This document shows positions 1 to 50,584 of a stretch of 50,584 bases of DNA, piece by piece (positions within the stretch are counted from its first letter, which is position 1; each line of letters starts with the position of its first letter). The notes under the pieces are model-generated. The model ran no database searches. It had not been told where the DNA came from and saw only the letters and a program-made list of their open reading frames with translations. Source of the DNA: an uncultured Porphyromonadaceae bacterium (GTDB taxonomy: Bacteria > Bacteroidota > Bacteroidia > Bacteroidales > Muribaculaceae); assembly GCA_947573485.1 (NCBI GenBank), contig CANPGB010000006.1:1-50584 (forward strand), written 5' to 3'. Both the position numbers and the translations under genes were made by a program.

Positions 1-54
<54 letters not shown>

Positions 55-77
55 AAGTGCTTTTCTCAATTGCGATG

Positions 78-109
78 CAAAGTTAGTGAGTTTTGTTGAA
101 CTGACCAAA
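78..109 (-). promoter_or_regulatory. Promoter of tRNA-Gly
   Basis: On the minus strand TTTG (106-109), a 20-nt spacer and TAACTTTG (78-85) match the Bacteroidetes housekeeping consensus TTTG-N20-TAnnTTTG at every fixed position. The predicted start site is about 15-20 nt before the first base of the mature tRNA. Confidence 0.75.
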
Positions 110-154
110 TTTTTCGGCAGGAAATTTTATAAAAAATGAAGAATAATTTAAAAT

Positions 155-190
155 AGAAAATCCGCCCTACAGCGTCTGCAAGGCGGATTT
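155..190 (-). terminator. Intrinsic terminator after the thioredoxin-like gene
   Basis: The arms AAATCCGCC (158-166) and GGCGGATTT (182-190) form a perfect nine-pair stem. On the minus strand it is followed by a T-rich run (TTTTCTATTTT), and it starts 28 bases past the stop codon of the gene at 218-1240. Confidence 0.8.
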
Positions 191-217
191 GAGCGTTTGT
201 GCCTGAGTATAGGCGAC

Positions 218-1240
218 TTATTTGGCAAGAGCCGCATCGACGTCGGCTTTGAGCTCGTCGTCCTGTTTGTCGCGGCTGATGATTGTTCCGTCGGGGCCGA
301 AGAGGATAATGCAGGGAATTCCTGTTATGCCGTAGAGGTCGGTGGGGATTGTCTGAGCATCGAGGATGCACTCCCAGGGGAGCTCGTGTTGGGCAATGGC
401 TTTCTTGGTTGCGTCTACTTCGTCCCATACGGCCACGCCGAGCACATCGAGGCGTCCGTCGTCCTTGTATTTATTATAGATGTCTTTGAGGACTGCGGTC
501 TGACGGATGCAGGGGCCGCACCAGCTTGCCCAGAAGTCCACGAGAGTGTACTTGCCGCGGCCCACGTAATCGCTGAGTTTTTTTACTGTGCCGTCTGGCT
601 GTTTCACCTCAAAGTCGATATATTTGCCGCCGGGCTGGGTTGCCTCGCGGCGCTCTGCGCTCTCAAGCATTTTCTTGGTGCGGGCATATTTCGCGAAAGA
701 GGGGTGTTGTTTCAGTGTCTCGCGGAGAGCGGGGGCAGCCATCGACGATGCACCGCCGTTGAGGAAAACAAAGAAGCCGAAGGCGTTGTCGGCGTTGGCC
801 TCCATGGTGCTGTCGATTTTGGCAATGTACTTGTTGTAGATTACCTCTTTTTCGGCATCGGTGGGTGCTTGTTGGTATGATGACTGAAGTGCGTTGATTT
901 CGTTGCTGAGCTTGCGGAGCTCGTCGTTGAGCATCGTGCCGAAGGGGCCTTCTTTTGCGTTGAACGATATAGTACCTGATTCGAGTATGAAGGTGGGCAT
1001 GCGGTTGCCGTCTACGAGGATACGGGCGAGGATGGGCTCGTCGATATTGCCTTCAAAAACGGCCACGCGCTCGGCTACGAGCACGCTGTCGATAGCATCG
1101 CCGGTGTCGAAGTTCACAAGGCGTGCCATGGCGCCGTCGGCATCATCGGGCATTGGGGCTATAATCTTATAAGGCTCTGCAGCTAACGGCAGGGCACCGG
1201 CCAGTGCGGCTATTGCAAGAATATTGCGTATCAATTTCAT
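218..1240 (-). CDS. Secreted DUF4369-thioredoxin (TlpA/ResA-like) protein
   Basis: A 340-residue protein with an N-terminal signal peptide (residues 1-21, ending ALPLAA). A DUF4369-like domain occupies roughly residues 25-120, a helical linker follows, and a thioredoxin fold runs from about residue 205. The redox motif WCGPC is at 240-244, and the cis-proline loop GITGIPC comes later. Such proteins act as periplasmic or membrane-anchored thiol-disulphide oxidoreductases in Bacteroidetes; the partner cannot be told from sequence. The gene lies between hpf and tRNA-Gly on the same strand, with a structured spacer upstream and a terminator downstream. The family assignment is firm; the physiological role is inferred. 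Confidence 0.9.
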   Translation of the reverse strand: MKLIRNILAIAALAGALPLAAEPYKIIAPMPDDADGAMARLVNFDTGDAIDSVLVAERVAVFEGNIDEPILARILVDGNRMPTFILESGTISFNAKEGPFGTMLNDELRKLSNEINALQSSYQQAPTDAEKEVIYNKYIAKIDSTMEANADNAFGFFVFLNGGASSMAAPALRETLKQHPSFAKYARTKKMLESAERREATQPGGKYIDFEVKQPDGTVKKLSDYVGRGKYTLVDFWASWCGPCIRQTAVLKDIYNKYKDDGRLDVLGVAVWDEVDATKKAIAQHELPWECILDAQTIPTDLYGITGIPCIILFGPDGTIISRDKQDDELKADVDAALAK

Positions 1241-1265
1241 TATTTCGTGTATATGTCGCTTAGTG

Positions 1266-1330
1266 GTACCTAAACCACACTTGCCCCTTGCGGGGCAAAG
1301 CGGCTTGCTCCGCAGGGGCTAAGGTGGTAT
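1266..1330 (-). other. Structured spacer between hpf and the thioredoxin-like gene
   Basis: Two adjacent hairpins lie here: TTGCCCC/GGGGCAA (1281-1298, tetraloop) and GCGG/CCGC (1300-1313). They are enclosed by partly complementary outer arms (ACCACACTT near 1274 and AAGGTGGT near 1321), giving a three-way-junction shape. There is no T-run on either side, so it is not a standard intrinsic terminator. It may be an RNA processing or mRNA stability element, or an attenuator (inference). Confidence 0.4.
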
Positions 1331-1342
1331 ATGGTTATGGGG

Positions 1343-1636
1343 TTATTTCTTATCTTTGTTTTTCTCGAGTTGGCGTTCTACAGCTTCGAGCGCGAGGTCG
1401 AAAGCTTCTTCGAAGGAGTCGGCGAGTTTTGTAGCCACGAGTTCGGGCGATTGCGGGGTGTCGATGCGGAGCACGACTTCCTTGTTCATGGCGGTTTCAG
1501 GTTTTACGACCTTGAGGTTGACGTCGACGGTAGAGATTGCCGGGAAACGGCGGGCGATCTTATCGGCTTTCTTGTTGATGAAGTCGGTGAGGCGGTCGGA
1601 TATTTCGAAGTGAATTGCCTGAATTCTAACGTCCAT
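1343..1636 (-). CDS. hpf: Ribosome hibernation-promoting factor, short form
   Basis: A 97-residue protein of the HPF/RaiA family, which binds the 30S decoding region and inactivates ribosomes in stationary phase. It shows the typical start MDVRIQAIHFEIS, the central strand with VDVNLKVVKPE, and the conserved C-terminal helix DSFEEAFDLALEAVERQL. The length matches the short HPF type, without the C-terminal dimerisation domain. The start codon is two bases after the stop of the Xer recombinase gene. It is preceded by a true Shine-Dalgarno AAGGAG, unlike nearly every other gene here. The rpsU-xer-hpf order is a conserved Bacteroidetes arrangement. Confidence 0.93.
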   Translation of the reverse strand: MDVRIQAIHFEISDRLTDFINKKADKIARRFPAISTVDVNLKVVKPETAMNKEVVLRIDTPQSPELVATKLADSFEEAFDLALEAVERQLEKNKDKK

Positions 1637-1638
1637 AG

Positions 1639-2550
1639 TTAATTCTCCTTGTTTAATGCACGCGGGTGTGCGAGTTTGTAATTAAGTTGAAGTTCTCTAT
1701 ATGAAAGGTGTGTGTACCTTTGCGTAGTGGCGAGTGACTCGTGGCCGAGCAATTTCTGCACGGCGTTGAGGTCGGCACCGTTGTTAAGCATGTCGGTTGC
1801 GAAAGAGTGACGCAGCACGTGAGGGCTCCGTGTCTTGGCCGTGACGCCGGCTTCGGAGAGAGCCTGATGCACCACGCGGTATACGAGCTGCCTGTAGAGG
1901 GGCTCGCCGTCGGGCCGCACGAAGAAGTGCTCGGGGCGCGATGTGGCATGGTTGGAGTCTCTGATGCTGCGGTAGTGTGTTATCATTTCGCTTAGCTCGG
2001 GGCCGAAAGGGATAATTCTTTCTTTATTACGCTTACCGAGCACTTTTAGTTCGCCGCTGTGGGTGTCAACATTAACGTCGAGTAGGCCCACGAGCTCTGA
2101 TTCTCGCATGCCGGTGGAGTAGAGCATGTCCACTATCAAGGCATTACGGGTCTGTGTGAAGTCGTCGGAGAAAGGATTCATTCCTTTCAATGTCCGTTCG
2201 GTTTCTTCGGGCCTTACGAAGCGCGGCAACTGTCGTGGTGACTTTGGCGACACGAGCCTGGCGGCAGGATTCTTCTTCAGCCCATGATGTTTTTCGAGGT
2301 AGCGGTAGAAGGTGCGCAGAGCCGACATCTTGCGGAGCACTGTCGAGGGTGCCGTTCCTGCCGACGTAAGTGCGCTCACCCACAGGCGCAGGTCGTTGAA
2401 GCTCACCCGGGAGGGGTCGTCAGACTTCTTGCCGAGTTCGTGGGTGAGGTAGTTGCGAAATTGCTCGAGGTCGCGCCTATAAGCGGCAACGGTGTGAGGC
2501 GAACGTGTCGTCTCACACCGTATGTGATTATAGAAAGCGTTGTAGAGCAT
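1639..2550 (-). CDS. Tyrosine site-specific recombinase, XerC/XerD type
   Basis: About 303 residues from the ATG at 2550. A GTG at 2577 would add nine residues but lies almost on the predicted transcription start, so I prefer the ATG. The N-terminal SAM-like core-binding domain is followed by a catalytic domain with the full set of residues: Arg149 (in TGMRESEL), Lys173, His244-x-x-Arg247 (in HVLRHSF), His270 (in LGHES) and Tyr279 (in TTQRYTH). Length and motifs fit chromosome-dimer-resolving Xer proteins rather than an element-borne integrase. It lies between rpsU and hpf, a conserved position in Bacteroidetes. Whether it is the functional XerC or XerD cannot be settled here. Confidence 0.88.
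   Translation of the reverse strand: MLYNAFYNHIRCETTRSPHTVAAYRRDLEQFRNYLTHELGKKSDDPSRVSFNDLRLWVSALTSAGTAPSTVLRKMSALRTFYRYLEKHHGLKKNPAARLVSPKSPRQLPRFVRPEETERTLKGMNPFSDDFTQTRNALIVDMLYSTGMRESELVGLLDVNVDTHSGELKVLGKRNKERIIPFGPELSEMITHYRSIRDSNHATSRPEHFFVRPDGEPLYRQLVYRVVHQALSEAGVTAKTRSPHVLRHSFATDMLNNGADLNAVQKLLGHESLATTQRYTHLSYRELQLNYKLAHPRALNKEN
1645..1650 (-). promoter_or_regulatory. Shine-Dalgarno site of hpf (unusual)
   Basis: AAGGAG on the minus strand sits eight bases before the hpf ATG and inside the last codons of the upstream recombinase gene (Lys-Glu). Bacteroidetes genes normally lack such sites, so it stands out. It could drive coupled re-initiation. Confidence 0.7.
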
Positions 2551-2587
2551 ATTCGTGGTGCGGTATAAAAATGCCACCGCTACGCCA

Positions 2588-2619
2588 CGAATTTAGTCAC
2601 AAATTTCGGACTATGCAAA
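2588..2619 (-). promoter_or_regulatory. Promoter of the Xer-hpf pair
   Basis: On the minus strand TTTG (2616-2619), a 20-nt spacer and TAAATTCG (2588-2595) match the consensus with one mismatch in the -7 box. The start would fall near 2580, leaving a leader of about 30 nt before the ATG at 2550. Confidence 0.6.
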
Positions 2620-2623
2620 TTTT

Positions 2624-2662
2624 TCGGGCAAAAAATCCCGATTAATACCCGGGCGATTAATC
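2624..2662 (-). terminator. Overlapping hairpins at the rpsU 3' end
   Basis: Hairpin 1 is GATTAAT/ATTAATC (2640-2662) and includes the rpsU stop codon. Hairpin 2 is TCGGG/CCCGA (2624-2641), with a T-rich loop and a trailing T-rich run on the minus strand. They share bases 2640-2641, so they exclude each other. Hairpin 2 resembles a weak intrinsic terminator for rpsU. Confidence 0.5.
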
Positions 2663-2848
2663 CTCGACAGCGCGGAGCTGCTGAACATAAACCGCTTTCA
2701 TCATTTTCTTGCGGTTTGTTACAGAGGGTTTCTGGAATGCCTGACGGCGACGGAGTTCTTTTACGATGCCGGTTTTTTCAAACTTGCGTTTGAATTTTTT
2801 GAGTGCTCTTTCAATGAGCTCGCCTTCTTTTACTTGTACGATGATCAT
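2657..2848 (-). CDS. rpsU: 30S ribosomal protein bS21
   Basis: A 63-residue basic protein recognisable throughout as bS21: MIIVQVKEGE, then IERALKKFKRKFEKTG, then the arginine-rich ELRRRQAFQKPS. bS21 lies near the 3' end of 16S rRNA on the small-subunit platform. In Bacteroidetes it is part of the pocket that hides the anti-Shine-Dalgarno tail (established for Flavobacterium). The start is fixed by the conserved N-terminus. No Shine-Dalgarno is visible upstream (AACATCACTTAAAAT before ATG). It is followed by the recombinase and hpf genes. Confidence 0.96.
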   Translation of the reverse strand: MIIVQVKEGELIERALKKFKRKFEKTGIVKELRRRQAFQKPSVTNRKKMMKAVYVQQLRAVED

Positions 2849-2885
2849 ATTTTAAGTGATGTTTTTGTTGCTTTGTTAATTGCGG

Positions 2886-3686
2886 TCAGAAGTCCGCGGG
2901 ATTTTCGGTGTTTTCGGGGTCGAAAACGGCATTGAGGATTCTTGCGAGCCTGAGGCCTCCGCGGAGGAGTTGCGTTTCTATAGTAGGAGTCCAGGCTGCT
3001 ATTTCGTTGTAAGATACCTTTGCGCCTTCGGGGAAGTAGTCGTAGACGCGGGTGGCGATTTCATAGGTCTGCTTGGCCCAATCGTCAACGTTGCCGGCGG
3101 CTTCTGCTTTCTCGGCCTCATCGGAGAGCCGGTCGATTTGCTTCTGCCACTCGGTGTAGCTCCATGAGTGACCCGAGTTCATTAGAGAACCATCCCAGAT
3201 GCTGTGGAGGTTAGTGTCGCGGTCGAAGAAACGCACGCGACGCTTGTTGCCGCCGAGGTCGGAGAGGCGTCCCATGTGCATGGGCTGGTGAAGGTCGCCT
3301 ACCACATGCACGAGAATCTTGAGCGCGAGCTCTTTCTGCCCCTTGGTCGACTTGGGGTCGGAGAGCAGAGCAATCTGCTCGCGGATAGCAGTCACGGCAT
3401 CGCCCTTGGGGTTGAGCGGCGCATCTTCGTAGGCCACACCCTCGTCGATGTTTTTGTAGTGCCAGGTCTTGGTATAATAGTAGGGTGGTGTGTGGCTTGC
3501 ATTATCAAGCCAGTTGGCCCAGTAGACCGGCGACTTGCCGTCGAAGATTGCAGCGACAGAGTCGGCTGCAGCCGGCGAGAGGTGACACTCGGCAATATAA
3601 GCCACGGTGTCGTGTCCTTTCTGACTCCAGCCCCACGAGCATGCAGCTGTGAAGAGGGCTCCTAAAGCAATGAGGTATCTTTTCAT
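2886..3686 (-). CDS. Secreted S1/P1-type zinc nuclease
   Basis: A 266-residue protein of the S1/P1 nuclease family, which cuts single-stranded nucleic acid and 3'-nucleotides using a trinuclear zinc site. The start at 3686 gives a clean signal peptide. Cleavage after Gly19 would expose Trp20, and Trp20 with His25 (WSQKGHD) corresponds to the N-terminal Trp and His zinc ligands of P1 nuclease. Further ligands are in HVVGDLHQPMH, followed by GGN and NLHSIWD. A longer reading frame to 3731 adds a second hydrophobic stretch and is unlikely. It probably scavenges nucleotides in the periplasm or outside the cell. The neighbours are ribosomal protein genes with no evident functional link. Confidence 0.9.
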   Translation of the reverse strand: MKRYLIALGALFTAACSWGWSQKGHDTVAYIAECHLSPAAADSVAAIFDGKSPVYWANWLDNASHTPPYYYTKTWHYKNIDEGVAYEDAPLNPKGDAVTAIREQIALLSDPKSTKGQKELALKILVHVVGDLHQPMHMGRLSDLGGNKRRVRFFDRDTNLHSIWDGSLMNSGHSWSYTEWQKQIDRLSDEAEKAEAAGNVDDWAKQTYEIATRVYDYFPEGAKVSYNEIAAWTPTIETQLLRGGLRLARILNAVFDPENTENPADF

Positions 3687-3773
3687 GTGTGACAAAACCA
3701 AAGCAGCGATAGCCAGGACCGTCAAGGCCATGGCTCGCTGCCTGATTAGATTTTGTGTAGAGCGGTCAAGGCC

Positions 3774-4037
3774 TTACGCTTCTGCCACGGGCAGCACGTT
3801 GATGAACTTGCGGCCGTTACGACCTTCGGAGAACTGCACGGTTCCGCTTACGAGAGCGTAGAGAGTGTGGTCCTTGCCGATGCCTACGTTGAGGCCGGGG
3901 TGGTGCTGGGTGCCGCGCTGACGCTTGATGATGTTGCCTGCCTTGGCGAACTGGCCGCCGAAGATTTTAACGCCGAGTCGTTTGCTTTCTGACTCACGGC
4001 CGTTCTTAGAACTACCGACGCCTTTTTTATGTGCCAT
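3774..4037 (-). CDS. rpmA: 50S ribosomal protein bL27
   Basis: An 87-residue protein with the canonical bL27 start [16 protein letters not shown], whose extended N-terminal tail reaches the peptidyl-transferase centre, and the conserved core [20 protein letters not shown]. There is no N-terminal extension needing cleavage of the Firmicutes kind. It lies 36 bases after rplU and is co-transcribed with it, the usual rplU-rpmA pair. Confidence 0.97.
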
Positions 4038-4073
4038 AGTGTGTTCTTGATTGTTAAGGGGTGAGACAGAAGA

Positions 4074-4394
4074 TTAAGCGAGGATGTCTTTGATGACAAC
4101 CTTGGTGAAGTACTGGCGGTGACCGTTTTTACGGCGATAGCCTTTACGACGCTTTTTCTTGAAAACTATTACTTTGTCGCCTTTTACGAGAGATTTTTCT
4201 ACCTCGCAAACAACTTTGGCTCCTTCTACAGTGGGAGCACCGACTTTAACGGTTCCGTCGAGGTCGGCAAGGAGGACGCGGTCAAATTCAACTTTGTCGC
4301 CTTCCTTTACATTTTCACCCAGGAAGTGAACGTAGAGAAAGTTGTCTTTCTCTGCCTTGAACTGCTGGCCCTGGATTTCTACGATAACGTACAT
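4074..4394 (-). CDS. rplU: 50S ribosomal protein bL21
   Basis: A 106-residue bL21: the N-terminal strand [17 protein letters not shown] and the basic C-terminal [17 protein letters not shown], which contacts 23S rRNA. It is the first gene of the rplU-rpmA operon and has a perfect Bacteroidetes promoter about 95 bases upstream. No Shine-Dalgarno is visible; the region before the ATG is A/T-rich (TTTTAATAA), as usual for the phylum. Confidence 0.97.
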
Positions 4395-4487
4395 TTATTA
4401 AAACTATTATTAGTTAACCCGCTGAGGCGGAGTATTTTGCATTGCAAGAAACTCTCTTTGAAATGCCTATTGCGGAAAATCAGCCCA

Positions 4488-4519
4488 CAAAAGTAGTGTT
4501 TTTTTGTGGTTTGTGCAAA
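4488..4519 (-). promoter_or_regulatory. Promoter of rplU-rpmA
   Basis: On the minus strand TTTG (4516-4519), an exact 20-nt spacer and TACTTTTG (4488-4495) give a full consensus match. The leader is about 90 nt, long enough to hold a regulatory structure, though I see none that is convincing. Confidence 0.8.
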
Positions 4520-4538
4520 TTTTTCTCAAATTTCTTGC

Positions 4539-4546
4539 TATTTTTG
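4539..4546 (+). promoter_or_regulatory. -7 element of the 4592-11056 gene cluster
   Basis: TATTTTTG matches TAnnTTTG on the plus strand, about 46 bases before the ATG at 4592. No TTTG stands at the expected N20 distance. The nearest (4510-4513) is 25 bases away, so the upstream element is uncertain. It is back to back with the rplU promoter. Confidence 0.45.
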
Positions 4547-4591
4547 CAGGCGGAATCGGGTCGGAATCCTCCGGCTCTTCTATATATAATA

Positions 4592-5008
4592 ATGAGTAAA
4601 CTTACAGAACTGATAGATATATTGCACGGCAGCGGCTGCTCGTGTGTAATTTGTAATCAAGGAAAGATTTTTGAATACCACGGGCGCGGGGTGGCTGACC
4701 TCTACCGGCTCCTTAAAGAAAACCCGGAGCGCCTCGCAGGGGCTCTTGTTGCCGACAAGGTGATTGGCCGTGGGGCTGCCGCCCTCATGGTGCTTGGTGG
4801 CGCTAAAGCTGTGTATGCCGATGTCATGAGCAAGCCTGCTCTCGCCATTCTGCAAGGCCGGATTAGTGAAGTGAGTGCCGGGCAGCTTGTAGATAATATT
4901 ATAAACCGTAGTGGCACAGGTATTTGCCCTGTAGAGGCGCTGACGGCTTCGTGCAAAACAGCCGAGGAGTGTCTGCCGCTCATCGAGAGTTTTATAGAAA
5001 GCCGATGA
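4592..5008 (+). CDS. DUF1893 (TM1506-like) protein
   Basis: A 138-residue cytosolic protein. The ATG at 4592 is preferred over the in-frame ATG at 4442, because residues before it are low in similarity and lie in the promoter. Recognisable family features are CVICNQGKIFEYHGRGVADLY, GALVADKVIGRGAAALMVLGG and the C-terminal NRSGTGICPVEAL. TM1506 has a cytidine-deaminase-like fold in known structures, but its substrate is unknown; Cys and Asp/Lys residues are conserved. It overlaps the next gene by four bases (ATGA), so the two are translated together. Confidence 0.75.
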   Translation: MSKLTELIDILHGSGCSCVICNQGKIFEYHGRGVADLYRLLKENPERLAGALVADKVIGRGAAALMVLGGAKAVYADVMSKPALAILQGRISEVSAGQLVDNIINRSGTGICPVEALTASCKTAEECLPLIESFIESR

Positions 5009-5766
5009 AGTGCCTGCTGCCTCTATTTTTACTATTTGCCGTGTATGGCTGCGGAGCCGACACTCAGAAACACGGTGTGAGCGAGCCTTTTGAAGTCGCA
5101 CTCAACGGCACAGGCGAGGCAAACTCCTACGCCATAAAGCCTGCCGATGCTCCCGATGCCGGATGCACCCGATTGAAAATCAACGGCATCGGAGGAACGC
5201 TCGGCAGAGTGTTCGCCGACCTCAACGCCGACCATCTTGCATATGCCGTGCCTCAGGGTATCAAGCCCGTGGAAGACCTCGCAAGCGCATGGCGCAACGG
5301 CTCAGGGCTTGTGCGCGTGGAGTCGGACTCGTGCATCTATATCGATTCTCTGACCCACTCTTATCCTTATCTCACCCATAGTGCCGCCGAGCTCTTGCAC
5401 GAAATCGGCAGGCGCTTCCGCGATACCCTGCAGGCGCGGGGTGGAGGAGACTACCGCATAAAGGTGACGAGCCTGTTGCGCACCAACAGCAGTGTTGCCA
5501 AACTCCGCCGCGTGAACCGTAACGCCACCGGTGAGAGCGCGCATGTATATGCCACTACATTCGACATCTCGCACAGCAAATTCATATGTGATAACCCGGC
5601 CGGAGTGCGCCGCACTTTCGAAGATCTCAAAAACCTCCTCGCCGAAGTTGTCAACGACCTCCGCAACGAAGGCCGCTGTCTCGTAAAACACGAGCGGCGT
5701 CAGGCCTGCCTCCACATCACGGCTATAGCTGAAGAAAAATCCGACGATGAAGAAACGCCTCAGTAA
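5005..5766 (+). CDS. DUF5715 lipoprotein, peptidase M15-like
   Basis: A 253-residue protein starting at the ATGA overlap. It has a lipoprotein signal (hydrophobic stretch, then VYGC with Cys16), so it is probably membrane-anchored. The C-terminal half carries VTSLLRTNSSVAKLRRVNRNA and then GESAHVYATTFDIS. The Ser-x-His spacing to Phe-Asp recalls the zinc-binding SxHxxGxAxD motif of M15 D-Ala-D-Ala peptidases, which DUF5715 resembles. A role in trimming peptidoglycan peptides is an inference. It overlaps the AsmA-like gene by 20 bases. Confidence 0.65.
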   Translation: MKCLLPLFLLFAVYGCGADTQKHGVSEPFEVALNGTGEANSYAIKPADAPDAGCTRLKINGIGGTLGRVFADLNADHLAYAVPQGIKPVEDLASAWRNGSGLVRVESDSCIYIDSLTHSYPYLTHSAAELLHEIGRRFRDTLQARGGGDYRIKVTSLLRTNSSVAKLRRVNRNATGESAHVYATTFDISHSKFICDNPAGVRRTFEDLKNLLAEVVNDLRNEGRCLVKHERRQACLHITAIAEEKSDDEETPQ

Positions 5767-8700
5767 AATATTATTTGTCACTTTCTGCACCCTGCTGGTG
5801 CCGGTGCTTTTAGTGATTGCCTCTCTCATTTGCACAGTGAAACTCCTGCATCCTGGCAGGCTGACGCCTCTTGTGCAGGAGCTTGCAAACAACACATTGC
5901 TGGCCAGGGTCGAAGTCAAGCATGTAGGCCTCTCCTTCGAGCCCGCCTTTCCTGTGCTCAAACTGCAGGTAGACTCGCTCATCGTAATTTCGAAAGTATT
6001 CGACGACCTGCCTGCGCAGGAGCGTGCGACTTTGCCTCAATGGACCGACACCCTGCTCACGCTCGACCGCCTCAAGGGCTCGGTCAACGTGGCTCAGCTG
6101 CTCAAAGGAAAGGTTGTAGTGCACGATGTTGAATTGATAAGACCCGGAGTCAACATTGTGCTCGACGCTAACGGACGCGGCAACTTTGCAATTTATCAAA
6201 GTGCCGACACAACCACTGCCGCGGCTCCCGACTCAGTATCCACACCTCTGGTCATACCACCCTGCACGGTAGATCATTTCGCTTTTGTAGACCCTCGCGA
6301 AATACGGTATTTCAGTGTTGCCGACAGCACCTCGGCCACGGTACTGCTGCTCCGCGATATGTCGCTCAACTCCGAGCACTCGGCTTATAGCCTGCAGATC
6401 GACGGTCACCTCAACAGCCCCGTAACCCAGGCACTTGTCAATCTCCGCGATATATCGTTCGGCCTCAACGGCCGTGTGCGCTGGGAACCCTCGAAGCCAA
6501 CTTTGCTGACTTTGGAGCAATTCCGCATGCGTGGCGCCTTCCTTGCGGCCACGGTCGACTTGGGAGTGGACCTTGACTCTACGCTCACAATAACCGCTGC
6601 GGCGCTGAAGCTTGACCCTGTTAAGGTCAGCGACATGCTCACGGTGCTCCCCGACAGTGTGCGGCGCGCCAACCGGCTTGTGGCACCCTACTTCGAGACT
6701 GATGCCGCCATAGCGCTTGAAGCGCGGCTCACAAAGCCTTTCTGCCCTGCGACCGACAGCATACCCTATGCTCAAGCCAATATCAGCATGGCCGACTGCG
6801 CGGTCAAATATGGCAAAGCGGTTTTCAAAAATGCAACGTTTGATATTGCGGCCTTTGCCCGTGGCAACGATATCGATTCCGCGTCAGTGGATATACGCAA
6901 ACTCTCCCTTTCGGGTCCGGCGACAACGGTTGATGTGTCGGGTACGGTTACAAACCTTATGTCCGACCCTGTTTTCGATGCCTTGGTTAAGTGCAACACC
7001 GACGTTTCAAGGCTCCCCGATATAGTGGCAAACCTCGCGCGCGGATATATCTCGGGTAGAATTGACCTCGACGTAAGAGCCGCCGGAGCGCTCTCTATGT
7101 TCAAGGAGGAGAATTTTCACCGTCTCGATATACGCGGGCGCCTTTCGGGCAACAAGCTCTACTACCTTTCCAATGATACTTCGAAAATGGTAGAGACCGG
7201 CAAACTTGCCGTGCGCTTCGGCTCCCAGATAAAGGCAGAGCCTGACTCTGCCATGGCTCCCGGCACACGTATGCTCGCCGCTTCAATTGCACTTGATACC
7301 ATTACTGCGCTTGCCGGAGGTGTGACAATCACGGCCTCCGACTTTACACTCGGTGCCGGGGTTGAAAATATGGTGCCGGGCGCCGACACCACGCTTGTGG
7401 TTCCCGTAGGCGGCCGACTTACCTTGGGGCGCTTTAATGTGGAGTCGGTCACCGACAGCGGCGGTATGCGTGCCCGCAATATCGACGGTCGTGTATCGCT
7501 TCGCCGCTTCCGTGGTGAGAGTCGGGTGCCCGAGCTTGCCGCTCATCTCGACATTGCCCGCATAGCGGCCGGTGTGAGCAACACGCGCTTCATACTTTCG
7601 CGCGCACACGTCGAGGCTTCGATGCACAAACTGCCTTCGAGGCGCCGTTTGCCCGAACAGCTGAAACGCACCGTCGACAGCATACGTCACGTACACCCCG
7701 ACCTCGCTCCCGACTCAGTGCTGCGCCTCGCCGTTGAGAAGCGCCGCGGTCATCACGGGAAGAAGAGAGTGACCACCACTCTTAATAATGAAGACCTCGA
7801 GGTGCTCGACTGGGAACTCTCGAACGGCTTCAAGAAATTCCTCCTCGGGTGGCAACTCGACGGTACTCTGAGCACACGCAGCGCACGGCTCTTTACCCCG
7901 ATGTTCCCCTTGCGCAACCGCGTGAGCCGGCTCGATCTCGCTTTTACCAACGACTCTGTTCAGCTCAACAACCTGCGCTATACAGCAGGCCGCTCCGACC
8001 TGCGCATCACCGGACGCATATCCAATATACGCCGCGCCCTCACCTCCAAGCGGGCCGGCAACTCGCTCAAGATAAACTTCGACATCAACAGCGATACCAT
8101 AGATGTCAACCAGCTTACCTCGGCAGTTTTTGCAGGAGCCGCTTACCGCAAGCGCCTCGAAGAGGGGCGGGTAGGGCACACCCTTGCTTTCGAGGGCTCG
8201 GAAGATGAGCTCGAACGCGAACTTGATGCCATTGCCACGGAGTCGCCTGATTCCGTTGGTCCGCTGCTGATCCCTGTCAATATCGACGGTCGTATGAGTC
8301 TGAAGGCAAATAATGTAATGTATGCCGACCTTGCCATGACAGGCCTCGACGGCGAGGTTCTGCTCTTCGACGGAGGTGTGAATCTGCATAATCTTGCGGC
8401 AAGCTCTGATGCCGGAGGTGTGAAACTCTCGGCTCTCTATTCGGCGCCCAAAGCCGATGACATGCACTTCGGATTCGGCCTCGACCTCGAGCGCATCAAC
8501 GTGGAGCGGTTCCTGCGCCTTGTTCCTGCGGTAGACTCCATGCTGCCTATAATGCGTGATTTCAGCGGTATTCTCGACGCCGAGATTGCCGCGACAGTCG
8601 ACATTGATTCGAGCATGAACCTCGTGCTTCCGAGCCTCGATGCGGCAGTTCGCCTTACCGCCGACTCGCTGGCCTTCATCAACCCCAAGACCTATGCGAC

Positions 8701-9223
8701 CCTCGGCAGGTGGCTGCGTTTCCGCGACCGTGCCGATAACACAATCAAACACGTGAACGTGGAGATGATAGTGCGCGACGATATGCTGCGCATCTTCCCC
8801 TTCGCTTTCAATATCGACCGCTATCGCCTGGCTTTGGCCGGATACAACGACCTCGACCTCAATTTCAACTACCACATTGCCGTTCTTAAATCGCCTCTTC
8901 CCTTTAAATTCGGCATAAACATCAGCGGAAATCCCGATAAATTCAAGGTGCGTTTCGGCGGTGCCAAATATAAGGAAGGTGAGGTTGCGGCTTCGGTCAA
9001 CGTGGTCGACACTGCTCGCATCAATCTTCTTGACCAGATAGAAAATGTGTTCAAGCGAGGTGTGCGCAATGCCCGCTTTGCTCCTCTGCAAGGCACCGAT
9101 ACCAAGATGCCTGAGCCCGAACTCCCCGACACGGGGCTTTCGCAGGCCGACTCGCTCGCATTGATAAAAGAAGGGCTCATCGAGGCTCCCGCAATTGAAG
9201 AAACCCCTGCAGATGATAAATAA
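5747..9223 (+). CDS. Very large AsmA/TamB-family envelope protein
   Basis: A 1158-residue protein with an N-terminal transmembrane anchor (about residues 8-32) followed by an AsmA-like region (HPGRLTPLVQELANNTLL and VEVKHVGLSFEPAFPVLKLQVDSL). Many beta-rich repeats of the type found in bridge-like lipid transfer proteins follow. A short charged stretch (RRLPEQLKRTVDSIRHV, then KRRGHHGKKR) interrupts the beta repeats near residues 630-680. AsmA-like proteins span the periplasm and are linked to moving phospholipids to the outer membrane. The start overlaps the DUF5715 lipoprotein and the end overlaps the HAD gene, which suggests one operon. The family call is good; the cargo is unknown. Confidence 0.8.
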   Translation: MKKRLSKILFVTFCTLLVPVLLVIASLICTVKLLHPGRLTPLVQELANNTLLARVEVKHVGLSFEPAFPVLKLQVDSLIVISKVFDDLPAQERATLPQWTDTLLTLDRLKGSVNVAQLLKGKVVVHDVELIRPGVNIVLDANGRGNFAIYQSADTTTAAAPDSVSTPLVIPPCTVDHFAFVDPREIRYFSVADSTSATVLLLRDMSLNSEHSAYSLQIDGHLNSPVTQALVNLRDISFGLNGRVRWEPSKPTLLTLEQFRMRGAFLAATVDLGVDLDSTLTITAAALKLDPVKVSDMLTVLPDSVRRANRLVAPYFETDAAIALEARLTKPFCPATDSIPYAQANISMADCAVKYGKAVFKNATFDIAAFARGNDIDSASVDIRKLSLSGPATTVDVSGTVTNLMSDPVFDALVKCNTDVSRLPDIVANLARGYISGRIDLDVRAAGALSMFKEENFHRLDIRGRLSGNKLYYLSNDTSKMVETGKLAVRFGSQIKAEPDSAMAPGTRMLAASIALDTITALAGGVTITASDFTLGAGVENMVPGADTTLVVPVGGRLTLGRFNVESVTDSGGMRARNIDGRVSLRRFRGESRVPELAAHLDIARIAAGVSNTRFILSRAHVEASMHKLPSRRRLPEQLKRTVDSIRHVHPDLAPDSVLRLAVEKRRGHHGKKRVTTTLNNEDLEVLDWELSNGFKKFLLGWQLDGTLSTRSARLFTPMFPLRNRVSRLDLAFTNDSVQLNNLRYTAGRSDLRITGRISNIRRALTSKRAGNSLKINFDINSDTIDVNQLTSAVFAGAAYRKRLEEGRVGHTLAFEGSEDELERELDAIATESPDSVGPLLIPVNIDGRMSLKANNVMYADLAMTGLDGEVLLFDGGVNLHNLAASSDAGGVKLSALYSAPKADDMHFGFGLDLERINVERFLRLVPAVDSMLPIMRDFSGILDAEIAATVDIDSSMNLVLPSLDAAVRLTADSLAFINPKTYATLGRWLRFRDRADNTIKHVNVEMIVRDDMLRIFPFAFNIDRYRLALAGYNDLDLNFNYHIAVLKSPLPFKFGINISGNPDKFKVRFGGAKYKEGEVAASVNVVDTARINLLDQIENVFKRGVRNARFAPLQGTDTKMPEPELPDTGLSQADSLALIKEGLIEAPAIEETPADDK

Positions 9224-9941
9224 AGATGTTCTGAAAAAGGCCATTGAGGCCTATACCGCCCGTACGGGCCTACCGTTGAACAACAATATTGAGGCGGTGC
9301 TCTTTGATATGGATGGCGTGCTTTACGACTCCATGCCCGGGCACGCGCGCGCCTGGAAAGCCATGTGCGACGCCGAAGGAATAGAGGCCGACGCCGATGA
9401 ATTTTTCGCTTACGAAGGCCGCACGGGAGCCTCTACTATAAATCTGCTCTACATGCGCCAGTTTGGCCACGGAGCCGACGATGATACCTGCCGCAGGCTA
9501 TACGCCATAAAGTCGGCCAACTTCAAGGCGATGGGCTTGCCGCCCTTGATGCCGGGGGCTCGGCGTGCCGTAGAGACCGTAGTAAAAGGCGGACCCAAGT
9601 GTGTGCTTGTCACGGGCTCGGGGCAAGCCTCCATACTCGAGCGCCTCGACCGCGACTACGAGGGCGCGTTCAGCTTGCGGGTGACCGCTCACGATGTGAA
9701 GCACGGAAAGCCCGACCCCGAACCATACCTCCTGGGGCTGGCCAAGGCCGGAGCCGTGCAGAGCAGTGCTGTTGCTGTCGACAATGCACCTTTGGGAGTC
9801 GAAAGTGCCTCGCGTGCCGGGATTTTTACCATAGGTGTGCGCACAGGGCCGCTCCCTGAAGGGGCTCTCATGGCTGCAGGAGCCGATATTGAACTAAATT
9901 CAATGGAGGAGTGTGCCGATTTGCTTTCTGAATTGTTATAA
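9213..9941 (+). CDS. HAD-superfamily phosphatase, beta-phosphoglucomutase type
   Basis: About 242 residues from the ATG at 9213; an in-frame ATG at 9195 would add six. It shows HAD motif I LFDMDGVLYDS (Asp32 and Asp34), an alpha-helical cap, motif II VLVTGSGQ, the motif III lysine in KHGKPDPEPYL, and motif IV AVDNAPLGVESA. This layout is typical of small phosphosugar phosphatases and mutases of the beta-PGM/PGP group. The exact substrate cannot be read. It overlaps the AsmA-like gene and lies 35 bases before aroB. Confidence 0.85.
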   Translation: MINKDVLKKAIEAYTARTGLPLNNNIEAVLFDMDGVLYDSMPGHARAWKAMCDAEGIEADADEFFAYEGRTGASTINLLYMRQFGHGADDDTCRRLYAIKSANFKAMGLPPLMPGARRAVETVVKGGPKCVLVTGSGQASILERLDRDYEGAFSLRVTAHDVKHGKPDPEPYLLGLAKAGAVQSSAVAVDNAPLGVESASRAGIFTIGVRTGPLPEGALMAAGADIELNSMEECADLLSELL

Positions 9942-9976
9942 TTTTGTACGGGTGTATGTATGCCCGGAAATAGACT

Positions 9977-11056
9977 ATGACTATGAAAGAAAAACTGATA
10001 TTTACTAATCTCGTCGGCGAGGCTGTGGATACGCTCGTCGCCGAAGCCGGCAACCCGCGTGTTGTGGTTGTGGCCGATACAAATACCGCCCAATATGTGC
10101 TCCCTCTGCTCGTCAACGATTCCAAAGCCGTTGCCGGAGCCGAAGTGATAACAGTGAAATCGGGCGACAGCAATAAGAATCTTGAGGCACTCTCCGACTT
10201 ATGGAAGCGCCTTTCTGACCTCGAAGCTACCCGTTCGACCCTTGTTGTAAATCTTGGCGGCGGTCTGGTCAGCGACCTCGGCGGCTTCGCAGCTGCCACC
10301 TATAAGCGCGGCATGAAGTGCATCAATGTGCCTACAACATTGCTTGCTGCAGTCGATGCCTCGGTCGGTGGAAAAACAGGTATTAACTTCGGAGGCGTCA
10401 AGAATCAGATCGGTGCCTTCTCCGAGCCCGCTGCCGTAGTTATATCCACCATTTACTTCAACACTCTTCCTCAACAGCAGATTCTCTCGGGTTATGCCGA
10501 AATGATCAAACATGCCTTGCTCGAAGATTCTGCCACTCTCGGGCGTATCCTTGGCTACAGCCCCGTTTACCCCCTCTTTGACTCGGCTGCCTTACTGCCT
10601 CTCATCGAAGCAAGCGTTGGCGTTAAGTCGCGCATTGTGGAGCAGGATGCCACGGAGACGGGGCTGCGCAAGGCTCTCAATTTTGGCCATACGGTAGGCC
10701 ATGCTTTCGAAGCTTTCTCATATAAACACCAGTCGCCCGTGCCTCACGGCTATGCGGTGGCGTGGGGTATGATTGCCGAACTCGTGCTCTCGCATATGCA
10801 GCTCGGTTTCCCGACAGAGACCCTGCATCAGGTTGCCGACTATGTGCTTAAAAACTATGGTGCCTTTGAGATTACCTGCGACGACTATCCTGAACTTATA
10901 AAGTTCATGCGTCAGGATAAGAAGAACGCATCGCCCGATGCTATCAGCTTCACTCTTCTCGAAGCGGTTGGGCAGCCGAAAATCGATTGCACTGCCGATA
11001 TTAAAGATATTGAGGCCGCGCTCGATATTTACCGCGATCTCATGCACCTTGCCTGA
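9977..11056 (+). CDS. aroB: 3-Dehydroquinate synthase
   Basis: A 359-residue cytosolic enzyme that converts DAHP to 3-dehydroquinate, the second step of the shikimate pathway. It has the NAD-binding loop GGGLVSDLGGF (94-104), the hallmark PTTLLAAVDASVGGKTG (119-135) and the metal-binding histidines in NFGHTVGHAFE. Length is normal and all key residues are present. The start at 9977 gives MTMKEK; the ATG two codons later is equally possible. It ends at a six-pair hairpin whose loop contains the stop codon (11047-11062). Confidence 0.95.
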   Translation: MTMKEKLIFTNLVGEAVDTLVAEAGNPRVVVVADTNTAQYVLPLLVNDSKAVAGAEVITVKSGDSNKNLEALSDLWKRLSDLEATRSTLVVNLGGGLVSDLGGFAAATYKRGMKCINVPTTLLAAVDASVGGKTGINFGGVKNQIGAFSEPAAVVISTIYFNTLPQQQILSGYAEMIKHALLEDSATLGRILGYSPVYPLFDSAALLPLIEASVGVKSRIVEQDATETGLRKALNFGHTVGHAFEAFSYKHQSPVPHGYAVAWGMIAELVLSHMQLGFPTETLHQVADYVLKNYGAFEITCDDYPELIKFMRQDKKNASPDAISFTLLEAVGQPKIDCTADIKDIEAALDIYRDLMHLA

Positions 11057-11083
11057 GCAAGGCTTCGTCGATAAAAACTTCTG

Positions 11084-11122
11084 TTCAGACCGGTATCACC
11101 AACATGGGGATGTCGGTCTGAA
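11084..11122. terminator. Bidirectional terminator between aroB and the stress protein gene
   Basis: The arms TTCAGACCG (11084-11092) and CGGTCTGAA (11114-11122) form a nine-pair stem. The minus-strand transcript continues into a run of five T, and the plus-strand transcript into ATAGTATTTTG. The hairpin includes the last codons of the minus-strand gene. Confidence 0.7.
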
Positions 11123-12185
11123 ATAGTATTTTGTGTGCCAGACCTGGATTGAAGAGGCGGCTGAAAGCATTACGCCGGCGGTTAGGCACTACCACGAGGT
11201 CGAAATTGTGGGTGCGCTGCAGCTCGGCAAACTCGCGGTCGCCGTCGGCATGGCTCACCGGCACGCTTACAAAGTGATAGTGGTTGAAATTATCACGGCA
11301 ATAGTCGCCCAGGCGCCGCAGAGCCTTGTCGGCCGAGCTATCGCTGAAGCGCCTCTTCTTGGGAATGTGAACTATGGTAACCGAGGCCTCGGTGCTTCCG
11401 AACAGACGGTAGAGAGTATCCATGGCAAGGATGTCGTCCTGGTCGATATTACTGAAGAAGAGGATGTTTGTAGGTTTCAGCGACTGCGAGATTTCAGTAG
11501 GCTCGGGCACTGTGAGCACAGTGAATCGGCCTTCATCGAGTACTTCGGCAGTGACGCTGCCTATCATCTCGCGTTCCTTGATGCCCGACGAGCGCGTGCC
11601 CATTACAATAAGGCGCGGCGACTTGAACTTGGCATATTCAATTATCGAATCCTCGGGTACACCCTCAACCACCTTGGTTTCGATTTTCACGGCAGGCACG
11701 TTGCCCTTTTTCATTTCAGATCTGAGCCTGTCGGCGAAATGGTCGGCGAGCTTCACGGCGTTGTCCATAATCTGCTTGCGGGCTCCGCTCTCGCCTATCT
11801 CATAGGTGCGGGCGTCGGAGAACTGCACGTTTCCGGCAATATATGGGTCGAGGTAGCTGTAGAGCAGCACCAACGATGAGCGACGTGTAAAGGCAATGTT
11901 GGCGGCCACGCAGGCAGCCTTGAAAGAGCGCTCGCTGAGGTCGACCGGCACCAGCAAGGTGTGCCCCTCTTCGCCGGGATTCTTGCCGAAAAGCTCGCGG
12001 TTCTCTATTATGCGCAGCGCCAGCGGGAGGTCGTCTTCATAGATTCGCACGCGTACGCCCGAGGAGAAGCCCGGTACTTCGAGATTCACGTTTTCGAGAG
12101 TTACGTCGATGTTCTCGTCTTCGAGCAGGGAGCGCAGGGCGAGGGCGCGCTCGTAGGTGTGTATGGCAACGGTTATTCGGCGCAT
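11085..12185 (-). CDS. Universal stress protein with N-terminal DUF2007-like domain and tandem Usp domains
   Basis: A 366-residue protein starting at the ATG at 12185 (a TTG two codons upstream is possible). Residues 1-75 resemble the DUF2007 putative signal-transducing fold (ITVAIHTYERALALRSLLEDENI). A first Usp domain follows (HTLLVPVDLSERSFKAA, ending VMGTRSSGIKEREMIGSVT and VLTVPEP), then a second, divergent one (TNILFFSNIDQDD, ending IPMLVIPV). The first carries a G-x2-G-like nucleotide-binding loop; the second has lost it. The gene is monocistronic, with a terminator on each side. Confidence 0.82.
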   Translation of the reverse strand: MRRITVAIHTYERALALRSLLEDENIDVTLENVNLEVPGFSSGVRVRIYEDDLPLALRIIENRELFGKNPGEEGHTLLVPVDLSERSFKAACVAANIAFTRRSSLVLLYSYLDPYIAGNVQFSDARTYEIGESGARKQIMDNAVKLADHFADRLRSEMKKGNVPAVKIETKVVEGVPEDSIIEYAKFKSPRLIVMGTRSSGIKEREMIGSVTAEVLDEGRFTVLTVPEPTEISQSLKPTNILFFSNIDQDDILAMDTLYRLFGSTEASVTIVHIPKKRRFSDSSADKALRRLGDYCRDNFNHYHFVSVPVSHADGDREFAELQRTHNFDLVVVPNRRRNAFSRLFNPGLAHKILFQTDIPMLVIPV

Positions 12186-12229
12186 GGGCAAGGTGGAAAG
12201 AGAGTGGGGTAAGGTGGATTATAAAACAA

Positions 12230-12266
12230 GAGAGGACGCAGGCTTTGCACACCCGGGCGTCCTCTC
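12230..12266 (-). terminator. Intrinsic terminator after the small DNA-binding protein gene
   Basis: A perfect ten-pair stem GAGAGGACGC (12230-12239) with GCGTCCTCTC (12257-12266), followed on the minus strand by TTGTTTTAT. It begins 28 bases after the stop codon at 12294. Confidence 0.85.
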
Positions 12267-12293
12267 TTTATGGTTTCTGATAGGCCCAAAGGC

Positions 12294-12551
12294 TTAGTCA
12301 GCTTCCTGCGCCTGCAGGATTTCTACGGCCATGTCGTAGATTGTGCTGTCGTCGAGGACTACAATACCTCCGTCGGGACCGGGTTCGATGTGTACGCCGC
12401 AGTTTTTACCGAAGTCGTAGTTACTGCCGCCGAAGTAGTTGCGGACGGTCTGAACGGTTGTATTGAGTTTATCTGCAATCTGATGCATGGAGCCGTCGGG
12501 AAGTCTGTCCTTGAGGCTGCGGAGCTCGTTGAATGTTATTGTTTTGGTCAT
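12294..12551 (-). CDS. Small HTH-like DNA-binding protein
   Basis: An 85-residue protein. The N-terminal half (FNELRSLKDRLPDGSMHQIADKL and NTTVQTVRNYFGG) reads as a helix-turn-helix of the kind that senses DNA sequence. The C-terminal half (GIVVLDDSTIYDMAVEILQ) is acidic. Short proteins of this form are common and conserved in Bacteroidales and are annotated only as DNA-binding. The gene has its own promoter and terminator, so it is a stand-alone unit. Its target is unknown. Confidence 0.75.
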   Translation of the reverse strand: MTKTITFNELRSLKDRLPDGSMHQIADKLNTTVQTVRNYFGGSNYDFGKNCGVHIEPGPDGGIVVLDDSTIYDMAVEILQAQEAD

Positions 12552-12600
12552 ATCAGTAGTGTTTAGGGTGAGGTGATATGTGTTTTGTGTTTTCTGGTTA

Positions 12601-12632
12601 CTAAGTTAGTGGCATTTTTCTTATTAAACAAA
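12601..12632 (-). promoter_or_regulatory. Promoter of the small DNA-binding protein gene
   Basis: On the minus strand TTTG (12629-12632), a 20-nt spacer and TAACTTAG (12601-12608) give one mismatch to TAnnTTTG. The leader is about 45 nt. The rest of the 160-base gap before batE is A/T-rich with no other signal seen. Confidence 0.6.
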
Positions 12633-12711
12633 CAAAACGCGAAAAAAAATATATGTTTTACAACATGTTTCCGCTTTTGTTGTCAGTCAACGTCTCCTAA
12701 GTGTTTAACTG

Positions 12712-13488
12712 TCAAATCCTTTCGACATCGCTGGCGCGGAGCCAGGCCTTGGTGCCGTTGTTGATTTTAACATTATACCAACGGGGCGAGACGGGGTCGT
12801 CGGGTGTGGCTACCGAATCGATGACTTCCACCTTGGTTCCCTCGTGGATGGTAACGACTTTGTCGGAGGCAGCGCGTGCGGCTCGGGGTGCGGAGGTCAG
12901 CTGAGTCGAGGGCGCGATGACTACGGCGTCGTCGTGCGAGCCGGCGGTGGAGGCGGCATCGGCGGCGACGCAAATAAAGTAGGCGAACGCGCAAAGTAAT
13001 ACTATGCCGCCGAAGAAGCCTGTCTTGCGCAGAGCTATGTTGCGCGAGAAGATATAGAGCGCCGCAGCTCCGGCAAGGAGCACGAAAATGGCGAAGGCAG
13101 TCCAGGCCCACGCGTCGGGGCTCATCGAGGCAACCAAGCCATTATGCATTTTCACGAAGAAAGCGGTGTCGTCTTCGGGGCGATCCTGTATTTGCGAGCG
13201 CACGAAGTCGAGGTTCTGGCGCGCATCGGCATTGGCGGGGTTTATGCGCAGGGCTCGCTCGTATGAGAGCACCGCCTTGCCAAGGTTTCCGTTGCGGTAG
13301 TAAGCGTTGCCGAGGTTGTAGAAGAGGGTGGAGCTGAGACCGTCGTCGGCAAGACTCTTGTTGTAGAGGTCGATTGCCTCGCGGTAGTTCTCCTTGTTAT
13401 ACGCCGAGTCGGCGAGGGTGGCCGTGGAGAGGGCCATTGCCTGGAGGGCAATGGTGAGGAGTATGGCTATTAATGCAAACTTCTTCAT
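12712..13488 (-). CDS. batE: BatE: TPR and SH3 domain membrane protein
   Basis: A 258-residue protein and the last gene of the bat operon. A signal peptide (1-19) is followed by two or three TPR units (SAYNKENYREAIDLYNKSLA, STLFYNLGNAYYRNGNLGKA, YERALRINPANADARQNL). Two transmembrane segments follow (about 129-150 and 157-178), then a bacterial SH3-like domain (VVTIHEGTKVEVID, ending NGTKAWLRASDVERI). The architecture matches BatE of Bacteroides, where bat genes affect oxygen tolerance. It starts five bases after batD, so the two are coupled. Confidence 0.88.
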   Translation of the reverse strand: MKKFALIAILLTIALQAMALSTATLADSAYNKENYREAIDLYNKSLADDGLSSTLFYNLGNAYYRNGNLGKAVLSYERALRINPANADARQNLDFVRSQIQDRPEDDTAFFVKMHNGLVASMSPDAWAWTAFAIFVLLAGAAALYIFSRNIALRKTGFFGGIVLLCAFAYFICVAADAASTAGSHDDAVVIAPSTQLTSAPRAARAASDKVVTIHEGTKVEVIDSVATPDDPVSPRWYNVKINNGTKAWLRASDVERI

Positions 13489-13493
13489 GAGGA

Positions 13494-15317
13494 CTAACGT
13501 TTTTTCACGTCTTCAATATTTTTGATAGCTGCGGCAGCTTCATCGTAGAGGCCTGCCACCTCGGCATCGGAGTGCTGAGGTGTGAAGCGCGCCATTTCGC
13601 ACTGGTCGAGCACGTCGAGCACCTTGGCGGTATCTTCGTGGCCGAGGCCATAGGCGGTGAGTTTCTCTTCGATATTCTCGCGGGTGAGCTGCGATGCCGA
13701 AATCGAGAGTTTGTCGCTGAGATAGCCCCATAGCGCTTTGGCGAGCGCGGCGTAGAAGTCGTCGTTGCGGTGGGCGTTCATGGCTGCCCGTGCCTCGCGG
13801 AGGCGTTTGGTAGCCACACGACCGGCTTTGGCAAGGCGCTGTCCACTGACGTCGGCACGGAGGCGTATATGGCGGCGGTAGATGATGACCACGGCTATAA
13901 GGGCAAGCACAATGGCGGCATAGGCAATCCAATAAGCGGGGGAGCGGAATACATAGCTTATGGCATGCGACTGGCGCTCGCTGTCCGATGCTTTGATGTG
14001 GAGAATATCGTCGATGCTGCCTTCAATCTCTGTCTGACTCTGAACCGGAGCTGCCGAGTTGCCGCGCAACACTTTTATCGGGGTGTCGGGCACTTCGACA
14101 GTCTCATATTTCCCGCTCTCGGGGTTGAAGTAGACAAAAGGCACACCCTCGATAGTGAAGTTACCAACTTCCTGGGGCACTATTGTATAGTCGGTCTTGA
14201 AAGTTCCGGCCATGTTTGTACCACCGCCTGTTATCGAGGCGTCGATGTCGGTCTTGGGCGTATAGGCATCGATTCCGGCGGGGAACTGCACGCCGGGCTC
14301 GGCGAGATACTTGATGTTGCCGCGACCCTTGACTATGTACGAGTATACAGAGGCTTCGTTGGTGCGCATGAGTTCGGGCTCGAGAGTCGTCGATACGGTA
14401 AATGAGCCGACGGCGCCGTTGAAGCCCGCAGGGGCAGGCTGGGGGAGAGCCTTTACCTGCAGAGAGGCGGCGTTCGACGATGTTGTAACCTGGCGCTCTA
14501 TGGGGCGCTGGGTGCGGAAGAAGCCCATGTTCACGGTCTCATATTGCACGATAGTGACGTCGTACTTGCCCGAGTTTACAGTGAGTTTACCTTCTTTCTG
14601 CGGATAGAGGAGCAGACGTTTGAGAACTGCGGTATGGTAGTTCTGCCCGTTGTAATTCTCAAGCGTGGTCTCGTAGCTCACGGGGAGTTCCTCACAAAGG
14701 AAACCCTCGAAAGCAGGTTGGGTGGTGGGCATGAACGACGAAATATCGTATTTCGTGTACACCTTGATAGTTGCAACCACGGGCTCTTGCTCGTAGACCG
14801 AACTCTTTGAGAAGCTTACGCGTACAATGAGGTCGTTGGCAGAAACACGACCGGGAGTCTGCGTGGAAGGGTCGTCGACGCGAGGTGCGGGCTGCCCTCC
14901 CTGGCTCTGACTGCCCTGGGTGGGTTGGTCGGAGGGTAGGATTTGGAAGCTTACAGGATTTGAACGCAGCGTCTTACCCTCGCAGGATACCGATACCGCA
15001 GGCACTTTGACGGTGCCGGGCGTATCAGCGCGGTAGGTGAAAGAAAAGTCGATGGAGCTTGAGGTCGACATGCGTCCGTTGACTATCTGAGTGCTCTGCA
15101 TGGTCGACATTGCCGGACCGTAGAGCAGGGTACATCCCTCGAGCTGCGGCGCCTGTGGAGCGGCGCTCTCACCGTCGGAAAGACGGAAAGTGAGCGAGAA
15201 GTTGCGGCCTTGCACCACGTTGCGCGGAGGCACAATGGCAAACGACGCCTGCTGTGCCATGGCACCGAGCGCCGTTACGGCGAGCAATAGTAATATGATG
15301 AAACGTTTGGTAGGCAT
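13494..15317 (-). CDS. batD: BatD: oxygen-tolerance protein
   Basis: A 607-residue protein with a signal peptide (ending LGAMAQ). Several beta-sandwich BatD domains occupy the periplasmic part (VVQGRNFSLTFRLSD, IVRVSFSKSSVYEQEPVV, YSYIVKGRGNIKYL). A single transmembrane helix lies around residues 453-475 (AYWIAYAAIVLALIAVVIIY) and a cytosolic helical tail follows. The order matches BatD (COG/Pfam BatD) of the Bacteroidetes aerotolerance operon. A Gly/Ser/Gln-rich linker near residues 130-155 (PTQGSQSQGGQPAP) separates the first two domains. Confidence 0.9.
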   Translation of the reverse strand: MPTKRFIILLLLAVTALGAMAQQASFAIVPPRNVVQGRNFSLTFRLSDGESAAPQAPQLEGCTLLYGPAMSTMQSTQIVNGRMSTSSSIDFSFTYRADTPGTVKVPAVSVSCEGKTLRSNPVSFQILPSDQPTQGSQSQGGQPAPRVDDPSTQTPGRVSANDLIVRVSFSKSSVYEQEPVVATIKVYTKYDISSFMPTTQPAFEGFLCEELPVSYETTLENYNGQNYHTAVLKRLLLYPQKEGKLTVNSGKYDVTIVQYETVNMGFFRTQRPIERQVTTSSNAASLQVKALPQPAPAGFNGAVGSFTVSTTLEPELMRTNEASVYSYIVKGRGNIKYLAEPGVQFPAGIDAYTPKTDIDASITGGGTNMAGTFKTDYTIVPQEVGNFTIEGVPFVYFNPESGKYETVEVPDTPIKVLRGNSAAPVQSQTEIEGSIDDILHIKASDSERQSHAISYVFRSPAYWIAYAAIVLALIAVVIIYRRHIRLRADVSGQRLAKAGRVATKRLREARAAMNAHRNDDFYAALAKALWGYLSDKLSISASQLTRENIEEKLTAYGLGHEDTAKVLDVLDQCEMARFTPQHSDAEVAGLYDEAAAAIKNIEDVKKR

Positions 15318-15356
15318 ATGGGCTTGTGAACTTGTTCGTCGGGTGGATACCTTTGT

Positions 15357-16187
15357 TTACCAGGGTGTGTCGGTCTGCGGACGTCCTGCCGGCTGCTCCT
15401 GTTCCTTAACCTTTTTGCGGGTTTGGTTTTCTTTATTCTGCATCGACTGCAGCAGTTGCTGTGCCGATTGGGTCATGGGTTGCTGCTGTTGCTGTTGTTG
15501 CTGTTGCTGCTGGTCCTGCTGCTGATCTTGTTGTTGCTGCTGTTGATCCTGCTGTTGTTGCTGCTGCTCCTGCTGTTGATCCTGGTTTTGATCCTGATTC
15601 TGGTCTTGGTTTTCCTGCTCTTGTTTTTTGAGCTGAGCCAGACGCAGGTTTTCGCGTGCAGCCATATTGTCGGGTTCAAGACGGAGAGCCGCCTTATACA
15701 TCTCTATACTTTGGTCGTACTGCTCGTCGTTGAAAGCAATATTGCCCAGGTTATAGAGCGCTTTCTCGGCAATGGCGGCATCGTATTGGCGGGCGTCGGG
15801 AACGAGGCTCTGGAAAAGTTGGGCAGCCTGCACGCGCGGGTCGTTCTGCGTGCCTTTGTTGTCGTCGGACTGTAGTTGCAGCAGAGCCACGGCCTTGTTG
15901 TAACGGCCACGTATAGAGCCGCTGTTAACATCAAGTGCTTTATCGTAGGCCTCGAGCGCCTCGTGGTATTTCTCTTCTTTGAAAAGAGAGTTGCCACGGC
16001 GTATGGCATTACGCTCGGCCTTGTAAGATTTTGAGGGAGTGTTGTATTCCGATTGACGCACCGGAACCTGCGGCACTTGCGAGGCAGTGTCGGGGGCCGC
16101 GTAGTTGTCGGCGTCGGGCATGGCCAGGTTCTGCGCGTTGAGCGACATTGCCGTGGCTATACCTATTATAAACAGATTCATTTTCAT
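15357..16187 (-). CDS. batC: BatC: TPR protein with Gln/Asp-rich tail
   Basis: A 276-residue secreted or membrane-attached protein with a signal peptide (1-18). TPR units fill residues 60-185 (GNSLFKEEKYHEALEAYDKAL and ALYNLGNIAFNDEQYDQSIE). A low-complexity Gln/Asp/Asn tract of about 48 residues follows (189-236), then a short charged tail. BatC pairs with BatB in other bacteria. The start overlaps the batB stop by four bases and is preceded by AAGGAG, an unusual Shine-Dalgarno for this phylum. The reduced-complexity tract is coded by mixed CAG and CAA codons. Confidence 0.88.
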   Translation of the reverse strand: MKMNLFIIGIATAMSLNAQNLAMPDADNYAAPDTASQVPQVPVRQSEYNTPSKSYKAERNAIRRGNSLFKEEKYHEALEAYDKALDVNSGSIRGRYNKAVALLQLQSDDNKGTQNDPRVQAAQLFQSLVPDARQYDAAIAEKALYNLGNIAFNDEQYDQSIEMYKAALRLEPDNMAARENLRLAQLKKQEQENQDQNQDQNQDQQQEQQQQQQDQQQQQQDQQQDQQQQQQQQQQQPMTQSAQQLLQSMQNKENQTRKKVKEQEQPAGRPQTDTPW

Positions 16188-17233
16188 TTCGCGTTCTCCT
16201 TTTTAGATTTGGAAGATTCTTCCTTGTTGAAGAAGTTGATACCTTTGAGCCAGCTGATCTTGCGGTCGACGATAAAGATGTCGATAAGCAGGAATAAGAA
16301 GGCAAGGAAGGCGAAAGTGGGGAATTGCTCGGCACCGGCTGTGTACTGCACGGTGCTGAACTCCGATTTCTGCAGTTTGTCGAGCTGAGTTTCAAGGTCG
16401 GAGAGTGCCGAGGGCGAAGCTCCGTTGACATATATGCCGTTGCCGGCCTTGGCAATTTCGGAGGCGAGGTTTTCGTTAAGAGCCGTAATCACGGGGGTGC
16501 CTTCGGTGGTGGTGAAGCCCGGCAGAAGGGCGCCCTGGGGTGTTCCGAGACCGATAACATCAATCTGTATACCGTTTTCAGCGGCCAGGCGGGCAGTCTC
16601 TATTGCGGCACCTTCATGGTCTTCGGCGTCGGTAATGAGGATTATGGCTTTGTGCATATCCTCGGCGGGCGAGAAGCCGTTCATCGCCATTTTTATGGCG
16701 CTTGCTATGTCGGTACCCTGGTATGCAATCTGCGAGGGGGCAAGCTCGTTGAGATACATCTTGGCAGTGTAGAAATCGGCTGTGAGAGGCAGCTGCATTT
16801 TCGATTGCCCTGCGAAAATCACGAGGCCAACCTTATCGTTGTCGAGACGGTCGACAAGCTTTTCGAGAAGCAGACGCGCGCGGTCGAGGCGGATAACACC
16901 GTCGGGGCGGTCGGTCGATGAGGCAAGCATCGAGTTGGAGACGTCGAAAGCAATCATAACCTCAATGCCGGCCGAGGTCTCCTGCTGTTCCTTTGCTCCC
17001 GAGCGCGGGCGTGCTGTCATTATAACGAGAGCTATGAGGGCGAGCACGGCAAGGGTGGTCTTGATTGCAGGAGTATATCGTGATGCATCGGGCATGAGGG
17101 CTGCCACAACATCGGGGCGGCCGAAACGGCGGAGCTTGGCCCTGCGCGACGCTCGCGCCGCAATGAAGAGCAGCACGAATACCGGCACGAGAAGCAGCAG
17201 GTAGAGATATTTGGGATGTGCGAAATCAAACAT
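16184..17233 (-). CDS. batB: BatB: von Willebrand factor A membrane protein
   Basis: A 349-residue protein with a first membrane helix at 9-26 and a second around 58-74. A vWA domain carries the metal-ion-dependent adhesion motif DVSNS (97-101), with later Thr and Asp residues (TDIASAIKMA and ILITDAEDHEGA). A C-terminal membrane helix follows (FAFLAFLFLLIDIFIVD). The domain faces the periplasm. It pairs with BatA (13 bases upstream) and BatC (four-base overlap). Confidence 0.92.
   Translation of the reverse strand: MFDFAHPKYLYLLLLVPVFVLLFIAARASRRAKLRRFGRPDVVAALMPDASRYTPAIKTTLAVLALIALVIMTARPRSGAKEQQETSAGIEVMIAFDVSNSMLASSTDRPDGVIRLDRARLLLEKLVDRLDNDKVGLVIFAGQSKMQLPLTADFYTAKMYLNELAPSQIAYQGTDIASAIKMAMNGFSPAEDMHKAIILITDAEDHEGAAIETARLAAENGIQIDVIGLGTPQGALLPGFTTTEGTPVITALNENLASEIAKAGNGIYVNGASPSALSDLETQLDKLQKSEFSTVQYTAGAEQFPTFAFLAFLFLLIDIFIVDRKISWLKGINFFNKEESSKSKKENAK
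16196..16201 (-). promoter_or_regulatory. Shine-Dalgarno site of batC (unusual)
   Basis: AAGGAG on the minus strand lies eight bases before the batC ATG, inside the last codons of batB. Spacing and sequence are the same as for hpf. It probably helps re-initiation at the batB-batC overlap. Confidence 0.6.
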
Positions 17234-17246
17234 GGCGGGTCATCGG

Positions 17247-18233
17247 TTAGGGTATTGTGCGCAGCACCGTCTGGCGCAGTACAAATTCGAGTGTGAAGCA
17301 GGCGAGAGCAATCCATGCCCAGAGAGCGTAGTTGTCTTCGGTGTGCGAGAAGTGGCGCACATCCATCTGCGTTTTCTCGAGGGCATCTATTTCGGCGAAC
17401 ACTTCTTCGAGCACGCGGTTGCCAGTGGCACGGAAATATTTGCCGCCGGTGTTGTCGGCGATGGTGCGGAGGGTGTTCTCGTCGATGACAACGGGTTGTT
17501 GCTGGAACTCTATGCGGCCTGTGAGAGTGCGCACGGGGTAGGGCGCGCTGCCGTTGGTGCCTATACCTATTGTGTAGATTTTGACTCCGAGTTCCTTGGC
17601 GACCTCGGCGGCGGTGAGCGGTGCCACCACGCCGGTGTTGTTGGAGCCGTCGGTGAGGAGTATTATACTTTTGCTCTTGGCTTTACCTTCTTTGAGGCGG
17701 TTGAGCGAAGTGGCGATGCCGTCGCCTATGGCAGTACCGTCTTCAAGCACGTTCATGTCGAGCGACTGGAGGTACTGCAGAAGCTGTGCGCGGTCAACTG
17801 TCATAGGCACGCCCGTGAGGCTTTCTCCGGCAAAGATTACGATGCCTATGTTATCGCTCTCGCGGCCCGAGATAAACTTGGCGGCCACTTCTTTTGCTGC
17901 GTTGAAGCGGTCGGGGTCGAAGTCGCGTGCGAGCATCGACGATGAAACGTCGAGTGCAAGCACAATGTCGGTACCCTCGGTAGAGGTGGTGCGCCAGCTG
18001 TCGCGCTCCTGGGGGCGTGCCATTATTATAATGAGGCAGGCGAGGGTTGCCATGCGCAGCGCGAAGAGCACATGGCGCAGATATTGCTTCCACGACCTCG
18101 GCAGCGAGTCGAAGGGGCGCGTTGTAGAGAGCGCCATTGTGGCATGGCTGTTGCGCTGTTTCAGCACGTACCACACCACCAGCGGCACAATCAGCAGGAG
18201 GGTCCAGAGGAAATTAGGGTGTGCGAAATGCAT
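17247..18233 (-). CDS. batA: BatA: von Willebrand factor A membrane protein
   Basis: About 328 residues from the ATG at 18233. A TTG two codons upstream would overlap the previous stop. It has membrane helices at about 8-24 and 54-72. The vWA domain has a complete MIDAS motif DVSSS (95-99), a Thr in GTAIGDGIATS and an Asp in IILLTDGSNNTG. A C-terminal membrane helix follows (WAWIALACFTLEFVL). It is the first of the two vWA proteins of the operon and closely resembles BatB. A metal-dependent chaperone-like partnership with MoxR is known for this class in general. Confidence 0.92.
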   Translation of the reverse strand: MHFAHPNFLWTLLLIVPLVVWYVLKQRNSHATMALSTTRPFDSLPRSWKQYLRHVLFALRMATLACLIIIMARPQERDSWRTTSTEGTDIVLALDVSSSMLARDFDPDRFNAAKEVAAKFISGRESDNIGIVIFAGESLTGVPMTVDRAQLLQYLQSLDMNVLEDGTAIGDGIATSLNRLKEGKAKSKSIILLTDGSNNTGVVAPLTAAEVAKELGVKIYTIGIGTNGSAPYPVRTLTGRIEFQQQPVVIDENTLRTIADNTGGKYFRATGNRVLEEVFAEIDALEKTQMDVRHFSHTEDNYALWAWIALACFTLEFVLRQTVLRTIP

Positions 18234-18235
18234 CG

Positions 18236-19240
18236 TCAATTCTTAGTGCTTGTTTTAGTGGTTGTTTTGTCGTTGCCTTCAGTGGCTTCGGGCTCAGGCT
18301 CGGGAGCGGGTTTTGTCTGCTCCACAAAGCTTGTAGCGCGGGCGAAAGCCTTTATATTGTCGTCGGGCAGCGGTCGTACTTTCGCGAACTTCACGAAGTC
18401 GGCTATAGAGAGCACGGCGCGCATCTCGTCGGCAGTCATGCGGGTTGCGGGGTTGGCGCGCAGAGCCTTGACAATCTGTGTGGAGGTCATCTCCATGGCG
18501 TTGATGCCGAAGCGCCCGTCGAGATACTGGCGAAGGATGTCGACAAGTTCGGTATAGTATTCCTTCTCGTGACCGCTCTCTGCGAGGTTGCGTGAGCGCA
18601 GAGTGTTGAGGCGCGAGATAGCGAGCTCGTAAGGCGGCACGGGCGGATTGCGGCGAAGTTCGGCTGTTTCTTTGGTCTTCTTGAAGAATCGCAGGCATAC
18701 AAACACGGCGGCAAGGGCTGCGATGGCTGCCACGACCCATATGAGCCAATCGGGGATATAGTCGTACCAGCGGCTTGCAGGCGAAACTATGCTCTCCATT
18801 GGGTTTATAGTCTCGAGCGAGTCAACATCTACGGGCAGAACCTTGAAAGTCACCACGTTCGAGAAAGCCGTGTCGGCTCCGGGAGCTGTGAGCACGGCAA
18901 ATGGCGGAAGCGTTACCGTGCCGGGGTCGAAAGCCTGGATAGTGAAGTTGAAGTCGATTTTGCGGCGGCCGTCGGCAATCACCGAGGAGCTGTCGGATGC
19001 CACAACATCAACACCGTTGAAAGGAAGATAGTCGACTCCGGGGGTCATCACGGGAAAATCGATTAGCTGCGCGGGCGATGAGGCAGGCATGTCGACCGTC
19101 ACACGCAGGGCGTTGCGGTCGCCCATGAGCATCACGGCACTGTCAGCGGCGGCCTTGATTGAGATGCCCGGAGCGGCGGCTGCAACTTGGGCGGCTGCGA
19201 GCGCCGATATTATTAATATGTGTCGAAACGGCCTTTTCAT
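18236..19240 (-). CDS. DUF4381-like bat operon membrane protein
   Basis: About 334 residues from the ATG at 19240, which follows the DUF58 stop by seven bases. A longer frame to 19294 would run into DUF58. A signal peptide is followed by a BatD-like beta domain (SAVMLMGDRNALRVTVDMP, FNFTIQAFDPGTVTLPPFAV). One transmembrane helix follows (YIPDWLIWVVAAIAALAAVF) and then a helical cytosolic part resembling DUF4381 (YTELVDILRQYLDGRFGINAMEMT). This gene sits between DUF58 and batA in many Bacteroidales and is usually left unnamed. It probably scaffolds the vWA proteins. Confidence 0.75.
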   Translation of the reverse strand: MKRPFRHILIISALAAAQVAAAAPGISIKAAADSAVMLMGDRNALRVTVDMPASSPAQLIDFPVMTPGVDYLPFNGVDVVASDSSSVIADGRRKIDFNFTIQAFDPGTVTLPPFAVLTAPGADTAFSNVVTFKVLPVDVDSLETINPMESIVSPASRWYDYIPDWLIWVVAAIAALAAVFVCLRFFKKTKETAELRRNPPVPPYELAISRLNTLRSRNLAESGHEKEYYTELVDILRQYLDGRFGINAMEMTSTQIVKALRANPATRMTADEMRAVLSIADFVKFAKVRPLPDDNIKAFARATSFVEQTKPAPEPEPEATEGNDKTTTKTSTKN

Positions 19241-19247
19241 ACTTCTG

Positions 19248-20123
19248 TCATACTGCTGAGCGGTTTTTAAATAGCCCCATGAGAGCACGCACATAGTCTT
19301 CGTCGGTAGCTACTGAGGCAAAGTCGACGCGCGTGCTGCGCAGGGTTGTGGCCATTTGCTGCTGACGGTCGTACCACCAGCGGCTGTAGGCCTTGCGGGT
19401 TTTCGCCGACGAGGTATCTACCCAGCGTGTGCGTCCGGTCTCGAGGTCGGCTATGCGCATCAGTCCCATGTCGGGCATCTCTCCGTCGCGCTTGTCGTAG
19501 ACCTGTATTGCCATGACGTCGTGGCGAGAGACGGCCACACTGAGAGGGGTGCGGTAGTCGGAGCTGTCGATGAAGTCGGAGATAAGGAACATGGTGCAAC
19601 GGCGCTTGAGGGCGTCGCTGAAATAGCGCACTGCCTGTGCGATGTCGGTGCCGGGGCTCTCGGGGGTGAAATCGAGGAGCTCGCGGATGAGGAAGAGGAT
19701 GTGTTTGCGTCCTTTCTTGGGGGTAATGAACTTCTCGACGTGGTCGGAGAAGAATATGGCGCCGATTTTATCGTTGTTCTGAATCGCCGAGAAGGCAATG
19801 GTGGCGGCTATCTCGGCAATCATCTCGCGCTTCTCGGGGCCTACGGCGCCGAAGTTTCGCGAGGCGGAGACGTCGACAAGCAGCATGACCGTGAGCTCGC
19901 GTTCCTCTTCGTAAACCTTTACGTAGGGGTGGTTATGGCGTGCGGTCACGTTCCAGTCTATGTCGCGGATATCATCGCCGTACTGGTACTCGCGCACCTC
20001 CGAGAACATCATGCCGCGGCCTTTGAAGGCCGAGTGGTATTCGCCGGCGAAGATGTTCTGCGAGAGTCCGCGGGTTTTGATTTCTATCTTGCGAACCTTT
20101 TTAATCAGTTCATTTGAATCCAT
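19248..20123 (-). CDS. DUF58 family protein of the MoxR-bat system
   Basis: A 291-residue cytosolic protein. The DUF58 signature DIRDIDWNVTARHNHPYVKVYEEERE lies near residues 51-76 (shown here only to mark its place) and is followed by the vWA-like strand LLVDVSASRNFG (DVSAS 84-88). Further motifs are TDIAQAVRYFSDAL and LISDFIDSSDY. DUF58 genes are almost always beside moxR; the product is thought to be a client or adaptor of the MoxR ATPase. The gene lies 28 bases after moxR and is followed directly by the DUF4381-like gene. Confidence 0.92.
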   Translation of the reverse strand: MDSNELIKKVRKIEIKTRGLSQNIFAGEYHSAFKGRGMMFSEVREYQYGDDIRDIDWNVTARHNHPYVKVYEEERELTVMLLVDVSASRNFGAVGPEKREMIAEIAATIAFSAIQNNDKIGAIFFSDHVEKFITPKKGRKHILFLIRELLDFTPESPGTDIAQAVRYFSDALKRRCTMFLISDFIDSSDYRTPLSVAVSRHDVMAIQVYDKRDGEMPDMGLMRIADLETGRTRWVDTSSAKTRKAYSRWWYDRQQQMATTLRSTRVDFASVATDEDYVRALMGLFKNRSAV

Positions 20124-20151
20124 AAAGGGTGATGTTTAGAACGGCTTGTTA

Positions 20152-21147
20152 TCAGGGCACCTGAACCTTGTCGAGGATGTCGGTGATAATCATATCGGTG
20201 GTGAAGTTGTTGGCCTCGGCCTCGTAGGTGAGACCGATACGGTGGCGGAGCACATCGTGGCAAACCGAAATCACGTCTTCGGGAATCACGTAGCCACGCT
20301 GGTGCAGGAAGGCGTAGGCGCGGGCAGCTTTGGCAAGCGAGATAGAGGCACGGGGCGATGCACCGAAGGATATGTAGCTTGCGAGGTCGTCGAGGCCGTA
20401 TTCTTTGGGCGTACGGGTGGCGAATACGATATCGACAATGTAACGCTCGATTTTTTCGTCAACGTAAATCTGCTCAACCACTTTCTGAGCCTCGGTAACC
20501 TCCGAGGGTTTGAGCACGGGCACCACGGGGCGCTCTTCGCGGGCGATGTTCATGCGGATAATCTCGCGTTCCTCGTCCTTCGAGGGATAGCCGATTACCA
20601 CTTTCATAAGGAAACGGTCGACCTGCGCCTCGGGCAGGGGATAGGTACCCTCCTGTTCAACAGGGTTCTGGGTAGCCATAACGAGGAAGGGCTTGTCGAG
20701 GGGGAAGGTGTTGTCGCCGATAGTCACCTGGCGCTCCTGCATCGCTTCGAGGAGAGCCGACTGCACCTTTGCCGGGGCACGGTTGATTTCGTCGGCGAGG
20801 ACGAAGTTTGCGAAGATAGGGCCCTTCTTAACCTGGAAAGTCTCGTTCTTGACGCTGTAGATCATGGTGCCTATAACGTCGGCAGGGAGAAGGTCGGGGG
20901 TGAACTGTATACGGCTGTATTTTGCGTCGATGAGCTGTGCAAGGGTCTTGATAGCGAGGGTCTTGGCAAGGCCGGGGACACCTTCGAGGAGCACGTGCCC
21001 GTTGGCGAGCATGGCTATAAGAAGGCTTTCAACAAGGTGTTTCTGACCGACGATAGTCTGGTCCATGCCATGTGTCACAAGTGTTATAAAGTCGCTTTTG
21101 CTTGCTACTAACTCGTTGAGTTGGCGAATATTGACGCTGTCGCTCAT
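20152..21147 (-). CDS. moxR: MoxR-type AAA+ ATPase, first gene of the bat operon
   Basis: A 331-residue ATPase with Walker A GVPGLAKT (56-63), Walker B VLADEINRA (116-124), sensor 1 ATQNPVEQEGTYPLPEAQ and the sensor 2/lid helices ASPRASISLAKAARA. MoxR enzymes act as chaperones that insert metal or help assemble vWA-containing partners. Seven genes follow on the same strand with gaps of at most about 40 bases (two with overlaps), so this heads one long operon. A -7 element (TAATTTTG) lies about 90 bases upstream. Confidence 0.95.
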   Translation of the reverse strand: MSDSVNIRQLNELVASKSDFITLVTHGMDQTIVGQKHLVESLLIAMLANGHVLLEGVPGLAKTLAIKTLAQLIDAKYSRIQFTPDLLPADVIGTMIYSVKNETFQVKKGPIFANFVLADEINRAPAKVQSALLEAMQERQVTIGDNTFPLDKPFLVMATQNPVEQEGTYPLPEAQVDRFLMKVVIGYPSKDEEREIIRMNIAREERPVVPVLKPSEVTEAQKVVEQIYVDEKIERYIVDIVFATRTPKEYGLDDLASYISFGASPRASISLAKAARAYAFLHQRGYVIPEDVISVCHDVLRHRIGLTYEAEANNFTTDMIITDILDKVQVP

Positions 21148-21238
21148 AGTGATGTTTCGTTATATTTCAGGGTTGTTGTTATTCTTTTCCGGTGTGATGA
21201 TATAAGGCGGGGATACTATTCCGGCCTATTTAACACTA

Positions 21239-21246
21239 CAAAATTA
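21239..21246 (-). promoter_or_regulatory. -7 element of the bat operon
   Basis: TAATTTTG on the minus strand, about 92 bases upstream of moxR, fits TAnnTTTG. No TTTG stands 20 bases further out, so this is a half match. The 246-base gap between moxR and the divergent gene holds one such element for each direction and otherwise A/T-rich sequence. Confidence 0.45.
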
Positions 21247-21362
21247 CTACTATAACAATTAATATCTCTAAAAGGAATGTTAATTTTATCTATTAAGTCT
21301 TTAGCCTCGCGGGCTTTTAAAGTTTTTTATACTTGCCTCCGTCAAGGTTCGCGGGTAATTAG

Positions 21363-21370
21363 TATCTTTG
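21363..21370 (+). promoter_or_regulatory. -7 element of the GldB-like gene
   Basis: TATCTTTG on the plus strand fits TAnnTTTG, 23 bases before the ATG at 21394. The closest upstream TTG (21333-21335) is a little too far away, so only the -7 half is convincing. Confidence 0.55.
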
Positions 21371-21393
21371 CAAGTTGAACAGCACACATAACG

Positions 21394-22359
21394 ATGAGAA
21401 AAACACTTTTATTACCCGTTTTGCTTGTGGTTGCGGCTCTGTCGTGCAACCGTTCTTCTGAGGAGGAATATGCCCCGGCCGAGATTTCCGACCTTGCAGC
21501 GCTCATGGCCGACTACAATAACATCGATACGGCATCGAGGCTCGCTTTCATAGACTCCTGCCGCCCCGAGGCTGTGGCTTTCTTCAAGGCCATCGCAGAA
21601 GAAGATACCCTCGACGACGCTCTTGCTTCGGCATGGTCGGCCTCGCTTGCCGTTGCCGTTTTCACTCCAGCCGCCGACAGTGTTTTTCCCACTCTCGACC
21701 CGCTCCGCGAGCAACTCGGCCATATCCTTGGCGAGGCTGCCGACGAGGGTCTTGAATTGCCACGCCGCCGCTATGCGGCAGTGGTTTACGGCAGGCCCGA
21801 GGCCGTCCTTTTTGTAGACTCTGTAGCTCTAATCGCCCTCAATCATTTTCTCGGGGCCGAGTATCCCGGATACTCGCGTTGGCCTGCGTACCGCCGACTT
21901 GAGAAGGAGCCTGCCAATCTGCCATATTACCTTGCCGAAGCTCTTGTAGCCCAGGCCTATCCTTACCAAGCAGAGGGCTCCGATGCCACGCTTATGTCGC
22001 ACTTGCTTTATCAAGGCGCGCTGGCAAAGGCCAAACTCGCCATAGTGCCCCGGGCAGAGGTGCGCGGTGTCCTGGAATATAATGCCGAAGATTTTGCATG
22101 GATAGAGGAGAACAAAGACCGTCTGTGGGCCGAGCTCGTGGCCTCAGGCTTGCTCTTCGATACCTCAGAGAGCACGGCAGCCCGTTTTGTGGCGCCGTCG
22201 CCTGCTGTTCGCGACCTCCCTTCAATCTATCCCGGACGTATCGGGCGCTATGTAGGTCTGAAGCTCGTTGAAGATTACCTACGCAACAATCCCGACGCCA
22301 CACTCTCCTTTCTGCTCTCGCCCGGGTTCTACACAGCGCAGCATCAACTCACTCCGTAA
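21394..22359 (+). CDS. GldB-like lipoprotein
   Basis: A 321-residue lipoprotein (lipobox ALSC, Cys18). It resembles GldB, the gliding-motility lipoprotein, in three blocks: LNHFLGAEYPGYSRWPAYRR, LMSHLLYQGALAKAKLAIVP and YPGRIGRYVGLKLVEDYLRNNP. The block LMSHLLYQG sits where related peptidases carry a zinc HExxH motif, but here Glu and the second His are missing, so it is unlikely to be a peptidase. No gldC, gldA or other motility gene is present. A GH97 gene follows 17 bases later on the same strand. Confidence 0.7.
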   Translation: MRKTLLLPVLLVVAALSCNRSSEEEYAPAEISDLAALMADYNNIDTASRLAFIDSCRPEAVAFFKAIAEEDTLDDALASAWSASLAVAVFTPAADSVFPTLDPLREQLGHILGEAADEGLELPRRRYAAVVYGRPEAVLFVDSVALIALNHFLGAEYPGYSRWPAYRRLEKEPANLPYYLAEALVAQAYPYQAEGSDATLMSHLLYQGALAKAKLAIVPRAEVRGVLEYNAEDFAWIEENKDRLWAELVASGLLFDTSESTAARFVAPSPAVRDLPSIYPGRIGRYVGLKLVEDYLRNNPDATLSFLLSPGFYTAQHQLTP

Positions 22360-22376
22360 ACACATCTTTAAATTCT

Positions 22377-24344
22377 ATGAAACAACTGACTGTTACACTT
22401 TTATCTATCGCTTTTTCGGTTGCCCCTCTTATGGCAGGCTACCATGTGGCCTCGCCCGACGGACGCTTGTGTCTGAGTGTCGATACCGATGCGGCCGGAG
22501 TGCTCCGATACAGCGTCGAGCGCGACGGCGTCACTGTGCTCAACCCCTCGCGCCTTGGCATGCTTACCAGTGGCGCAGAACCGTTTGCCGACGGCTTCAC
22601 GATTAAAAATGCCACCTATAAGGATATTGATGAGACGTGGCCAACGGTGTGGGGTGAGGAAGACTCTATCCGTAATAATTGCCGCGAGATGCGCCTCGAC
22701 CTCGTGCAGGGAGGACGCGACCTTGCCGTGGTATTCCGCGTATTCAACGACGGTCTCGGCTTCCGATATGAGTTTCCGCGCCAGCCCGGTCTCGGCGATT
22801 TCACTATTACCGACGAGCTCACCGAGTTCGCTTTCCCCGAAAGCCACACCTCATGGTCGATACCTGCCGAAAAGGTAAACTATTACGAGGGGATTTACAG
22901 GCAACTGCCTCTCGACAGCATAGGCACCGCCAGCACTCCCGTGACAATTGCGGGCGACGGGCTGTATATGGCTCTGCACGAGGCCAATCTCACCGACTAT
23001 GCGGCGATGAACGTCACGGCAACTCCCGGCAGCCCCGTGCTCAAAGCCTCGCTCACGCCATGGTCAACTGGCGAACTCGTGTTTGTAACCGACGTGAGGC
23101 ACTCGCCGTGGCGAACTCTTATCGTTACCGAATCGCTGCCAGATCTTATGCTGTCGCGCATAATGCTCAATCTCAACGAACCGTGTGCCATAGAAGATAC
23201 CTCGTGGATACTGCCTCAGCGCTATATAGGCATATGGTGGTGCTACCACCTCCGCAAGCTTACATGGGGTAATGGTGAGCGTCATGGCGCCACAACGGCT
23301 AACATGAAGCGGTATATCGACTTCGCCGCCCGCCATGGTTTCGGCGGCGTCCTCGCCGAGGGCTGGAACAAAGACTGGTGGACCTACGATTTCAGCTTCA
23401 CAGAACCTTACGACGACTTCGACACCGACTCGGTGTGCACCTATGGCCGTGAGCGCGGTGTGCAGTTTATATCGCATCATGAGACGGGGAGCAAGGTAGC
23501 CAACTATGAGGCGCAGCTCGACAGCGCTTTCGCCTACTGCCGCGACAAGGGCATACATTATGTGAAAACAGGCTACACCCACAAGTTGCTCGACGGTGCC
23601 GAGCGCCATTCGAGCCAGTTCGGCGTGCGCCATATGCGCAAGGTGCTCGAGACTGCCGCCCGCTATGGCGTGAATATTGATAACCATGAGCCCGTGATGC
23701 CAACAGGCCTGCAGCGCACCTGGCCGAACCTCATGACCCAAGAGGGTGTGCGCGGCCAGGAGTGGGATGCCTGGAACGTGGCCGGCGGCAACCAGCCCTC
23801 GCACACTGTGACGGTGCCTTTTACCCGCGGGCTCGCCGGGCCTATGGATTTCACTCCCGTGACTTTCAACTTCGATAATCCCGTGTTGCCGGGCACTCGT
23901 GTGTGTACCACGCTTGCAAAGCAGCTCGCCCTCTTCCTGATTCTTTATTCTCCGCTCCAGATGGCTTCCGATATGATAGAGAACTATGAGGCCAACCCAG
24001 GGCCGCTGGCCTTTGTGGAATCGTGTCCTACCGATTGGGCGCGCACGGTGTATCCGGAGGCTGAAATAGGCAAATTTATAACGGTTGCCCGCAAAGACCG
24101 CCACTCCGACGATTGGTTTGTGGCCGGAGCTACGGGCGACGATGCCCGCACGGCTCGTTTCTCACTTGATTTCCTGGACCCCGACTGCACTTACACGGCA
24201 ATAATTTACCGCGACGGCGAAGGGGCCGACTGGGAGACAAATCCTTATCCCGTGACTATAGAGCGACGCAAAGTAGATGCCTCTACCGTATTGGAAATCC
24301 CCGAGGCCCGCAGCGGAGGCTTCGCTATCAGACTGATGAAGTGA
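22377..24344 (+). CDS. GH97 glycoside hydrolase, probably alpha-glucosidase type
   Basis: A 655-residue secreted enzyme (signal peptide 1-20, ending PLMA). It has the N-terminal GH97 beta-sandwich (ASPDGRLCLSVDTDAAG), the catalytic barrel (WGNGERHGATTANMKRYIDFAARHG) and the C-terminal domain (RDGEGADWETNPYPVTI). In the active-site region it has KTGY (397-400) and a His-Glu pair (NHEP, Glu438). This resembles the inverting alpha-glucosidase branch (SusB-like) rather than the retaining branch, which has an Asp nucleophile (KVDF). GH97 enzymes split alpha-linked sugars. There is no SusC/SusD pair nearby, so it is an orphan enzyme. It ends two bases from the convergent gene. Confidence 0.85.
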   Translation: MKQLTVTLLSIAFSVAPLMAGYHVASPDGRLCLSVDTDAAGVLRYSVERDGVTVLNPSRLGMLTSGAEPFADGFTIKNATYKDIDETWPTVWGEEDSIRNNCREMRLDLVQGGRDLAVVFRVFNDGLGFRYEFPRQPGLGDFTITDELTEFAFPESHTSWSIPAEKVNYYEGIYRQLPLDSIGTASTPVTIAGDGLYMALHEANLTDYAAMNVTATPGSPVLKASLTPWSTGELVFVTDVRHSPWRTLIVTESLPDLMLSRIMLNLNEPCAIEDTSWILPQRYIGIWWCYHLRKLTWGNGERHGATTANMKRYIDFAARHGFGGVLAEGWNKDWWTYDFSFTEPYDDFDTDSVCTYGRERGVQFISHHETGSKVANYEAQLDSAFAYCRDKGIHYVKTGYTHKLLDGAERHSSQFGVRHMRKVLETAARYGVNIDNHEPVMPTGLQRTWPNLMTQEGVRGQEWDAWNVAGGNQPSHTVTVPFTRGLAGPMDFTPVTFNFDNPVLPGTRVCTTLAKQLALFLILYSPLQMASDMIENYEANPGPLAFVESCPTDWARTVYPEAEIGKFITVARKDRHSDDWFVAGATGDDARTARFSLDFLDPDCTYTAIIYRDGEGADWETNPYPVTIERRKVDASTVLEIPEARSGGFAIRLMK

Positions 24345-24346
24345 GC

Positions 24347-25651
24347 TCACCATCGGGCAGGCACGCTGTCGGCCATAGCCCGGTTGAGCTTAACCTGCAT
24401 GCGGCGGAAATTACGCCATTGCTTCTGCCACTTGATGTTGGCAGCGATATTATCAATACCGAACATTTCTTTAAAACGCCGGAGAACCAGTTTCCCGGCG
24501 TTTACCTTTATGTTACGGCGCCCGGCAAGACGGCGGTCTGCCACAAAATCGAGTCGCGTGCTCTCATGGTCTATGGCGTTGACTCGCGCTATGAGCGATA
24601 ACACCGCGGGCTCGAGTTCAGGGGCGTCGGCAGGTTCGTAGATAGCGAAAGAGGCTTCGTCGAGCTTGAGCTTCTCCCACTTGCGGGCCTCTTTCTGCGT
24701 GACAAAATCCTTTGAGAGAATAGTGATATCCGCGCGGCTCGTGACACTGAAAGGCACATTGGCGCGGTTGAACATAAACATGCAATGGCCTCGGCCTGTC
24801 GACTCTATATCTACCGAGTAACCATTGAGGTCAAGTGCGGTAAGTGTCTCGCCCGCAACATAATCGTAGTCATAATTCACGCGCAGCCGCTGGAAATCGA
24901 CATCATCGCGGAAGAAGAACGCCAGGCCGGGCACCCATTTGCGGGCGGCACTGTCGGCAAGAGCGTCTATTTCCACATTGACACAGCCGTCGCCAAGGTT
25001 CCATGTCTCAGCAGGACTGTATTTGCCACGACGCACAAATTTCTTCTCTCCCTCCAAAAAGGGTGCAGGCAGCGTCACATCGGGAGCGATACCCGCCCAG
25101 TCGGTCCACGAAAAATGGTGGTTGCAACGGTCGCTTACACTGTCGAGACCCCAGAAATTCGTAAAGCGGTAGTACGATTTCGATGTCAAAACCCGCGGCT
25201 GACGCCAGCCCTTGAAGCGCATTTTTTCGTCGGGAGCGAGCATGTAGTCCACCATTTTCTCCCTGAAGAGAAAAACGGTGTCGGCATATGAACTCAGTGT
25301 CGAGAACTCGCGCACATATGCTATCATATGAAGCAGCTTGCGTTGCTTGGAGTCAACCACAAGCTCTCGCAGCAATATGGCATTGTCGCTCATGAAAATG
25401 GTATCGCCCTCGTCGCTTCCCGCGAATTTATCCTTGAATCCCATGTATCGAAGCTTCACCGGGAAATCATCTGCCGAAAGCTCAGGCAAATGACCGTAGT
25501 CATCGCTCAGTCCGATAAGAGTGCCTTTGCGGTCATAGACAGGAGCCCCGGGTAGGGGCAGACGCGAGAGCGAATCAGCTACCACGACCGGCAAAGCTGC
25601 CATGCGCGTAGCTTGAAAGAGGATTATGAATATAAGAAGAGCGCGTAGCAT
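24347..25651 (-). CDS. Secreted protein with carboxypeptidase-regulatory-like N-terminus, function unknown
   Basis: A 434-residue protein with a signal peptide (about 1-18). An N-terminal carboxypeptidase-D-regulatory-like domain follows (LSRLPLPGAPVYDRKGTLIGLSD with the KLRYMGFKD strand), of the sort that precedes TonB-dependent receptors. The next 300 residues have no recognised domain and no beta-barrel signature or C-terminal aromatic ending typical of barrels. Similar proteins occur in Bacteroidales as unnamed families. It probably lies in the periplasm or outer-membrane surface. It is monocistronic, ending two bases from the GH97 gene. Confidence 0.7.
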   Translation of the reverse strand: MLRALLIFIILFQATRMAALPVVVADSLSRLPLPGAPVYDRKGTLIGLSDDYGHLPELSADDFPVKLRYMGFKDKFAGSDEGDTIFMSDNAILLRELVVDSKQRKLLHMIAYVREFSTLSSYADTVFLFREKMVDYMLAPDEKMRFKGWRQPRVLTSKSYYRFTNFWGLDSVSDRCNHHFSWTDWAGIAPDVTLPAPFLEGEKKFVRRGKYSPAETWNLGDGCVNVEIDALADSAARKWVPGLAFFFRDDVDFQRLRVNYDYDYVAGETLTALDLNGYSVDIESTGRGHCMFMFNRANVPFSVTSRADITILSKDFVTQKEARKWEKLKLDEASFAIYEPADAPELEPAVLSLIARVNAIDHESTRLDFVADRRLAGRRNIKVNAGKLVLRRFKEMFGIDNIAANIKWQKQWRNFRRMQVKLNRAMADSVPARW

Positions 25652-25675
25652 AAGCGGTGAATAAGGTTACAGCTG

Positions 25676-25683
25676 CAAAATTA
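25676..25683 (-). promoter_or_regulatory. -7 element before the 24347-25651 gene
   Basis: TAATTTTG on the minus strand, about 25 bases before the ATG at 25651, fits TAnnTTTG. No matching TTTG lies 20 bases upstream. Confidence 0.45.
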
Positions 25684-25783
25684 CACTTTTATGCCCCTCG
25701 AACGTCCTTTTTAAATAACTTTATATCAATCGTTAAACCGTGTTTACGCGAATCACGGCATCTCCATGGATTAAAATAAAAAA

Positions 25784-25805
25784 GAGGCCGCACAATTGCA
25801 GCCTC
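25784..25805 (-). terminator. Intrinsic terminator after the mlaD-like gene
   Basis: On the minus strand GAGGC/GCCTC, with inner pairing GCA/TGC, forms a hairpin followed by TTTTTTATTTTAAT. It begins 28 bases after the mlaD stop. Confidence 0.85.
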
Positions 25806-25832
25806 CTTTATGGGTAGGATATTTCTTACAGC

Positions 25833-26735
25833 TTAGAGAAGCTTGATGTTGATGTAGCGCTTGGGGTTCTTCTTGATGTCGACAAACAGAGAGTCGAGCG
25901 AAGCTACAGTGGCGTTGAGATTGTCGTAAAGAGCAGGGTCAGATGTGAGTTTGCCCACAGTACCCTCGGGATTGTTGAGCTGGGCTGTGAGGGTCTCGAG
26001 GTTGGCGATTGTGGAGTGCAGATTTGCCACGAGGCTGTCGAGCTCGGCTTCACGAAGGGTGGCGCTCACCGAAGCGAGGTCGCCGGTGATAGAGTCAACG
26101 TTAGCCGTTATGCTCTTCACATCGCGAGTCACAGGCTGCAGCGAGGCGAGCACGCCACGCATTGAGCGGAGCGAAGTCTCAAGTTCGGCAGTGATGCCGT
26201 CGAAGCGAGAAATGCTTTTAGTGAGAGCGGGGTCGGCGGCAATGGCGTTGAGGCTTGTGAGGAGGGTGTCGATCTTGGGGAAGATTGCCGAAACGGAGGG
26301 CATGAGGCCGGTGCTTATGGCATCGAGCATACCGGGCTTGACACCGCTTTCAATGGTATCGCCCACGGCGTAGAAGCCGTTGGCCGAGTTGCCGAGCACG
26401 AGTTCTACCGAAGCCGTGCCGAGGATGTCGGTGGTGAGCAGAGCCTTGGAGCCGCGCGGGAGTTTGAGTTTCTTGTCGAGGCTGATTTCCACGCTTACAT
26501 GGCCGGGGCGGTTGTAGTCGTAGTGAATCTCTCTGACAAGGCCAATCTTGTAGCCGTTGAGGTTTACGGGAGCCGATTGGGCAATGCCCTGCACGTTGTC
26601 GTATGTTGCGTAGAAATAGTTGGCGGCTTTGAAGACGTTTACGCCTTTGAGGAAATTGATTCCAATGAACAATAGTGCGAGAGCCACTATGACAAGGGCT
26701 CCAATCATCACTTCTTTGCGAAAGACAGATTTCAT
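25833..26735 (-). CDS. MCE/MlaD-family lipid-transport protein
   Basis: A 300-residue protein with a short cytosolic tail, one transmembrane helix (about 10-28) and an MCE domain (ANYFYATYDNVQGIAQSAPVNLNGYKIGLV, then LTTDILGTASVELVLG). A long helical coiled region runs over residues 130-290 (SITANVDSITGDLASVSATL). Such proteins form hexameric rings that carry phospholipids between membranes, as in Mla. In Bacteroidetes the gene often follows an amidase gene, as here, and the MlaE and MlaF genes lie elsewhere. The start is fixed by the helix. Confidence 0.9.
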   Translation of the reverse strand: MKSVFRKEVMIGALVIVALALLFIGINFLKGVNVFKAANYFYATYDNVQGIAQSAPVNLNGYKIGLVREIHYDYNRPGHVSVEISLDKKLKLPRGSKALLTTDILGTASVELVLGNSANGFYAVGDTIESGVKPGMLDAISTGLMPSVSAIFPKIDTLLTSLNAIAADPALTKSISRFDGITAELETSLRSMRGVLASLQPVTRDVKSITANVDSITGDLASVSATLREAELDSLVANLHSTIANLETLTAQLNNPEGTVGKLTSDPALYDNLNATVASLDSLFVDIKKNPKRYINIKLL

Positions 26736-26760
26736 CGGGGGTGGATTATGCTTTGTTAAT

Positions 26761-27567
26761 TTAGTTTTTTGCTGTTAGTTTCCGATAGTCGGCGAAGGCG
26801 TTGTAGAGGGCTTGCGCGCATTTCTGCTTGCCTTCTGCCGACCCGAGAAAACGCTCGGCGGCAGGGTTGCAGATGAAGTCGAGCTCGACGAGCACGGCAG
26901 GCATGCGCGTTGCCCAAAGCACGAGGAAGCCGGCCTGGCGTACACCTTTGTCGGCGCGCCCTGCCGTGGCTACGAGCTGCCCCTGCGCAAGCGACGCGTA
27001 CTCAATGCTCTGAGCCATGGCATGATTTTGCCCGAGCTCGAAAATTATGTATGACTCCGAGGAGTTGGGGTCGAAGCCCTGGTAAGTCTCGGTGAAGTCT
27101 TCCTCAAGTTCGATAACGGCATTCTCACGCATAGCCACCGAAAGGTTGGCGGCGCTTTTGTGCAGACCTACCGTATAGACTGAGGCTCCGTGCACCGAAG
27201 CGCGGTTCTTCGCCTTATAGTCAACTGAATTTACGTGAATCGAAACAAAGAGGTCGCCTTGGGCATCGTTGGCGATACGGGCACGTCCGTCGAGCGGAAC
27301 AAATACATCGGTGTCGCGGGTCATGACCACATTAACGCTGTCGGCGCAGTTCTTTTTCACGAGGTCGCGGAAACGGCGTGCGACATCGAGGGTTATATCC
27401 TTCTCGTATTCCTTTTTACCGTGGCAGCCCTTGTCTTTGCCTCCATGGCCTGCGTCTATCACGAGTGTGAACGGAGCGTCGCCCTTACCGGCGGCACGCA
27501 CGTTGAGGCTCGTTCCGAGGAGTGTCAGGGCGAGCGCGAGACAGCATATGATAGACTTCAGACGCAT
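26761..27567 (-). CDS. N-acetylmuramoyl-L-alanine amidase, AmiC-like
   Basis: About 268 residues from the ATG at 27567, which opens a clean signal peptide (ending VRAA). A longer frame to 27612 adds a non-signal segment. The Amidase_3 zinc site is present: IDAGHGGKDKG (His41), the acidic residue in YEKDITLD (Glu55), SIHVNS (His111) and the catalytic Glu in AVLVELDFICNP. It cuts the amide between muramic acid and peptide and helps separate daughter cells. The following gene is mlaD-like, 25 bases away. A -7 element lies only nine bases upstream of the ATG, which would give a nearly leaderless message. Confidence 0.92.
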   Translation of the reverse strand: MRLKSIICCLALALTLLGTSLNVRAAGKGDAPFTLVIDAGHGGKDKGCHGKKEYEKDITLDVARRFRDLVKKNCADSVNVVMTRDTDVFVPLDGRARIANDAQGDLFVSIHVNSVDYKAKNRASVHGASVYTVGLHKSAANLSVAMRENAVIELEEDFTETYQGFDPNSSESYIIFELGQNHAMAQSIEYASLAQGQLVATAGRADKGVRQAGFLVLWATRMPAVLVELDFICNPAAERFLGSAEGKQKCAQALYNAFADYRKLTAKN

Positions 27568-27575
27568 ATTGAGTG

Positions 27576-27583
27576 CAAAATTA
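27576..27583 (-). promoter_or_regulatory. -7 element of the amidase-mlaD pair
   Basis: TAATTTTG on the minus strand fits TAnnTTTG, but it stands so close to the ATG at 27567 that the transcript would begin about three to five bases before it. No TTTG lies at the expected N20 distance. Confidence 0.4.
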
Positions 27584-27634
27584 GTATATTTTTCCGCAAT
27601 AATAGTGGTCAAAATGGCTTAAAATATAGCCTGA

Positions 27635-29200
27635 TTACTGAAAAGTTGCCGCTACGGCTCTTGCCGAGGCAATACCGTCGAGGGCTGCCGACACAATTCC
27701 GCCGGCATAACCGGCTCCTTCGCCGCACGGATAGAGCCCGGGCAGCGATATGTGGCACATGGTGGCGGGGTCGCGCGGTATACGCACCGGCGAGGATGTG
27801 CGCGTCTCATCGCCGATGAGCACGGCCTCCGATGTCAGGAACCCACGCTGCTTGGCATCGAACTGGCGGAACCCTTCCTGCAGGCGTGTGGCTACCGACT
27901 TGGGCAGCAGTTGGTCGATGCGGGCGCTGAGCAGTCCGGGCGGGTATGAGGAACGAGGAAGGTCGGCTGAGAGGCGTCCGGCCACAAAGTCGGTCATGCG
28001 CTGGGCGGGAGCCTGCTGGGTGCCCCCTGCGGCCTCGAAGAAACGGTGTTCAATTTCTTCCTGGAAGTGCATGATTTTCAGGGCGTTGTCGCCATCGTTG
28101 CTGTCGGGAATATCGTCAGGGAGAATTTCCACAACCATACCCGAATTAGCCCAACGGGTACCGCGGTTGGCGGGCGACATGCCGTTGACCACAAGTTGCC
28201 CGGGGGCGCTTGCGGCAGGGATGATGTAACCGCCGGGGCACATGCAGAACGAGTATACGGCGCGGTCGCGGACGCGCGTGAGCATGCTGTATTCAGCTGC
28301 AGGCAGATATTTTCCGCGGCCTTTAGGCGAATGATACTGCAAGCGGTCGATAAGCTCCTGTGGGTGCTCAAGGCGAACTCCCACGGCTATACCTTTGGGC
28401 TGGAGCTCGACCCCGGCATCGGAGAGGAAGCGGTATACGTCACGCGCAGAGTGCCCCGTGGCAAGTATCACCGGGCCGTGCCACTCTTTGCCTGTAGTAT
28501 CGGTCACGCCGCTAACCGCTCCCTGGCTGTCGGTGAGCAGGGCAGCGGCTTTTGTGCCGAAATGCACTTCGCCGCCGCATGCGATAATGGTCTCCCTCAT
28601 GGCTTTTATTACAGCAGGGAGGCGGTCGGTGCCGATGTGCGGATGCGCATCAACAAGAATTTCGGGTTGTGCGCCGTGCTGCACAAAAATGTTGAGCACC
28701 TTTTCCACAGGTCCGCGTTTTTTGCTTCGGGTGTATAGTTTGCCGTCGGAGTATGCTCCTGCACCGCCTTCGCCGAAACAGTAGTTGGAGTCGGGGTCGA
28801 CCTTGCCCTCGCGGTTTATGGCTACCATATCGGCGCGGCGGCTGTCGACGTCCTTTCCCCGTTCGAGCACTATGGGGCGCAAGCCAAGTTCTATGAGCTC
28901 GAGTGCGGCAAAAAGGCCTGCAGGGCCTGCACCCACAATGATACAGGCCGGAGCTCCGCTCACATTTTTATAGTCTATGGTCACGGGTTTGAGGCGCTCG
29001 CTGTCGATTGCGTCGAGGTGTACCTCCACCGAGAGATTAATCATTACTTTCCGCTGGCGCGCGTCGATAGAGCGACGGCGTATCACGGTGTGCTTGATGC
29101 GTGAAACATCGACCCCGAGCGAGCGGGCACACTCGGCTGTGAGCCGTGCAGGAGTTCCGGCAACTTCGGGAGTTACACGCAGATTGAGAGTTTCAACCAT
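27635..29200 (-). CDS. FAD-dependent oxidoreductase of the COG2509 type
   Basis: A 521-residue flavoprotein. An N-terminal region (about 1-85) resembles the unusual domain of COG2509 proteins. A dinucleotide-binding motif IIVGAGPAGLFAALEL and the conserved YCFGEGGAGAYSDGKLYTRS follow. The C-terminal part has LPGLYPCGEGAGYAGGIVSAALDG, where the flavin ring sits. COG2509 members are called NAD(FAD)-utilising dehydrogenases; the substrate is not known. It overlaps the MATE gene by eight bases, which suggests joint expression. Confidence 0.88.
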   Translation of the reverse strand: MVETLNLRVTPEVAGTPARLTAECARSLGVDVSRIKHTVIRRRSIDARQRKVMINLSVEVHLDAIDSERLKPVTIDYKNVSGAPACIIVGAGPAGLFAALELIELGLRPIVLERGKDVDSRRADMVAINREGKVDPDSNYCFGEGGAGAYSDGKLYTRSKKRGPVEKVLNIFVQHGAQPEILVDAHPHIGTDRLPAVIKAMRETIIACGGEVHFGTKAAALLTDSQGAVSGVTDTTGKEWHGPVILATGHSARDVYRFLSDAGVELQPKGIAVGVRLEHPQELIDRLQYHSPKGRGKYLPAAEYSMLTRVRDRAVYSFCMCPGGYIIPAASAPGQLVVNGMSPANRGTRWANSGMVVEILPDDIPDSNDGDNALKIMHFQEEIEHRFFEAAGGTQQAPAQRMTDFVAGRLSADLPRSSYPPGLLSARIDQLLPKSVATRLQEGFRQFDAKQRGFLTSEAVLIGDETRTSSPVRIPRDPATMCHISLPGLYPCGEGAGYAGGIVSAALDGIASARAVAATFQ

Positions 29201-30590
29201 TCTTTAATTTGATTCGCTGTATTTGCCGACCTATGCGGCGGTTCATAATCAATGCTGTGGTGAGAGCGAGGAGAAAGGCTATGAGGTCGCTGGCGCACAT
29301 CGAGATCCAAACCCCGTCGACGCCATAGCGCGGGGGCAGAATCCACAGCAGCGGCACCAGGAATATAAGCTGGCGGGTGAGGGAGAGGAAAATCGAGAGC
29401 TTGGGTTTGCCTATCGACTGGAAATAGTTCTGAATAACTATCTGTGCCCCTACAACGGGGTAGAAAAGGAAGTAAATACGGAATCCGTCGCGGGCAATCG
29501 TAACCATGCCTGTGTCGGTGGTGAACATACCGCTGATAACATCGGGTATGGTTTCGGTGAGGATGAAGCCTGTGCCTGCAACGGCAGTGGCTATCCAAAT
29601 GCCCCGCATAAGGGTCTTTTTCACGCGCTCCCAATTGGCCGCGCCGAAGTTATAGCCAAGTATAGGCTGCATACCCTGGGTGATACCGAAGATAATCATC
29701 ACGAAAAATGTGGTGGTGCGGTTCACAATTCCGTATGCACCTACGGCAAGGTTGCCCTGGTCTCCTGCACTGTCGAGGAGTGCCTTGTTGATGAACACCA
29801 CCACAAGGCAGGCGCAGCAGTTCATCAGGAAAGGCGAGAGGCCTATGCTGTATATTTTTTTTATCATGGAGAGCGAGAGTCTCCAGCACCCGCGCGTGAA
29901 GTGGATGAAGCTGTTGCGCGAGATAAAGTGGTGGAGAACCCACACGAATGCGGCAAACTGGCCGCAGATAGTTGCTGTTGCCGCACCGCGTATGCCCCAG
30001 TCGAAACCGAAGATGAGCAGGGGCGCCACCACAACATTGACACCGACGGAGAGCAGGGCCGATACCATGGCCTTGCGCGGGTAGCCGGTGGCACGCATGA
30101 GGTTGTTAAGCCCGAGGAACACATAGCTTATAGGAGTGCCCAGCAGGATAATCACCATAAACTCGTGGGCATAGGGCAAGGTCTCGGCGGTGGCGCCGAA
30201 CATATAAAGAATATCGTCGAGGAAAAACAGCCCCACCGACATTATCACTACCGAGTGTATCAGGCAAAGTATGGTTACATTGCCCGCCACCATGGCGGCT
30301 TTCTCAGGGTTGCGTTGACCAAGGAAAATCGACGATATGGTGGCACCGCCCACTGCCACGAGCACGCAGAACGCTATCACGAGGTTCATGAGCGGGAAGG
30401 TGATGGCAAGGCCGGTGATAGCCATGGCTCCCACGCCACGGCCAATGAATATACTGTCGACGATGTTATACAGCGACGTGGCAAGGCTTGCGATAATCGC
30501 CGGAAGCGAGTATTGCAGGAGCAACTGGCCAATGGTCGCAGTGCCGAGAACGGCAGGTGATGATTGCTTTGTTGAAACGTTAGGTGCCAA
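29193..30590 (-). CDS. MATE-family efflux transporter
   Basis: A 465-residue membrane protein with twelve predicted helices. It begins IGQLLLQYSLPAIIASLATSLYNIVDSIFIGRGVGAMA, the usual MATE first-helix pattern, and has the repeat-half signature PILGYNFGAANWERVKKT. MATE pumps move drugs or metabolites outward using Na+ or H+ gradients. The reading frame has no ATG before residue 40; the first credible start is TTG at 30590, so a non-ATG start is likely. The following flavoprotein gene overlaps by eight bases. Confidence 0.9.
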   Translation of the reverse strand: MAPNVSTKQSSPAVLGTATIGQLLLQYSLPAIIASLATSLYNIVDSIFIGRGVGAMAITGLAITFPLMNLVIAFCVLVAVGGATISSIFLGQRNPEKAAMVAGNVTILCLIHSVVIMSVGLFFLDDILYMFGATAETLPYAHEFMVIILLGTPISYVFLGLNNLMRATGYPRKAMVSALLSVGVNVVVAPLLIFGFDWGIRGAATATICGQFAAFVWVLHHFISRNSFIHFTRGCWRLSLSMIKKIYSIGLSPFLMNCCACLVVVFINKALLDSAGDQGNLAVGAYGIVNRTTTFFVMIIFGITQGMQPILGYNFGAANWERVKKTLMRGIWIATAVAGTGFILTETIPDVISGMFTTDTGMVTIARDGFRIYFLFYPVVGAQIVIQNYFQSIGKPKLSIFLSLTRQLIFLVPLLWILPPRYGVDGVWISMCASDLIAFLLALTTALIMNRRIGRQIQRIKLKNG

Positions 30591-30629
30591 AATCAGGAGT
30601 TTTTTCCTAATTTAAACAAACTTCGGGGC

Positions 30630-31826
30630 TTATTTGATTACGGCAAGACCGCCTAATGCTGTTTCTTTATAGAGCGAGGGTATGTCGTGGCCGGTCTGCT
30701 TCATTACTTCAACTATACGGTCGAAGTCAACGGAGTGCTTGCCGTCGGAGAACGCCGAATAGAGGTTTGCGTCGAGTGCGCGGGCGGCCGCGTAGGCGTT
30801 ACGCTCTATGCACGGAATCTGCACAAGGCCGCACACAGGGTCGCATGTGAGGCCGAGGTGGTGCTCAAGACCCATTTCGGCCGAATATTCTATCTGAGCG
30901 GGAGTGCCGCCGAAGAGCTGCGATGCGGCAGCGGCAGCCATTGCGCAGGCTACACCTACCTCGCCCTGGCAGCCCACTTCGGCACCTGAGACTGAGGCGT
31001 TATATTTCACAACATTTCCGAAAAGCCCGGCTGTCGCCAGGGCTCGAAGTATTCTTTTCTCGCTGAAGCCTTTGGAGTGGTGAAGATGATATAACACCGC
31101 CGGAACTATACCGCAACTGCCGCAAGTAGGCGCCGTGACTATGCGACCACCGGCAGCATTTTCCTCCGACACAGCTAAAGCGTAGGCATATACGAGGCCG
31201 CGGCTCTTGAGCGACATGCTGTAACCGGCGGCATGCACATAGTAGCTAACGGCCTTGCGACGTACCCCGAGGCCGCCCGGCAGAACTCCCTCGGCCTCGA
31301 TGCCGCGCTCAACGGCGCGTTGCATCACATCCCATACCTCGGCGAGATAGTCCCATATTTCGGGCCCTTCGCATTGCTCCACATACTCCCAATAGCTTGT
31401 GCCCTCGCGTTCGCACTTGGCCTGTATATCCTTGATTTTTGTAAGCGGGTATATCGAGGGCCCCGAGCCGCGCTCTTCGCCTTCTTCAACTATATCGCCT
31501 CCGCCAACCGAATAGACAGTCCACGAGTCTTTTTCAGAGCCGTCGGTATTGAAGGCCTTGAAGGTCATACCGTTGGTGTGGAATGGAAGAACGGTCTCGG
31601 GTTTCCAGACTATCTCGGTAGGGCACATGGGGGTGAGTACTTCAAGTATGGCCTGGTCGGTGAGGTGACCACGGCCGGTAGCGGCAAGGGCGCCGTAGAG
31701 AGTCACTTCGATTCTTGCCGCGCCTCGTGTACGTTCCCCGAAGATTTCGGCGGCTTTGCGGGGGCCCATGGTGTGCGAGCTCGAGGGGCCGTAACCGATT
31801 TTATATAGTTGGCGTATGGATTCCAT
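30630..31826 (-). CDS. sdaA: L-serine dehydratase, iron-sulphur type (single chain)
   Basis: A 398-residue enzyme that splits L-serine to pyruvate and ammonia. It has the fused beta and alpha parts: MESIRQLYKIGYGPSSSHTMGPRKAA at the start (short stretch shown for recognition), then PTCGSCGIVPAVL with the [4Fe-4S]-ligating cysteines and LTCDPVCGLVQIPCIERN near the end. The oxygen-sensitive cluster fits an anaerobe. It is preceded by a long G-rich heptamer array and a hairpin, which suggests regulation at the 5' end. It is 40 bases upstream of the MATE gene. Confidence 0.94.
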   Translation of the reverse strand: MESIRQLYKIGYGPSSSHTMGPRKAAEIFGERTRGAARIEVTLYGALAATGRGHLTDQAILEVLTPMCPTEIVWKPETVLPFHTNGMTFKAFNTDGSEKDSWTVYSVGGGDIVEEGEERGSGPSIYPLTKIKDIQAKCEREGTSYWEYVEQCEGPEIWDYLAEVWDVMQRAVERGIEAEGVLPGGLGVRRKAVSYYVHAAGYSMSLKSRGLVYAYALAVSEENAAGGRIVTAPTCGSCGIVPAVLYHLHHSKGFSEKRILRALATAGLFGNVVKYNASVSGAEVGCQGEVGVACAMAAAAASQLFGGTPAQIEYSAEMGLEHHLGLTCDPVCGLVQIPCIERNAYAAARALDANLYSAFSDGKHSVDFDRIVEVMKQTGHDIPSLYKETALGGLAVIK

Positions 31827-31833
31827 TTTTTTT

Positions 31834-31923
31834 AGTTAGGAGTTAGGGGTTAGGGGTGAGGAGTTAGGAGTTAGGGGTTAGGAGTTGGGGGTGAGGAGTT
31901 GGGAGTTGGGGGTGAGGAGTTGG
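31834..31923 (+). repeat. Tandem heptamer array (12 copies plus a partial)
   Basis: Twelve full seven-base units plus a six-base end fill 90 bases with no gap. The variants are AGTTAGG, GGTTAGG, GGTGAGG and AGTTGGG, and the consensus is RGTKRGG. Neighbouring copies differ mostly by A/G changes, and the order of types shows block duplication. The G-rich strand is the plus strand, so the sdaA message would carry the C-rich complement. It lies 8-97 bases before the sdaA ATG. No function is assigned. Confidence 0.95.
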
Positions 31924-31949
31924 TGTTGTTTTCTATTCTTAAAGATACG

Positions 31950-31991
31950 CTCAAGGGTATGCCAAAATGGTGATTCTGACATACCCTTGAG
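31950..31991 (-). terminator. Long hairpin between the MFS gene and sdaA
   Basis: A perfect twelve-pair stem CTCAAGGGTATG (31950-31961) with CATACCCTTGAG (31980-31991). On the minus strand it is followed by CGTATCTTTAAG, only a weak T-run. It lies 15 bases after the MFS stop codon. It could be a terminator, or an RNA structure (attenuator or protective hairpin) of an sdaA leader. Confidence 0.55.
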
Positions 31992-32006
31992 AGGTGTTTG
32001 TCTGTA

Positions 32007-33809
32007 TTATTTAGTGGCTTGAGAGCCGAAGGTTTCTTTTATAATCCATACTGCAACTGAACCGAGGAGGAGGAGAATACCCGATACAAGGAGCATGCCC
32101 ACGGTGAGGGGAGCGCCGTTGGCTGCGGGAGCAAAGCAGTGGAGTATGGCTCCGCCACAGAGCGCGGCCACAATCTGCGGTATGGTAATGGTGCAGTTGA
32201 AGAGGCCGAGGTAGGTGCCGATGTTACCGCCTGAAAGGGCGTTGGTGAGTATGGTGAACGGCATCGAGAGCATGGCGGCCCAGGCGCAACCCATCAGGGC
32301 GTAGCTTATGGCGAGCACATACTGGTCGTGGATGAAGTAAACCGAGATAAAGCCTGCAGCGCCGATGAGGAGGCTGAGCGAGTAGCCGAGCTTGCGGCGC
32401 TTGAAGCCTGCGAGAACCACTGCCCAAAGCACGGCGGCGATAGCCTGGATAGCAAAGAGGTTGCCGTTCCAATCGCCTGCGTTCTGGTACTGAGGTGTTG
32501 CGGGGTTGAGCACGGTCTTATAGTTGAGCTCTATCTCTTCGGGAGAGTTTACAGCGGGGAGAGTAGATGTCTGTTCAAGCACATATTTGCCGGTGTTGTC
32601 GTCGAGTTTGGCAATGTGGGCGAGCACGAGCTGCGTGCCGGGTTCTACAAGCATGAGCTCTGAAACGGCAGCGGCTCTCTCGGTCACGGGAATTACTTCG
32701 CCGTCTACCATGAGCCATTTGCCGGGAGCTACGAACGATACGCCGTCGGCTTTGATTTTATCAACGCCGTCGCTGGCCACGATGCGGCCGTTGGCTATCA
32801 GGGTGTCGCCGTCGAGAACCACGGTGTTGGGGCGGGTGAAGTTGCCGTCGACGGTGATGCCGGCAAGCGAAAGGTGGCCGTTCTCAATCACGGGGCGTTC
32901 GCCTGCAAAGATATACTTGTCGTCGTAGCGCTGGCCGTCGATAGTCACGCCTGTAACTTCATTTACCGAGGGCGCGTCGAAAGCCTGGAGGGCAACGGCG
33001 TCGGTCGAGTAGGTCCACATATAGAGGAAAGCTGCCCAGCAGAAGAACTGCACAAGGCCTACTGTCCAGAATACTTTAGGAGCTTTTACAAGGAGTTTGA
33101 ACATGTTCTCCTTGGGGCCTTTTTCTCCGGCGTTCTCGGTAATGCCATGGAACTGTGCGTATTCGTGAGGCGGCATTTCCTTTACCTTTGCAAAGGTGTA
33201 GATAACGCAGAAAGCGAGGATAATAGCACCGATGTAGAAGGCCCAGGTAACCGTGGGAGGAACCTCTCCGGCAGGAGCGGTGTTGCTCAGGAAGAGAGCG
33301 AGTACGAAAGGCGCGATGTAGCCCACAACCGAGCCTGCGTTGCACAGGAACGACTGGATAGAGTAGGCCAGGCCTTTCTGTTTTTCGTTAACCATGTCGC
33401 CTACAAGCATCTTGAAAGGCTGCATGGCCATGTTTATAGAGGTGTCGAGGAGCATGAGCATGACAAGGCCGAAGATTATGGCCTGCGAGATGCCAAGGCC
33501 GAGCGACCCCGAGTTAGGCAGGAAGCACATTACGATGATTGCCACGAGAGCTCCGATAAGGAGGTAGGGCAGACGGCGGCCGAGGCGTGTCCATGTACGG
33601 TCGCTGGCCGAGCCCACGATAGGCTGCACAATAAGGCCCATGAGCGGGGGGAGAATCCAGAAATAGCTGAGGTCGTGCGGGTCGGCACCGATAGTGGAAA
33701 AAATGCGGCTGACCTGCGAGCTTTGCAACGCGTAGGCAATCTGAACTCCGAAGAAACCGAAGCTCAGGTTCCATAATTTCCAGAAACTTAAATCACGTTG
33801 TTGTTTCAT
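32007..33809 (-). CDS. SLC45-like MFS sugar transporter with a large extra loop
   Basis: A 600-residue membrane protein of the MFS group that includes SLC45 and maltose/sucrose transporters (LSFWKLWNLSFGFFGVQIAYALQSSQ, then GSASDRTWTRLGRRLPYLL and IQSFLCNAGSVVGYIAPFVL). Typical relatives have about 430-460 residues. Here an extra stretch of about 170 residues (roughly 275-445) sits between helix 7 (TVGLVQFFCWAAFLYMWTYS) and helix 8 (LFAIQAIAAVLWAVVLAG). The stretch is polar and rich in short beta repeats (VTIDGQRYDDKYIFAG, ITVDGNFTRPNTVVLDGD) and is predicted to face the periplasm. It probably imports alpha-glucosides, since a GH97 enzyme lies 8 kb away (inference). Confidence 0.85.
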   Translation of the reverse strand: MKQQRDLSFWKLWNLSFGFFGVQIAYALQSSQVSRIFSTIGADPHDLSYFWILPPLMGLIVQPIVGSASDRTWTRLGRRLPYLLIGALVAIIVMCFLPNSGSLGLGISQAIIFGLVMLMLLDTSINMAMQPFKMLVGDMVNEKQKGLAYSIQSFLCNAGSVVGYIAPFVLALFLSNTAPAGEVPPTVTWAFYIGAIILAFCVIYTFAKVKEMPPHEYAQFHGITENAGEKGPKENMFKLLVKAPKVFWTVGLVQFFCWAAFLYMWTYSTDAVALQAFDAPSVNEVTGVTIDGQRYDDKYIFAGERPVIENGHLSLAGITVDGNFTRPNTVVLDGDTLIANGRIVASDGVDKIKADGVSFVAPGKWLMVDGEVIPVTERAAAVSELMLVEPGTQLVLAHIAKLDDNTGKYVLEQTSTLPAVNSPEEIELNYKTVLNPATPQYQNAGDWNGNLFAIQAIAAVLWAVVLAGFKRRKLGYSLSLLIGAAGFISVYFIHDQYVLAISYALMGCAWAAMLSMPFTILTNALSGGNIGTYLGLFNCTITIPQIVAALCGGAILHCFAPAANGAPLTVGMLLVSGILLLLGSVAVWIIKETFGSQATK

Positions 33810-33827
33810 TATCTTATTAGAATAAGG

Positions 33828-33862
33828 TAAGTATGATATTGTATAATTGTATTAAGTATGAT
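33828..33862. repeat. Spaced direct repeat before the MFS gene
   Basis: Two copies of TAAGTATGAT (33828-33837 and 33853-33862) start 25 bases apart, with a smaller repeat ATTGTAT between them. They lie 19-53 bases upstream of the MFS ATG. Beside them is a palindrome CTTATTAGAATAAG (33813-33826). This might be a regulator site, but no cognate regulator gene is near. Confidence 0.35.
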
Positions 33863-33883
33863 TTCTTTATAATCTCTATTCGG

Positions 33884-34732
33884 TCAGAGGGTTTCCGACA
33901 TATGCCGCAGCCATTCTATCTCCTGCGGCCAGAGCGAGGGGTCCGGTGTTTCGAGAATGAGAGGTATGTTGTCGAAGCGCGGGTCGGCCATGAGTTGCCT
34001 GAAAAAACTTTCGCCTACATAGCCTTTGCCAATGGGAGCGTGGCGGTCGATACGCGAGCCCGGCGGCCGCATGGCATCGTTGAGGTGCATGCCTCTGAGG
34101 TAGTTGAACCCGACGATGTCGGCGAAACTTTCCCACACTTTGGTGTAGCCCTCGGGAGTGCTGAGGTCGTAGCCCGCGGCGGTGGCATGGCAGGTGTCAA
34201 TGCAGACGCCCACACGGCTTTTGTCTTCAACACCATCGATGATAGCTGCCAGCTGCTCGAAAGAGTAACCGAGATTGCTGCCTTGGCCTGCCGTATTCTC
34301 TATCACGGCAGCGACGCCCTCGGTGCGCTCAAGCGCGTGGTTGATTGACTGCGCCACTATGGCAATGCTCTCGGCCTCACTTATCTGCCCGAGGTGTGAG
34401 CCCGGGTGGAAGTTGAGAAGCGCTATGCCAAGCTGACGGCAACGTTTGAGCTCGTCGACGAAAGTGCGGCGCGAAAGCCCTAACTTGCGGCCGTCGGGCG
34501 AGCCGAGGTTGACGGTGAAAGCTGAGTGTGGCAGAATCTGCAACGGACCGAACCCATAGGCGGCGCACAGTGCGCGGAAGCGCTCAACATCAGCCTCGTC
34601 ATAGGCCGGATAGTTGCGGCTCTTGGGGTCGATGAGGTTGAAGGCAAAGGCGTTGGCTCCGAGGCGGTGCGCCTCTTCGGGTGCATCGCCAACAAGAGGC
34701 AGTGAAGCCACGTGTGCGCCTATATACTTCAT
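33884..34732 (-). CDS. nfo: Endonuclease IV
   Basis: A 282-residue AP endonuclease that repairs abasic sites using three zinc ions. Ligands and motifs are in order: GAHVAS, LPHSAFTVNLGSP, NFHPGSH, IENTAGQGSNLG, VCIDTCHATAAGYD, MHLNDAMRPPGSRIDRHAPIGKG and LILETPDP. The length is exactly that expected. A promoter with TTTG and TAAATTTG lies 28 bases before the ATG. It is the last gene before the accessory block at 34.8-39.3 kb. Confidence 0.95.
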   Translation of the reverse strand: MKYIGAHVASLPLVGDAPEEAHRLGANAFAFNLIDPKSRNYPAYDEADVERFRALCAAYGFGPLQILPHSAFTVNLGSPDGRKLGLSRRTFVDELKRCRQLGIALLNFHPGSHLGQISEAESIAIVAQSINHALERTEGVAAVIENTAGQGSNLGYSFEQLAAIIDGVEDKSRVGVCIDTCHATAAGYDLSTPEGYTKVWESFADIVGFNYLRGMHLNDAMRPPGSRIDRHAPIGKGYVGESFFRQLMADPRFDNIPLILETPDPSLWPQEIEWLRHMSETL

Positions 34733-34759
34733 GCAGGGTATTTCAATCCAAATTTTTCA

Positions 34760-34789
34760 CAAATTTACAACAAAATCCCGATATGCAAA
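34760..34789 (-). promoter_or_regulatory. Promoter of nfo
   Basis: On the minus strand TTTG (34786-34789) is followed by an 18-nt spacer and TAAATTTG (34760-34767). The -7 box matches exactly; the spacer is two bases shorter than the common N20. The TTTG is part of the T-rich run that would complete the split terminator. Confidence 0.6.
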
Positions 34790-34798
34790 AATTAAAAA

Positions 34799-34813
34799 GC
34801 CGATGCAATTACT
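34799..34813 (+). repeat. Left copy of the 15-bp direct repeat flanking the accessory block
   Basis: GCCGATGCAATTACT here is repeated exactly at 39304-39318. Bases on both sides differ, so the shared length is 15. In the right copy the same sequence is one arm of a terminator hairpin. Here it stands alone next to a T-rich run on the minus strand. Confidence 0.9.
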
Positions 34814-35039
34814 GAGGGCACTGAAAATGAGAAGTCAACCATGTCTTTTATCTGCCGCAGAAGATTTTCCTGAGGTATAATCAGGTCGTATAAATTAGTG
34901 TAATCATTGAATTGAATGGTCTGTTGGCGAGGTAGTATATCTGTCGGATTTCTGTCATAAAGTTAACAAAAAAATCGGCACATATTCAAGCAACGGCTTG
35001 TCTATGTGCCGACTAATTTGGGTTGTATTGGTACCGGTT
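34814..35039. other. Gene-free end of the accessory block
   Basis: These 226 bases, with the nfo leader, form a gene-free gap of about 307 bases. It holds the left 15-bp repeat, the nfo promoter and the terminator at 34975-35012. A 25-codon frame from 34803 has no start signal or similarity and I do not call it a gene. No RNA gene or integrase remnant is visible. Confidence 0.6.
34975..35012 (-). terminator. Intrinsic terminator after the first Sel1-like gene
   Basis: TCGGCACATA (34975-34984) pairs with TATGTGCCGA (35003-35012), and AAGC/GCTT pairs inside. On the minus strand it is followed by a run of seven T. It ends the operon of the accessory block. Confidence 0.85.
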
Positions 35040-36215
35040 TTATCTTTGTGCCATATTGAGCATACTCTTGATTTCCGACTGAGTGATAGCAGCCGGTAGC
35101 AGCTCGGTAATCATTTCGGAATAACGGCCAAAGCTTGACCGTTCGCGTTCGATCTTAAATTTTAGTTTATGTTTAAGTTCGGATCTGTCCCAAGTCAATA
35201 TCTTTGTGGCATCGCGGTCAGAGAGCCATGTCACAGCAGCCTCGGAATCTTCCGAAAGCAGGCGGTCAAAGAATCTGATTGCATCATTTTCGCCCATCTT
35301 GCGGTACACCATATAGATTCTGGAAAGATTATGAGGGTACAGACCGCCGATGAGCTTGAGTTTTTCAACTTCTTTTTCGGCCTCTTCCTTTTTACCGTTC
35401 TGTGCAAGCCATAGAGCATTCACGAAGGTGGGAGCTCCTGCGGCGTCACGCATACTTTTAAAGTCGCCTTTTTGAATAATCGGAAAATATATTTTCCATT
35501 GACTGATAAATTCGTCGGAATACATTCCGCGGCGTGCATTATTGATAGTGCTTGGCTGCTGATTGTATATCAGTTTACTCTCCCAAAGCAGGCATGTATT
35601 AAGAATTTGTTCATAAGTGTCCGTGTTTCCGGTTCTTATAATATAATCCTTCACGATGCCCACATTTTCGTTGGAATTTGCGTCGCCGCCGAGTGCTATG
35701 TATCGGTTCATCCCGTTGACTGCGCATATCGGGTTATTAGTCGATACGCCCAGAATCATTGCTTTTTCAGCAGCCTCAACACTGCCCGAATCAGCAGCGA
35801 TATAAAGGAGCTTCTCGGCTGTCCTCAGATCTTTGTATTCTTCTTTCTCATTAAGAAAACCGGAGGCTGCTTCCAAGGCAAGGCGGGGATTGCCTTTCAA
35901 GCCGCCTTTCTCAGCCCATTGGCGCACCTTCTTCGCATTATTCTCTATACCGTCCCAGCTGCGGTAGAGGTCGGCCATGCGCTCGTAAGCCACGAGGTTG
36001 TCGTCTTTGTCAATGGCTTTTTTATACCATTTTTCGGCTTTTTTCAGGTCTTTGCCTGTGCCGTTGCCTTGTAGATAGGCATCGCCGACGGCAACCATGG
36101 CGCGGCTGTCGCCACCGTTGGCTTGCTTCTCGAGAGCCTTGGAATAGGCTTGGCCGTTGGCACTGATGCCAAGCCCTATGATGGCAACGAGAATTAGTAT
36201 GATTGATTTTTTCAT
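35040..36215 (-). CDS. Secreted Sel1-repeat protein, paralogue A
   Basis: A 391-residue protein with a signal peptide (about 1-21, ending SANGQ). Two Sel1/TPR-like repeats follow (GGDSRAMVAVGDAYLQGNG, then AYERMADLYRSWDGI) and one later (GNPRLALEAASGF). The remaining 250 residues are divergent and helical. The first 94 residues are almost identical to paralogue B (36277-37305), but the middle is unrelated at sight; both end in LNMA(Q/R)R. It is less G/C-rich than the neighbours. Sel1 repeats usually bind proteins; the partner is unknown. It is the last gene of the block. Confidence 0.8.
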   Translation of the reverse strand: MKKSIILILVAIIGLGISANGQAYSKALEKQANGGDSRAMVAVGDAYLQGNGTGKDLKKAEKWYKKAIDKDDNLVAYERMADLYRSWDGIENNAKKVRQWAEKGGLKGNPRLALEAASGFLNEKEEYKDLRTAEKLLYIAADSGSVEAAEKAMILGVSTNNPICAVNGMNRYIALGGDANSNENVGIVKDYIIRTGNTDTYEQILNTCLLWESKLIYNQQPSTINNARRGMYSDEFISQWKIYFPIIQKGDFKSMRDAAGAPTFVNALWLAQNGKKEEAEKEVEKLKLIGGLYPHNLSRIYMVYRKMGENDAIRFFDRLLSEDSEAAVTWLSDRDATKILTWDRSELKHKLKFKIERERSSFGRYSEMITELLPAAITQSEIKSMLNMAQR

Positions 36216-36256
36216 TGCAACGATAATTAATTATTTGAGCGCTTCGAGTGTTTTCT
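35941..36256 (-). repeat. Long direct repeat, copy A
   Basis: About 316 bases that match 37031-37346 with roughly twelve differences by eye (about 96% identical). It covers the first 90 or so codons of paralogue A, the intergenic bases and the relic end of an upstream gene. The two copies are 1090 bases apart. Confidence 0.9.
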
Positions 36257-36272
36257 GTTGGGCTTCGCCGGA
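36231..36272 (-). pseudogene. Relic 3' end of a gene like the 612-residue one
   Basis: Between paralogue A's start and paralogue B's stop, the minus strand encodes LSGEAQQKTLEALK and then a stop. The 612-residue protein ends EDQKKTLEALK and stop at the same distance from paralogue B. It overlaps no start codon and is out of frame with paralogue B, so it is a leftover of duplication rather than a gene. Confidence 0.75.
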
Positions 36273-36276
36273 TAGA

Positions 36277-37305
36277 TTATCGGCGAGCCATGTTGAGGAT
36301 TGTATTTATTTGCGCGGTGGTCAGATTCGGGGGAAGCATATTTGTAAGTTCCGGATCTTTCGCGCTATAGTCTTTGTGAGTCTTGAGGTAGCGGACTGCG
36401 TCCTTGTCGGTAAGCCACCTTTCGATTATCGCAGGGTCTTCGGCGAGCAGTTTGTCAAGAAAACGCATCGCTTCCGATTCTCCCATTGTCAGGTAGACAA
36501 GATAGACGCGGGAGAGGTTGTTGGGCCAATAACCACCGGTGACCAACATGTTTTCAGCTAAAAATTTAGCAGAGCTAATATCACCCTTTTGAGCCAGTTG
36601 TACTGCAAAAAAGTAATCGGTTGAGGGATCCGGAATGCCATTTTCCATCATGAAAGATAGGTCGCTTATACGCTCATATGGCAAGTTTCCGATGAAGGAT
36701 TGTATATCTTTGAACTTTGTGTCATATTCGATGTACTCAGGGTTCTGATCTCCGGCCAATTTTTTCAACTTGTCCAGAGCTTTGTTCGCTTGCCAGAGAT
36801 TATAATTCCCCTTAACCAATGAGATGTCCAAAGTCTTTTTTGCAGCATCGACATAGCCGGAGTCGGCGGCAAGATCCAAAAGATGAAAAATAAAGCCGTC
36901 TTTGCTTTTTGAGGAGTACCATTGGTAGTTCTCGTCATTGCTGTAATAGCCTTCGGCCACTTCCATGGCGAGGCGTGGATTGCCTTTATTTGCTCCTTTT
37001 TCAGCCCATTTTTTCACTTCGGAGGGCTTCTTCTCTATACCGTCCCAGCTGCGGTAGAGGTCGGCCATGCGCTCGTATGCCACAAGGTTGTCGTCTTTGT
37101 CAATGGCCTTTTTATACCATTTTTCGGCTTTTTTAAGGTCTTTGCCGGTGCCGTTGCCATGCAGATAGGCATCGCCGACGGCAACCATGGCGCGGCTGTC
37201 GCCACCGTTGGCCTGCTTCTCGAGAGCCTTGGAATAGGCTTGGCCGTTGGCACTGATGCCAAGCCCTATTATGGCTACGAGAATTAGTATGATTGATTTT
37301 TTCAT
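36277..37305 (-). CDS. Secreted Sel1-repeat protein, paralogue B
   Basis: A 342-residue protein. The signal peptide (1-21) and Sel1 part (up to about residue 95) are the same as in paralogue A except for a few residues (YLHGNGTG instead of YLQGNGTG). After this it differs: KKPSEVKKWAEKGANKGNPRLAMEVAEGYYSNDENY, then a tract without recognised domain. It starts 15 bases after the 612-residue gene. Probably secreted to the periplasm. It may have arisen by tandem duplication followed by replacement of the 3' part. Confidence 0.8.
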   Translation of the reverse strand: MKKSIILILVAIIGLGISANGQAYSKALEKQANGGDSRAMVAVGDAYLHGNGTGKDLKKAEKWYKKAIDKDDNLVAYERMADLYRSWDGIEKKPSEVKKWAEKGANKGNPRLAMEVAEGYYSNDENYQWYSSKSKDGFIFHLLDLAADSGYVDAAKKTLDISLVKGNYNLWQANKALDKLKKLAGDQNPEYIEYDTKFKDIQSFIGNLPYERISDLSFMMENGIPDPSTDYFFAVQLAQKGDISSAKFLAENMLVTGGYWPNNLSRVYLVYLTMGESEAMRFLDKLLAEDPAIIERWLTDKDAVRYLKTHKDYSAKDPELTNMLPPNLTTAQINTILNMARR

Positions 37306-37346
37306 TGCAACGATAATTAATTATTTAAGCGCTTCGAGAGTTTTCT
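37031..37346 (-). repeat. Long direct repeat, copy B
   Basis: The partner of 35941-36256. It covers the 5' part of paralogue B, the 15-base gap and the last codons of the 612-residue gene, with the gene boundary intact in this copy. Confidence 0.9.
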
Positions 37347-39159
37347 TCTGGTCTTCGATGAATTCTTTGTAGAGGTTTTCGCAGCGCATTTCGTCAATAG
37401 GATTATCGAAGTTGAAATTATATTTCAAGAATTTTTTGTAGCGCTTTTCGTAGTCTTTTACGATCTTCTTGCGGCGGCTGTCGTCTTTGTTGGCCATAAT
37501 CTGATCGTTTAAGAACTCGACATCCTGTTTGCGGTAGACGATGCGTGATGCGTCTTTGGCCGATGCCTTATAGGCTTCTGTGTCGAAACGCCCCTTGCGG
37601 TCGATAGTCATCGTTCCGTTGATGTGCTGGTTGTCCTTGATATATTCTATTTTACAGGTGCCTTCTTTGAGGTCGATCAGCGAAATCTCATACACCGGAT
37701 TTTCGCCGAAAATTTCGGGATTGACAGCTATGGCGCGTTTGGCGTCGGAGATGAAATTGTCGTAGACGGCTTGCACGCCGAATGTGCGGCGGTAGGCTGT
37801 TGAGCTTTTCAGACCGTCGAGGTCGCAATAGATTAATTGGTAGGGGTTCTTCTCGTCGGGTTTGGTGGTGGTAAGATAGACGGGCTTGTCGAGAATCTCA
37901 ACCAGCATCTCGTTACTCTTCATATAGATAGGCTTGATGACGAAGGGATTCAAGGCATCGGCGGCCTCCTTGCCGTAGTCGTTGAATTCCTGGCGGGCTT
38001 CTCTCGCTTCATCATTAGCGTTTTTGAAGTCGGTGCGTATCTGCTGCTCGTGTTGGCGGCGGTCGGCTTCGGTCTCATAGTGCTGCTCCACGTCACTTTT
38101 AGCGAGTCCTTCCTCATGGCTTCCGGTGCCTGCGCCCGTAGGTGTGATCATAATCGTCCCGTCGGCATTTTTAGTCCATTTGAAGTTGCGCTTTCCGATA
38201 GGTCGCATCCACACGGGATAGCCGCCGGAAAGACTGCGCGCGCCTTTCATACGGCCGGTATAGGAGTTACGCTGGCCGCCGATACCCTTGCCTTTGACGA
38301 GCTGCAGAGTCCATGTTTTGGTGCCGCCGTAGATTGTGATTGTGCCTGTCCCTGCGGGGTTGAACGTGATGTTCAGCTTTTGTCCGCCTAAGGCATTGAG
38401 TCCCCAGAACGAGCCTGCGGGTTTTGTCACGGCATTTTTCTTCCAGTCGGCTTCGGAATGAAGGAGATAGTCGGCGCGTGTTCCGTCTGGTTGGACGATA
38501 GTGCCCGACAGCGCCTCTACGCGTGTTTGCGGATGCCATTTGGACTTTTCGTTGTCGGTAATGGTGCTTATCTTGTCGTATCCGCAGGTAATCAGGCCGT
38601 AATAGCGTCCGGCATTGTCAGGCAGGTCGGCTATCACATAGTAGACACTGGGCGATTCATAGACCATGTAGGTTATCGTTCGTCCGCTCTTGTCGGTCTC
38701 GCGGCGCATCAGAGGGTCGCCCAGGGCGTTGGTGACAGGACGGGCGCTTCGAATGGCCTGTGCGTGGCGCAGCTGCCATGTCTGGCCGTCTATGGTCAAG
38801 GGCTTGGGTGCGTCGAGGCGCAGGAGGGTGTCCACATAGTCGGTGCGGTCGTCGATGGCAAGGTCGGCGCTGCCGAAAATATGGCTTTGGCCGTATTTTT
38901 TGATTTCGTTAAGCACGATGTCGCGAGAATCCCCTTGAGATAACTGGATTTTAGCTTGAAGCTGCACACGTTGCGGCATTCGCGCCATTCCGTCAGTGAT
39001 TGCTTTTTGGCTTTCTTTAGATTCAGATTGTAAGATATTGTTGAAATTGGCATCCAGCTTTTCGTAGAGGGATTGCGAATAGGCTGTCGGCGTCAACAGG
39101 GCTAAGCCAACAAACAGGCCAACGCCCGCAAGGAGACGAGTTTTGAAAGTGTTGAACAT
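37321..39159 (-). CDS. 612-residue secreted protein of unknown family
   Basis: A signal peptide (about 1-28, ending TAYSQ) is followed by a 580-residue protein without a domain I recognise. The middle has beta-rich stretches (GTGTITIYGGTKTWTLQL and NITFNPAGTG). A charged coiled-coil-like stretch lies near residues 366-398 (HEQQIRTDFKNANDEAREARQ). The C-terminus is basic and helical (RRKKIVKDYEKRYKKFLKYN). It heads the accessory block and is likely co-transcribed with the Sel1 genes. It is probably periplasmic or on the surface. The region before its start (39160-39303) shows no clear promoter. Confidence 0.65.
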   Translation of the reverse strand: MFNTFKTRLLAGVGLFVGLALLTPTAYSQSLYEKLDANFNNILQSESKESQKAITDGMARMPQRVQLQAKIQLSQGDSRDIVLNEIKKYGQSHIFGSADLAIDDRTDYVDTLLRLDAPKPLTIDGQTWQLRHAQAIRSARPVTNALGDPLMRRETDKSGRTITYMVYESPSVYYVIADLPDNAGRYYGLITCGYDKISTITDNEKSKWHPQTRVEALSGTIVQPDGTRADYLLHSEADWKKNAVTKPAGSFWGLNALGGQKLNITFNPAGTGTITIYGGTKTWTLQLVKGKGIGGQRNSYTGRMKGARSLSGGYPVWMRPIGKRNFKWTKNADGTIMITPTGAGTGSHEEGLAKSDVEQHYETEADRRQHEQQIRTDFKNANDEAREARQEFNDYGKEAADALNPFVIKPIYMKSNEMLVEILDKPVYLTTTKPDEKNPYQLIYCDLDGLKSSTAYRRTFGVQAVYDNFISDAKRAIAVNPEIFGENPVYEISLIDLKEGTCKIEYIKDNQHINGTMTIDRKGRFDTEAYKASAKDASRIVYRKQDVEFLNDQIMANKDDSRRKKIVKDYEKRYKKFLKYNFNFDNPIDEMRCENLYKEFIEDQKKTLEALK

Positions 39160-39301
39160 ATTATAAGTTGATAATGATTGCTTTGTGCAGTAAAAGTTCT
39201 TCGTCTGCAGATTCTTTTATGATGGTAACATCATGGTCTATAGACTCTCCGGATTGGGGCTACCGGTTTATAAAAAGAAGGCGTGAAAGACTGAAACATT
39301 T

Positions 39302-39329
39302 AGGCCGATGCAATTACTTGCATCGGCCT
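39302..39329 (-). terminator. Hairpin after the TPR gene (right side of the split terminator)
   Basis: AGGCCGATGCAA (39302-39313) pairs perfectly with TTGCATCGGCCT (39318-39329), with loop TTAC. On the minus strand the stem is followed by AAATGTTTCAG, a poor T-run. The matching T-rich run lies at the left end of the accessory block beside the left 15-bp repeat. Confidence 0.7.
39304..39318 (+). repeat. Right copy of the 15-bp direct repeat flanking the accessory block
   Basis: An exact copy of 34799-34813. It forms the left arm and loop of the hairpin after the TPR gene. The block between the two copies is 4490 bases long. Confidence 0.9.
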
Positions 39330-39348
39330 TTAAAGGTGGTATATGCTA

Positions 39349-40578
39349 TCAAAGAGTCATGCGTTTGCGCACGTCGTTGAGCATGTTTTCGTCGTTGAGC
39401 TGGTAGTAGACGCTCTCGAGTAGACGGAGGATGTCGGAGTTGTCGGCATCGAGAGTGTAGGCACCTTCGAGCACCTGAGCGGCCTCTTTGAGCACGGGGG
39501 TAACCTTCTCGGCGAAGTAGGCGTCGTATTCAGCCTGGTTGTTGGGTGCTTTGTCGAGGAGGTCGTAAGCCTCGGCACCGAGCATACGGCCGTAGTAGTA
39601 GGCTGCCTGGGCGTTCTTGGCGTCGAGACGCACGGCGTTCTCATAAGAGTCTTTGGCCTTGGCTTTGTCGTCGGTATTTTCGTAGAGCACGCCCTGCACG
39701 ATGTAGTACTGTGCGTTGTTGGGGTTCTGGGCGATAGCATCGTTGATGATTCCGAAAGCTTTGTCGTAGTCCTTGGCCTGGAGGTAGTAGTTCACCACTT
39801 CCGACATGTAGGCGGGTTCTTCCTGACCGTAGAGAGGAATTGCTTCCTGGGCGATGGCGAGCACAGTGTCGTTGGCATTGATCATCTTGGCTACGGAGAT
39901 AGAGTAATCGTAGAGCTTTTTATTGTTGTAGCCGAGGTCTTTTGCGCGGAGGAACGAAGAGAGCGACTTATTGAGGTCTTCGGCGTTCCATGCTGCGAGA
40001 GCCTGGTTGTATGCTACGAGAGCGAGGGTTGAGTCAGCCGGCATGGTGCCGTTGCTCTTGAGAATCTTGGCCATTTCGGGGTTCGAGGGGAGGTCAAGAT
40101 ATATTTCCCAGGTGTCACAGGCAGCTTTGAAGTCTCCCATATTGTAAAGTTCGCCGCCGAAGTTGATGTAGTCGTTGTAGTGGCCGGCGATGGTGTTGTA
40201 TATGTCCTTCGACTTTTTGGGCTTGATCTTACCCTTTGCGTCGGGCACAGAGTCGAGGGGGAGAGCCTTGCTGAAATAGTCGTAACCCTGGAGGAGGAGT
40301 TCGCCCATGGTCTTCTGGCCACCCTCGGGGAGCTTGTTGAACTGGAGCAGACCGAGCATGTGGTCGTACTCTGCGTAGGCAGCCTTACCGGGGATATACC
40401 AGGTGTTTACCTGCCCGGCGGTTTCGGGGTTTGTGAAAGCAGGAGTGAGAATCTCGATAATCTTCGAGGTCTTCTCGTTGTTCTTCATGGCACGCTCTGC
40501 TTCTTTTACCAGCGATTCCTGTGCGGTGGCACCGATGCAGGAGGCTACGGCGAGAGCCAGTAGACAGAATTTCTTCAT
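39349..40578 (-). CDS. Secreted TPR protein downstream of gyrA
   Basis: A 409-residue protein with a signal peptide (1-19, ending TAQ) and about seven TPR units (ALPLDS, AWNAEDLNKSLSSFLRAKDLG, YYLQAKDYDKAFGIINDAI, GVLYENTDDKAKAKDSYENAV, AAYYYGRMLGAEAYDLLD). TPRs bind other proteins; a role in assembling envelope complexes is an inference. A TPR gene after gyrA is a common Bacteroidales arrangement. It lies 33 bases after gyrA and ends before the split terminator. Confidence 0.85.
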   Translation of the reverse strand: MKKFCLLALAVASCIGATAQESLVKEAERAMKNNEKTSKIIEILTPAFTNPETAGQVNTWYIPGKAAYAEYDHMLGLLQFNKLPEGGQKTMGELLLQGYDYFSKALPLDSVPDAKGKIKPKKSKDIYNTIAGHYNDYINFGGELYNMGDFKAACDTWEIYLDLPSNPEMAKILKSNGTMPADSTLALVAYNQALAAWNAEDLNKSLSSFLRAKDLGYNNKKLYDYSISVAKMINANDTVLAIAQEAIPLYGQEEPAYMSEVVNYYLQAKDYDKAFGIINDAIAQNPNNAQYYIVQGVLYENTDDKAKAKDSYENAVRLDAKNAQAAYYYGRMLGAEAYDLLDKAPNNQAEYDAYFAEKVTPVLKEAAQVLEGAYTLDADNSDILRLLESVYYQLNDENMLNDVRKRMTL

Positions 40579-40611
40579 CGTGATATTATTTATTGTTTGA
40601 TTTTAGGGTGA

Positions 40612-43194
40612 TTATTCTTCGTTGGTTTCTTCGGTTGCTTCGTCTTCGGCATCCTCGTCGGGGGTATCGGCGTCATCGGGCTCTTCGATGCCGGTGAGCT
40701 CGGGGAGTTCCTCGGCGTCGGGGGCTATCTGCACGGTTTCTTCCTCGGGGTCGGCGTCGACGCAGCATACCGAAGCTATGGCGTCGTTGCGCTTCTCGAG
40801 GTTGATGATGCGCACGCCCTGGGTTGCACGACCCATGATGCGGATGTCGGCAACGTGTACGCGGAGCACGACTCCCGAGCGGTTGATGATCACGAGGTCG
40901 TTTTCATCGTTCACCGATTTGAAGGCCACGAGAGAGCCGGTCTTGTCGGTGATGTTCATGGTCTTCACGCCACGAGCGCCACGACGGGTGAGTCGGTAGC
41001 CGTCGAGCAGCGAGCGCTTGCCGAAGCCTTTCTGCGAGAGAACGAGCACGCTGTTCTCGGTATCCTCGGGCATTACCACGAGTCCGACAACGGCGTCGTC
41101 GCCTGTCTCGTCGAGTTTCATACCACGCACGCCCGAGCTTACGCGACCCATTGCGCGGAGTTCGCTCTCATGGAAGCGTATGGCGCGGCCATGACGGTTT
41201 GCCATGAGAATCTCGCTGTTGCCGTCGGTGAGCTCGACGCCCACAAGGGTGTCGCCCTCGCGGATGAGGATAGCCTTCTTGCCTTTGGCCATTACGCGGG
41301 CATATTCGCTGAGAACGGTTTTCTTGATGAGGCCGTTTGCGGTGGCGAACACGAGGTAGTGGCTCGAGGTGTACTCCTGGTCGTCAAGATTCTTGCAACG
41401 TATAAAAGCATTAACACGGTCGCCCGGCTCAATGTTCAGCAGGTTCTGCAGGGCGCGGCCCTTGTTCTGCTTGGTACCTTCGGGGAGCTCGTACACCTTT
41501 AATTTATATACGAGGCCACGGTCGGTGAAGAAGAGCATGGTGTTGTGCATCGAGGCTGTGTAGATGTGCTCGATGAAGTCTTTGTCGCGGGTTACGGAGC
41601 CACGGGCGCCCATGCCGCCGCGGTTCTGTGCGCGGAATTCGGCAAGCGGGGTAGCCTTGATGTAGCCAAGGTGCGAGATAGTGATGATCATCTCCTCGTC
41701 GGCCACGAAATCTTCTTCGTTAAATTCGCCGGCGGTGTATTTGATCTGGGTGCGGCGGGGATCGTTGAATTTATCCTTGACCTCGCGGAGTTCCTGCTCG
41801 ATGAGGGCGCGGAGCACGTTTTCGTCGCGGAGGATGAGCTCGAGCTCGGCTATACGCTTGTGAATTTCGTCGATGTCGTGCTGGAGTTCCTCAACGGCAA
41901 GGTTTGTGAGGGCGCGCAGGCGCATATCCACAATAGCCTGTGTTTGGGCTTCGCTGAGGCCGAAGCGCTCGCCGAGGCGGGTGCGGGCCTCCTCGGTGGT
42001 CTTGGAGCTCTTTATTATGGCGATTACCTCGTCGATATTCTGCACGGCAATCATGAGGCCTTCCAGGATGTGGGCCTTCTCGCGTGCCTTGCGGAGTTCG
42101 TACTGGGTGCGGCGGGTAACCACATCGCGGCGGTGTTCGTTGAACGCCTGGAGAATCTCCTTGAGGTTGAGCGTGCGGGGGCGACCGTTTACGAGAGCCA
42201 CATTGTTGACAGCGAACGACGACTGCATGGCAGTGAGCTTGTAGAGCTTGTTTAGCACAACATTGGCGTTGGCGTCGCTCTTGAGGGTGACAACGATGCG
42301 CATGCCGTCGCGGTCCGATTCGTCGTTCACGTTGGCTATGCCATCGATTCGCTTGTTGATTACAAGCTCGGCGATGCTCTTGATGAGCTCGGCGCGGTTC
42401 ACGCCGTAAGGTATCTCGGTGATGACGATGAGCTCATGGTCGTGCTTCTGCTCGATTTCAGCTTTGGCGCGTATCACAACGCGTCCGCGTCCGGTCTCAT
42501 AGGCTTCTCTTACGCCTTCGTAGCCGTAAATTATGCCGCCGGTGGGGAAGTCGGGGGCAAGGATAATCTTGGAGAGCTCGGCAACGGTCAGCTCAGGGTT
42601 CTCGAGGAGTGCGATGCAGGCATCGATGCTCTCGCCGAGGTTGTGAGGCGGCATGTTGGTGGCCATACCCACTGCGATACCCGATGCACCGTTCACGAGG
42701 AGGTTGGGGAAGCGGGTGGGGAGGACTACGGGCTCTTTGCGCGAGTTATCGTAGTTGGGCTGGAAGTCGACTGTCTCGGCGTCGATGTCGCGGAGCATTT
42801 CTTCGCCGAGGGGGTCGAGGCGCACCTCGGTATAACGCATGGCGGCAGGGGAGTCGCCGTCGATAGAGCCGAAGTTGCCGTGGCCGTCGATAAGGGTGTG
42901 GCGGAGCGACCACGATTGGGCCATACGGCATACGGTGCCGTAAATCGACGAGTCGCCGTGGGGGTGATACTTACCCATTACCTCGCCGACACAGTTGGCT
43001 GATTTCTTGTGAGGTTTATTACTTGTGTTGCCCATCTCGTTCATGCCGTAAAGCACGCGGCGATGTACCGGTTTCATACCGTCGCGGACATCGGGAAGGG
43101 CGCGCGACACTATCACCGACATAGAGTAGTCGATGTAGGCCGTCTTCATTTCGTTTTCGATATTGATCTTAAATATGCGATCCTGGTCAAACAT
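40612..43194 (-). CDS. gyrA: DNA gyrase subunit A
   Basis: An 860-residue enzyme from the ATG at 43194. A longer frame to 43284 would begin within the promoter. Motifs are [11 protein letters not shown], the quinolone region [17 protein letters not shown] and the catalytic Tyr121 in AAMRYTE. A GyrA-box-like [10 protein letters not shown] and the C-terminal beta-pinwheel repeats distinguish it from ParC. The C-terminus is a long acidic tail. Ser82 (E. coli 83) is kept, but the position of E. coli Asp87 is Gly86. Gyrase adds negative supercoils using ATP together with GyrB. Confidence 0.95.
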
Positions 43195-43281
43195 ACCGAG
43201 TATATATGTTAGTAATGCTCCGAGGGCCCGGGCCGGGTCTGCCATTGCAGCGGGGCAGGCACCACGGTGCGAAAATTCATA

Positions 43282-43289
43282 CAAAGGTA
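43282..43289 (-). promoter_or_regulatory. -7 element of gyrA
   Basis: TACCTTTG on the minus strand fits TAnnTTTG. The predicted start lies about 80 bases before the ATG at 43194, which excludes the longer gyrA frame. No clear TTTG stands 20 bases upstream. The 258-base gap to clpC shows no obvious promoter for that gene. Confidence 0.55.
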
Positions 43290-43452
43290 CGAAATTTTTT
43301 TTAAACGGCGAGCAAGCCTGAACAATCGCGCCGTTTTTTTTCTTTTAATAGAAAAGAAATCTGCCACACGCAATGTTTGGCACGGTTATTGCGTTATTTA
43401 TCACAGGCGGTTTTTACGTATCGTTTCCACCGCCACCTATGCTTAAAGAGAT

Positions 43453-46005
43453 ATGGAAAATAACCAGAAATACACTCCGGAGGTGCAGGCCATGATTGAC
43501 CGCCTCCGCACCCAGTGCACCAACCACAACAACCCTTTCATCATGCCCGCGCATCTCTTGCTCGAGCTCTCGATGCCCGGCACACGCTCGGCCGAGATCA
43601 TGGAGAGGGTAGTGGGAGCCGACCGTCTGGCCGACCTCCGTGCCGACCTCGACACCGCTCTCTATGAGCCCGGTGTCACCGAAGAAAAGACTGCCGATTA
43701 CTACAACCGAATAATAACCCTCGTTATAAAACTCGCCATTATAGAAGCCCGCTACCTGAAAGCTCAGGTGGTAGATGTCGAGCACCTGCTCCTCTCCCTC
43801 TTCCACAACAAGGAGGTTAAAAGCATGGCAGCTCTCGCTCCTTATTTTAATGCGGGAATCGACTACGATGCCCTCCTGCGTCAGATCAAGGCCGACCTTA
43901 TGCCCGAAGGCGACATGCCCGTGGCCGACGCTCCTGCCGCAAGTGCGGGCGCCGCTCCCGATGCCAATACCGAGGGTGCCGATGCCGACCGCAGCAAGCA
44001 GAAGTTCAACCGTCCGGGCAAACGCGGCGCCGATACTCCCATGCTCGATAAATTCGGTAACGACATGACCCGTGCTGCCGCCGAGGGCCGCCTCGACCCC
44101 GTTGTGGGCCGCGAGACTGAGATTGAGCGACTCGCTCAGATTCTCAGCCGCCGCAAAAAGAATAACCCCGTGCTCATCGGCGAGCCCGGCGTGGGCAAAT
44201 CGGCTATAGTAGAGGGACTGGCGCTGCGCATCATCCAGCGCAAGGTGTCGCGCACTCTCTTCGACAAGCGCGTTGTCTCGCTCGACATGGCCTCGATAGT
44301 GGCAGGCACAAAATACCGTGGCGAATTTGAGGAGCGCATCAAGGCAATCCTCAACGAGCTCACCAAGAACCCCGACGTGATTCTCTTCATCGACGAAATT
44401 CACACCATTGTCGGAGCCGGTAACGCCCAGGGTTCAATGGACGCCGCCAACCTACTCAAACCCGCTCTCGCGCGCGGCGAGATACAGTGCATAGGAGCCA
44501 CCACCCTCGATGAATACCGTGTGAACATCGAGAAAGACGGTGCGCTCGAACGCCGCTTCCAGAAAGTTATGGTCGAGCCTACCACCGCCGAGGAAACCCT
44601 CACTATTCTCAACAATATCAAACCCCGCTATGAGGCACACCACGGCGTGATTTACTCCGACGATGCCCTTGAGGCTTGCGTGAAGCTCACCGACCGCTAC
44701 ATAACCGACCGCAACTTCCCCGACAAGGCTATCGACGCCCTCGATGAGGCAGGTTCGCGCGTGCGCATCTCAAATATCACCGTCCCCGCCGAGATCGACG
44801 AGCTCGAGAAACGTCTCGCCGACACCACCGCCGGAAAAGTTGCCGCCGCCCAGCGCCACGACTTTGCCGAGGCCACCCGTCTGCGCGACGAGGCCGCGCG
44901 CCTCACCACCGAACTCGAGGCCGCAAGGAAGCAGTGGGAAAAAGATATGGAAGCAAACCGCGAGACAGTGGATGCCGACAAGGTTGCCGAAGTTGTGGCT
45001 ATGATGACCGGTGTGCCCGTGCAGCGCATAGCCCAGGCCGAAGGCATACGCCTCCTCGAAATGGGGCCTACCCTCCAAAGGGCGGTTATCGGCCAAGACC
45101 CTGCCATCGCCAAGATTGTCAAGGCTATCCAGCGCAACCGCCTCGGCCTCAAAGACCCCGCCAAGCCTATCGGAACATTTATGTTCCTCGGCCCGACGGG
45201 TGTAGGTAAAACTCATCTTGCCAAGAAGCTTGCCGAATATCTCTTCGACTCTGCCGATACCCTCATACGCATCGACATGAGCGAGTATATGGAGAAATTC
45301 AGCGTGAGCCGACTCATAGGTGCGCCTCCGGGATACGTTGGCTATGAGGAGGGCGGACAGCTCACCGAACGCGTTCGCCGTCATCCTTACTCGGTAGTTC
45401 TTCTCGACGAAATCGAGAAGGCTCACCCCGATGTATTCAATCTCCTGCTTCAGGTAATGGATGAAGGGCGACTCACCGACAGTCTCGGTCGCCGCATCGA
45501 CTTTAAGAACACCATTATTATAATGACGTCGAACATCGGCACACGCCAACTCAAAGACTTCGGGTCGGGCGTTGGTTTCGCAACAAAAGAGGTCGACCGC
45601 GAGTACTCGCACGGCGTTCTCTCGAAAGCCCTCAACAAGGCTTTCTCGCCAGAGTTCCTCAACCGTATCGACGATGTCATTATATTCGACACCCTCGACC
45701 GCGACGCCATTTTCCGCATCATCGACATCGAGCTCGCCGGTTTCTACCGCCGCATAAAATCGCTCGGCTATACCGTGACGATAAGCGACAACGCCAAGAA
45801 CTTCATTGCCTCGAAAGGCTGCGACGTGCAGTTCGGTGCCCGTCCGCTCAAGCGTGCCATACAGAAGTACCTCGAAGACGAGCTTGCAGAAGTGCTCCTT
45901 GCGCAGCAGCCCGGCGCAGGCGACGAGATAATAGTGGATTATGACAACGATGCCGCACGCATTGTGACACACGTAATCAAGGCCGACGAACAGCCCTCGC
46001 TATGA
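43453..46005 (+). CDS. clpC: ClpC-type AAA+ unfoldase
   Basis: An 850-residue protein with an N-terminal Clp-N repeat domain (1-150) and two AAA+ modules. The first has Walker A GEPGVGKS (243-250) and Walker [10 protein letters not shown]; the second has GPTGVGKT (about 577-584) and [16 protein letters not shown] short middle domain with a UVR-like motif ([17 protein letters not shown]) marks it as ClpC rather than ClpB, which has a long coiled coil. It works with ClpP to unfold and degrade proteins. It overlaps the cca gene by four bases (ATGA). Confidence 0.93.
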
Positions 46006-47402
46006 CCGACGGAAACTACAACGATATTCTTGCCTTCCTCCGCAGCCTCATAAAAGGCACGCAGTGGGAAGGCAAGGTTTTTGCTGTCGGCGGTTGCTGC
46101 CGCGACACGGCCATGGGTACGCCCGTCAAGGATGTCGACCTTGCTGTGGCGCTCCCTGACGGAGGCGTGGAGTTTGCCCGCTGGTTGCACTCGCGTCACC
46201 TCACCTTGCGCGAGCCGATTCTTTTTGTCAAGTATGGCACTGCCCGTCTTACCCTAAAAGAATTTCCCGACGATGAGATTGAACTTGTGCAGACGCGCCG
46301 CGAGAAATACGACGACCGCACCAAGCGCGACCCCTCGGTGGCCTTCGGCTCGATAGAGGAAGACTGCTTCAGGCGCGACCTTACTATCAACACCCTGTAC
46401 TACGACATCTCCAACAGCCGTCTGCTCGACCTCACCGGCAAAGCCCTCCACGACATAGAGCACCACATAATACGCACCCCCTCTGACCCCGACACCACCT
46501 TCGACGACGACCCCGTGCGCATATTGCGCGCCGTGCGGTTTGCCGCCCGCTACGACTGGGATATCGCCCCGGAGGCTTTCGAATCCATGAAGCGCTATGT
46601 AGGCCGCCTGTCGATAATCTCTCCCGAGCGTATGTGGGGCGAGTTCGAGAAGATTCTCACCTGCCCGCATCCTGCCCGCGCGCTGTCGATGTTGCGCGAG
46701 GTTGGCGCAATTCCCTTTATCATGCCCGAGCTGTGCAAGATGTTTGACCTCCGCCAATCCTCGTTCCATTTCGGAACGGTGTGGGATCATACATTGCGAA
46801 CGGTCGAGCTCGTTCCCGATGACATCATACTGCGCACAGCTGCCCTTCTGCACGATATCGGCAAGACGGTTTCGGCAACAACTGCGCCCGACGGTACACC
46901 GCGATTCCCTCGCCACGACAAGAGAGCCCGCGGGATAGTAGGCTCGACGCTCGGACGCCTGCATTGCCGCTCGCCTTTTATAGATAAAGTCGTGTTCCTT
47001 GTGGTGAACCATGAGGCGGCCAAGAGCTGGGGACCGGAGGCGCAGAAAATGAGCGACAGCCAGCTGCGAAAGCTCGAATTTCAATGCCGCACCCACGCGC
47101 GCTTCGAGCGGCTCCTTACACTCATCGACGCCGACAACCGCTCCTATGCCCCCGACCACTGCATGCCCGGACAGGTGCCGGCCATCCGCCGCAGGGCTGC
47201 CGAACTCAAAGCCTCGCACACCGACGGTTTCTCGATAAAACTCCCCGTGAAACCCGCCAGGGTAGCAAAAGTCGCCGGTTTGAAACCCGGACGTCGCCTC
47301 GACGAAATAATGGCGAAACTCTACAACACCGCTTTCCGGAGTCCGCGTATGTCGCGAGAGCAAATGCTCAAACTCGTAAAGCAGTGGAGCAAAGCAAAGT
47401 AA
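46002..47402 (+). CDS. cca: tRNA nucleotidyltransferase (CCA-adding) with HD domain
   Basis: A 466-residue protein. The nucleotidyltransferase head has FAVGGCCRD and DVDLAVAL (the carboxylates for Mg2+), then RRDLTINTLYYD. The RNA-binding arm holds DPVRILRAVRFAARYDWD. The C-terminal HD domain has AALLHDIGKT and VFLVVNHEAAK. The enzyme adds or repairs the 3' CCA on tRNAs; the HD domain probably removes 3' phosphates. It shares an ATGA overlap with clpC, so the two are translated together. The end is followed by a good terminator. Confidence 0.92.
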   Translation: MTDGNYNDILAFLRSLIKGTQWEGKVFAVGGCCRDTAMGTPVKDVDLAVALPDGGVEFARWLHSRHLTLREPILFVKYGTARLTLKEFPDDEIELVQTRREKYDDRTKRDPSVAFGSIEEDCFRRDLTINTLYYDISNSRLLDLTGKALHDIEHHIIRTPSDPDTTFDDDPVRILRAVRFAARYDWDIAPEAFESMKRYVGRLSIISPERMWGEFEKILTCPHPARALSMLREVGAIPFIMPELCKMFDLRQSSFHFGTVWDHTLRTVELVPDDIILRTAALLHDIGKTVSATTAPDGTPRFPRHDKRARGIVGSTLGRLHCRSPFIDKVVFLVVNHEAAKSWGPEAQKMSDSQLRKLEFQCRTHARFERLLTLIDADNRSYAPDHCMPGQVPAIRRRAAELKASHTDGFSIKLPVKPARVAKVAGLKPGRRLDEIMAKLYNTAFRSPRMSREQMLKLVKQWSKAK

Positions 47403-47425
47403 CCCTTATCGCTACATTTTAAAAA

Positions 47426-47461
47426 CCCGCCCGCAGCCTCGCAAAGAACTGTGTCGGCGGG
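47426..47461 (+). terminator. Intrinsic terminator after clpC-cca
   Basis: CCCGCC (47426-47431) pairs with GGCGGG (47456-47461) and is followed by ATTTTTTAT. Inner pairing is partial. It lies 24 bases after the cca stop. Confidence 0.75.
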
Positions 47462-47500
47462 ATTTTTTATTCATAGGCTCTCCATTTCAAATATTTTTTG

Positions 47501-47508
47501 TAATTTTG
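47501..47508 (+). promoter_or_regulatory. -7 element of the large lipoprotein gene
   Basis: TAATTTTG fits TAnnTTTG, with a predicted start near 47513. Two starts are then possible: 47525 (very short leader) or 47573. No TTTG stands 20 bases upstream. Confidence 0.5.
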
Positions 47509-47572
47509 CGCCTTATTAACCATTATGGCCAATAATCCTATAGAAACTATAAAACCAATCATAACCTATTTT

Positions 47573-49342
47573 ATGTACACACTTTCAAAAAGCCGGATGT
47601 GCACACTGACAGCTACTGCGGTTGCTCTTCTGGCCCTTTCGTCGTGCGTCGACCATGACTACGACCTCTCCGAGGACATCGACATGACCATGCAGATTGG
47701 TGGCGAACTCCTCACGCTACCTACCAGCAGCACCGATGCCATCACTCTATCCCAGATTCTTGACCTCGACAGCTCCAGTTCCATAAAGACTGTAGAAACC
47801 GATGGTGAGTATGGACTTGCCAAGGGCGACTATGTGCTCGTGCAGGACGGCAACTCCGACCCCGCCGACTACCGCGTGCCCGAAGTAAGCCTCGGCCACC
47901 TCAACGGCAGCCGCAGCGAGACTCAGCTCCCCGAGTTTGTCAATACAGGGGCCGACCGTATCACCGAGCATGCCACCCCTACAATAAATAATGTAAACCT
48001 ATCTGACGACGATGTAACCCCCGAGCTCGTATCGCTCACAAATGCGAAGCTCGATGTAACGATGACCTTCAGCGTCGGCTTCCTCTCCGACGATTTTGCA
48101 GGCACCGCCTACATCAACGAAGGATTCAAGGCTATATTCGACCCCTCGTGGACTATTGCCGTCGACCCCGCTTCGGCTTCGTTCCTCAAAGCCATTTCGG
48201 CTAATGAAGTTGAATTTACACGTGAATGCGCCATAACAGCCAACGCTCCCCTGGTGGCCAAAATCCACCTCGTGAACGTCGACCTCACCAAAGTTCCCGC
48301 CGACCAGGGCCTCTATGAGCGCGGCCACTTCCGCCTGCAGAGCGACATCGAATCGGAAGGCGATATTTCAATCGACGCAACGGGCATGGCTATCGGTGCT
48401 ACCGCAAACCTCAACCTTGAAGTTATAACCGATGTGCAGGACGCTACCCTTATTGAGGTGACAGGTGTCATAGACCCCGACATCAATATCGACCCCACCT
48501 CGTTCACTATCAACGACATCCCCGACTTCCTCAGCGACGACGACAACCACCTCGACATCGACAACCCCATGATTTATTTCACGGTGAACAACAACTCGCC
48601 ACTGAGTCTCGATGTCAACGGAAAGCTCACCTCATACAAGAACGGCAACAAGCTCGCTGCTGTCGGCCTGGGCAAGGCCTTCGGCACCTCGGAGATTGTT
48701 GTGCCTCCCACATCGACCACCATTTTCGTAATCTCGCGCAAGGCTGTGAGCGGCAACTTCAAAAACATCGTTGTGCCCGACCTCGGCAGCGTTCTCGAGA
48801 CTATCCCCGATGAAATTCTCTTCGACAATATCACCTGTGAGGCTCTCCCTGAAGAAGCAACTTTCATCCTCGGCAACACCTACACCTTCAAGGCCGACTA
48901 CGAGGCTGTGATACCCCTGGCTTTCGGTGCCGACATGCGTCTCCACTACACCCACGAAGACCAGGGTTGGGATGAAGACCTCGACAAGTATAACTTCCGC
49001 CGCGTAGACATCACCCTTACCGCAATCAACACTCTGCCTCTTGCCATGACTCCTGAAGTTCAGGCTCTCGGCCGCAACGGTCAGACTCTGAGCAATGTGA
49101 CAGCCACTATCGAGGGCACCGTGGCCGCAGGCAGCATAGCCAATCCTTCGTCTACCGACCTCAAGATTACCCTTGAGTCGACAGCAGGCAACCTCGGCGA
49201 GCTCGACGGCATACGCCTTGTGTTCGACGGCGTATCGGCTCCTGAGTATCTCGGCGAAAACCTCAACGAATCGCAGTCGCTCGTTTTCGACAACATCAAA
49301 ATTCAGATTATCGGCGGCATTATAGTCGACCTCAACGATTAA
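47573..49342 (+). CDS. Large secreted lipoprotein of unknown function
   Basis: 589 residues from the ATG at 47573, giving a signal of 25 residues that ends LALSSC with Cys25. An ATG at 47525 would add 16 residues. The mature part is beta-rich, with repeated strands (NVDLTKVPADQGLYERGHF, ATANLNLEVITDVQDATLIEV, NNNSPLSLDVNGKLTSYKNG). It shows no enzyme motif and has many aspartates. Such proteins are common in Bacteroidales and often precede a DUF5723 outer-membrane gene, as here, 24 bases downstream. They may work as a pair at the cell surface (inference). Confidence 0.75.
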   Translation: MYTLSKSRMCTLTATAVALLALSSCVDHDYDLSEDIDMTMQIGGELLTLPTSSTDAITLSQILDLDSSSSIKTVETDGEYGLAKGDYVLVQDGNSDPADYRVPEVSLGHLNGSRSETQLPEFVNTGADRITEHATPTINNVNLSDDDVTPELVSLTNAKLDVTMTFSVGFLSDDFAGTAYINEGFKAIFDPSWTIAVDPASASFLKAISANEVEFTRECAITANAPLVAKIHLVNVDLTKVPADQGLYERGHFRLQSDIESEGDISIDATGMAIGATANLNLEVITDVQDATLIEVTGVIDPDINIDPTSFTINDIPDFLSDDDNHLDIDNPMIYFTVNNNSPLSLDVNGKLTSYKNGNKLAAVGLGKAFGTSEIVVPPTSTTIFVISRKAVSGNFKNIVVPDLGSVLETIPDEILFDNITCEALPEEATFILGNTYTFKADYEAVIPLAFGADMRLHYTHEDQGWDEDLDKYNFRRVDITLTAINTLPLAMTPEVQALGRNGQTLSNVTATIEGTVAAGSIANPSSTDLKITLESTAGNLGELDGIRLVFDGVSAPEYLGENLNESQSLVFDNIKIQIIGGIIVDLND

Positions 49343-49366
49343 TCCTAACCGCAAAATATTCCAACA

Positions 49367-50584
49367 ATGAAAACTACCAAGAAAATCATACTCGGCATTG
49401 CGGCAGGATGTGCCATGGCAACCGCTAACGCACAGGAGGCTCCGCGCACCGCTTACTTCCTCGACGGCTACACCATGCGCCACGAGCTCAACCCCGCTTT
49501 CGCTCCCGAACGCAACTATGTGTCGATGCCCGTGCTCGCAAACCTCGACGTATCTCTCTTCTCCAATGTGGGCCTCAACACCTTCCTTTATCCCACAAAG
49601 GCCGGCAGCCCCTATAAGCTCACAACCTTCATGAGCCCCGAGGTCTCGGCTTCAGAATTCTTGGGCAAGCTCCGCGAGAACAACCATATCAACGCCACTT
49701 ACGACATGGCTCTCCTCTCCACAGGTTTCCGTGCCTTCAAAGGCTTCAACACCATTACCATTGGCGTTCATGCCGATATGGGTCTCGCCCTTCCCAAAGA
49801 CTTCTTCCGCTTCATGAAACTCGGCCAGACAGGCGAGGATACCCACTACAACTTCAAAGACATCAAGGCCAATGCCTCGGCCCGCGCAGAAATCGCACTC
49901 GGCCACAGCCACAAGGTGACCGACAAACTTAACGTCGGTGCCAAAATGAAAGTGCTCGTGGGCATGGCTAACATCACCGGCCATATTACCGATATGGACG
50001 TGCGCCTTAGCCACGACGTGTGGAAAATCAAAGCCAACGGTAAGGTTGAAATGGCTGCCGGTTCGGGCCTCTACGTGCCCACCAAAGCCGAGACCGGCGC
50101 CGACTACAAGGTGCCCGCCGACGCCGACCTCATCGACTGGGGCGAGATAGACTACGACAGCTTCGGTGTTGCAGGCTACGGTCTCGGCTTCGACTTCGGT
50201 GCCACTTACCAGCTCCTGCCCGACCTCCAGCTCTCAGCCGCTATCAACGACTTCGGCTTCATGCGCTGGAAGCATGCCTACAAAGGTTATACGGGCGATA
50301 CCGAGTGGGAATTCGACGGCTTCCACGACATCGCTTTCGACAGCAACCAGCCCGGCTACGAGGATAACAAGCTCGACGAGCAGCTCGACCGCACCTGGGG
50401 TCAGCTTCAGGACGTGATCAACATGCACCGCGAGGGCACACACGGCAAGTACACCAACATGCTCAACACCACTATCCGCATCGGTGCGGAGTATAAGATG
50501 CCTTTCTACAAGAAACTCACCGGCGCCTTCCTCTTCTCTACCTATATCGCAGGCTGCCAGTCATGGACCGAAGGCCGTTTCTAT
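49367..50584 (+). CDS. DUF5723-family outer-membrane protein, cut by window end
   Basis: At least 406 residues, open at the window end. A signal peptide (1-23, ending TANAQ) is followed by the Bacteroidetes pattern FLDGYTMRHELNPAFAPERNYVSMP and repeated amphipathic strands (TIGVHADMGLALPKDFFRF, ARAEIALGHSHKVTDKLNVGAKMKV, FGVAGYGLGFDFGATYQLLPDLQLSAAI). This suggests a beta-barrel related to the PorV/DUF5723 group. Its partner is probably the lipoprotein just upstream. The start has no Shine-Dalgarno (ATATTCCAACAATGAAA). Confidence 0.8.
   Translation, partial: MKTTKKIILGIAAGCAMATANAQEAPRTAYFLDGYTMRHELNPAFAPERNYVSMPVLANLDVSLFSNVGLNTFLYPTKAGSPYKLTTFMSPEVSASEFLGKLRENNHINATYDMALLSTGFRAFKGFNTITIGVHADMGLALPKDFFRFMKLGQTGEDTHYNFKDIKANASARAEIALGHSHKVTDKLNVGAKMKVLVGMANITGHITDMDVRLSHDVWKIKANGKVEMAAGSGLYVPTKAETGADYKVPADADLIDWGEIDYDSFGVAGYGLGFDFGATYQLLPDLQLSAAINDFGFMRWKHAYKGYTGDTEWEFDGFHDIAFDSNQPGYEDNKLDEQLDRTWGQLQDVINMHREGTHGKYTNMLNTTIRIGAEYKMPFYKKLTGAFLFSTYIAGCQSWTEGRFY

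Follow-up and report, generated by a model that had tools for sequence, protein, structure and literature searches.

The 50,584-nucleotide stretch of contig CANPGB010000006.1 analysed here (the window) carries, between a TPR gene and nfo, a block of genes for exported proteins which on balance is probably an acquired accessory unit that entered the junction between the gyrA-TPR terminator and the nfo promoter with a 15-bp duplication, grew later and is transcribed by read-through. On the minus strand the order is gyrA, the TPR gene (39349..40578; Pfam TPR families), a hairpin, big, selB, selA, a hairpin with a T7 run, the left copy of a 15-bp direct repeat, a T-rich stretch and nfo (33884..34732; Pfam AP_endonuc_2). 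Several properties recognized in the initial annotation were confirmed. The block is A/T-richer than its surroundings, with a G+C content of 48.2% as compared to 55.3% in the rest of the window, and the segment of lowest G+C among 185 of 4.49 kb starts at 34751. The three main open reading frames all open with signal-peptide-like segments (judged by eye), in line with a block encoding secreted proteins, and the absence of an integrase was corroborated by searches of Pfam and NCBIfam, where none of the three proteins fell into a transposase or integrase family.

The borders of the block are formed by exact copies of the 15-mer GCCGATGCAATTACT, a direct repeat (no strand) at 34799..34813 and 39304..39318, and the bases outside the two copies differ, as described earlier. 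The 2.88-Mb genome contains two forward copies, both at the block borders, and no reverse copy (control: reversed 15-mer, no copies), which removes the earlier worry that the 15-mer is a common genome-wide motif. The right copy lies inside the present hairpin 3' of the TPR gene (39302..39329, minus strand; hairpin scorer and fold) and constitutes one arm of it, and the poor T-run suspected there indeed amounts to 5 T in 12 bases. The left copy would correspond to the arm and loop of a split terminator and is flanked by the nfo promoter (TTTG-18-TAAATTTG) together with a T-rich stretch, the putative T-tract of this terminator (34760..34798, minus strand; consensus scan). Joining of the outer flanks gives, on the minus strand, the ten-pair stem GCCGATGCAA/TTGCATCGGC with loop GTAA, followed by TTTTTAATTTTTG; the anticipated hairpin with T-rich tail was thus recovered, with 10 T in 12 bases after the joined hairpin versus 5 where the right border now stands. 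The left outer flank contains the nfo promoter, whose -33 box falls within the former T-tract; promoter and old terminator would thus have overlapped, and the block is located in that junction. One element of the initial annotation, a terminator shared by the gyrA-TPR and nfo sides, had to be corrected: nfo is co-directional with gyrA-TPR and located downstream, so the terminator would have acted for gyrA-TPR while overlapping the nfo promoter, with no converging sides.

The TPR gene was matched in 54 of 61 genomes, the source genome included. Among the TPR loci of 29 relatives, some of which stop at contig ends, nfo is within reach of the TPR gene in G028 and G017, neither of which has the block, and longer stretches from 20 of the 29 again placed nfo near TPR in these same two genomes. 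The empty nfo-to-gyrA interval that the initial annotation had looked for in relatives therefore exists in both, and in G028, which shares 95% identity with the source in gyrA and 70% in TPR, it holds one uninterrupted hairpin bordered by runs of A and T. The nfo promoter of G028 (TTTG-19-TACTTTTG) resembles that of the source. The arms of the G028 terminator differ from those of the source, the TPR hairpin of G017 is another one with few T, and the joined hairpin was absent from the TPR-nfo junctions of both genomes. Because the G028 arms differ, the joined hairpin itself is unseen and the 15-bp duplication is deduced from the block borders, of which it is the simplest reading. Of the proposal that the block entered a terminator with a 15-bp duplication, the gain by insertion at the TPR-nfo junction is thus well supported, whereas the duplication stays conditional. 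The two relatives also support TPR-nfo as the presumed block-free ancestral order.

The loss of a T-tract at the right border is not compelling evidence, since the best TPR hairpin found by the same scorer is followed by at least 7 T in 19 of the 29 relatives and by 6 or fewer in the other 10 (4 in G028, where the T-run is counted into the stem, and 3 in G017). When the intergenic flanks on both sides of the block were locally aligned, the score was 15, as compared to 14.5 for the highest of 500 shuffled pairs, and an exact 15-mer common to both shuffled flanks appeared in 2 of 20,000 trials. At 12.5, the inverted match between the flanks scored less than the best direct match of the shuffled pairs (14.5). 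A chance origin of the 15-mer is unlikely for these two flanks taken alone; it was retained as a rival on account of a survey of about 487 kb of the source genome, covering 165 intergenic pairs at distances of 2-6 kb. Six of these pairs, the block's own included, carry direct repeats scoring at least 15, which means that the block is not alone in this genome in having a framing repeat, and inverted repeats reach 15 in two pairs. Four of the six repeat-bearing pairs score above 31. It is accordingly conceivable, though unlikely, that the block was gained here and that the 15-mer is unrelated to the event, having arisen by chance or through later copying of a hairpin arm; 15 bp is short and the joined hairpin was seen in no relative, but such an origin accords poorly with the restriction of the 15-mer to the borders, the shuffling result and the better terminator obtained by joining the flanks.

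In the favoured scenario of insertion with duplication, a unit consisting of big and an exported Sel1 partner would have entered where the gyrA-TPR terminator runs into the nfo promoter, duplicating the 15 bp which presumably made up the first arm and loop of the hairpin. Entry would have left the nfo promoter and the T-tract on the left and the TPR hairpin on the right, with the terminator of the unit itself now insulating nfo, and the block would then have grown by internal duplication. Short-homology or break-repair recombination, with no transposase of the unit's own, is the probable route of entry. If correct, this would be a clear case of an accessory unit without mobility genes settling in a bacterial chromosome, where it splits an overlapping terminator and promoter, spares the promoter of the neighbour, supplies a terminator of its own and is possibly expressed through the one it weakened. 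It would also bring to light a rare exported pair, of which big matched no curated family.

The protein encoded by big (37321..39159, minus strand; 612 amino acids) has a predicted export signal and gave no match in a PDB sequence search up to an E-value of 1. Its structure model, built from 5 sequences and with a mean pLDDT of 73.3, found no match at E 0.001 or better with Foldseek, and its resemblance, in a candidate barrel of the middle domain, to lipocalin-like and avidin-like barrels (4qrl, Bacteroides uniformis) came with Z-scores of a size also obtained with unrelated models. The exported selA (35040..36215, minus strand; 391 amino acids) and selB (36277..37305, minus strand; 342 amino acids) proteins are Sel1-repeat proteins, scoring 34.2 and 39.5 bits, respectively, against Pfam PF08238 (curated cut-off 30.7), and the selB model resembles the solved Sel1 solenoids LceB (8sxq) and HcpC (1ouv). 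Unlike these, they possess one detectable repeat each, and their N-terminal part varies little from neighbour to neighbour up to column 95. A role of the Sel1 proteins as immunity proteins was considered because 5jkp, which is named an immunity protein, appeared in the list of structure matches; it was dropped because no toxin family matched for big. Tentatively, big and its Sel1 partner would most likely cooperate in the periplasm or at the surface, where the Sel1 solenoid may hold the putative barrel protein or its ligand.

The description of the block in the initial annotation can be extended by internal growth: selA and selB arose through a 398-bp internal duplication. The two copies of this direct repeat, found by sequence comparison, run from the last codons of big into the Sel1 genes and are located at the big/selB junction (36960..37357, minus strand) and at selA (35870..36267, minus strand). 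In the latter copy, the first bases are a remnant of the final big codons (alignment, by eye); such a stub between selB and selA is what a duplication would be expected to produce. The residues agreeing between selA and selB number 90 of 95 in columns 1-95, 30 of 59 in columns 96-200 and 62 of 178 beyond column 200.

The block ends in its own terminator, as had been noted: a strong hairpin with T7 at 34968..35012 (minus strand; 80-base fold, -29.9 kcal/mol). A simple terminator scan lists neither this hairpin nor the one on the right; it returned 9 terminator-like sites where 6.9 were expected, and the corresponding promoter scan 10 promoter-like sites where 5.8 were expected. Between the left 15-mer and the block's own terminator lie about 150 bases without a listed open reading frame of 90 amino acids. 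Promoters were sought with a consensus of the TAnnTTTG type, as it appears in PMC7366714. No such box, at up to one mismatch, is present in the 189 bases from the TPR gene to big, a result of small power, as it is not unusual for so short a stretch to have none by chance. The few T after the TPR hairpin and the lack of a TAnnTTTG box before big together make read-through from gyrA-TPR the probable source of big transcription. A simple promoter scan found a sigma-70-like match, TGCACA-TATAAT at 39160..39189, directly before big; this match and the low power of the 189-base scan count against regarding read-through as certain.

Outside the source genome big is rare. Within the genus it was detected in 2 of 49 genomes (the source and a weak fragment in G011), within the family in 3 of 397 genomes drawn from a larger group (the source, G011 and G200), and within the order in 2 of 393 (the source and G579, with a match over about 130 positions). 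A first scan of genome contigs gave no relatives of big, a second gave one record with the same contig number as that of G200, and no relatives were found among viral contigs, plasmids and phages; carriage of the unit by mobile elements was rejected on this last result. As far as the titles and abstract openings of the papers listed show, the unit is undescribed, which does not prove its absence there. In G200 the pair occurs in reverse order, with the Sel1 gene first and then big, and lies between two copies of an approximately 117-bp repeat, 95% identical, of which the right one stops at the contig end. Matches of parts of this repeat to two other G200 contigs point to a possibly dispersed repeat, and G227 is matched over 65 bp of it; these matches weaken G200 as a further clean insertion. 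So does a search for the G200 repeat and the fragment's peptide upstream of rlmN, which at the loci of 9 relatives returned nothing beyond 20-base matches. The rarity of big also bears on whether the block arrived by homologous exchange with a strain whose TPR-nfo junction already contained it, in which case the 15-bp repeat would be older and date from the donor lineage. Exchange through the flanking genes requires no block-borne enzyme, and none was seen among the three block proteins, but it merely shifts the first insertion elsewhere, and with the block seen here in no other genome and big distributed as above, we regard it as quite improbable.

The initial annotation had singled out the block as the best candidate in the window for an undescribed accessory unit. 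This description can be extended, as the source genome contains three related units, this block among them: big is present in three copies, here and on contigs C9 and C19, each followed by a Sel1-type gene. The neighbours of the C9 unit we take to be guaA and rplY, and those of the C19 unit a spoT-like gene and recQ, the units lying upstream of the presumed guaA and the presumed spoT-like gene, respectively. Both units have a perfect TAnnTTTG box in front, and like this block (48.2 vs 55.3%) they are lower in G+C than their surroundings (C9, 49.7 vs 56.1%; C19, 48.7 vs 57.5%). In G028, the only one of 12 relatives searched whose stretch shows both neighbours at each site, the C9-site and C19-site neighbours are adjacent with no unit between them, and this genome, the nearest relative seen, thus is without all three units. 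On either side of the C19 unit lies a 35-bp near-repeat with 30 identical positions (0 of 500 shuffles as high), which contains the promoter of the downstream spoT-like gene. A 13-bp core of it occurs exactly three times genome-wide, twice at the C19 unit, and the other half resembles a promoter motif upstream of another gene. The C9 flanks share a common palindrome, and its interpretation as a target duplication was dropped because this core is dispersed, with 11 genome matches at up to one mismatch.

With insertion sequences and transposons the block shares a direct repeat at its borders and an empty site in relatives; it differs from them in having no transposase family, and the constant length of a transposon target duplication is not seen, the repeats being 15 bp long here and 35 bp long (30 identical) at C19, with a dispersed palindrome at C9. 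A comparison of the intergenic flanks showed no significant inverted match. A decayed integrative element that lost its integrase, with the 15-mers as attL and attR, would account for the exact border repeat, the terminator as target, the hairpin kept on one side and the intact site formed on deletion between the repeats, but is very unlikely given that the three proteins lack the integrase family expected of tyrosine-recombinase elements, that the repeats around the related units differ from the 15-mer in sequence and length, with no common core and the 15-mer itself at one site, and that big has no relatives in viral contigs, plasmids or phages. With neither a transposase nor an integrase matched, and with framing repeats that vary, the block fits into no known mobile class. 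The insertion scenario favoured here could be generalized to a secreted two-gene unit that repeatedly enters housekeeping terminator/promoter junctions with variable target duplication, uses machinery acting in trans and, in this copy, is fed by read-through from gyrA-TPR past the terminator it weakened itself, a generalization which we consider highly speculative and doubtful. The Sel1 partners of the C9 and C19 units agree in 83 of 92, 70 of 100 and 95 of 246 residues in the same three column ranges as were used for selA and selB.

The starts of the large exported protein genes in the contig C9 and contig C19 units of the source genome lie at 10507-10557 of locus L087 and 10333-10464 of locus L088, respectively, and in neither of these regions is there an in-frame ATG ahead of the signal peptide. 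Inspection by eye showed that both genes carry the sequence ATGTT[A/G]TTACCCCC just upstream, out of frame. This may indicate that translation begins at a codon other than ATG, or that slippage occurs in the run of C.

The sequence GCAAATTTATTTGCC, with about 11 matches across the source genome, is a short dispersed palindromic element, an example copy being located at 7228-7242 of L087. On contigs C3, C23 and C45 it is present twice as close pairs.

In the scan for direct repeats, a hairpin-rich repeat of about 100 bp (score 94) was found to frame a block on contig C7 (95600-98989, locus L140) whose products are small proteins, either exported or membrane-located, and a repeat that appears similar by eye adjoins the C9 unit. 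On contig C10, a block at about 3925-7436 (locus L146) contains an ATPase-like gene and others and is possibly another accessory block; the direct repeat that borders it is about 55 bp long and scores 31.5.

Outside the source genome, the pair of Sel1-repeat and large exported protein genes in the family genome G200 has a gene end and terminator on either side (2302-2480 and 5939-6054 of locus L126), parts of which also match other G200 contigs. Genome G579, from another family, encodes a 359-amino-acid exported protein (1036-2115 of locus L152) that has only a middle part in common with the large protein. The ORF that comes after it, 206 amino acids long, is very acidic.
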